Virus record (IMG/VR): IMGVR_UViG_3300035698_004398
Coordinates: 1 to 33,895 of that record
Origin: a virus
DNA: 33,895 nucleotides
Strand: one strand, 5' to 3'
Under the pieces are notes generated by a model. It saw only the letters and a program-made list of their open reading frames with translations, was not told where the DNA came from and searched no databases. Position numbers and translations under genes: made by a program. Positions 1 to 33,895 of the stretch are shown here, piece by piece; position 1 is the stretch's first letter, and the number at the start of each line of letters is the position of its first letter.

Positions 1-666
1 ACTACTGATTTTATGTGGTCTATACCAATGGTTGCTAAATATACAATAACTAAAACATCGGCAGGTATTATAACTGATAACAATCTTGTTGGTGTAAGTT
101 TTCCTTTTGCTGATAAACAAAATAAAATTGATTCGGCTGTTTCACCTCTTGATACAAATACTCAAGTTATACCATATGAAAATACATTCATGGGTAGTGG
201 TCTACCGCAACTTAGATTACCATCAAGTAATATTGCAGTAATTAATTCTTATATGGATTATGATAATGATAGACTTGTTGTTGTTAGTGGTTATGATTCA
301 ATTGAAAAAAACACATGGCCACATAAACCAGTGATTCGTGTAGCATATTATGATACATCATCAGCTTTAACATTCGAACCAACAGAATATATTGATTATA
401 ATATATTAGATGAACTTGGTAAACACAGACAATATAGTCAATTAGATAATATAAATAAAATAGATATAACATTATGGCAAGAATATTATATGCTTGCTGT
501 ATCATATGATCTTCTACACGATATTAAAAAAGGTATAACTAAATCTGCTACTTTATTATTAAGAATAGATCGTACACCAAGTACTCCAACTGTTGAATAT
601 TGGAAGAATTATAAAAATTCACAATTCGGTGGTATACAGGGTTTAGATAGCGGGGATATGACATAA
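1..666 (+). CDS. Probable virion structural protein, 5'-truncated
   Basis: The frame is open to the left window edge. The first in-frame ATG is at 13 and has no Shine-Dalgarno in front of it, so this is probably the C-terminal part of a longer gene. About 220 residues are visible, rich in Asn, Tyr, Ser and Thr, with beta-strand-like alternation and no membrane segment, which resembles tail or baseplate proteins. I do not recognise the family. The stop overlaps the next start (TAATG at 664-668), so it is translationally coupled to the 648-aa gene downstream. A structural role is inferred from composition and neighbours only. Confidence 0.6.
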   Translation, partial: TTDFMWSIPMVAKYTITKTSAGIITDNNLVGVSFPFADKQNKIDSAVSPLDTNTQVIPYENTFMGSGLPQLRLPSSNIAVINSYMDYDNDRLVVVSGYDSIEKNTWPHKPVIRVAYYDTSSALTFEPTEYIDYNILDELGKHRQYSQLDNINKIDITLWQEYYMLAVSYDLLHDIKKGITKSATLLLRIDRTPSTPTVEYWKNYKNSQFGGIQGLDSGDMT

Positions 667-2612
667 TGCCAGTTACATTAAATAATGAAATGTTATTTAC
701 ATACTTAGATACTAAAACTAATACAATTAAAACACTTACATTTAATGACGTTGATAATATTTCAGATAAAACTACATATAGAGAAAGCTCAGATGTAGGA
801 TCAGATCCTACTAAAGTAACTAATAGAATGTTAAATTATGATCCGACCCATAAAGGTAAGGATCGTACACGGTTCACTTCGACGACCAGATTAAAAAATA
901 GTAATAATATATTAGAATATAAAAGTACTAGAAGTTATAATTATGCCATAACCCGTAAAATAATTCCAGATGAAATCTCATACTGGGATATATATCCATG
1001 TTATTATCTTGGTAATATAGTTATTAATATTTGTTCTGATTCTGCAGCTGGTAGTAAACCAGCGTCATTATATGATGTAACACCAACATCTTGGAGTGTA
1101 AGAAACTATTCATACTTTTCAAAAATTACATCAGATGTAGAAAACAGACTATATCAAGGAAGAACAAAAACTAATATAGGATATGTTGGTCATCCTCGTT
1201 ATGTTACTGAATCAATAATAAAGCAATATACTAATAATATTATCACACCAGGAACTTATACTGTTACTGTTAAAACAGATGATTCACCAATTCCTGGATT
1301 TGATGGTACCAATACTCAACGAGGATTTTATATTAAATATACTGGTGGTAATGAGTCTGATTTATGGAATAATGAAATAGTACCATACATAACTATATCT
1401 CAACATGTAAATCAATCATCAGATTTTGAACGCTGGATTGTAACAAGACTCACACGAGGCAACAATATGAAATCATATGTTATTAATGATTCACAATCAG
1501 GTGGTCCAGAGTTCTGGATACCTTTCGATAATGATAAATATAATAAGAATACAGGCAGCACATTGGCTGCTGATGATTATATAATCAGTGGAGTTATTAG
1601 ATTATCGATGTGGGATAGAATATCTCGTACAGCATTATGGAGTGATGAATCTTATTTTAGATATGATTTCCACGATGTATCATATCAAACACCAGAATGG
1701 AAGGCAGCTCTTCCAATATCAGGTTATCGAAATAGTCCTAGGATTCTATCAGATATCACCGGAAATTATGTTCGAGGTGAATATACATATATTAATACAG
1801 ATAATGAAACAATAAATGTACCAATTAATGATAAAGAGTATCTTAACTTCGAATATGGTAATGCTAATTTAATAGGTAGAGATCTAACATTACACGCATA
1901 TTATAGAACTCTTTCTGATGATATTAAAGTAAGTTCTAATAGTTTATGTTCAACATATGATAATTTTTATGATTTATCAGATACAACATTAACTATGTCT
2001 GGTATTAGATATGATAAAGATCTATCAACAAATGTACCATATGAAATGGTATATTTAAAAGAAGTTGATAATAAAATAATAGTTGATAACAGAAATAGTA
2101 AATTTAAAACTATAACTGATGTGCAAGTAAAATTTGATTTTAAATTAAGTAAGAATGAAATAGATATGAAATCAAAAGAACGCCAATTTGTTCCTGCTCC
2201 AGAAGAAATAAAACTTATAGCTGTTCCTCAATCTCAAGTAAATGGTCCATTGCGTAAAATATTTTTCGATGCACAACAATTACTTAGTGGTCGAGATACC
2301 ATAGCTAAAAGACAAACCTATCCTAATATTACTAGTGATATGACACAAGTGATGAATAATCAATGTACTGGATTACCAAATATACCAACTTCTAAAGGTA
2401 TAATATGGAATGAAATTCCAGGATTAGTAACTTATATTCAACCTTCGGATGGAACTTTCACCGAAAACACATATACTATAAATGTAAGCTTAACCCAAGA
2501 TATTTGGGCCTTCTTTTTAATTATTAATGATAGTACAGGCAATTGGACAGGATATTGTGTGAGTAATACTATCAACTATGAAATTCCAACAACAAGTACA
2601 TTTGAATATTAG
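666..2612 (+). CDS. Large probable tail/baseplate structural protein (648 aa)
   Basis: Family not recognised. The protein is long, soluble and beta-rich, with many Tyr, Asn, Asp and Thr and very few Cys, as is usual for phage tail appendage or baseplate proteins. No signal peptide, transmembrane segment or enzyme motif is visible. The ATG at 666 overlaps the upstream stop by one base, indicating coupled translation. Near the C-terminus, after about residue 580, there is a short segment with Ig/FN3-like alternation (PSDGTFTENTYTINVSL), which could be an adhesion or binding domain; that reading is speculative. It lies in a same-strand run of structural-looking genes. Confidence 0.6.
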   Translation: MPVTLNNEMLFTYLDTKTNTIKTLTFNDVDNISDKTTYRESSDVGSDPTKVTNRMLNYDPTHKGKDRTRFTSTTRLKNSNNILEYKSTRSYNYAITRKIIPDEISYWDIYPCYYLGNIVINICSDSAAGSKPASLYDVTPTSWSVRNYSYFSKITSDVENRLYQGRTKTNIGYVGHPRYVTESIIKQYTNNIITPGTYTVTVKTDDSPIPGFDGTNTQRGFYIKYTGGNESDLWNNEIVPYITISQHVNQSSDFERWIVTRLTRGNNMKSYVINDSQSGGPEFWIPFDNDKYNKNTGSTLAADDYIISGVIRLSMWDRISRTALWSDESYFRYDFHDVSYQTPEWKAALPISGYRNSPRILSDITGNYVRGEYTYINTDNETINVPINDKEYLNFEYGNANLIGRDLTLHAYYRTLSDDIKVSSNSLCSTYDNFYDLSDTTLTMSGIRYDKDLSTNVPYEMVYLKEVDNKIIVDNRNSKFKTITDVQVKFDFKLSKNEIDMKSKERQFVPAPEEIKLIAVPQSQVNGPLRKIFFDAQQLLSGRDTIAKRQTYPNITSDMTQVMNNQCTGLPNIPTSKGIIWNEIPGLVTYIQPSDGTFTENTYTINVSLTQDIWAFFLIINDSTGNWTGYCVSNTINYEIPTTSTFEY

Positions 2613-2621
2613 AGGTAATCA

Positions 2622-4013
2622 ATGGCATCTATAGGCAATATATTTATAAATATCCAAACGAATGGCATTCAATGTGTACCGTTCACTATTGATTCTACAT
2701 ATAATGATAGAGGTTATCCTATGATTAATGTACAATCTTCTGAAGAACTTCCAGATGATATACTGTTAAGAACATTATTATTTCCTAGTTGTGCAGGTTT
2801 AAGTGAATCATTCTTTGAATATTTAATTGCACCAGAAAACTCAGCTGAGTTAAATACATATGTGCAAGATTCTGGATATTATGTTGATGAAAAAGTGCTT
2901 TCTGGAAAATATAACCATGACTTTAATTTTACACTTGAAGAAGAAAATTCACATTATAAGTTTGGATATTATATTAATCATATTAATGATGATGATGATA
3001 TTCCAGTATATGAAACATTTACTAAAATAATAGATTGTGAGTATTTGACACGGGTCGCACAACCACAACAAGGAAACATTGGTATTACTTCTAAAATATT
3101 CTCAGATAATGCAGAATATTCCAGATTACATTTATGGATAACTCATGGTAGAGAAATAACTAATTATGATATTTCAAATCCAGCACCGTACTTTGTATGG
3201 ATTCGTGGAGATAATGAATTTTTTACTGCTAGTGGTATAATTATTCCTAATTCAGTAGATGGTGAGGATCCAGCATCTGGTAATTACTTTAGTACATCTA
3301 CAGATAGTATGTTTTTAGACCTTCCATATCTTAGTGGAGTGCAAGCATCGGCAAATGTTTATGATATTGGTATGTATTATTACGATCAAGAAGGAGTTAA
3401 AACTCCAAAACCATTAATATTTAATACTAAAAAAATTAAAACATCGTCAGATGATTTTGATAGTGGTGATTTTGATGATATTGCATTTGATAGTATCAGT
3501 ATAAAACCAGGCAGAGAGTTTGCTATTAAAGATGATACAGCAGAAAAGAAACGATTCTCTATAGGAATTGAAGATCTTGCTACCGTCAATGAAGTATATG
3601 CTAAACAGGGAATATATATATCTAACTTTTATACTGTTGATGATCCAATATATACATTTATGTTGAAGGTCGGTGAAAAAACACCTAATGTTCATGGTAA
3701 GAAAGATTATGACTTAGTAAAATATTATGTTCAATTTCAAAATCAGGATTGGATTAGAATATCACCTATTACTAGAGCTGAAGAGCTTGATGAAGAGGAC
3801 AATCTTGTACCTAAGTTTTTTGTATTAGATAGATTAAATATTGGGCAATTATCCAGTGATTTAGCTGAGCTCCCTTTTGATTTTCCTGTTTATTCTTTTA
3901 GATTAAGAATAGAATTTGATATGAGTACATTATCGGATACTAGTTTTATATCACCATCTGTAGATTATTATGAATGTCATGTTACAGATAGAAATTCTTT
4001 TATTAAGGTTTAA
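2622..4013 (+). CDS. Probable tail/baseplate structural protein (463 aa)
   Basis: Family not recognised. The start is supported by AGAGGTAA about 7 nt upstream of ATG 2622. The protein is acidic, beta-rich and soluble. It has an Asp-rich stretch near residues 122-128 (NDDDDIP) and another around residue 275 (SSDDFDSGDFDD), which could bind calcium or simply be surface loops. No catalytic motif is apparent. It sits between the 648-aa and 1075-aa proteins, 2 nt before the next start, so it is very probably part of the same virion module. Confidence 0.6.
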   Translation: MASIGNIFINIQTNGIQCVPFTIDSTYNDRGYPMINVQSSEELPDDILLRTLLFPSCAGLSESFFEYLIAPENSAELNTYVQDSGYYVDEKVLSGKYNHDFNFTLEEENSHYKFGYYINHINDDDDIPVYETFTKIIDCEYLTRVAQPQQGNIGITSKIFSDNAEYSRLHLWITHGREITNYDISNPAPYFVWIRGDNEFFTASGIIIPNSVDGEDPASGNYFSTSTDSMFLDLPYLSGVQASANVYDIGMYYYDQEGVKTPKPLIFNTKKIKTSSDDFDSGDFDDIAFDSISIKPGREFAIKDDTAEKKRFSIGIEDLATVNEVYAKQGIYISNFYTVDDPIYTFMLKVGEKTPNVHGKKDYDLVKYYVQFQNQDWIRISPITRAEELDEEDNLVPKFFVLDRLNIGQLSSDLAELPFDFPVYSFRLRIEFDMSTLSDTSFISPSVDYYECHVTDRNSFIKV

Positions 4014-4015
4014 TA

Positions 4016-7000
4016 ATGAGTAGAAAAATAGATTTATTATATGAAAAAGTTTTCACAAATTTTATAACAGGTATATATGGTCCTCCCAAGATTCCAAATG
4101 AACGAGAGATCATGATACTTATTAATAGTATCACAGATGATAACTCCGACCCAATAACTAAGAGAACATACCTAGAAGATTTATTTATAGAAGAAATACA
4201 CGACACATTTGATTCTGTTGTTGATGATCTAGACGTACTATATAAATCAATTGAATCACAATCAACAGATATACTCAATCAACTTACTAATTCTCTTAAA
4301 GAACATAATGGTGTTAAACGAGAACTAAAAAATATTGAACAGCGTGCAGAAGATATTGCAGCAGGTAAAACTGGTGAGAATTATATTAAATATGTATTCA
4401 CAGAAAATTTTACTGATCTTCAAAATGTTAATGTTGCAAGAACAACAACCGATCCAGATTCAAAAGCACCAGTTGTAGATATAAAAGCAGGCAGAATATA
4501 TATTCCTAACTCATTGGCTAATCTTGTGGATCTATCTCATTACTATGAGAGAAAGTTAGACATATCAAATACTGGCTTTGTTGGTCACTTGGTAGAAGAT
4601 GGCTTTGTTGGTAATGCGGACGCTTCTACCATACTTAACGTTGCTGACGATAGAAGATTAGTTTATAGACTTAAGACTGACGTACCAACAGAGATGCGAT
4701 CATCATTTATAATACAATTAGATCCAGCACGAAAAGAACGAACAATCAATGGTATATTATTAACATTAGATGCTGATAATACTACCGGTCATTTAAAAAT
4801 TGAATATAAGAAAGATACTGGTTGGGAAACCATTCCTGATTTTCCAGTTCAAGAAATCAAAGATGATAAACTTATATTTAAATTTAATGATATAACAACA
4901 ACACATTTAAAATTTCAATTTATTAAAGAAACACCAGACTTATTAGACTCAAATGAATACTTCATTATATTAAATAACCTTAGTATATTTGAATCATTAA
5001 GTTATAAATCATCAACATATTATTCTAACTCAATTAAACTGACACCATATGATAAAGAGAAACCAGTAATAGGTAACATGGCAGTTGAAGCAAAAGGTTT
5101 TATACCAGATGGTTGCTCAGCTGATGTGTATGTTGCTAATGATAAAAAGATTGAAGGATATTTTAATGATATTGATGGTAACTATGTATCTCCTGAATCA
5201 GTAAATGTTTATACATTTGTTACTGATTCGGTTCTTGATTTTCCAGAAAGACATATATTACTATCAGATATAAGAAATCATCCAGATGCAAATAATATTG
5301 CAGATTATAGAAATTTAGATTTTGATTGGAAAATAGTCAAAAGTTTTGATGATTCTGATAATCTAAAACCAGAAGTACTTAATTTTGTCGGGGCAAAATT
5401 CAATGATCCTTTCGATAACTCTATATATCAGGAAGCTAATTATCTTTTTGGTGATCCAACATATCAAAATGACGGTGGGGTTTACCCTCAATTTGATTTT
5501 CCACAACCAATAGATCAATGGTTTTTAAGTGGTGTTGTTGATGAGAGTAATCCATATTGGGATCCTTGGATGTCAGGATTAGTTGCTTCTGGAACACTAA
5601 TGTATGGAATGGATTATGAAGAACCAACAGGTTATCCGTTTAACTATTATCTTACAGAGGAGGAGAGGACTCTAAGATTTGGGGATATAAAAGTTGCTAT
5701 TAATGGTTGGTGGAGACCTGATTCTGAATCAGTCACTCCATCTGGCTATGATTTTATAGCGTTAGAAGATCCAGTACCTGATTTCTATTTTAATGGAATT
5801 AGATACTATAAAGTTTTTAAATTTAGATCAGATGAAAACGTGGTAGATTCTACAGTTAAACTTTTTACATATCAAACAAGACCTGTTACAGGAAGTAGTG
5901 ATGATTATTATCCACATAATATGATCTGGAATTATAATACCAGAGAAATAATAAATAATGTGGAAATTAATACTACTCAAGCTAATCCATTTAATGGTGA
6001 AGCACTTAATCATATTCCAGCATTAGGAACTGGTGTAGATTCTGCACCGCCGGGCACTGGACTTTTTGAAATACCAATACCTAGTAGTGCAGATCTCATC
6101 GTTAATTCGATCAGAGATACATCGTATGTTAACCATAATAATATATTAGAAGTAGATATTCATTTTGATCCAGAGGAAAGAGATGATGTATGGTATATTA
6201 ATATGGATCAGGTTAAAACTACTGAAAGTTATTTACCTAATGCAGATGTATCAACAAAATATTCTTATAAAATACAAGATAAATATTCATCATATTGGAA
6301 TGGATTTATTATAGCTGACAATGATAGTAATATCATAATCAAGCAACATCTGGCTGACGATGAAGTTTCTGTAATTGCCAAAATATTAGTTGAAGATTTA
6401 GATGGTAAATTAGTATCTGAATCAACACCTACAAATGAAAATGTAACAATAGATTTATTAAAAGGTAAATATAGATTAAAAATATTCTGTCTTGCTGATC
6501 CTAATACTAAATATTCTGCAGAAAAATGGGCACCGTATAGTAATGATTACTTAGAAGTTGGTGCTGATGTTAAAATAGTAGCTAATATAGATCCTGTAAA
6601 AATAATAGATTTTGATATACTATTACATAGTACAACATATGAAAATGATAATAGAGCATCTATAATTGAAACTGGTGATGGATATAAATATGTTGTTGTT
6701 AAAGAACCATCCAAAAATTTAATACCAGGATACTTTTATGATTTTGCAAAGACTTCATATGTTAAAAATGATGAAGAATTAACCAAAAATATAGGTCATT
6801 ATAAAAGAAGATACATTGACTACACTGCATCTGGATATTATATAGGTTCATATATTACAGGTTCTCAAGGAAGTATTGTTATGAATGGTGATTATTTAGA
6901 TACTAATAGTTATATACAAGATTTAACATGGAACGATGGTAGTACATATCCACCATCATTTACAAATTATAGTAATACGAACATATATACTCAACAATAT

Positions 7001-7243
7001 ACATATGGTACTCCATTAAATATAGAAGATACTACTAATAATAAAGGTCATCTATTTTATAATACTAGCGAGAATCTGCCAGCATTCTATACTATTAAAT
7101 ATGGTACAGTAGATAGAAATGATCCTACTGTTGATCGTTTTCTATATAAAATACAATTAAAAAGTGAGCATAAAAAGAACTCACCAATACTTGAATCAAT
7201 CAAATTCACAATGAATGTAGATGAAGAAGAGGTAACAACATAA
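4016..7243 (+). CDS. Very large baseplate/tail-fibre-like protein (1075 aa) with N-terminal coiled coil and discoidin-like domain
   Basis: This is the largest protein of the structural block. Residues about 52-115 form an acidic helical/coiled-coil segment (repeating Leu/Ile with Asp, Glu, Ser and Gln). Residues about 200-330 read as a jelly-roll, galactose-binding-like domain (INGILLTLDADN ... LKIEYKKDTGW ... TTHLKFQF), reminiscent of F5/8-type C domains. The remainder is beta-rich with many Tyr, Asn and Asp. A coiled coil followed by carbohydrate-binding-like domains suits a baseplate wedge or fibre that contacts the host surface, but this rests on pattern reading, not a database match. TAATG coupling links it to the next gene. 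The 395-aa protein at 7503 has a similar layout. Confidence 0.6.
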   Translation: MSRKIDLLYEKVFTNFITGIYGPPKIPNEREIMILINSITDDNSDPITKRTYLEDLFIEEIHDTFDSVVDDLDVLYKSIESQSTDILNQLTNSLKEHNGVKRELKNIEQRAEDIAAGKTGENYIKYVFTENFTDLQNVNVARTTTDPDSKAPVVDIKAGRIYIPNSLANLVDLSHYYERKLDISNTGFVGHLVEDGFVGNADASTILNVADDRRLVYRLKTDVPTEMRSSFIIQLDPARKERTINGILLTLDADNTTGHLKIEYKKDTGWETIPDFPVQEIKDDKLIFKFNDITTTHLKFQFIKETPDLLDSNEYFIILNNLSIFESLSYKSSTYYSNSIKLTPYDKEKPVIGNMAVEAKGFIPDGCSADVYVANDKKIEGYFNDIDGNYVSPESVNVYTFVTDSVLDFPERHILLSDIRNHPDANNIADYRNLDFDWKIVKSFDDSDNLKPEVLNFVGAKFNDPFDNSIYQEANYLFGDPTYQNDGGVYPQFDFPQPIDQWFLSGVVDESNPYWDPWMSGLVASGTLMYGMDYEEPTGYPFNYYLTEEERTLRFGDIKVAINGWWRPDSESVTPSGYDFIALEDPVPDFYFNGIRYYKVFKFRSDENVVDSTVKLFTYQTRPVTGSSDDYYPHNMIWNYNTREIINNVEINTTQANPFNGEALNHIPALGTGVDSAPPGTGLFEIPIPSSADLIVNSIRDTSYVNHNNILEVDIHFDPEERDDVWYINMDQVKTTESYLPNADVSTKYSYKIQDKYSSYWNGFIIADNDSNIIIKQHLADDEVSVIAKILVEDLDGKLVSESTPTNENVTIDLLKGKYRLKIFCLADPNTKYSAEKWAPYSNDYLEVGADVKIVANIDPVKIIDFDILLHSTTYENDNRASIIETGDGYKYVVVKEPSKNLIPGYFYDFAKTSYVKNDEELTKNIGHYKRRYIDYTASGYYIGSYITGSQGSIVMNGDYLDTNSYIQDLTWNDGSTYPPSFTNYSNTNIYTQQYTYGTPLNIEDTTNNKGHLFYNTSENLPAFYTIKYGTVDRNDPTVDRFLYKIQLKSEHKKNSPILESIKFTMNVDEEEVTT

Positions 7244-7503
7244 TGAGAGCATTTTATCCTTTTTTAATGGAAGAGTTTAACGATACAATACTAGATGTAT
7301 ACTCTCACTATGTATATCTACTAGGGTATGATAATGAACAAGGATATACAACCTATTCAGGTGTATATGATGATACTCAGTCTACATTAGATACTCAATC
7401 TTCAAAATATGTAGTGCTTAGAAATGATTATGCTCCGGTAGATTATCCAATTCCAGCATATCTAGATAATATTACAGCCAAAATAAATATTAGGAGAAAA
7501 TAA
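7243..7503 (+). CDS. Small probable structural protein (86 aa)
   Basis: Not recognised. It is a compact 86-aa acidic protein rich in Tyr and Asp (14 Tyr), with no membrane segment or metal-binding motif. Its ATG overlaps the stop of the 1075-aa gene (TAATG), and its stop overlaps the start of the 395-aa gene in the same way, so it is translated as part of a tightly coupled structural operon. A small adaptor or baseplate component is a reasonable guess from position only. Confidence 0.55.
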   Translation: MRAFYPFLMEEFNDTILDVYSHYVYLLGYDNEQGYTTYSGVYDDTQSTLDTQSSKYVVLRNDYAPVDYPIPAYLDNITAKINIRRK

Positions 7504-8690
7504 TGAATAAAATTAATCGTAGAAAGACATTATCTGTTTATCCAGATATTAAAGAATTAGAATATAGTTCTAGACTTGATACATCTACATTAAATGGACA
7601 ACTTAAATCTATTGAAGAGTCTGCATTAAGAGCTCTTCTTAGAAGTAGAGAGATAACAAGTGAACTTGATAGAATAGAATTAGGTTTAATTAAATCATAC
7701 CAGGCAATGGCAAATAAATATGGTAAATTAGATTTCGAATCAGAAGATAAAGCATATGCTTCTACATTTAATATAATTAATAATAAAAGTGCTGCAGGTG
7801 ATCTATTGTATGATGTTAGTTATGGTTTAACTACTCTAAATCCTATAGGTTCTTATAGTAAAATACCTAGAGGTGAACGATATGATGGTAAAGTGTCTCC
7901 TCAAGTAACAATGTATCTTGATGGTGTTGAAATAGATCAAGAATCAGAAGCATATGATGCATTAGATGGAACTAATAAGTACTTCTGGATCCAAGAGGTT
8001 ACACCTAACACTGAATATGAAATAAGAATAGATCTTCCTCCTGCATTAACTAAACGATTTAATTATATAGAACTATTTCCATTCCCTTTATATGCTATGT
8101 CTATAAATAAAGTAGAGTATCAAGATTTTAGAGGTATAAAATGGGATGTAACACGAGATCTTTATGGAACATTCAATCCTTTACTTAATAATAGAGGTGA
8201 ATCTATAAAATTATATACTGCTCTAAGAGAATATAATGGGTCAATATATATTACAGTTACATCTGATACGCTTGGTGTTATAGGTTTTAGTAATATTGAT
8301 GTTAAAATGAATGACTTCGATAATACAACTAAGACTGGCTTTATTAGATTCGATAGTTTTGATGTTAAAGATAAACCAATAACTCTTTCATTAGATAGTG
8401 TATCAGTTGATTATTATTTCGATGGGCCTACTGCTCAATCATTAATAACTAATAATCAGTCACCTATAGAAGTGACATTACAAGCAGGTAAAGAAATAGA
8501 TGGTGTGTTGTCTCCAACCAATGACTGGCAACATAGAGTTGATTTAGCTAACGCCGATACATTAAGTCTTAATGGAATGGAAGTTACTTTAAATGCTGAT
8601 GAAACAATTTTTTTACAATTCAGTCTGAAAGAACATAATCAGACAACACCCGTAATAAGGGGTGCTAAATTAGTGTATAGTGAGGCATAA
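7503..8690 (+). CDS. Probable baseplate/tail protein (395 aa), helical N-terminus and beta-sandwich-like body
   Basis: Residues about 25-75 are strongly helical (LKSIEESALRALLRSREI and onward), followed by a beta-rich body. Around residues 175-260 a jelly-roll-like stretch appears (RFNYIELFPFPLYAMSIN), and the C-terminus has further strands (EVTLNADETIFLQFSLKEH). The layout of helical bundle then galactose-binding-like sandwich parallels the front of the 1075-aa protein, suggesting an evolutionary or assembly relationship. No catalytic motif is seen. The start is supported by AGGAGAAAATA upstream and by TAATG coupling to the 86-aa gene. Confidence 0.6.
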   Translation: MNKINRRKTLSVYPDIKELEYSSRLDTSTLNGQLKSIEESALRALLRSREITSELDRIELGLIKSYQAMANKYGKLDFESEDKAYASTFNIINNKSAAGDLLYDVSYGLTTLNPIGSYSKIPRGERYDGKVSPQVTMYLDGVEIDQESEAYDALDGTNKYFWIQEVTPNTEYEIRIDLPPALTKRFNYIELFPFPLYAMSINKVEYQDFRGIKWDVTRDLYGTFNPLLNNRGESIKLYTALREYNGSIYITVTSDTLGVIGFSNIDVKMNDFDNTTKTGFIRFDSFDVKDKPITLSLDSVSVDYYFDGPTAQSLITNNQSPIEVTLQAGKEIDGVLSPTNDWQHRVDLANADTLSLNGMEVTLNADETIFLQFSLKEHNQTTPVIRGAKLVYSEA

Positions 8691-8691
8691 T

Positions 8692-9408
8692 ATGAGAAAG
8701 AGTAATGATTTTTGGAAAACTGCATTATTGTATTGGGAATATTCATTATGTAGTGATAAAATTAAAGGTAAATATGATCCTATTGCCCATAAATTCTTAA
8801 AAAATAGGAACCCAATTAAAGTAGTTACATTTAAAGATGGTAATGATTTTGGATTTGCTTCATTTGAAGCTGATAAATTAGTAATTAACTTCCAAGGAAG
8901 TGATGATTTTAGAGATTGGCTTAATAATATTAGAGGTCTCAAACTATTAAATAGAGATGATGTCCATGATGGATTTTACTTCTCCGCCAAAAAATTCAGA
9001 TCAAAAATAAAAGAAACTATTAAAGAGTATATAGCTTTAACAGGTATACAAAATCCTAATATTATATGTTGTGGTGGATCCAGAGGTGGATCAATAGTTA
9101 AAGAAGTAGCAAGATATATATCTAAACATCTTAAATGTAATACTGTAACATTTACATATGGTTCACCAAGAGTTGGTGGAAAAGATTATTATAAAGAAGT
9201 TAAAAAATTACCAATGGTTGTTTTTAATTTAATGAATGGTGGCGACCCAGTACCAAATATGCCACCTAGAAGAATGGGATTTGTTAATGACCCTGAAAGA
9301 ATTAAAGTAAATAATAAATGGTGGTATAAATTAATGCCATGGATGTGGAAGAGAATACATCTTGGATATACTAAATCAATTAAAGCAAGAATAAAAGGTG
9401 GTAAATAA
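8692..9408 (+). CDS. Class 3 lipase-like alpha/beta hydrolase
   Basis: A 238-aa protein with the signatures of the fungal-type (class 3) lipase family. FQGSDDFRDWLNNI (about residues 67-80) matches the family's FRGT..DW..N segment. The nucleophile elbow GGSRG places the catalytic Ser at S130. GDPVPNMPP supplies the acid at D185, and the His of RIHLGYT at about 223 completes the triad. Family members hydrolyse ester bonds of lipids or acylated polymers. I chose ATG 8692, not the in-frame GTG at 8680, because GAGG lies 6 nt upstream and the previous gene stops at 8690. No signal peptide is visible. Its place inside the structural module suggests a virion-associated esterase or a lysis/egress enzyme; the substrate is unknown. 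Confidence 0.8.
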   Translation: MRKSNDFWKTALLYWEYSLCSDKIKGKYDPIAHKFLKNRNPIKVVTFKDGNDFGFASFEADKLVINFQGSDDFRDWLNNIRGLKLLNRDDVHDGFYFSAKKFRSKIKETIKEYIALTGIQNPNIICCGGSRGGSIVKEVARYISKHLKCNTVTFTYGSPRVGGKDYYKEVKKLPMVVFNLMNGGDPVPNMPPRRMGFVNDPERIKVNNKWWYKLMPWMWKRIHLGYTKSIKARIKGGK

Positions 9409-9791
9409 TGGCCAGTCAACATGTACCAAACGCTTTAATATATACTCCTGATTTAACTAATCTGATTAGTAATATGGAGAAAGATATAACTAGATTAAGT
9501 AATCAAATTACTAGTCTTCAAAATTTGTTTGGTAATAGTGTTAGTTTATCACAACTTAAACTTTCTGAGAAACGAACAAAGCAATTAGTTGCTACTAATG
9601 CAGGTCTAATAACAAGACTAGAAGAGAAACTAAGCTTGGTACAGTTACCTGATGAAACAAAATATTTTCTTAAAGAAAGTGAGATTGAAGATTTTAGATC
9701 TAACTTTCAGAAACTTGCAGCTATGATAGCAGATGTTAATGAGTTATACATCTCTATGGTTGCATATGTTAGTAACTTAGAAACAATATAA
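9408..9791 (+). CDS. Coiled-coil protein, last gene of the structural operon
   Basis: A 127-aa, mostly helical protein. Residues about 14-75 have clear heptad-like Leu/Ile spacing (MEKDITRLSNQITSLQNL, then LITRLEEKLSLVQL), and a second helical part follows. There is no membrane segment. ATG 9408 overlaps the stop of the lipase-like gene (TAATG). It ends 5 nt before a strong hairpin terminator, so it closes the plus-strand transcription unit. A structural spacer, chaperone or trimerisation role would fit, but no family is recognised. Confidence 0.6.
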   Translation: MASQHVPNALIYTPDLTNLISNMEKDITRLSNQITSLQNLFGNSVSLSQLKLSEKRTKQLVATNAGLITRLEEKLSLVQLPDETKYFLKESEIEDFRSNFQKLAAMIADVNELYISMVAYVSNLETI

Positions 9792-9795
9792 AAAA

Positions 9796-9822
9796 GAGGG
9801 GTCACAATGTGGCCCCTTTCTT
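9796..9822. terminator. Bidirectional intrinsic terminator between convergent genes
   Basis: Inverted repeat GGGGTCA / TGGCCCC around a short CAATG loop, flanked by A-rich sequence on the left and CTTTCTT on the right. It can therefore act on transcripts from both sides. It separates the plus-strand structural operon (ending 9791) from the minus-strand nuclease gene (ending 9826). Confidence 0.75.
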
Positions 9823-9825
9823 ATA

Positions 9826-10821
9826 TTATTTAAGTCTGATACCTGAATCAGCCAGACATTTATTTCTATAATTACAAAATCCACATCTAGCATCACCACA
9901 CAATTCAGTTCCCTTAATGTGTTTATTGTATTTCATTTTAGAAATCCTACCACAATGAAGCTCCCTCTCGACTTGATCATCAGTATACTGAAAGCTATAA
10001 TCGCCTGGAGGTAGTTCTTTTTCTCTTATATATGAATAAGATGTGTCAAACTTCGCAAACACATCATTGATATTTATTCTTACTTCAGCTAATGCACTTT
10101 GCTTTGAGGTAGCACACGTTGAATGGTGTTCTAACACATCATACGAGTCCACATCCTTAGTTCGTATAGTAGGATATACAATACCCTTATTATCAATTGG
10201 AGTAATTATAGGCCATCCCTCGTCATCCAGATCAATTATAAATTCAAACAGATCGTCACTACCACGATCAATATATAGTAATGATACTTGTTCTACTTTC
10301 ACACCATCAATGTCACCTTGCATTGCTTGGTATTTATATCCCATTGCTTGCATAAGATTATTAGGAGCTGGTAAAGGTTGAGCACCTTTCATTTTTCCAA
10401 ATATCTTACTCGCTTTATATCCAGAGACAGATTTAATTTCTACACCTTTTATAATACCATCATCTTTAATGATTACATCTATCTTACCACTAAATATAAC
10501 ATTATTCTGTGTGTTAGGCATAATAAATTCTATTTTTGTTTGATCTTTTAGATACATATTAGCGTCTTTAAATTTTCGTATCAGTACATCTTCTACTCTA
10601 TTACCAACATCACAAATTCTACGAACATAAACTGGCATAGGATTAGTGTACGGCACTCCTAGAGCCTTGTAGAATAGAGATCTTCTACACTCACCTACTG
10701 CGAATGATCCTAGTGTTACTAGGGACTCAGAGGGCCAACCTACGTTCTGCTCTCTATATAATGGAGGACGTTCTCCATCTACTCTTTTTACATCTGCATT
10801 AAAAAACTCTTTAATAAACAT
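9826..10821 (-). CDS. Cas4/RecB-like PD-(D/E)XK nuclease with probable Fe-S cluster
   Basis: A 331-aa protein. The nuclease core is visible: SGKIDVII with D115, then GVEIKSVSG with E128-x-K130, and the RecB-type Q-x3-Y motif in QAMGYKY (Q158, Y162). One N-terminal Cys (GECRRS, C45) and a C-terminal set with C313, C316 and C322 (plus C308) match the 1+3 cysteine arrangement of Cas4/AddB-type 4Fe-4S nucleases. Such enzymes resect DNA ends, and phages often carry them beside recombination genes, as here with Rad52 nearby. No cas1 or cas2 and no array are present. AGGAGAAG precedes the ATG, and a consensus promoter lies about 30 nt upstream. Confidence 0.85.
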   Translation of the reverse strand: MFIKEFFNADVKRVDGERPPLYREQNVGWPSESLVTLGSFAVGECRRSLFYKALGVPYTNPMPVYVRRICDVGNRVEDVLIRKFKDANMYLKDQTKIEFIMPNTQNNVIFSGKIDVIIKDDGIIKGVEIKSVSGYKASKIFGKMKGAQPLPAPNNLMQAMGYKYQAMQGDIDGVKVEQVSLLYIDRGSDDLFEFIIDLDDEGWPIITPIDNKGIVYPTIRTKDVDSYDVLEHHSTCATSKQSALAEVRININDVFAKFDTSYSYIREKELPPGDYSFQYTDDQVERELHCGRISKMKYNKHIKGTELCGDARCGFCNYRNKCLADSGIRLK

Positions 10822-10850
10822 AATTCTTCTCCTTTAATAAGTACTATAAC

Positions 10851-10879
10851 AATATACATCATTTAAATATGTTTGTCAA
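10851..10879 (-). promoter_or_regulatory. Sigma70-like promoter of the Cas4-like nuclease gene
   Basis: On the minus strand the -35 is TTGACA (10879-10874) and the -10 is TATATT (10856-10851), separated by 17 bp. The spacer carries TAAATG at spacer positions 9-14, the same phase as in the promoters at 11821, 12709 and 24334. The -10 ends about 30 nt before the start codon. It is divergent from the promoter at 10903. Confidence 0.8.
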
Positions 10880-10902
10880 TAGTAGTATAATAAAAAAAGT
10901 CC

Positions 10903-10931
10903 TTGACTTGTATGTTTAAAACACATATATT
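10903..10931 (+). promoter_or_regulatory. Sigma70-like promoter of the HNH gene
   Basis: TTGACT (10903-10908), 17 bp spacer, TATATT (10926-10931). The spacer has TAAA at positions 9-12 but lacks the following TG found in related promoters. It is back to back with the minus-strand promoter at 10851-10879; the two -35 boxes are only 23 bp apart, so polymerases could interfere with each other. Confidence 0.7.
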
Positions 10932-10975
10932 TAGACCAACGGAATTAAAGGGATGGAAGGAAGGGAAACTATATA

Positions 10976-11452
10976 ATGAAACTTAAGATAACACTAGTAC
11001 CTAAGACTTGCTGGGGAAGCAACTTAAGAAAAGCTTGTAGTGATTTAGATTGGAAACTTATATCAACATACGTTAGAGAACAACATGATTTTACGTGTGA
11101 GATGTGTGGAAGGAAGGAAGATAGGAGTAAGAGAGAGTATACACATTGTCACGAAGTATGGGAGTATGATGAAGACAATCAAATACAAAGCTTAAAGAAG
11201 TTTGAATGCTTGTGTGCGGACTGTCACGCAGTCCATCACTGGGGGCACTCGAGAGTTATAGGAAGAGATATGGGTGCTTTAGAAAAGCATGCTATTAAAG
11301 TTAATTTTGATTATGATATGCATGTGAGTCCTACATATCTAGATGATAGGATTATGAGTAATAAGTGGAATAAACATTTAGTTGAAGAGACAACTATTTG
11401 GAGAGAACGGTCAACACATGAGTGGGTAACAGATTATAAAGGAATAAAATAA
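10976..11452 (+). CDS. HNH endonuclease-like zinc protein
   Basis: A 158-aa protein with an HNH/McrA-like core. The zinc knuckle CEMC (C41, C44) is followed by THCHEVW (H57, H59) and LCADCHAVHH (C80, C83, H84 and the following His pair). This is the ordering of HNH nucleases (first His motif, then a C..CH..HH segment). Family members cut or nick DNA; many phage copies aid packaging or are mobile, and this one lies near recombination genes, not terminase. A purine-rich AAGGAAGGGAA precedes the ATG. The stop overlaps the next start (TAATG). The exact function is unresolved. Confidence 0.7.
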   Translation: MKLKITLVPKTCWGSNLRKACSDLDWKLISTYVREQHDFTCEMCGRKEDRSKREYTHCHEVWEYDEDNQIQSLKKFECLCADCHAVHHWGHSRVIGRDMGALEKHAIKVNFDYDMHVSPTYLDDRIMSNKWNKHLVEETTIWRERSTHEWVTDYKGIK

Positions 11453-11817
11453 TGAACTTAAGAAGAGTAATTACTAAGGATGAGCCCGTCCAAAAACGGG
11501 AACAAGAAAAAAAGTATGGTATAGTATGTAATATATTAGACTATAGTATAAATGTATTACGGTGTGATATTTGTTGTAAACAATCATATACAACTTATCT
11601 ATCATCAAGAGTACATGATATTGACGGCGAAATTGAAATACAACGTGAAGAATTTGAAAAATATAATATAAATAGAATAGATTACTTTGATTTCCAATTT
11701 GAAATAATTATAAATGATCATAAAGATAGTAATATAACAGTACAAAATTGCTGGATGACGTCTATAAATGATACTAATAATTATATAATAACTTTTAAAG
11801 CATTAAGTTTAAAATAA
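11452..11817 (+). CDS. Hypothetical protein (121 aa)
   Basis: Not recognised. The protein is soluble and mixed alpha/beta, with a small cysteine group CDICC around residues 38-42 that might bind metal with the single later Cys. The C-terminal half is strand-like and rich in Ile and Asn. It is coupled to the HNH gene by TAATG and ends 3 nt before the promoter of the Rad52-like gene, so it belongs to the HNH transcription unit. Confidence 0.6.
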   Translation: MNLRRVITKDEPVQKREQEKKYGIVCNILDYSINVLRCDICCKQSYTTYLSSRVHDIDGEIEIQREEFEKYNINRIDYFDFQFEIIINDHKDSNITVQNCWMTSINDTNNYIITFKALSLK

Positions 11818-11820
11818 GTA

Positions 11821-11849
11821 TTGACACGCAATACTAAATGATATATATT
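11821..11849 (+). promoter_or_regulatory. Sigma70-like promoter of the Rad52-like gene
   Basis: TTGACA (11821-11826), 17 bp spacer, TATATT (11844-11849), followed by ATAGTATA. The spacer carries TAAATG at positions 9-14, in the same phase as in the promoters at 10851 (minus), 12709 and 24334. The -10 ends 35 nt before the ATG at 11884. Confidence 0.85.
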
Positions 11850-11883
11850 ATAGTATAGATTAATTAACATACTGGAGGAAAAG

Positions 11884-12651
11884 ATGACAATTAATTATAA
11901 TAATTTGAAGGCAGAGATGCCACATAAATGGAAAGTACAAACAGCTAATGAGCGTGGTTGTACATGTGTTGCCTATGTAGATTCACGTCAGGTACAAGAT
12001 AAACTAGATGATGTGGTTGGGCCACAGAACTGGCAAGATCAGTATCTAACTGTAGACGGACAGTTATTTTGTTCTATAGGTATATATGATGAGGTTAAGA
12101 AGGATTGGATCTGGAAGACTGACTGTGGAACAGAGTCTATGACTGAGAAAGAAAAAGGTCAGGTGTCTGATGCTTTTAAAAGAGCGGCAGTGAAGTGGGG
12201 AGTAGGTAGATTTTTATACTCTAAAAAAATACAAAGAGTAAAAGCTATGAAAGATAATAGAAATAAATTTGTTCCTGCTGATAATACTGGTAAACGAATT
12301 TGGGATCTTACCGAACACATCAATAACTTAAATGGTGTTAGAGTTCCAACCAAGCCTATTATAAGTGCTCCTGTTACTGATACACATGTACCAACACCAG
12401 GAAGGTATAATGCTAATAAAGGTGGTGCAGATGTCACCTATAGTAAAGTGGCAACTTACACACCAGAAACCATTAAAGCCGTACAAGCTTTAGCAAAAGA
12501 TGGAAAAAAAGGAAAGGTTCTTCTTAAAGAGTATCTCCCTAAGTACAACGAATCAGAGGGTAAAACATTTAAATCACTTGTAGACCTTACTGAAGCTGAC
12601 TTAAAGGATTTAATTTCTTTTATTGAAGAAGCCCCGCCTGCTGATTTGTAA
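11884..12651 (+). CDS. Rad52/Rad22-family single-strand annealing protein
   Basis: A 255-aa protein whose first ~120 residues carry Rad52-fold signatures: YVDSRQVQDKLDDVVGPQNW, then a strand segment, then KGQVSDAFKRAAVKWGVGRF. The DAFKRAA.KWG.GR.LY pattern is typical of bacterial and phage Rad52/Rad22 (DdrA-type) annealing proteins, which form rings that anneal complementary single strands during phage recombination and replication. The C-terminal ~100 residues hold a Pro/Thr-rich linker and a small helical tail, possibly for partner binding. GGAGG lies 5 nt upstream of the ATG. It has its own promoter and terminator, and lies near the Cas4-like nuclease with which it would form an end-resection/annealing pair. 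Confidence 0.9.
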   Translation: MTINYNNLKAEMPHKWKVQTANERGCTCVAYVDSRQVQDKLDDVVGPQNWQDQYLTVDGQLFCSIGIYDEVKKDWIWKTDCGTESMTEKEKGQVSDAFKRAAVKWGVGRFLYSKKIQRVKAMKDNRNKFVPADNTGKRIWDLTEHINNLNGVRVPTKPIISAPVTDTHVPTPGRYNANKGGADVTYSKVATYTPETIKAVQALAKDGKKGKVLLKEYLPKYNESEGKTFKSLVDLTEADLKDLISFIEEAPPADL

Positions 12652-12664
12652 TCGGCAACGGTAG

Positions 12665-12701
12665 AAGAGGAGTGACTGAAAAGTTTCTCCTCTTTTTTTT
12701 T
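12665..12701 (+). terminator. Intrinsic terminator after the Rad52-like gene
   Basis: AAGAGGAG (12665-12672) pairs with CTCCTCTT (12687-12694). The 14-nt middle can extend as ACT-GAAA-AGT, giving a GAAA tetraloop. A run of nine T follows. It sits 13 nt after the stop codon and just before the next promoter, insulating the two genes. Confidence 0.85.
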
Positions 12702-12708
12702 ATATGTA

Positions 12709-12737
12709 TTGACATCAAGATATAAATGATATATATT
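12709..12737 (+). promoter_or_regulatory. Sigma70-like promoter of the primase-helicase gene
   Basis: TTGACA (12709-12714), 17 bp spacer, TATATT (12732-12737). The spacer has TAAATG at positions 9-14. Downstream of the -10 is ATATGTATA. The -10 ends 36 nt before the start codon at 12773, nearly the same distance as for the Rad52-like gene. Confidence 0.85.
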
Positions 12738-12772
12738 ATATGTATAAATTAAAAACATAAGTGAGGTTTCAA

Positions 12773-15187
12773 ATGGAATATCAAGAAGTAATACAAGTAC
12801 TATTTTCAAAACTGCCAGATTATTTACAATCACAAGGCATTCAAATCAATGACGCTGGATTCTTTTCATGTATACATCCAGATCACCCAGACCACAATCC
12901 AAGTTGTTCTATTAATAAAGGTAATGTACTAGAGGATAAAGTGTTTCACTGTTTCTCTGGTAATGGTCACGATGGTAATATATTTACTGCGGCTCATTGG
13001 TTAGAACAAATGCCTTTAGAAGGAATAGATTTCTGGGATGTAACAATTAAAACTCTATGTGATAGGTATGATATACCTTTCTCACCACTAGAAGTAGATG
13101 AGGATACTCGTAGAAAGTTTCAAGCATTCAGAGCACATTCAGATGCAGGTAGAGTTATACACTCTATGTGTTACGATGGAACTGATTTAAAAGCCAATCA
13201 TATTGGTATAAAACATTTACTTGATAGAGATATCTCACCTGAAACTATGAATGATTATGGTGTAGGGGTGTTAACATCTTATAAAGATTATACAGATGCT
13301 TTAGATAAACTTGGTCACAAAGATGAAGAATTTTTAAATGCCAAAGGTCTTCTTAATAAAGGATTATTTAATAGAGATAGTTTCATTATACCTATTAAGA
13401 ATCTTAAGAAGCAAACTGTGGGTTTTGTTACAAGAAATTGCAGACATGCACCAAACGAACATGTTAATCAGAAATATATTAACTCTCCTAATTCAGATAT
13501 ATATAAAAAGGGTGAGATATTATTTGGTTATGAAAAATGTATCAAAGCAAGTGGCCCTCTATATATAGTAGAAGGATACCTAGATGCAATGTATCTTAGA
13601 CAGTGTGGTCTTAATAAAGTTGTTGCAATAGGTGCGACAATTCTAACAGAAAAACATGTTGATCTATTATTTGATAATGAAACAGATATAGTTATATGTT
13701 TAGATGGTGATAAGGCTGGAGTAGATGGTACTAGAATAGCTATCGATAGAATGGGACAGTATAGTAGATTCAATCTTAAGTTAATGGATTTACCAAGAGA
13801 TATGGACCCTGATTCATATGTAAGAGATAATGGTCTACAAGCATTTTTAGACTATGAAAGAATCACACCATTTGCATGGTCTTTGAAACACAGTAGTTAC
13901 TCTGATGATATGACTGTGGTAGCACAGAAAATTATTCCTACAATAGCGGCAGAAACAAGTTCTATTGCTAGATTAAGAATGGTTAGAGAGTTATCACTAT
14001 TCACATCTATATCAGAAACAGATATTAAATGTGATGTTGATGCATTAGTTAATCAAGAAGATGATAAATATGTACAAGCGTTAAGAGATGTTAATCAATA
14101 TGTACAGATTCAACTAACTCGTAGACGTACTTCTGATACTAAGTCTATTATAAGAGAAGCTTATTCTAAGATCAATACTATTGATGATAAGTATAATAAC
14201 AATAGAGATTTGAAACTTGAATACTTTCACGAATTAGAAGCACTTGAAACTAAGATTGTAACTGGTGACTATCAGTATGGTCTTGAGGCTCCTAACTTTA
14301 AAGAGTTTGAGAAGACTTTGGATGGAATACCATGGTGGGCAAACTTTATGTTGTTTGCTGGTAGACCTTCAGCAGGTAAAACTGCATTCATGACAGCACT
14401 ATCTTTAGATATTATTGAAGCGAATCCACATGCGGCAATATTTTATATGTCTATTGATGATAACATGGATTTATTAAGTACAAAAATGTTAGCTGTAAAA
14501 TCAGGTTTATCGACTTCTGAAATAAGACAATATAGAAATCTTAATCCTGAAAAGAAAGCAAGATTTGTAGAAGCTATGGATTTCTTAAAGAGTATATCAA
14601 ACAGATATATTATTGCTGATACAACTAAAGGTAATACTGTTGATGTATTAGAGAATCATGTTAAATGGTTTTGTAAAGAATTTCCTAACCATAAAAAGAT
14701 ATTCTTACTTGATAACTTTCATAAATTAAGTATGGATGTTAAAGGACAGGGAAAAAAGATGGATGCTATTAGTGATGCATCTTCTAGAATTAAAGATATA
14801 GCTGATCTAAATGATATTAATATTATGGCTACTGTTGAACTTAGAAAACTTATGAGAGAAACAGATCGTCCAACAAGACAAGATATGCAAGGATCAAATA
14901 AATTAGATTATGATGCAACTGTTGTTGGACTTATTCATAATGATTATCAAGTTAATAAGAATACAACTATAACACATACAAAACAAATTGATGGTGGATC
15001 TCAAACAGTTATGCCATGGATTGAAGTTAATATAGCAAAGAATAAAATTAATGGTAAGACAGAGCAGTTAGCATATAAATATGATTCATATAATATGCAA
15101 TTTGAAGAGGGTCGTACATCTGAGTGGAGAAGTTTAAAAAAGAATACTAAACAAAGAACTATGAATTTTGGTGGAGGATCATTCTAA
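12773..15187 (+). CDS. Bifunctional DNA primase-helicase (T7 gp4-like architecture)
   Basis: An 804-aa replicative enzyme. Residues ~30-65 form a CHC2-type zinc finger (FFSCIHPDHPDHNPSC, then FHCFSGNGHDG). Residues ~260-330 are a TOPRIM primase domain with IVEGYLDA (catalytic Glu) and ICLDGDKAG (DxD metal site). The C-terminal third is a DnaB/RecA-type helicase with Walker A GRPSAGKT near residue 529 and Walker B IFLLDNF near residue 642. It should synthesise primers and unwind the fork as a hexamer. I chose ATG 12773 over the in-frame GTG at 12761 because GTGAGG lies 7 nt upstream. The gene has its own promoter and is coupled by TAATG to the next gene. Confidence 0.95.
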   Translation: MEYQEVIQVLFSKLPDYLQSQGIQINDAGFFSCIHPDHPDHNPSCSINKGNVLEDKVFHCFSGNGHDGNIFTAAHWLEQMPLEGIDFWDVTIKTLCDRYDIPFSPLEVDEDTRRKFQAFRAHSDAGRVIHSMCYDGTDLKANHIGIKHLLDRDISPETMNDYGVGVLTSYKDYTDALDKLGHKDEEFLNAKGLLNKGLFNRDSFIIPIKNLKKQTVGFVTRNCRHAPNEHVNQKYINSPNSDIYKKGEILFGYEKCIKASGPLYIVEGYLDAMYLRQCGLNKVVAIGATILTEKHVDLLFDNETDIVICLDGDKAGVDGTRIAIDRMGQYSRFNLKLMDLPRDMDPDSYVRDNGLQAFLDYERITPFAWSLKHSSYSDDMTVVAQKIIPTIAAETSSIARLRMVRELSLFTSISETDIKCDVDALVNQEDDKYVQALRDVNQYVQIQLTRRRTSDTKSIIREAYSKINTIDDKYNNNRDLKLEYFHELEALETKIVTGDYQYGLEAPNFKEFEKTLDGIPWWANFMLFAGRPSAGKTAFMTALSLDIIEANPHAAIFYMSIDDNMDLLSTKMLAVKSGLSTSEIRQYRNLNPEKKARFVEAMDFLKSISNRYIIADTTKGNTVDVLENHVKWFCKEFPNHKKIFLLDNFHKLSMDVKGQGKKMDAISDASSRIKDIADLNDINIMATVELRKLMRETDRPTRQDMQGSNKLDYDATVVGLIHNDYQVNKNTTITHTKQIDGGSQTVMPWIEVNIAKNKINGKTEQLAYKYDSYNMQFEEGRTSEWRSLKKNTKQRTMNFGGGSF

Positions 15188-15858
15188 TGTCATGGTCATG
15201 TGAAACATTTACTAACAGAATTTTTGGTTGTTCATATTATAAACAGGAGAATAATTATGCAAAAGCGTTACGGATCACCCTCAACAAAATGGTTATGGAA
15301 TATAAAAAATGTGGCAACACTGGTCTCTCACACAGTTTCTATAATATTTTTATTGAACAGTATAAAGATAGGAATTTCGCCGGACAAAGGCTAATATATA
15401 GCAGCGATAAAGAAGAATTTGAGGGTCTCTGTCTTGATAGTGCAGAGGCTCTTACGTCTTTTTTTATTAATAATAAACCGGAGAATATTATAGATGAATA
15501 CTTCTGGAGAGGAAAAATTAAAGGTTATATTGGTTGTAAAATCAAACAAAAGAATAAAGAATATAACGTGGACTTTTCCACGGCTGGTATCCAAGATACC
15601 TACTATACTTTATATCATAATCGATTTAATAATTGGTTATATAATAAAGTAAATGGATTATCAAATGATATGTTAGTCTTTGTTATTCCAACAAATAACT
15701 ATTACTTAATAAAATACAATGATTCGGACTATACTATTGAACACGGGTTTTTATCCCAGAACATCAATAAGAAAGCCCACAGACCTGGACATCAATGTCT
15801 AACATGTTTAGTTAAACATTGTAAACCTAGGCTAATCAGTAACTTAGAAAGGTTATAA
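15187..15858 (+). CDS. Hypothetical protein, possibly a degenerate RecB/Cas4-like Fe-S protein
   Basis: 223 aa, not clearly recognised. Weak resemblance to AddB/Cas4-type nucleases: an early Cys segment (IFGCSYYK, C14), a central strand pair KIKGYIGCK...YNVDFSTAG in the place of the GxxD...(D/E)xK core, an aromatic helix after it, and a C-terminal C-x2-C-x4-C (QCLTCLVKHC). If the alignment is right, the first catalytic Asp and the Lys are replaced (DFS where DxK is expected), so it would not be a nuclease. It is coupled to the primase-helicase by TAATG, suggesting a replication-linked or structural DNA-binding role. This reading is an inference and needs profile comparison. Confidence 0.5.
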   Translation: MSWSCETFTNRIFGCSYYKQENNYAKALRITLNKMVMEYKKCGNTGLSHSFYNIFIEQYKDRNFAGQRLIYSSDKEEFEGLCLDSAEALTSFFINNKPENIIDEYFWRGKIKGYIGCKIKQKNKEYNVDFSTAGIQDTYYTLYHNRFNNWLYNKVNGLSNDMLVFVIPTNNYYLIKYNDSDYTIEHGFLSQNINKKAHRPGHQCLTCLVKHCKPRLISNLERL

Positions 15859-15860
15859 TT

Positions 15861-16052
15861 ATGAGTTGTGAAATAAGAACAAAAGGCGGACAGTTAATTG
15901 GTCATCTAGCAGATTCAGATGATGGAGAAGATTATCTATTGGTCGATAACAAAAGAGTTGCACTTTCTGATGTATATAATAATGAAAAATTAAAAAATTC
16001 ATTTAATGATTCAGTAAAGAGCTCAAACGATCTTGAAGATAATCAAAAATAA
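15861..16052 (+). CDS. Small hypothetical protein (63 aa)
   Basis: Not recognised. The first ~35 residues form a short beta-rich unit (EIRTKGGQLIGHLADSDDG, then DYLLVDNKRVALSDV) that looks like a small SH3-like or barrel fold; the rest is an acidic, disordered tail. AAAGG lies 8 nt before the ATG. It follows the 223-aa gene by 2 nt and precedes the 82-aa gene by 2 nt, so it is part of the primase-helicase operon. Confidence 0.55.
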   Translation: MSCEIRTKGGQLIGHLADSDDGEDYLLVDNKRVALSDVYNNEKLKNSFNDSVKSSNDLEDNQK

Positions 16053-16054
16053 AT

Positions 16055-16303
16055 ATGAGTAAAGATATAATAAATAATATAGATGTGGATAAGCTTCCTG
16101 ATTTCGTTCAGGACTCATTAATTGGGGAGTTTATTCAACTGTCTACTAAACATAAATTAATAATATATGCTAAATTAATTCATGGTAATTTATTTAAAGT
16201 TACATCCAATGACTTATTTAATATAAATAAACAACTACCTGGAATAGTATATCGACAATTTATTAAAGCATTAGAAGCAGATTTGGTAGGTAATAATGAA
16301 TAA
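16055..16303 (+). CDS. Small hypothetical protein (82 aa)
   Basis: Not recognised. The protein is mainly helical and soluble, with no Cys or enzyme motif. It begins 2 nt after the 63-aa gene with only a weak ribosome site, and ends inside the next gene through an 8-nt overlap of the ATGAATAA type (16296-16303). The same kind of overlap recurs at the 20525 and 21204 junctions. Confidence 0.55.
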   Translation: MSKDIINNIDVDKLPDFVQDSLIGEFIQLSTKHKLIIYAKLIHGNLFKVTSNDLFNINKQLPGIVYRQFIKALEADLVGNNE

Positions 16304-16628
16304 GATAATATATATACCAGTAAATGATACTCCAGGAAAAAATGATATTATTATCGGTCCTGCAAAAAAAGACTTGACAAGTAAATCTAAATCAATTATA
16401 TTAGAAGAGGTGATTAATAATGAACCTAAGATTGATGGAACATCAGAATCAGAAGAGCTCAGAATTAAAAGTGGCAATGGAGAAACTCTTAAAGTTAGAG
16501 ATGACGCTGTCACAGTTAACAATACAAAAACACAAAGAGAACAAAGTTCAGATGGAGATGTATCTAGCATCACTAAGACAAAACGAACTACAAAATCTAG
16601 ATCTCGAAAAGATAGTAACTCAAATTAA
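16296..16628 (+). CDS. Hydrophilic, probably disordered hypothetical protein (110 aa)
   Basis: Not recognised. After an N-terminal strand (KIIYIPVND) the sequence becomes highly charged and Ser/Thr/Lys-rich, ending in a basic tail (TKRTTKSRSRKD) that could bind nucleic acid. Codon third positions are mostly A/T, as in neighbouring genes, which supports this frame over the overlapping 73-aa frame starting at 16420. A promoter-like element lies within it (16374-16402). It is the last gene before the glycosyltransferase cluster. Confidence 0.5.
   Translation: MNKIIYIPVNDTPGKNDIIIGPAKKDLTSKSKSIILEEVINNEPKIDGTSESEELRIKSGNGETLKVRDDAVTVNNTKTQREQSSDGDVSSITKTKRTTKSRSRKDSNSN
16374..16402 (+). promoter_or_regulatory. 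Candidate internal promoter ahead of the glycosyltransferase cluster
   Basis: TTGACA (16374-16379), 17 bp spacer, TATATT (16397-16402), inside the 110-aa coding region. Its spacer has TAAATC at positions 9-14, and its first 13 bases differ from those of the promoter at 24334 at only one position. It could start transcripts reaching the first glycosyltransferase gene at 16661. It may be chance, since it encodes ordinary Lys/Ser/Ile codons. Confidence 0.45.
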
Positions 16629-16660
16629 TTCAACTATATAACCCTAACCAAGGATAGACG

Positions 16661-18133
16661 ATGAGCTCGTTAAAGAAACGTATTCTGATAATATCAGATA
16701 GTATCAAACGTCAAACTGGTTATTCTACTGTAACTACAAATCTAATTAAACATTTATCAGATAAATATGAAATTGCACAATTAGGTATTGCAGATGTACC
16801 TGTAGATCCAGCAAAAAGTACACTCCCAATTACATATTATTCAGTATTAAAAGATCATACACGATGTTGTAATCGTGGTCATTTAATTGAATATTATAAT
16901 CATAATACTGGTGAGTTTAAAAATATAACACCATCATTTAATACAAAAGAAATAGATGGTATGTGTCCACAAGCACCTAATGCACCATCAGATACATTTG
17001 GTAAAGATTCAGCATTCTTTGTTATTCAACATTTTAAACCAGATATTGTTATACCTATTAATGATGTGTGGGCACTTTATAGTTTTAATTTTCTAAGAAA
17101 TAGAAAAGACTTTTACTTCTTACCTTATCTTGCTGTAGATAGTGAATGTTTTCCTGTTGAAATCGAATCACAACAACCAGGCATGCCTCCAATTAATACA
17201 TTACAATTCTTAGGTAATTCTAATGAAACTGTTGTATTTACAGAGTGGGCAAAAGAAACAATCAATACTACAACTAGAATAGTTATGGATGGTAAAATTG
17301 CATCTAATATAGATGTTATACCACATGGTGTAGACAATGAACAATTCAAACCATTAGATATAGATAAGAAACAAATCAGAAAAGAATTTTATAGTATTGA
17401 TGAGAAGGAAGATGTATTTATTATTGGTTGTGTGCAACGAAATCAACCAAGAAAAAGAATGGATGCAATGTTTCAGACTCTAAGAATATTCATAGATAAA
17501 TATGAGAAACCTGGAAAAAAAGCATTAATACATTTTCATTGTGCTATGAAAGATACTCTTGGTTGGGATCTACAATGGTTAGCTAAATATTATGGTGTAG
17601 AAGATAGATGTATTTTTGATAATAATCTAGCACCTGGATTCGGTCTTCCAGTAGATGTACTTAATAAAATATTTAATTCTTATGATGTTCATATGACATT
17701 AACTAATTCTGAAGGTTGGGGATTACCTATCTTAGAAACAATGGCTGCTGGAGTACCTAATATTATTACTGATTACTCAGCACATGGTGACTGGGCACAT
17801 GGTACTGCTTTAAAAGTTAAACTTGCTGCTAAGATACATGAAGTAAAAACTAATCATATTAAAGGTATAGCTGATGTTGATCATGCTGCAAAACAACTAA
17901 GCCTACTATATAATTCAGATAAAATGTGTAGAGAATTTAGTCGTAAGTCTCTTAAACTTGCAAAAGAATTAGACTGGAAAAACATTTGTGATATGTGGGT
18001 AAAGAAAATAGAAAGTATTGATTTATCTAATTTAGAAGATGGTAGATATGATATACAAGTTATTAAACCTGAAGATGTAACTGATTTACCAATAGATCCA
18101 ATCGCTGACTCATTTAAATTGATAGAGGTATAA
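16661..18133 (+). CDS. GT-B fold glycosyltransferase (GT4-like, 490 aa)
   Basis: The N-terminal domain opens with a Rossmann strand and glycine/serine loop (RILIISDSIKRQTGYSTVT). The C-terminal donor-binding domain holds IPHGVDNEQFKP, then QRNQPRKRMDAMF, and the E-x7-E signature EGWGLPILE near residue 351. This is the pattern of GT4-type retaining transferases that use nucleotide-sugars. At 490 aa it is longer than typical (350-400 aa) because of an insertion in the N-terminal half with a Cys pair (HTRCCNRGH, about residues 66-74). AAGGA lies 8 nt before the ATG. It is the first of eight glycosyltransferase-type genes on this strand; acceptor and sugar are unknown. Confidence 0.9.
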   Translation: MSSLKKRILIISDSIKRQTGYSTVTTNLIKHLSDKYEIAQLGIADVPVDPAKSTLPITYYSVLKDHTRCCNRGHLIEYYNHNTGEFKNITPSFNTKEIDGMCPQAPNAPSDTFGKDSAFFVIQHFKPDIVIPINDVWALYSFNFLRNRKDFYFLPYLAVDSECFPVEIESQQPGMPPINTLQFLGNSNETVVFTEWAKETINTTTRIVMDGKIASNIDVIPHGVDNEQFKPLDIDKKQIRKEFYSIDEKEDVFIIGCVQRNQPRKRMDAMFQTLRIFIDKYEKPGKKALIHFHCAMKDTLGWDLQWLAKYYGVEDRCIFDNNLAPGFGLPVDVLNKIFNSYDVHMTLTNSEGWGLPILETMAAGVPNIITDYSAHGDWAHGTALKVKLAAKIHEVKTNHIKGIADVDHAAKQLSLLYNSDKMCREFSRKSLKLAKELDWKNICDMWVKKIESIDLSNLEDGRYDIQVIKPEDVTDLPIDPIADSFKLIEV

Positions 18134-18135
18134 TC

Positions 18136-18351
18136 GTGGAACGTAAATTTTTTAAAAAAGCTGGCGAAGTTATAACTATTAATGATATTGAAATCGGTAC
18201 AATATTTACAGCATCTGATGAAGAAGGTAAATATATTGTTGATGAAGAAGGTTATAATTTATTTGAGGCAGTGAGTGCACCAAAAGAAAGTAAGTATATG
18301 GGATTATATATTGATTGTAAACCACTAGGGAAGGTTAATGATGAAAACTAA
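18136..18351 (+). CDS. Small hypothetical protein with GTG start (71 aa)
   Basis: Not recognised. A small acidic, beta-rich protein (KAGEVITINDIEIGTIF). The start is GTG at 18136; GAGG lies 7 nt upstream and there is no in-frame Met until residue 54. It sits 2 nt after the first glycosyltransferase and overlaps the next small gene by 14 nt. Its place inside the cluster suggests a linked role, but nothing in the sequence shows what. Confidence 0.5.
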   Translation: MERKFFKKAGEVITINDIEIGTIFTASDEEGKYIVDEEGYNLFEAVSAPKESKYMGLYIDCKPLGKVNDEN

Positions 18352-18640
18352 TAAACAAATATATGATGAGTTAAAAGTTATTAAACTTAATGAAAAAGAT
18401 ATCATTACAGTTAAGATTAAAACTCGTGCAGAAACTGAAGCAGACTTTGATGTTATTAAAGATACAGTTAATAGTTTAGCAGAAATGTTAAGGGATGCAG
18501 GAATAACAAATCCTATGTTAGTGCTTGGTGCAGATGCTGACATTGAAAATATTAATGAAGAAGCACTTGAAGCATTAGGGTGGTATAAAAAAGAGATAGT
18601 TGATACCACATCAAATGATATTGATGAACTTTACGATTAA
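18338..18640 (+). CDS. Small acidic hypothetical protein (100 aa)
   Basis: Not recognised. Mixed alpha/beta, acidic, with a helical central region (DTVNSLAEMLRDAGI) and an acidic C-terminus. AGGGAAGG precedes the start; the gene could begin at ATG 18338 or at the next codon, ATG 18341. It lies between two GT-B glycosyltransferase genes and ends 9 nt before the second one. Confidence 0.55.
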   Translation: MMKTNKQIYDELKVIKLNEKDIITVKIKTRAETEADFDVIKDTVNSLAEMLRDAGITNPMLVLGADADIENINEEALEALGWYKKEIVDTTSNDIDELYD

Positions 18641-18649
18641 GGATTACAA

Positions 18650-19789
18650 ATGGAAAATATAATAGTACGAGGCCCTTATAGTCAATCAGGTTTTGGTGTT
18701 GCATGTATAGGACTTATTAAAGTCTTACAATCAGCAGAGTATGATGTTAAATTCATTCCTGTTAACACTAATCCTGATCAAGATAAAGTAGGATTTTCTG
18801 AAGAATTAACCAATGAAATAGATTCATTAGTTATTAAAGATGATGATAGTCTAATTGCTACTTCTACATTTATAGATGTTGGCAGTTTAATTTATGGTTT
18901 AACTGTACCAAAACTAGAATGTGGCAAACATATACTATACTGTACAACAGAAACAACAGACATACATCCTAACTATGTTGGTATGATGAATGAAAAGTAT
19001 GATGAGATATGGACAGCATCTAATTTTAATAAGGTTGGGTTCATTGGTTCTGGTGTTGAAACAAATGTTAAAGTATTACCACATCTTATTGATACAGATA
19101 AGTTTAATCCAGATGTACCAGCTTTAAACATAAGTAATAAGAGAGCTTTTAACTTTGTTGTAAATATAGATCTATCATTTAGAAAAGGGTTACACCTATT
19201 ACTTCCAGCATATATGGAAACATTTGATAAAGATGATGACGTTTCTTTAATTATTAAATTAACAAATAATAATTTTAAAGATCCAAAGGCTCCATTAGAT
19301 GCAATAAATGAATTGTTATACATGACACAATCTAAAGAAATAGAGCATGCACCAATGTTATTTATGACAAATATGTTAGAAGATAAATATATGCCTAGTC
19401 TTTATACTGCTGGTGATTGTTATGTATCTCCAAACCTGGGTGAAGGATTTGGTCTTCCTATTGCTGAGAGTATGGCATGTGGGCTTGCTCAAATAACATC
19501 ACGTTGTGGAGGACCAGTAGATTATGTTAATAGAAAGAGTGGATATATGATTTCTTTAAATAAAGATAATCCTACTCAACCTATTAGAGATCAATCATTA
19601 CTTCAAAGAGATCAACACTACCAAGGTAGATCTATATTTAATATAGATGTTGCATCACTTAAAGATCATATGAGATATGCTTATATGAATACTGATGAAG
19701 TAAAAGAAAAAGGTATTGCTGCTAGAGAAAGAATTATAAAGAAATGTTCGCTTGAAACATTAACTAAGAAAGTTAAAGGTTTACTATAA
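18650..19789 (+). CDS. GT-B fold glycosyltransferase (GT4-like, 379 aa)
   Basis: Typical GT4-like layout. A first loop GPYSQSGFGVA near residue 8 is followed by TTETTDIHPNY and EIWTASNFNKVGF, which are acceptor-side elements. VKVLPHLIDTDKFNP begins the second domain, and the E-x7-E signature EGFGLPIAE is near residue 265, followed by SMACG. The length is normal for the family. It probably transfers a sugar from a nucleotide-sugar donor with retention. Its stop overlaps the next start (TAATG), so it is coupled to the GT-A gene downstream, consistent with consecutive steps on one glycan. Confidence 0.9.
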   Translation: MENIIVRGPYSQSGFGVACIGLIKVLQSAEYDVKFIPVNTNPDQDKVGFSEELTNEIDSLVIKDDDSLIATSTFIDVGSLIYGLTVPKLECGKHILYCTTETTDIHPNYVGMMNEKYDEIWTASNFNKVGFIGSGVETNVKVLPHLIDTDKFNPDVPALNISNKRAFNFVVNIDLSFRKGLHLLLPAYMETFDKDDDVSLIIKLTNNNFKDPKAPLDAINELLYMTQSKEIEHAPMLFMTNMLEDKYMPSLYTAGDCYVSPNLGEGFGLPIAESMACGLAQITSRCGGPVDYVNRKSGYMISLNKDNPTQPIRDQSLLQRDQHYQGRSIFNIDVASLKDHMRYAYMNTDEVKEKGIAARERIIKKCSLETLTKKVKGLL

Positions 19790-20532
19790 TGAAAATTTTA
19801 ACATTACCAGTGGCTACCAGACCACATTATCTTAAACAAATGCTTAATTCATTAAAGGATAATAATTTAGAGGGTTGGAAACTTTATATTAATTCAGAAC
19901 CAAACCAAGAAGTTATTGATGTTATTAATAATATAGACTTTATTGAGACATCTATTATAATTAATGATACAATACTTGGTGTTAGACAGAATCCATACAA
20001 TGTATTAGATAGAGCGTTTAATGATGATGCTGACTTTGTATTACATTTAGAAGATGATTTAATTTTGTCACCAGATGCATTAGATTTAGCTAACTGGTAT
20101 TATGAAAATTATAATTCTGATCCAACTAAGTATATAGCTTATGGTTTATTTAATTATAGAAGTGAATCAGATGAACCAGAAGAGATTGTTGAACATGCTA
20201 GGTTTAATGGTCTAGGTTGGTGTACATTTAAACAAAATTGGAATAAATGGTTTGCACCAATCTGGTTTGATGATGAAATAAATAAAAGGGTTTGGGGACC
20301 ACATACTATAGGATGGGACTGGTCAGTACAAGCAATTTGTAAAACTGAAAATCTAGATACATTACTTCCAACACTTGGTAGAAGTAATCACATAGGAAGA
20401 ATTGGTGGTACTTACTGTAGTGCGGCGTTCCACGATCAAACCTTTACATCATTAATAATAAATGATGAATTAAAAGAAGACCTTGATGATTATTATATTA
20501 CATTAGGTAAAAGGATACCAATAGATGAGTAA
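19789..20532 (+). CDS. GT-A fold glycosyltransferase with EDD motif (GnT-I/GT13-like)
   Basis: A 247-aa protein. LTLPVATRPHYLKQML at the start is the nucleotide-sugar binding strand-loop of GT-A enzymes. The metal site is HLEDDLILSPDAL (Asp pair near residue 88), an EDD variant of DxD as in GnT-I (GT13) enzymes. The C-terminal half has GWDWSVQAIC and LGRSNHIGRIGG, which recall the W...P..SR..H.G region of that family. The placement is a motif reading; a GT2-like relative is the main alternative. It overlaps the next gene by 8 nt. It would add one sugar to an acceptor built by neighbouring enzymes. Confidence 0.75.
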   Translation: MKILTLPVATRPHYLKQMLNSLKDNNLEGWKLYINSEPNQEVIDVINNIDFIETSIIINDTILGVRQNPYNVLDRAFNDDADFVLHLEDDLILSPDALDLANWYYENYNSDPTKYIAYGLFNYRSESDEPEEIVEHARFNGLGWCTFKQNWNKWFAPIWFDDEINKRVWGPHTIGWDWSVQAICKTENLDTLLPTLGRSNHIGRIGGTYCSAAFHDQTFTSLIINDELKEDLDDYYITLGKRIPIDE

Positions 20533-21211
20533 GATACATATATTATGGGCAACTGCTAGACCTATGACATTTATTAGTACACATGATAACTGGATATTAG
20601 AAGCTGATGATGAAGATAATTTTGATACATATGTTGTAGTTGATAAGGATGAACATCGTAATCAACTTAACGATTATGAAGATATTAAACTTATGTTAAT
20701 TGAAAGTAAAAGATCCGGAGTAACGTGGCCATGTTATAATCTATCAAAGATGGTAGCTGATAGTTCTATTCCAGACAATGATATAATTATATTTGCTTCT
20801 GATGATTTCTTTCCTCCAGAAAATTGGGATGTTATATTGCTTGATTTATTTGAAGACTATACTGGATCAGTAATATATAATGATACATTACAATATGGTC
20901 CTGTTGTAACATGTCCTATCATGGATATGTATACACTTAGAAAGTTAAATGGTATAATATATCATCCAGCGTATAATCATAGTTATTCTGATAATGAATT
21001 ATATGATAATCTTAAAGAACTAAATCTTATTCGTGATCTGAGAGAAACCAAACCTGAAATAATATTTGAACATAGGCATCATGGTAATAACCATAGAGCT
21101 ACAGATGCAATAGATAGATCGTTTCTATGTAAAGAGCAAGAAGATAAATCTACATATATTGATAGAAAAACATTACCAATACATGAGAGGTTAAAAATTT
21201 CTAATGAATAA
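20525..21211 (+). CDS. GT-A-like glycosyltransferase (GT2-like, 228 aa)
   Basis: Begins IHILWATARPMTF, the N-terminal strand and loop of a GT-A/GT2 domain. IIFASDDFFPPENWD near residues 88-102 places an SDD metal/nucleotide motif. YSDNELYDNLKE (about residue 153) matches the catalytic-base/acceptor segment (xDxE) and FEHRHHGNNHRATD provides a C-terminal His group that could bind the metal-diphosphate. The length is compact but complete for a single catalytic domain. It is linked to both neighbours by 8-nt ATGArTAA overlaps (20525-20532 and 21204-21211). Donor and acceptor are unknown. Confidence 0.7.
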   Translation: MSKIHILWATARPMTFISTHDNWILEADDEDNFDTYVVVDKDEHRNQLNDYEDIKLMLIESKRSGVTWPCYNLSKMVADSSIPDNDIIIFASDDFFPPENWDVILLDLFEDYTGSVIYNDTLQYGPVVTCPIMDMYTLRKLNGIIYHPAYNHSYSDNELYDNLKELNLIRDLRETKPEIIFEHRHHGNNHRATDAIDRSFLCKEQEDKSTYIDRKTLPIHERLKISNE

Positions 21212-21887
21212 GATAATATCATATAGTTTGTGGGGTGATAATCCAAAATATACTGTTGGTGCTGTTCGTAATGCTGAGCTTGTTGACGACATATATCCTG
21301 GATGGACATGCAGATTCTATTATGATGAGACTGTGCCGCAGAGTATAATAAATCAATTAAAATCACTTGAAGCAGAATTAATATTTAAAGAAACAAAATC
21401 AGTTGGTTCAAATGGATTAGCTTGGAGATTTGAAGTAGGGTTTGATGAAGATGTTGATATTTTTATTATACGTGATACAGATTCTAGATTAAATTTAAGA
21501 GAATCCATAGCTGTCTCTGATTGGGAACTTAGTGGTAAATCATTTCATGTTATGAGAGATCACCAATATCATAATGTACCTATACTTGGTGGTATGTGGG
21601 GTGCAACTAATGGTTTTCTTTCAAACTTTAAAGAAATATATGATGAATGGATTAATAATTTAACAGCAACAAATCATGATCGTGGTGAGTATTTTAATTC
21701 TGATCAAATATTTTTATGGGAAACAATATGGCCATTAATTAACACTAATTGTATATCACATGATGAACGATTTAAATTTAATGGTAATGAGAAACCGTTT
21801 AGAATAAAACTAGACGATGGATATTTTGTAGGTCAAGCATATGATGTTGATGATTATGGAAACGATAAACCTATATTTGAATACTAG
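21204..21887 (+). CDS. GT-A-like glycosyltransferase with DxD motif (227 aa)
   Basis: The N-terminus ISYSLWGDNPKYTVGAVRNA and the following YPGWTCRFYYDE segment are characteristic of a GT-A-like family seen in phage and bacterial glycan clusters. The metal-binding DxD is in FIIRDTDSRL (about residues 89-98). HVMRDHQYHNVPILGGMWG (about residues 116-134) is a conserved acceptor-side block, and the later EYFNSDQIFLWE carries acidic residues suited to catalysis. No membrane anchor is seen. It is coupled to the upstream transferase by an 8-nt overlap and followed 8 nt later by the next one. Confidence 0.75.
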   Translation: MNKIISYSLWGDNPKYTVGAVRNAELVDDIYPGWTCRFYYDETVPQSIINQLKSLEAELIFKETKSVGSNGLAWRFEVGFDEDVDIFIIRDTDSRLNLRESIAVSDWELSGKSFHVMRDHQYHNVPILGGMWGATNGFLSNFKEIYDEWINNLTATNHDRGEYFNSDQIFLWETIWPLINTNCISHDERFKFNGNEKPFRIKLDDGYFVGQAYDVDDYGNDKPIFEY

Positions 21888-21895
21888 GAAATATT

Positions 21896-22645
21896 ATGAA
21901 AATAAAATATGCAATAATGTCATCTGATGATAATCCATTATATCTTGATTTTTGGCCAATAGTATCAAAGTTATGGAAACTAAAATTTGACATAGAACCA
22001 ATATTATTATACTTTGGAAATAATTATAATTTAATTTCTAAACAATATGGTACTGTAATTAATATGGAAATACTTGATGGTATTCCAATTTCTACACAAG
22101 CACAATGTTCAAGACTATGGTATCCAGGACAATTAGATGGTGTATCTATAACAAGTGACATAGATATGTTACCATTATCTAAAGATTACTTTATAGAATC
22201 AATTAAATCAATTCCAGATGATAAATTTATAAATATAAACCCAATAATGTCAGACAATATACATTTACCAATATGTTATAATGTTGGTAGTGTTTCAATA
22301 TTTAAAAAAATATTAAACTTAGATGTTACATGGGAAAGTTTTATGAATACTCTGATTGACTGGTCTAAGACCAGTGATTGTGAAGATCATTATGGTACAG
22401 GTACACTATGGTCATTAGATGAAACATGGTTAACTAGTAAAGTAATTAATTATAAAAAAGAAAATATAAATAATGTAGAATTAATATCAAGAAAAAATGG
22501 TGTTAATGGATTTAGAATAGATAGATCTAATTGGATATATGATAAAAACCTATTAAAAGATAGTTATTATTATGATTCACATTCAATCAGACCATACAAT
22601 ACACATAAAATTGCTATTGATGCTATAGTATCTAATAGTATTTAA
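21896..22645 (+). CDS. GT-A-like glycosyltransferase (249 aa)
   Basis: An N-terminal strand KIKYAIMSSDDNPLYLDFW leads into ISTQAQCSRLWYPGQLDG, and the metal-binding triad appears in ITSDIDMLPLSKDYF (DID near residues 89-91). This layout is shared by small phage and bacterial GT-A-like transferases that select a nucleotide-sugar at a D-x-D site. A CYNVGSVSIFKK block follows where acceptor residues are expected. It starts 8 nt after the previous transferase with a modest ribosome site. A 17-bp near-palindrome (22359-22375) lies inside it. Confidence 0.65.
   Translation: MKIKYAIMSSDDNPLYLDFWPIVSKLWKLKFDIEPILLYFGNNYNLISKQYGTVINMEILDGIPISTQAQCSRLWYPGQLDGVSITSDIDMLPLSKDYFIESIKSIPDDKFININPIMSDNIHLPICYNVGSVSIFKKILNLDVTWESFMNTLIDWSKTSDCEDHYGTGTLWSLDETWLTSKVINYKKENINNVELISRKNGVNGFRIDRSNWIYDKNLLKDSYYYDSHSIRPYNTHKIAIDAIVSNSI
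22359..22375. repeat. 17-bp near-perfect palindrome inside a glycosyltransferase gene
   Basis: ACTGGTCT and AGACCAGT flank a single central A, giving 8-bp perfect arms. It has more G+C than its surroundings. It could be a dyad binding site for a dimeric protein, or chance constrained by the encoded DWSKTSD. Confidence 0.4.
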
Positions 22646-22654
22646 GGATATAAT

Positions 22655-23461
22655 ATGAATAATAATCTTAATGATGTTACAGAATATATAAATAGTAAAA
22701 ACAAAAATATAAATATAATTCATAAACCAAGGTATGATTATTTAGAACTAGAATTAACAAGTTTTTGTAATATGAATTGTAATAGATGTAATAGATTAAC
22801 TGACTCTGCTCCCACAAAAGATATGATGACAGTAGATCAAATAAAAAAGTTAGTTAAAGAATCTAATGAGTTAAATTATTACTGGGCTGACATTAGAGTA
22901 ATGGGTGGAGAACCAACATTACATCCAGATATTATACAGATACTACATTTATTAAAATCTATAAATAGTGTTGGGAAAGTTAGAATTATAACAAATGGTA
23001 CTGGTGAGAAAGTTAAATCTGTTTTAAAAGAAATAAAAGAACTATCTATAGATATACCAATTAGTGATTCATCTGAACGGTATTCTAAATATGAAAAAAT
23101 TGATGGCAAACTTCAAGTCTTAGAGTATTCTAATATGTTAAATGCACCAATAGATATGGATATTGATACAATTAATAGTTGTCAAATAGGAGCAACTTGT
23201 GGCTTAGCTCTAAATAAATACGGATATACATCATGTGGATGTTCAGCTTCAATAGGTAGAGTTGCAAATTTAGATTATTTTATTAGAGATTTAAAAGATG
23301 TTACAACAGAAAAATGTTTGGAGCAATTATATATTGCTTGTTCTTTATGTGGTGGAAATATGTCACATGATACTAAATTAAAAAACGATAATACTATATC
23401 AGATGTATGGAAAAGTATTATTAATAATTATAATAATAATAATAACTTAAAGTTATATTAA
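22655..23461 (+). CDS. Radical SAM enzyme with C-terminal auxiliary-cluster cysteines
   Basis: A 268-aa protein. FCNMNCNRC (C38, C42, C45) is the CxxxCxxC motif that binds the 4Fe-4S cluster and SAM, and VMGGEPTLHPD (about residues 82-92) is the GGEP motif. The C-terminal half has seven Cys (176, 182, 194, 196, 221, 229, 232) in a SPASM/twitch-like arrangement for one or two auxiliary Fe-S clusters. Such enzymes modify peptides or sugars by radical chemistry such as epimerisation or crosslinking. Lying among glycosyltransferases, it may modify a sugar or the glycosylated target; no precursor peptide was recognised. AAGGA precedes the ATG. The C-terminus has an Asn-rich AAT-repeat tail. Confidence 0.9.
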   Translation: MNNNLNDVTEYINSKNKNINIIHKPRYDYLELELTSFCNMNCNRCNRLTDSAPTKDMMTVDQIKKLVKESNELNYYWADIRVMGGEPTLHPDIIQILHLLKSINSVGKVRIITNGTGEKVKSVLKEIKELSIDIPISDSSERYSKYEKIDGKLQVLEYSNMLNAPIDMDIDTINSCQIGATCGLALNKYGYTSCGCSASIGRVANLDYFIRDLKDVTTEKCLEQLYIACSLCGGNMSHDTKLKNDNTISDVWKSIINNYNNNNNLKLY

Positions 23462-23475
23462 TGAGAGGAATTTTT

Positions 23476-23643
23476 ATGAATAATGATTTTGATTTCACAT
23501 CAGAATATATTCATGGTGACAGATGGATGAGTATATCAGATGCTAGTATTAATCTAGGTTATTTTGGAACTACTAATTTACATAGACAAACATTTGGGCT
23601 AGATAATATTAATAAAAAAAATTGTATTATATTGCAAGATTGA
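23476..23643 (+). CDS. N-terminal fragment of a frameshifted glycosyltransferase-like gene
   Basis: 55 residues that end abruptly after an A8 tract (23614-23621). Removing one A from the tract gives INKKIVLYCKIDFIDEMFN, which runs without a stop into the C-terminal part at 23657. The two parts therefore look like one gene of about 280 aa. I chose ATG 23476 because AGAGGA lies 6 nt upstream; the earlier in-frame ATG at 23461 overlaps the radical SAM stop but has no ribosome site. Conserved-looking aromatic and acidic residues (YIHGDRWM, LGYFGTTNL) suggest that it forms the start of the exostosin-like domain. Confidence 0.6.
   Translation: MNNDFDFTSEYIHGDRWMSISDASINLGYFGTTNLHRQTFGLDNINKKNCIILQD
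23614..23621 (+). other. A8 homopolymer at the frameshift junction
   Basis: Eight consecutive A residues (in AATAAAAAAAATTG) sit at the point where the reading frame must change by one to join the fragments at 23476 and 23657. Such a tract can slip in replication (on/off switching), in transcription (mixed transcripts), or be miscalled in sequencing. Confidence 0.7.
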
Positions 23644-23656
23644 TTTTATTGATGAA

Positions 23657-24316
23657 ATGTTTAATATTATAAGATGTAGTAAATTTAATCATATATTAAT
23701 AACTAGTAATTCTGATTATCCTATAACACGAGATAAATATAATAGAAAACCAGATAATATAACGTATTGGTTTGGTTGGAATGTTGTAGAACCACTACCT
23801 AATGTTATACCAATTCCATCAGGTTTAGATAGACAAGCTTTTCCAAATATTAATAAACAAAATACCAGTGTTATAAGTAATCAATTGTTACACGATAAAG
23901 ATAGCACAAATAAATTATACGTTAATTTTAATCCAAATACTAATATTAATAATAGACAACCAATATTAAATATGTTTAATAATAATGATTTTGTAAAAGT
24001 TAATGGTGGATTAACATATGATAAATATATATCTGAGGTATATGATCATAACTTTATATTGTCTCCAGAAGGTAATGGTATTGATTGTGTTAGAACGTGG
24101 ACTGCAGCATACTTAAAAAGTATTCCAATTGTTCAAAGAAGTTATATAACTGAAAGCTTCGTAGAATTAGGATTACCAATAGTTATTTGTGATGATTTTA
24201 ATTTAATTGATGCAGATTATATAAATTCCTTATGTGATGAAATATCAAATAAGAAATTTAATTATGAACCATTAACTTTTAGTTACTGGAAAAATAAAAT
24301 ATTAAAATTAATTTAG
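23657..24316 (+). CDS. C-terminal part of an exostosin-like glycosyltransferase (frameshifted)
   Basis: 219 residues from the first ATG, but this is probably not a true start: the frame is open upstream to the A8 tract and no Shine-Dalgarno is seen. The signature FILSPEGNGIDCVRTWTAAY (about residues 132-151) followed by KSIPIVQRSYITESF matches the exostosin/GT47-like pattern (F.LSPRGNG.DT.RTWEAL..G.IPIV), which binds the nucleotide-sugar. The fragment lacks the N-terminal part found at 23476. Whether a full-length enzyme is made depends on slippage at the A8 tract. It is the last gene of the first glycosyltransferase run. Confidence 0.65.
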   Translation: MFNIIRCSKFNHILITSNSDYPITRDKYNRKPDNITYWFGWNVVEPLPNVIPIPSGLDRQAFPNINKQNTSVISNQLLHDKDSTNKLYVNFNPNTNINNRQPILNMFNNNDFVKVNGGLTYDKYISEVYDHNFILSPEGNGIDCVRTWTAAYLKSIPIVQRSYITESFVELGLPIVICDDFNLIDADYINSLCDEISNKKFNYEPLTFSYWKNKILKLI

Positions 24317-24333
24317 ATATAACTTTTTATAGG

Positions 24334-24362
24334 TTGACAAGTACATCTAAATGTTATATATT
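24334..24362 (+). promoter_or_regulatory. Sigma70-like promoter ahead of the zinc-ribbon, GroES and GT genes
   Basis: TTGACA (24334-24339), 17 bp spacer, TATATT (24357-24362), followed by ATAGTATA as at 11850. The spacer carries TAAATG at positions 9-14. The -10 ends 31 nt before the ATG at 24393. It probably drives 24393 to 26134. Confidence 0.85.
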
Positions 24363-24392
24363 ATAGTATAAATGTAATAATAGGAGATTATA

Positions 24393-24581
24393 ATGGTAGA
24401 GAAAGCAACAAACACTCATAACTGTAACTGTCAGGATAAAGCACATGTTACAATAGATATACACTCTAATGATAAGTTATGTGGTGTGTTTGGTATAACT
24501 GACTCATATAATATAAAAATAGTAGATAAAAAAGTACGTTGTAATACATGCGACACAATAATTTACAAAGAAAAAAAATAG
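24393..24581 (+). CDS. Small Cys-rich, zinc-ribbon-like protein (62 aa)
   Basis: Not assigned to a named family. Cysteines at HNCNCQD near the N-terminus and RCNTCD near the C-terminus, around a beta-rich middle (VTIDIHSNDKLCGVFGI), suggest a small zinc ribbon. AGGAGA lies about 6 nt upstream of the ATG, and a consensus promoter is immediately upstream, making this the first gene of an early-type unit that continues with the GroES homologue. Confidence 0.65.
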   Translation: MVEKATNTHNCNCQDKAHVTIDIHSNDKLCGVFGITDSYNIKIVDKKVRCNTCDTIIYKEKK

Positions 24582-24583
24582 CT

Positions 24584-24697
24584 ATGAATAAAGTCATCAA
24601 TACTTTTATTGATTATAAAAAACTAATAGTCATACTAGATAATGAAGATACTGCTTCATTTTTTATTATTGGTAATGGCACAAGCAGAAATTGTTAA
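24584..24697 (+). CDS. Possible small protein (37 aa), perhaps frameshifted
   Basis: A short open frame beginning 2 nt after the previous stop: MNKVINTFIDYKKLIVILDN and 17 more residues, to a TAA at 24695-24697. Another frame continues past a T6 run with QAEIVKELFNKEKK and ends at 24723, just before GroES. The two parts could be one gene of about 45 residues split by slippage. No ribosome site is clear. If not coding, this 140-nt stretch holds nothing else I can recognise. Confidence 0.3.
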   Translation: MNKVINTFIDYKKLIVILDNEDTASFFIIGNGTSRNC

Positions 24698-24724
24698 AGA
24701 ATTATTTAATAAGGAGAAAAAATA

Positions 24725-24997
24725 ATGGCTAAGAAAGCAAGACCGTTAGGCACAAAAGTATTAATTAAAAAAGCAGACAAATCAGATAGTACTTCAGGAT
24801 TAATTTACATTCCAGAGGAAGACAAAGAACAACCATCTTATGGTACTGTTGTTGCTGTAGGTAAAGATGCAACACAAATTAATGTAGATGAGATAGCTCA
24901 CTATGGTAAGTATGCTGGTACAACAATTACTATTGATGAAGAAGAATTATTAATAATGGATGAAAAAGATATTTTATATGTAACAGAGGAAGTATAA
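24725..24997 (+). CDS. groES: GroES-like co-chaperonin
   Basis: A 90-aa protein matching GroES along its length. RPLGTKVLIKKADKSDSTSG is the N-terminal strand and mobile-loop region; GLIYIPEEDKEQPSYGTVVA corresponds to the G-hydrophobic-P..KE.P..G.V.AVG core; HYGKYAGTTITIDEEELLIM followed by DEKDILYV matches the C-terminal YGKYAGTE...EEYLIM.E.DILAV pattern. It is slightly shorter than the usual ~97 aa. It should cap a GroEL chaperonin; no GroEL is in the window, so it probably works with the host GroEL, as T4 gp31 does, to fold phage proteins. GGAGAAAAA precedes the ATG. The glycosyltransferase at 24998 starts immediately after its stop. Confidence 0.95.
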   Translation: MAKKARPLGTKVLIKKADKSDSTSGLIYIPEEDKEQPSYGTVVAVGKDATQINVDEIAHYGKYAGTTITIDEEELLIMDEKDILYVTEEV

Positions 24998-26134
24998 ATG
25001 CTTAATCTATATGCACCTATAAATAACTTGGGGTATGGTATACATTCTAACAATATGATTAAGGCATTCATTAATAATGATATTGATATAAGTCTAAATA
25101 CTATTGGACAAGTACAACCTAATCCTTATTACACAAAAGATCTGGAGAATTTACATGGAAATTATAGTTTATTTGATAGCACAGCACCATCTTTACATAT
25201 CTTTCATGATGAATATGTTACCCAGGTGGGGGGAGTATACCAGATTGCGTTTTCAGTTTTCGAAACAACAGTCTTAAATGACCATGTTAAATATAATCTA
25301 CAAAATGTAGCCAAGATGGTATTCACTCCAACAGAGAAGCATAAAGAAATACTTATGGCCAATGGAGTACAAGAAGATAAGATTCATGTTATACATGAAG
25401 GTGTTGATCCTAAACTATATAATACTGAACCATGTGAGAAATATATTGATACAGGTAAGTTTACATATATAACAGTCGGTAAAAAAGAAGAAAGAAAAAA
25501 CACCGACCTAATTATTAGAACATTCCTTGAGGATATGCAATACAATGAGTGTGCATTAATAGCACACACCTTCAATCCATTCGCTCAGACTGGTGGTAAT
25601 GTTACATCTAAACAGTTCACAGATGTAGAGTTTGAAAAATATGGATTCAAACAAACCCAAGCTCACCAGACTCATATGGTATACTCTAATGGAATATGTG
25701 ATATATACTTAACATATCCTAATCCAGATCAAACACAAATGAAAAGAATATATAGATCTGCTAATGTAGGGATAGCATTATCTCGTGCAGAAGGCTGGGA
25801 CCTGCCTCTTATGGAACTTATGGCATGTGGAGTACCTTGCATAGCCTCGAACACGATAGGACACATAGAGTACCTCCCTGGAGCTCCTAAGGTACAACAA
25901 GATTTAATAATAGATCTAGATGGAACTGAAGTTGCTAACGATGGAGTATGGTTTCATGGTGATCGTGGTGAGTGGGGAATTATAAATGCAGAAGATTTCT
26001 CGGAGAAATTAGAACAGACATGGGAAGATAAAGAATTATACGATTATGTAAGTCCAGAATTATCAAAGTATTACCTTGATAATTATAATTGGGATCTTCC
26101 AGTATTGAAAATCAAAGAATTATTAGCACTATAA
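24998..26134 (+). CDS. GT-B fold glycosyltransferase (GT4-like, 378 aa)
   Basis: Standard GT4-like layout: an N-terminal glycine-rich loop (INNLGYGIHSNNM), the central HVIHEGVDPKLYN and TVGKKEERKNTDLI of the donor domain, and the E-x7-E signature EGWDLPLME near residue 264 followed by LMACGVPCIAS. A later WFHGDRGEW is unusual and may contribute to acceptor choice. It begins directly after the groES stop with GAGGAAGT as ribosome site. It is the third GT-B enzyme and is separated from the main run by the 24334 promoter and two to three small genes, so it may be expressed at a different time. Confidence 0.9.
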   Translation: MLNLYAPINNLGYGIHSNNMIKAFINNDIDISLNTIGQVQPNPYYTKDLENLHGNYSLFDSTAPSLHIFHDEYVTQVGGVYQIAFSVFETTVLNDHVKYNLQNVAKMVFTPTEKHKEILMANGVQEDKIHVIHEGVDPKLYNTEPCEKYIDTGKFTYITVGKKEERKNTDLIIRTFLEDMQYNECALIAHTFNPFAQTGGNVTSKQFTDVEFEKYGFKQTQAHQTHMVYSNGICDIYLTYPNPDQTQMKRIYRSANVGIALSRAEGWDLPLMELMACGVPCIASNTIGHIEYLPGAPKVQQDLIIDLDGTEVANDGVWFHGDRGEWGIINAEDFSEKLEQTWEDKELYDYVSPELSKYYLDNYNWDLPVLKIKELLAL

Positions 26135-26197
26135 ATATTAGATTTGATTTATACTATAATTGCGGTGGAACTATAAACTTAAACTTGGAGAATCAAA

Positions 26198-26551
26198 ATG
26201 ACTAAGAATACCACCTTAACTACAAGCGTTCAGGACAAACATCTAGAAATACATTATAATTGTAAAATGATACATACTCAAGGTGGTCCTGTTCCCATTA
26301 GACTTCAGGGTAAAATATTTTGCCCAGTCCTAAACTCAAAAATTACCCCAATGGTATGTGCTAAACTAATGGATTATCCTGGTTGGCCTCGGAACATAGA
26401 TAAATGTGTATGTGAAGAGCAAGCGGATTGTTTTATTGCGAAGTCTATTCAGAAAAATATGACTAAACGAGGCAATTATGTCAAAAAGAAACCAAACTCT
26501 GGCAATAAGAAAAATGTCGTCAGAAAAAAAGAGGTTAACACGAAGAAGTAG
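26198..26551 (+). CDS. Cys-rich hypothetical protein (117 aa)
   Basis: Not recognised. Cysteines at FCPVL, MVCAKL, KCVCEE and DCFIA (residues about 47-76) form a compact C-x12-C-x16-C-x-C-x6-C set likely to bind zinc or an Fe-S cluster. The C-terminal ~35 residues are strongly basic (KKKPNSGNKK and onward) and could bind nucleic acid. TTGGAG lies 6 nt upstream of the ATG. The last 74 nt overlap the ClpP-like gene in another frame, so that basic tail shares DNA with the protease N-terminus. Confidence 0.6.
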   Translation: MTKNTTLTTSVQDKHLEIHYNCKMIHTQGGPVPIRLQGKIFCPVLNSKITPMVCAKLMDYPGWPRNIDKCVCEEQADCFIAKSIQKNMTKRGNYVKKKPNSGNKKNVVRKKEVNTKK

Positions 26552-27080
26552 CTTAGATAACCCATCAAAGAACCAACATAATTTATATCTTATCGGTGAT
26601 ATAAATGAGACTATGAGTGAGCAAATTATTACTAAACTCATTGAATCAGATCTTGATGAAAATTCTGAAGTTAATTTATTTATATCTTCTGCCGGTGGTT
26701 GTCTTCATGATTGTCTAGCAATGATTGATTTGATAGAGCATCAGAAAACGACCATTGGTTATACTGTTAATACATTTGGACTTGGAGAAGTATGTAGTGG
26801 AGGCTTCTTTATGTTTATACTTGGTGACAAGAGAGTATTATTCCCTAAGTGTAGAGTATATGTTCATGAGCATATTGTTGAAGGCGAAGAAGGCCTACCA
26901 TATACTAAGAAGATTGACGCATTAAAAGAAGAACATATATTAAATAAGATGTATGTACAATTTGTTGCTGATGCTTTAGATATATCGTTTAGTGAAGCAA
27001 AGAGATTGTTACAAAAAGATAAGTGGCTTTCGAGTCATGAGATCGAAGAGTTTAATATACATAATGCGGAGAGATGCTAA
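26478..27080 (+). CDS. ClpP-like serine protease (S14 family)
   Basis: A 200-aa protein with the ClpP fold pattern. LYLIGDINETMS and VNLFISSAGG (oxyanion-loop glycines) are followed by the nucleophile segment EVCSGGFFMF (S107), the His in RVYVHEHI (H130), and KDKWLSSHEIEEF, whose D181 aligns with the catalytic Asp of host ClpP (RDRFLSA.EA). The nucleophile elbow is CSGG instead of the usual ASAG. Such peptidases degrade proteins, or mature capsid proteins in some phages; here no capsid gene is adjacent. CGAGG lies 5 nt before ATG 26478, supporting this start despite the 74-nt overlap with the upstream gene; ATG 26514 is the alternative. Confidence 0.85.
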   Translation: MSKRNQTLAIRKMSSEKKRLTRRSSLDNPSKNQHNLYLIGDINETMSEQIITKLIESDLDENSEVNLFISSAGGCLHDCLAMIDLIEHQKTTIGYTVNTFGLGEVCSGGFFMFILGDKRVLFPKCRVYVHEHIVEGEEGLPYTKKIDALKEEHILNKMYVQFVADALDISFSEAKRLLQKDKWLSSHEIEEFNIHNAERC

Positions 27081-27289
27081 TGAGTACTAAGGATATAAAA
27101 GAACTTCAAGATGCATTTGCTGATGCAGGCACAACTGAGATCGAAGATATATCAACTGATATAGTGCCAACATTATGTGTTGATTGTATTAATAATACGA
27201 TATGTAATCCACTAACATCACATCTTAATCTGTTTAGAATTGGGATCAAGATACAAATAGAAGAATGTCCTTATCATAGGAACAGTTAA
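27080..27289 (+). CDS. Small Cys-containing hypothetical protein (69 aa)
   Basis: Not recognised by name. CVDCINNTIC and later EECPYH give a four-Cys pattern with a terminal His, suggesting a small zinc-binding protein. I chose ATG 27080, which overlaps the ClpP-like stop (TAATG) and has GGAGAG 6 nt upstream; the ATG at 27074 lies further inside that gene. Its own stop overlaps the next start, so it is part of the protease operon. Confidence 0.6.
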   Translation: MSTKDIKELQDAFADAGTTEIEDISTDIVPTLCVDCINNTICNPLTSHLNLFRIGIKIQIEECPYHRNS

Positions 27290-27561
27290 TGCTTAATGAA
27301 GATAAAATATATAAATTATTAAACAAAGTAATTAAAAGTTATAACACATCAGTGGAATTTCTTAATGATGCATATAAAATGGGACTAAGTAAACATGCAT
27401 GTATGGTGTTAGAGTTATTGTTATTGAATAAACCTTATGATCGTATCAAGTATGTTTTACTTTTTACAGATCAATCATTCGAGAAGTATGTAGATGAGTT
27501 AGAAAATACATTGACTAACTTTAAAAAGAAACGACAGATAGTTAAATTTAGAAGTCAATAG
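27289..27561 (+). CDS. Helical hypothetical protein (90 aa)
   Basis: Not recognised. The protein is almost entirely helical and soluble, with a Leu-rich segment (CMVLELLLLNKPYDRIKYVL, about residues 38-57) that might be a helix-turn-helix or dimerisation unit, and a basic end (KKKRQIVKFRSQ). It is coupled to the 69-aa gene by TAATG. It is the last plus-strand gene before the bidirectional terminator at 27608. Confidence 0.55.
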   Translation: MLNEDKIYKLLNKVIKSYNTSVEFLNDAYKMGLSKHACMVLELLLLNKPYDRIKYVLLFTDQSFEKYVDELENTLTNFKKKRQIVKFRSQ

Positions 27562-27607
27562 CGGTCTCACATTCGTTAGTTTAAAACATTGTTTAATATA
27601 AGTATAA

Positions 27608-27632
27608 AAAAGGGAGCTCTAAGCTCCCTTTT
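27608..27632. terminator. Bidirectional intrinsic terminator
   Basis: AAAAGGGAGCT (27608-27618), 3-nt loop CTA, AGCTCCCTTTT (27622-27632): an 11-bp perfect stem with A and T tails on both sides. It lies between the plus-strand gene ending at 27561 and the minus-strand gene ending at 27636, so it can stop both transcripts. Confidence 0.9.
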
Positions 27633-27635
27633 ACT

Positions 27636-27812
27636 TTACTCTGCTAAGCAGTGAGCAAGATCACCAAGATAATCATGAAGAAATATAAGCCACTTCATCT
27701 TATCATCAGGATGCTCATCGAAATGTTTTTTAAATTCTTTTTTTGTTAGATGTTCAATTTCAATATTTTCCCATTTACCATCTCGTTCTATACGAACAAA
27801 TGCTCCAGTCAT
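27636..27812 (-). CDS. Small hypothetical protein (58 aa)
   Basis: A short minus-strand gene. ATG at 27812-27810 overlaps the TGA of the upstream endonuclease gene (ATGA), with AAGGA 6 nt upstream. The product begins MTGAFVRIERDGKWENIEIE, continues with HLTKKEFKKHF, and ends in a helix with Trp, Leu and His (KWLIFLHDYLGDLAHCLAE). It is charged and soluble. No family is recognised. It is the last gene of the minus-strand unit, 3 nt before the terminator. Confidence 0.65.
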   Translation of the reverse strand: MTGAFVRIERDGKWENIEIEHLTKKEFKKHFDEHPDDKMKWLIFLHDYLGDLAHCLAE

Positions 27813-28339
27813 ACTAATTCCTTTTCTAATATATTTTCTATGTTATCAAATTCAGTATAAGGTATTCTTATAAGTTTAATATTATTATCTTTACAGTACT
27901 TTGTTTTTATAACATCTCGTTTCTGTGTATCTTTAAGTCCTTCAACACTTCCCCAAAATTCTACGGGTTTAAAATGTTGCTCACCATCATATTCAATGCA
28001 TGTATGTTTTGAATTTATATAAAAATCAAATGGTAAAGTATGTTTATTTTTACAGCCGTTAAATCGTTTTTGTGTTACAAATATAATATTATTATTTTTT
28101 AAATAATTTTCTACTTTTAATTCTCCTTTTGATGTATTACATTTAGGACATCCACCACCCTGTATATGATTACCTGGCAATATTTTAAAGTCACCATGTT
28201 TATAACAAGTAATAATTACTTTTATTCTATCGTTTTTATAAATAAGATTATCATATCCATATGTACCAATACCATGTTTATCTTGTCCTTTTTTAATGAA
28301 TTGTTCTGACATAAATTTTTTGTCATTATCTATCCTCAT
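27809..28339 (-). CDS. Homing-type endonuclease (Vsr-like/EDxHD)
   Basis: About 176 aa. The N-terminal half has the HGDFKILPGNHIQGGGCPKC pattern of DNA-binding repeats in phage homing endonucleases. The C-terminal half is a Vsr/PD-(D/E)XK-type domain: LPFDFYINSKHTCIEYDGEQ with following His, then QKRDVIKTKYCKDNNIKLIR. This resembles the EDxHD homing enzymes such as I-Bth0305I, which cut intronless target genes and spread their own gene. The start is uncertain: ATG 28339 overlaps the upstream gene by 14 nt and ATG 28312 is the alternative; neither has a good ribosome site. The frame extends further upstream but that part lies within the 137-aa gene. Confidence 0.75.
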   Translation of the reverse strand: MRIDNDKKFMSEQFIKKGQDKHGIGTYGYDNLIYKNDRIKVIITCYKHGDFKILPGNHIQGGGCPKCNTSKGELKVENYLKNNNIIFVTQKRFNGCKNKHTLPFDFYINSKHTCIEYDGEQHFKPVEFWGSVEGLKDTQKRDVIKTKYCKDNNIKLIRIPYTEFDNIENILEKELV

Positions 28340-28739
28340 CATCCGTAATATAACAGTCATCACATACAGTTGTTCTCCAGGCATCAACGCGTAATGTTCC
28401 TTCCTTACCACATACTTCACATGCACTGTCACACATAGCCTCAGTCAAATTAACAACACCTCTTACTTCATATATATCGTTATCACTCATGGTATGATCA
28501 TCTGTTCGCTCAGTATATAATCTAAGAGTTCCAAACTTTTGTTTGACTTGAAATATTCTTAGTCCTTTTTTATAATACCCATGATATAATACCTTTAATG
28601 TTGTATGTATAGTCCTAGCCCAGCCTTCATGAATAGACATACCGTAGTACATTGGATATGCTGAGTCGTCTGATCCAACAAAGAAATCCTTCTTAAAATC
28701 TTTATATATATCTTGTTCCCATTGTTCTATTTCTATCAT
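28326..28739 (-). CDS. Hypothetical protein with C-terminal zinc ribbon (137 aa)
   Basis: The middle GLRIFQVKQKFGTLRLYTE and the C-terminal CEVCGKEGTLR...TTVCDDC are a combination I have seen repeatedly in unassigned phage and bacterial proteins; the four Cys (C-x2-C then C-x2-C) make a zinc ribbon. The N-terminus carries Trp/Tyr-rich helices (YYGMSIHEGWARTIHTTL). Function is unknown. It sits 2 nt after the 81-aa gene and overlaps the endonuclease gene. Confidence 0.65.
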   Translation of the reverse strand: MIEIEQWEQDIYKDFKKDFFVGSDDSAYPMYYGMSIHEGWARTIHTTLKVLYHGYYKKGLRIFQVKQKFGTLRLYTERTDDHTMSDNDIYEVRGVVNLTEAMCDSACEVCGKEGTLRVDAWRTTVCDDCYITDDEDR

Positions 28740-28741
28740 AA

Positions 28742-28987
28742 TTACCTCAAATTTAATCCTCTACTATTTTTTTTAGTTCTTGTACTGTTTTTTGCAACAA
28801 CATTATAGTCGTCAACAAACATCTGTAATGATTTTATAAATTCATTAGCTTTAGCATATACATCTTTCTTACTAACCATAGAAAGAAATGTTATATTCTT
28901 TCCACCATTTAATTTTATCATATATAAAGTGTCACCATAAGGAGCTGCACTTTCTTCACATACATATTCGAATATATATTTATCCAC
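28742..28987 (-). CDS. Small hypothetical protein with GTG start (81 aa)
   Basis: Not recognised. A beta-strand N-terminus (DKYIFEYVCEE), then YMIKLNGGKNITFLSM and a helical, basic C-terminus (STRTKKNSRGLNLR). The start codon is GTG, overlapping the upstream gene by 8 nt; GGGAG lies about 10 nt upstream. The in-frame alternatives are inside the protein, so GTG is preferred. Confidence 0.55.
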   Translation of the reverse strand: MDKYIFEYVCEESAAPYGDTLYMIKLNGGKNITFLSMVSKKDVYAKANEFIKSLQMFVDDYNVVAKNSTRTKKNSRGLNLR

Positions 28988-29384
28988 GTAACATTGCTCC
29001 CATGTGTCTACTTTTTGGTTTAATTATTACTGGTTCTGGTTCTTGTTCTGATTTATAATATTCATGATTAGATATTATAGAATACGTATAACTATCAGCT
29101 ATTTGATCTAACATTTTATTGTGTCCTTCTTTAGCTTCTTCTATTGTATGATATCTTTGTTGTTCGTCATTAAATGGTCCATCAAATATCATTGTTTCAA
29201 ATAATACAGGTTCACCATCACCACCACCATGATCTAAACCTAGAAAAACAGTAGAGACTGATACTTCCGTACCAGCCTCTTCTATATATAATTTTGTCTT
29301 TCTTATTGCAGCACTTGCACCAATGTCTGGAAACCCACGTGTTTCGTATGTACTTCCATCATTTGTAATATTAAACCATCTCAT
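28980..29384 (-). CDS. Conserved phage-type hypothetical protein (134 aa)
   Basis: The central SVSTVFLGLDHGGGDGEPVL followed by FETMIFDG, and EEAKEGHNKM, form a pattern that recurs in unassigned phage and bacterial proteins (VSTVFLGLDH...P.LFETMVFG...Y.T..EA..GH). No catalytic role is known to me. The C-terminus is Pro/Lys-rich and probably disordered. AGGAT lies 5 nt before the ATG. It lies between the sigma factor gene (6 nt) and the GTG-started gene (8-nt overlap). Confidence 0.65.
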   Translation of the reverse strand: MRWFNITNDGSTYETRGFPDIGASAAIRKTKLYIEEAGTEVSVSTVFLGLDHGGGDGEPVLFETMIFDGPFNDEQQRYHTIEEAKEGHNKMLDQIADSYTYSIISNHEYYKSEQEPEPVIIKPKSRHMGAMLRG

Positions 29385-29389
29385 GAATC

Positions 29390-30238
29390 CTACTGTCTAG
29401 TATTTAAAAATACTCTAGTTAGATCTTTAAATTTTTCTATTTTTGTTTCACTTAAATCTTTTATTAATCTTATTTCTGGTATAGAAAATGGTCGTTCATA
29501 ATCAATTCCAAATCTCATCTTAATTATATCCAATACATCTTTATCTAAGTCTGTTAGTTCGTTCATTATAATTGTTTTAAGTAATACTAATGTTTCACTA
29601 TCTTCTAATTCTGTTGGTAAATCTTCTACTGAACCTATAATAAATGTTTCGTCTGTAGCTCCTGAATTCAAATCAATCAGTCTAACTATGTCTTCAATCA
29701 TTTCTTCTTTAACTTCAATACCTTTGTTTTGTATCAATCGTTCTTTTATTTCTGATGCTAATGGTTGTTTACCATAGCCCTCAGTATATAAACTGTTCTG
29801 AGTTTCTTTAACATTCTTAATATTTCTGGCCATACTTCTAGGTACTTTAACTATCTTATTCTCTTTAATAAATTCTATTATACATTTCATTACATGCCAG
29901 TAAGCGAAGGTAGTAAAGTTAACTCCTCTTTCTGGATCAAATAAATCAACAGCTTCAATAATACCTATCTGAGCTTGTTGAAACACATCTTCTATCACTG
30001 AGTTATCATTAATTTTTTTGCAATATTTAATAGCATACTTCATACCGAAGCCACCATTAGATATAATTATCGCATCTCTTAATTGTTTATATTCTTTTTG
30101 TCGTTTAGGTAATAAGGTTTCAAGCAATCTTAATTTTCTAAATCTATCTAAATTAATATCTGGTGCAGGTAAAGGGAACTTTTTGATATATGAATCAATA
30201 GTTTTCTTTAACCGTGAATAAGGATCTTCAATTTTCAT
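29390..30238 (-). CDS. Sigma70-family RNA polymerase sigma factor
   Basis: A 282-aa phage sigma factor. Residues ~84-120 match region 2 (EDVFQQAQIGIIEAVDLF, then DPERGVNFTTFAYWHVMKCI), which contacts core polymerase and the -10 element. Residues ~130-185 form region 3 (KVPRSMARNIKN...). Residues ~228-280 form region 4, with DKDVLDIIKMRFGI and a helix-turn-helix-like end (SIPEIRLIKDLSETKIEKFK). Region 1.1 is absent, as in alternative sigmas. It should redirect host polymerase to phage promoters, probably of late genes. GGAAG lies 6 nt before the ATG, which abuts the previous stop. It probably belongs to the unit started by the 30910-30938 promoter. Confidence 0.9.
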   Translation of the reverse strand: MKIEDPYSRLKKTIDSYIKKFPLPAPDINLDRFRKLRLLETLLPKRQKEYKQLRDAIIISNGGFGMKYAIKYCKKINDNSVIEDVFQQAQIGIIEAVDLFDPERGVNFTTFAYWHVMKCIIEFIKENKIVKVPRSMARNIKNVKETQNSLYTEGYGKQPLASEIKERLIQNKGIEVKEEMIEDIVRLIDLNSGATDETFIIGSVEDLPTELEDSETLVLLKTIIMNELTDLDKDVLDIIKMRFGIDYERPFSIPEIRLIKDLSETKIEKFKDLTRVFLNTRQ

Positions 30239-30544
30239 TTATAACTTCCACAATACATTACCAGGTACGCCTTGGCGTTTGAACCTGTCGACCAGTTTTT
30301 CACTTTGATCGATTATAAAATCAACACCCGAATAATGAACGGAATCTTTGACTTTATATCCCCAGATATAATCATATATACCTAGTGTTTTTGCTACGTA
30401 TGCCATTTCTTCTACACTTGTAGTTTTGTGCCATGCGAAAACATGTTTACCTGCTGCTATTAACATATCTAATTCTGTTTTAAGACTATCAATATCACTA
30501 TCCATAATTATACCGAAGTCTATATATACATTACTATTCAACAT
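30239..30544 (-). CDS. HAD-like protein, possibly degenerate (101 aa)
   Basis: Residues arrange like a minimal HAD domain: VYIDFGIIM (motif 1; Asp present, but the D+2 position is Gly), HVFAWHKTT (motif 2 position), GYKVKDS (motif 3 Lys), VDFIIDQS (motif 4 position). The lack of the second Asp suggests loss of phosphatase activity or a binding role. It is short for the family. GAGGG lies 8 nt before the ATG. It sits between the resolvase-like nuclease and the sigma factor gene, whose ATG abuts its stop. Confidence 0.55.
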   Translation of the reverse strand: MLNSNVYIDFGIIMDSDIDSLKTELDMLIAAGKHVFAWHKTTSVEEMAYVAKTLGIYDYIWGYKVKDSVHYSGVDFIIDQSEKLVDRFKRQGVPGNVLWKL

Positions 30545-30547
30545 CTG

Positions 30548-30883
30548 TTAGACCCTCATTAATTTAAGAAAGTCCTCAAACTTTAACGCACAATAGACAT
30601 CAGATCTATTACGTTTGAATACTAATAACGGAGTAAGATCTCTATTATCACTATCACTTTGTTCGAGAGACTTCCAAATATTTAATTTCTCTTGGTTCTT
30701 AGCTTCAACTGAAAATGGAAACTTCTTAGCTGCTGCCTCTGATAACTGAACATCGTCACCAGTTACTCCCATAGGAGTAGATTTAATATCTCTATCAGTT
30801 AATGATGGAAATAATTTTTTAACTTCATCAACGATGTATTGTTGTAATCGTCTACCTTTTGCTTTAGCTGAACTTGTATTCAA
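30548..30883 (-). CDS. PD-(D/E)XK nuclease, Holliday-junction-resolvase-like (TTG start)
   Basis: About 111 aa. KAKGRRLQQYIVDEVKK is the N-terminal helix with a conserved Glu (E20). STPMGVTGDDVQLSEAA contains the metal-binding Asp (D44), and FPFSVEAKNQEKLNIWK carries E60-x-K62. This matches a widespread small phage endonuclease family related to archaeal Hjc-type resolvases, which would resolve branched replication or recombination DNA before packaging. The start is TTG at 30883, 5 nt after GGAGG; no in-frame ATG exists nearby. The 30910-30938 promoter lies 27 nt upstream. Confidence 0.8.
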   Translation of the reverse strand: MNTSSAKAKGRRLQQYIVDEVKKLFPSLTDRDIKSTPMGVTGDDVQLSEAAAKKFPFSVEAKNQEKLNIWKSLEQSDSDNRDLTPLLVFKRNRSDVYCALKFEDFLKLMRV

Positions 30884-30909
30884 TATGACCTCCGAAAAGT
30901 GTACTATAT

Positions 30910-30938
30910 AATATATATTATATGAACATAGAAGTCAA
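30910..30938 (-). promoter_or_regulatory. Sigma70-like promoter of the resolvase/sigma unit
   Basis: On the minus strand, TTGACT (30938-30933), 17 bp spacer, TATATT (30915-30910), followed by ATATAGTA. The spacer is CATATAATA where other copies have TAAATGATA, so the TAAATG core is imperfect here. It begins 4 nt after the stop codon of the gene ending at 30942. Confidence 0.8.
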
Positions 30939-30941
30939 TAG

Positions 30942-31571
30942 TTAAATTCTAAAATTTACAGTTTGTTTCTTTCCCTTTGCTATTGCTCTATTCTTTTCGA
31001 TTACATCGTTTATTAATTTTGTAGAATATTTTTGGTTTGGATGTTTCTTTATATAACATACAGGACATTCCATCTTTGATTCGTCACCATTTATATAAAA
31101 TTTCTCACTATAATGTTCTGTGCTTTCCTTACATGAAGAATATTCTTTTGGCATTTTTAATAGTATATCATGATCTAGATCCCAGAACCAGAAATGTTTC
31201 TTTATTTCATACTCCATAGTTTCATTATCATTTATACCTAATGCTTTTATTTCAGGTGGTAGACCTCCACCCATGTCACCAATATTCCAGAAGTCATGGT
31301 TATTAGATGTAGATACAGCATAAGCTTTTGTTTCAGGACACCATACTATGAATGTTTCATAGTTACATGTATTAAATGTTACATTTATATTTGGATCAAT
31401 GTCTGCATCCTTAGCTATCTTCTTCATTGATTCTACTAATTCTTCATCGTTATCCCATTCTCGTAATTTAATCATTGCTTCAGCTAACTCAAATGTAGAT
31501 CCAAATTTAGCATCACGTACTATAAATGCACTTGATGAACTGTTACTTACAAACCCATTACGTGTTTTCAC
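30942..31571 (-). CDS. Protein with serine-rich conserved N-terminus, copy A (209 aa, GTG start)
   Basis: The first 18 residues (MKTRNGFVSNSSSSAFIV) match those of the adjacent 122-aa protein at 16 of 18 positions, while the rest differ. The remainder has several Trp/His/Cys (FWFWDLDHD; MECPVCYIKK; SCKES), suggesting a metal-binding C-terminal part. The start is GTG 31571, with GGGAG 6 nt upstream, overlapping the previous stop as GTGA. This N-terminal tag recurs in unassigned phage proteins; its function is not known to me. It is the last gene of the upstream minus-strand unit. Confidence 0.65.
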   Translation of the reverse strand: MKTRNGFVSNSSSSAFIVRDAKFGSTFELAEAMIKLREWDNDEELVESMKKIAKDADIDPNINVTFNTCNYETFIVWCPETKAYAVSTSNNHDFWNIGDMGGGLPPEIKALGINDNETMEYEIKKHFWFWDLDHDILLKMPKEYSSCKESTEHYSEKFYINGDESKMECPVCYIKKHPNQKYSTKLINDVIEKNRAIAKGKKQTVNFRI

Positions 31572-31936
31572 TGAGGACTCCCTACCATATAATATTTTGG
31601 TGATTTTCTAATCCCAATACTCTTTAGTTTTTCTTTTATTTTATCTTCATCTTCAGTAGATAACATTGTAATTTCATCTACTGATTCATTATATGATGAC
31701 GTAATATGTTTACCAATTATTTGCCACTCTTCACTATATTCACCACGAGATAAACTTAAATCAGTTTTATTTTCTAATGTTTCTATTAGTTCATAATTGT
31801 CATCAATATCAATTGTAGCATCAAGCTTTTCTATAAGTGTTTTTAGTTTTTTAATCATTTTATCGTCAGTTTTAACACCATACACTATAAACGAACTACT
31901 TGAGCTGTTGCTCACGAAACCATTTCTAATTTTCAT
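31568..31936 (-). CDS. Protein with serine-rich conserved N-terminus, copy B (122 aa)
   Basis: Begins MKIRNGFVSNSSSSSFIV, near-identical to the following gene's start, then a helical segment (KMIKKLKTLIEKLDATIDI) and a charged tail. At least eight of the shared codons differ synonymously between the two genes (for example AGA/CGT for Arg and AGT/TCA for Ser), so the peptide, not the DNA, is conserved. AGAGGA lies 7 nt before ATG 31936. It overlaps the upstream nuclease-like gene by 11 nt. Function unknown. Confidence 0.65.
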   Translation of the reverse strand: MKIRNGFVSNSSSSSFIVYGVKTDDKMIKKLKTLIEKLDATIDIDDNYELIETLENKTDLSLSRGEYSEEWQIIGKHITSSYNESVDEITMLSTEDEDKIKEKLKSIGIRKSPKYYMVGSPQ

Positions 31937-32495
31937 TATGTATCCTCTTTAATTCTTCTAAGTTATTGAATGGTATAAGATGTTCATAACCATAGAACCC
32001 GGTCTTACGTTTTCTAGCTCTAGGATCCTTAAGATATTCATCACTTCTATATTTTCTAAGTACATGTACAGGAGCATAACCTGCTATCAAAGCAGATAAA
32101 TCTCCCATTTGTATAACTACAATTTGTGGTTCAAGATTAAAATCTTTACCTTCTCTTGGTATAAGTATAGTATTATTTTTAAAGTAACATGATGTTTTTA
32201 TACCTATATTAAGTCCAGCATCTTTCATGTCTGGAACATGGTACCTTGTTGATTCACCAACAGTTAAGTCAGCAAACTTAATATCGAGGTAACATTCAAC
32301 AGCAATCTCACCAAGTATTCCTGTATTAAATCTACTATTTCGTTGAGCATAGTCTATTTGATGGTGTGTTTCTCCAGCCTTTGATGCTGCAATAATATTA
32401 GAACGTTCTTTTATTCTGTCTGCTTCTGTATTTGAGAATACTATAGTTTGCATGTTACCAATAAGCGGTACAACTATATCTCTAAATGTTTTCAT
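31926..32495 (-). CDS. Probable PD-(D/E)XK-like nuclease or related phage protein (189 aa)
   Basis: GILGEIAVECYLDIKFADLT followed by VPDMKDAGLNIGIKTSCYF gives an early Glu (E63), D89 and K100 of a PD-(D/E)XK-like core, although the acidic residue two before the Lys is Gly, so activity is uncertain. The C-terminal part (IAGYAPVHVLRKY) also fits restriction-enzyme-like proteins that carry phage-specific extensions. I chose ATG 32495, which has AGGTGA 6 nt upstream; the frame stays open to 32558 but that part lies in the preceding gene. It overlaps the upstream gene by 14 nt. Confidence 0.6.
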   Translation of the reverse strand: MKTFRDIVVPLIGNMQTIVFSNTEADRIKERSNIIAASKAGETHHQIDYAQRNSRFNTGILGEIAVECYLDIKFADLTVGESTRYHVPDMKDAGLNIGIKTSCYFKNNTILIPREGKDFNLEPQIVVIQMGDLSALIAGYAPVHVLRKYRSDEYLKDPRARKRKTGFYGYEHLIPFNNLEELKRIHNEN

Positions 32496-32700
32496 CGTCT
32501 TCACCTTTTGGTATTTTCTTATTTTTAATATGTCTACCACATTTAGGACACATATCAAACATAATTATGTCATGTGATGTTTCGTTAGCATATTTCTCAT
32601 CAGTTGTATCACATATATAATTTATATCTTTACCTTCTGAAATATATACACCATATATATGTCCGCATTCTTTTTGTTTATTAGTTAACTTGACAGCCAT
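32482..32700 (-). CDS. Small zinc-ribbon-like hypothetical protein (72 aa)
   Basis: Not recognised. CGHIYGVYI, a later YICDTT, and CPKCGRHIKN form a likely zinc site (C-x2-C with an earlier Cys pair). The C-terminus is acidic. It overlaps the HNH gene by 20 nt and the nuclease-like gene by 14 nt; GGGGAA lies about 10 nt upstream of the ATG. It is part of the dense minus-strand unit of small genes. Confidence 0.6.
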   Translation of the reverse strand: MAVKLTNKQKECGHIYGVYISEGKDINYICDTTDEKYANETSHDIIMFDMCPKCGRHIKNKKIPKGEDDENI

Positions 32701-32977
32701 AATATTCTATTTCCCCTTCAAATGTTTTATATTCTAATACTCTACCACCGGTCGAGCCTAACCATCTAAGCAATTGTATTTTAGTATCGTTGTTTTTATA
32801 GTGTATACCTTTATTCATACCAGGTATATATATTTTGGCATGACATTTACGACATAACCATATCTTATTATTCTTTTTATTACTTCCACCAAGAGACTTA
32901 GGATATATATGATGGTGTTCTATTTGCATTCTATCGTTTGTTTGGAAATCACAGTTTGGAAATTGACAACTATACAT
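32681..32977 (-). CDS. HNH endonuclease (98 aa)
   Basis: CQFPNCDFQTNDRMQIEHHH, then IYPKSLGGSNKKNNKIWLCR and KCHAKIYIPG, is a classic HNH layout: zinc Cys pair (C4, C9), the H-H motif (H21-H23), the Asn-bearing loop (KKNN) and the second Cys pair plus His (C42, C45, H46). This nicks or cuts DNA with a beta-beta-alpha-metal site. It could be a small homing enzyme or an early degradation/packaging factor; no intron or intein is seen around it. AAGGAAAC lies 5 nt before the ATG. Confidence 0.85.
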   Translation of the reverse strand: MYSCQFPNCDFQTNDRMQIEHHHIYPKSLGGSNKKNNKIWLCRKCHAKIYIPGMNKGIHYKNNDTKIQLLRWLGSTGGRVLEYKTFEGEIEYYGCQVN

Positions 32978-32988
32978 AATAGTTTCCT

Positions 32989-33405
32989 TTAAAATAGTAA
33001 AGATGTGTCAACTTCCCACTCATAATCATTATCATCATGTTTTTTTCTACTTTTTTTTTCTTCTGCACTTATAGTTTTTCTACCATCATATCCTAAGAAG
33101 TCATTGGTAAATGCTTCCCCTGCTGCACCCATATATTTAAACAGATCAGATTCTAATAGTTCTGTTTTTCTAGAGTTCAAGTTCATAGAAGTTTTACCAG
33201 CCTTTTGCATAAAAAATATTGTCGTTTTATTTTTATTCACGATTACAATTCGTTTACCATTTGCAGTCTCCCAAATTTGACCAGGAGTAATGTTAACATC
33301 TTTTAATATGTCTTGTCTCTTCTTAATAAGAACAGCAAGATTATCTGAATGTTTATTAAAGTCATTCAATAACTTTTTATTATTTTTATCATCTCTTAAG
33401 TTCAT
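32989..33405 (-). CDS. Hypothetical protein (138 aa)
   Basis: Not recognised. An N-terminal coiled-coil-like helix (LLNDFNKHSDNLAVLIKKR) precedes a beta-rich small domain (GQIWETANGKRIVIVNKNKT, then TIFFMQKAG) that looks SH3- or Tudor-like and could bind nucleic acid or a partner. The C-terminus is charged and ends in EWEVDTSLLF. AAGGTAA lies about 5 nt upstream of the ATG. Confidence 0.55.
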   Translation of the reverse strand: MNLRDDKNNKKLLNDFNKHSDNLAVLIKKRQDILKDVNITPGQIWETANGKRIVIVNKNKTTIFFMQKAGKTSMNLNSRKTELLESDLFKYMGAAGEAFTNDFLGYDGRKTISAEEKKSRKKHDDNDYEWEVDTSLLF

Positions 33406-33410
33406 AATTG

Positions 33411-33884
33411 TTACCTTGGTAAAGTATTATTATACAGAGCATTATTAAACTCTATTATACCATCTATTTTTAATTTAAATAAGCCATCATTAGCCTCTAT
33501 AAAATTTAATTCTGTTGTTAATCTTTCTAAAATAGCACTGGTTTCAAATTTTCTTTTATCGCAAGTTCTTATTTTTGGATTGATTCGTAATGATGCAACG
33601 AATGACCACCAGTCCATAAAACATCCTGGATCATTTTTACTTATTAAATAAGAAGATATAAATATATGTTTATTAGTTATGTCTAAATTTCTAGCATAAT
33701 AATTTCTATTACCTTGAGTTTTTTCAAAGAACATATCGCCTTTACCAAGGTAAACCATTCCATCATATACTGTACCAATCTTATATTCTCTTACAGATAT
33801 AAATTCTTTTGGTCTGGCTTTTATAAATTCTTCAGCCCTGGATTCCATTTCAGATATAGTGTCATTTAAATCATTCAATATCAT
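33411..33884 (-). CDS. Hypothetical protein at the window edge, possibly 5'-incomplete (157 aa)
   Basis: Not recognised. A helical N-terminus (NDLNDTISEMESRAEEFIKA), then a strand-rich middle (GTVYDGMVYLGKGDMFFEKT) and a Trp-bearing segment (FMDWWSFVASLRI). The frame is open to the right edge and the 11 nt before ATG 33884 contain no Shine-Dalgarno, so the true start may lie beyond the window. It ends 5 nt before the next gene and belongs to the same minus-strand unit. Confidence 0.5.
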   Translation of the reverse strand: MILNDLNDTISEMESRAEEFIKARPKEFISVREYKIGTVYDGMVYLGKGDMFFEKTQGNRNYYARNLDITNKHIFISSYLISKNDPGCFMDWWSFVASLRINPKIRTCDKRKFETSAILERLTTELNFIEANDGLFKLKIDGIIEFNNALYNNTLPR

Positions 33885-33895
33885 GTAATCAATAT

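Follow-up and report, generated by a model that had tools for sequence, protein, structure and literature searches.

Why should two neighbouring genes of one virus encode proteins that differ almost throughout and yet begin in nearly the same way? The question is raised by the window analysed here, the whole stretch of 33,895 nucleotides of IMG/VR record IMGVR_UViG_3300035698_004398, in which two adjacent genes on the minus strand (Table 1) share, as the initial annotation had pointed out, an almost identical start of 18 residues. The likeness is real (16 of 18 residues match) and confined to that segment: past residue 18 the local alignment score of the two proteins (31.0) equals the mean of shuffled sequences (31.0 ± 4.6, SD), in agreement with the claim that the rest of the proteins differ. 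In a six-frame scan of the window with a profile of this N-terminal tag, the two starts scored 63 and 55 and the next best segment scored -3.8. Of their 18 codons, 7 are identical, 8 are synonymous and 3 are different (the start codon and two substitutions), the "at least eight" silent differences reported before thus coming to exactly eight. Recent gene duplication and conservation at the DNA level are ruled out as explanations by the 8 synonymous codons among the 15 matching ones and by the use of both families of serine codons. The serines of the tag, also those at invariant positions, are encoded by both AGY and TCN codons, between which no single silent step exists, and this argues for selection on the peptide and against recent copying of the DNA, as had been proposed.

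The two genes form an operon, as indicated by the GTGA overlap between the start of protein 1 and the stop of protein 2 and by a purine-rich ribosome-binding-like site before each of the two ORFs. The GTG start of the 209-aa protein was fixed by aligning 11 relatives. The gene upstream of both is without a family match and is context, outside the tag system. Neither tagged protein has a Pfam or NCBIfam domain above cut-off; the 122-aa protein has a tail that is unique among the 488 tails compared, and the 209-aa protein belongs to a 12-member tagged family, the remaining members of which all come from viral loci fetched in this work.

Table 1. The two tagged genes of the window, their surroundings and a radical-SAM ORF found in the same stretch.
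Feature	Position	Strand	Remarks
Tagged protein 2	31568-31936	-	122 aa, ATG start; AGAGG ribosome-binding-like site upstream
N-terminal tag of the 122-aa protein: MKIRNGFVSNSSSSSFIV	31883..31936	-	ORF and tag profile
Tagged protein 1	30942-31571	-	209 aa, GTG start
N-terminal tag of the 209-aa protein: MKTRNGFVSNSSSSAFIV	31518..31571	-	ORF and tag profile
Gene upstream of tagged protein 2	31926..32558	-	same operon, overlaps the start of protein 2
PDDEXK/RusA-like resolvase	30548-30883	-	flanks the tagged genes
Sigma-70-like factor	29390-30238	-	flanks the tagged genes
HNH endonuclease	32681-32977	-	flanks the tagged genes
Radical-SAM ORF	22655-23461	+	MoaA-like, downstream of a glycosyltransferase gene

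The same start recurs outside the window. Searched with a degenerate DNA pattern that encodes M-x-x-R-x-G-F-V-[S/T]-N-S-S-S-S-x-F, viral contigs yielded at least 119 matching stretches and bacterial or archaeal assemblies yielded 49, part of which are probably viral contigs in metagenome bins. The distance from the motif to the start codon is the same in 347 of 354 relaxed matches, which identifies the motif as N-terminal. The 492 distinct complete tagged proteins collected bear out the statement of the initial annotation that many phage proteins have the same start, and the range of the tag exceeds phages, as it is found in bacterial gene clusters too. Its consensus is M-K-x-R-x-[G/D]-F-V-[S/T]-N-S-S-S-[S/T]-S-[F/Y]. 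Conservation was measured on 308 tags from loci anchored on the enzyme described below and chosen without the tag pattern: R4 (100%), F7 (97%), V8 (98%), N10 (99.7%), S11 (100%) and S12 (99.7%) are nearly or fully invariant, S9 (91%, with 6% Thr), S13 (90%, with 8% Thr), S15 (95%) and F16 (94%, with 6% Tyr) vary little, and position 5 is free. Plasmid variants tolerate Lys in place of R4 and Asp in place of G6.

The carriers of the tag, which stand in tandem arrays of up to ten genes, are mostly 80-270 aa long, with extremes of under 80 and 717 aa, and their 488 tails form 139 clusters at E < 1e-4, with 102 singletons, the six largest clusters comprising 243 tails. Among 133 representative carriers, Pfam recognised one clear domain, the STAS-like DUF4325, and a few weak matches including a zinc ribbon; there was no sulfatase match. 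The family phrog_7397 (170 positions) matches the window proteins within residues 1-25 and 1-39, that is, in the tag; it is also matched by 76 of the 133 diverse carriers and is mostly the tag itself.

The gene that accompanies the tag encodes a radical-SAM enzyme. In bacterial stretches the tagged gene adjoins a radical-SAM gene with a SPASM domain, and a model was built from six such bacterial neighbours. Among stretches picked by their tag, a search with this model found the enzyme family in 39 of 119 viral ones (among the matches listed) and in 37 of the 49 genome stretches, the enzyme not being found within the 8 kb examined in the other 12. The strongest evidence for the pairing is the reverse test, in which viral contigs were searched by the enzyme alone: tagged genes lie less than 6 kb away in 76 of the 80 loci obtained, 310 of 310 tags are on the enzyme's strand, and the gap between the enzyme and the nearest tag has a median of 333 bp. 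The enzyme is the sole constant partner in these loci, the next gene family occurring in 10 of the 80. Since control anchors in viral contigs gave too few loci, the background rate was estimated on 392 whole genomes, all from one bacterial order, with a tag pattern in which position 6 is unrestricted; the reversed pattern, used as a control, had no match in these genomes. The enzyme occurs in 14 of them and the tag in 12, of which nine are among the 14 (Fisher p = 8e-13) and three have no enzyme match. At 11 of 13 enzyme loci from this survey a tagged gene adjoins, mostly with the variant MK.R.[D/S]FVTNSSSSSF (usually Asp for Gly6); the two exceptions are a contig end and a weak enzyme match. 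A search with the enzyme alone also led to loci on alphaproteobacterial plasmids, and at three of three the enzyme has a neighbour with MK[IL]KMDFVSNSSSTSF. Comparative genomics thus shows the tag and the enzyme to be paired, among viruses as well as across several phyla of bacteria.

Nearly every isolate phage with the enzyme is a pseudotevenvirus, RB43, Lw1 and RB16 among them; these three laboratory phages of E. coli encode both the enzyme and tagged proteins, RB43 and Lw1 having two tagged genes each at about 20 kb from the enzyme. In Lw1, gp161 is the enzyme and gp116 and gp111 are tagged proteins. Tails without the tag were sought in isolate phages as well: two Lw1 tails were confined to enzyme-bearing pseudotevenviruses and are uninformative on tag loss, and two other tail families had no isolate-phage match.

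The cognate enzymes form a single radical-SAM family, the auxiliary-cluster domain of which is of SPASM or Twitch-like type. The radical-SAM cysteines (C59, C67 and C70 in the numbering of the viral sequence L041) are invariant in 23 viral sequences, with CX3CX2C in several and an insert between the first and second cysteine in some, and the Pfam Radical_SAM match of the enzyme at locus L125 has an E-value of 2.8e-15. The bacterial enzymes have the whole SPASM set, C-x12-G-x4-C ... C-x2-C-x5-C-x3-C, together with Pfam SPASM matches, and the viral ones, in which most of the second half of this cysteine set is missing, have invariant DSC, CES and PCSF motifs and a final Cys, a reduced, Twitch-like C-terminus. 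An AlphaFold model of the enzyme (pLDDT 88.5) has radical-SAM fold matches, in the first place to SuiB (Z 25.3, 316 residues, rmsd 3.2) and further to SkfB (Z 22.7), anSME (20.1), CteB (19.9) and ChlB (18.9), and a profile search retrieved SuiB, SkfB, BtrN, anSME and PqqE. Most of these relatives act on peptides or proteins. The predicted fold is nearest to peptide-modifying radical-SAM enzymes, a shared fold being no proof of function. In an approximate tree, 76 viral enzymes and eight from bacterial or archaeal assemblies form one group with support 98, apart from 39 cellular enzymes. In records G011, G025, G026 and G030, all of large phages, the enzyme match contains one in-frame stop (TAA, TGA or TAG), for which recoding, an intron or decay are possible explanations.

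The cognate enzyme is not encoded in the 33.9-kb window. The radical-SAM ORF listed in Table 1 was considered and rejected, as it lies outside the tag-associated family. Among the other tag-bearing virus records, searched whole, 23 of 31 have the enzyme and 8 do not; it is present in 18 of 20 records longer than 100 kb and in 5 of 11 smaller ones (the window apart), so that truncation of the fragment is a sufficient, though unproved, reason for its absence here. Two tag-bearing records longer than 100 kb are without the enzyme, and a 140-kb relative of the window, with a sigma-factor gene 61% identical, contains neither the enzyme nor an exact match to the tag.

We hold, with considerable confidence, that both proteins begin with a separable N-terminal tag, on which a dedicated radical-SAM enzyme would act to modify its core, one enzyme marking many cargos. 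The enzyme, with its gene in another part of the phage genome or, where it is missing there, contributed by the host or by a second phage in the same cell, would bind the conserved M-K-x-R-x-G-F-V start. SAM-derived radical chemistry would then alter or cross-link residues of the invariant F-V-S-N-S-S-S core, with cross-linking, oxidation of Ser and epimerisation as candidate reactions; the many unrelated proteins that bear the tag could in this way all be marked by a single enzyme. Modification of the tagged proteins by this enzyme we infer from the family to which it belongs and from the gene neighbourhood. Somewhat less surely, the modified site would lie within F7-F16 of the tag and not in the tails, since N10, S11 and S12 are so strictly conserved and the tails so diverse. 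The initial annotation had offered a modification tag recognised by a phage or host factor among several possible roles of the segment, and for this part of its proposal the link to a single radical-SAM family is strong evidence.

By analogy, the tag system may be expected to work much as a radical-SAM maturase system does. Like the radical-SAM/SPASM maturases of RiPPs (SuiB, SkfB, CteB, PqqE and ChlB), the enzyme combines a radical-SAM domain with a C-terminal auxiliary-cluster domain, its putative substrate gene adjoins (76/80 viral loci, 11/13 and 3/3 cellular loci) and the substrates have a conserved N-terminal segment; unlike theirs, the substrates here would be full-length proteins in which a near-invariant N-terminus is set on many unrelated tails. 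The carriers are not short precursor peptides with leader and core, and no leader peptidase or exporter family recurs in the 80 viral loci, the recurrent neighbours at cellular loci being a STAND ATPase and a partner of about 132 aa. With whole proteins as putative substrates and no recurrent protease or exporter, the tag system is not filed here as a RiPP system. The anSME enzymes likewise combine radical-SAM and SPASM domains and act on Ser or Cys of a large protein, but their target C/S-x-P/A-x-R is absent from the tag and the carriers are not sulfatases. A type IV prepilin-type leader (K/R-x-G|F) differs in having some 20 hydrophobic residues after G|F, where V-S-N-S-S-S-S stands here, and in the tag G6 can be replaced by Asp or Ser. 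The nearest published statement found is by Kaur et al. (2020; PMC7159879), who proposed that a radical-SAM enzyme likely modifies a peptide effector beside ATPase-based conflict systems; those are vWA-MoxR-FtsH systems, a text search found no such tag, and the passages concerned do not mention phages. A literature search by strings of the tag sequence and for phage radical-SAM peptide systems, which took in few subscription papers and no preprints, found no description of a viral tag-modifying radical-SAM system, and no NCBIfam equivalog matched the enzyme at cut-off.

The tag could instead be a docking leader only, with the variable tails as the place of modification, by analogy with ProcM-type systems, in which one enzyme likewise serves co-encoded substrates with a conserved start and a variable remainder. 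The single enzyme per locus with its 1-10 substrates would suit such an arrangement, and SuiB- and ChlB-like enzymes do bind leaders. ProcM-type systems differ, however, in the class of their enzyme and in having short peptides as substrates where proteins are found here, and in the present case the conserved part holds the likely targets. The tails are long, fall into at least 139 sequence clusters without a common target residue, and in some cases contain a recognisable domain (DUF4325) or zinc-ribbon-like cysteines; the Ser and Asn residues of the tag are conserved more strictly than docking requires, and the enzyme showed no identifiable recognition domain. We consider this explanation unlikely.

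A signal for packaging into the virion or for targeting, to which the radical-SAM link would be secondary, is quite improbable. The T4 capsid targeting sequence, too, is a short N-terminus shared by different phage proteins encoded side by side, and many carriers of the tag belong to tailed phages, but the tag has no Glu in its consensus and hence no site for T4-type prohead cleavage, and the same tag and enzyme are found in bacterial chromosomes, in operons and plasmids without virion genes, with a co-occurrence far above chance. Slightly more doubtful still is the idea that one divergent fold is common to all carriers and that the tag simply supplies its first strand and loop. This idea resembles what the initial annotation had named as the outcome that would undo its reading, namely a segment that is simply the first strand and helix of a common fold. 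F16-[IV]-[IV] does lead into a predicted first strand, and with six families accounting for half of the tails many may be remotely related. The fold model of window protein 1, a single model of moderate confidence (pLDDT 63) with no PDB match below E 0.6, nevertheless places the first strand at residues 15-19 and gives residues 1-14 low confidence and no secondary structure. Moreover, an untagged partner of about 120-140 aa, encoded in bacterial STAND operons, is a paralogue with the same domain minus residues 1-14, its hhalign alignment with the tagged protein running from residue 15 on (probability 66%, E 5.5e-5). The model and this alignment together suggest that the tag is a separate module; a common fold would also have to accommodate carrier lengths from under 80 to 717 aa, and it leaves the strict co-occurrence with one enzyme unexplained. 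The phosphorylation or glycosylation of the serines envisaged in the initial annotation, to which the serine run and the glycosyltransferase genes of the window might have pointed, is scarcely credible, since no kinase or glycosyltransferase accompanies the tag in the 80 viral loci and N10, R4, F7 and F16 are conserved as highly as the serines.

The reading of the start as a tag modified by a radical-SAM enzyme turns a recurring and unexplained oddity of phage proteins into a testable enzyme-substrate hypothesis and would give hundreds of unannotated phage proteins a common property. With enzyme and tagged proteins together in RB43, RB16 and Lw1 the chemistry should be directly readable, and, if the reading is true, a portable tag of 16-18 residues would be a useful handle for protein engineering. 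As to the role of the modification, one might guess at a common handle for host take-over or at proteins that act on, or evade, STAND-type immunity.

In bacteria the pair is found in a context reminiscent of defence. The 49 genome stretches include a STAND/NACHT-like ATPase family in 21 and its partner of about 132 aa in 20; three of them also encode an MBL protein, the one tested (at L125) resembling Avs1a and LmuA, and on an Agrobacterium plasmid the ATPase has a SMEK domain. The association with STAND ATPases points to the operon of ATPase, tagged protein and radical-SAM enzyme as a likely undescribed immune module. We lean, moreover, towards a wider picture in which one virus-encoded enzyme covalently marks a universal tag, the same pair serves in bacterial STAND/NACHT immune operons, and phage and host share or contest the chemistry. 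Operons that combine a STAND/NACHT ATPase, the untagged partner of about 120-140 aa, a tagged protein of about 132-137 aa and the radical-SAM enzyme were seen at L125 (1987-8000), L153 (1-4251), L164 (1-4693), L157 (1924-6046) and L300-L302; the N-terminus of the ATPase is trypsin-like or SMEK in some of them, and an Avs1a/LmuA-like MBL gene is present in some.

Several further arrangements of tagged genes were observed. Contigs binned as Heimdallarchaeota, Thermoplasmata and Lokiarchaeota (L149, L162, L170 and L172) carry tagged genes and are probably viral, as the enzyme of L149 groups with viral enzymes. In bacterial tandems (L290, 4553-7828, and L298) the enzyme is followed downstream by as many as four tagged genes, among which leucine-rich-repeat-like sequence occurs. 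Some long tagged proteins (549-717 aa; L129 2-1648, L130 5265-7418, L143 728-2725 and L165 2376-4451) have a hydrophobic stretch after the tag and an adjoining radical-SAM gene, and three of these four loci also contain a gene for a protein of about 280-330 aa with a hydrophobic stretch.
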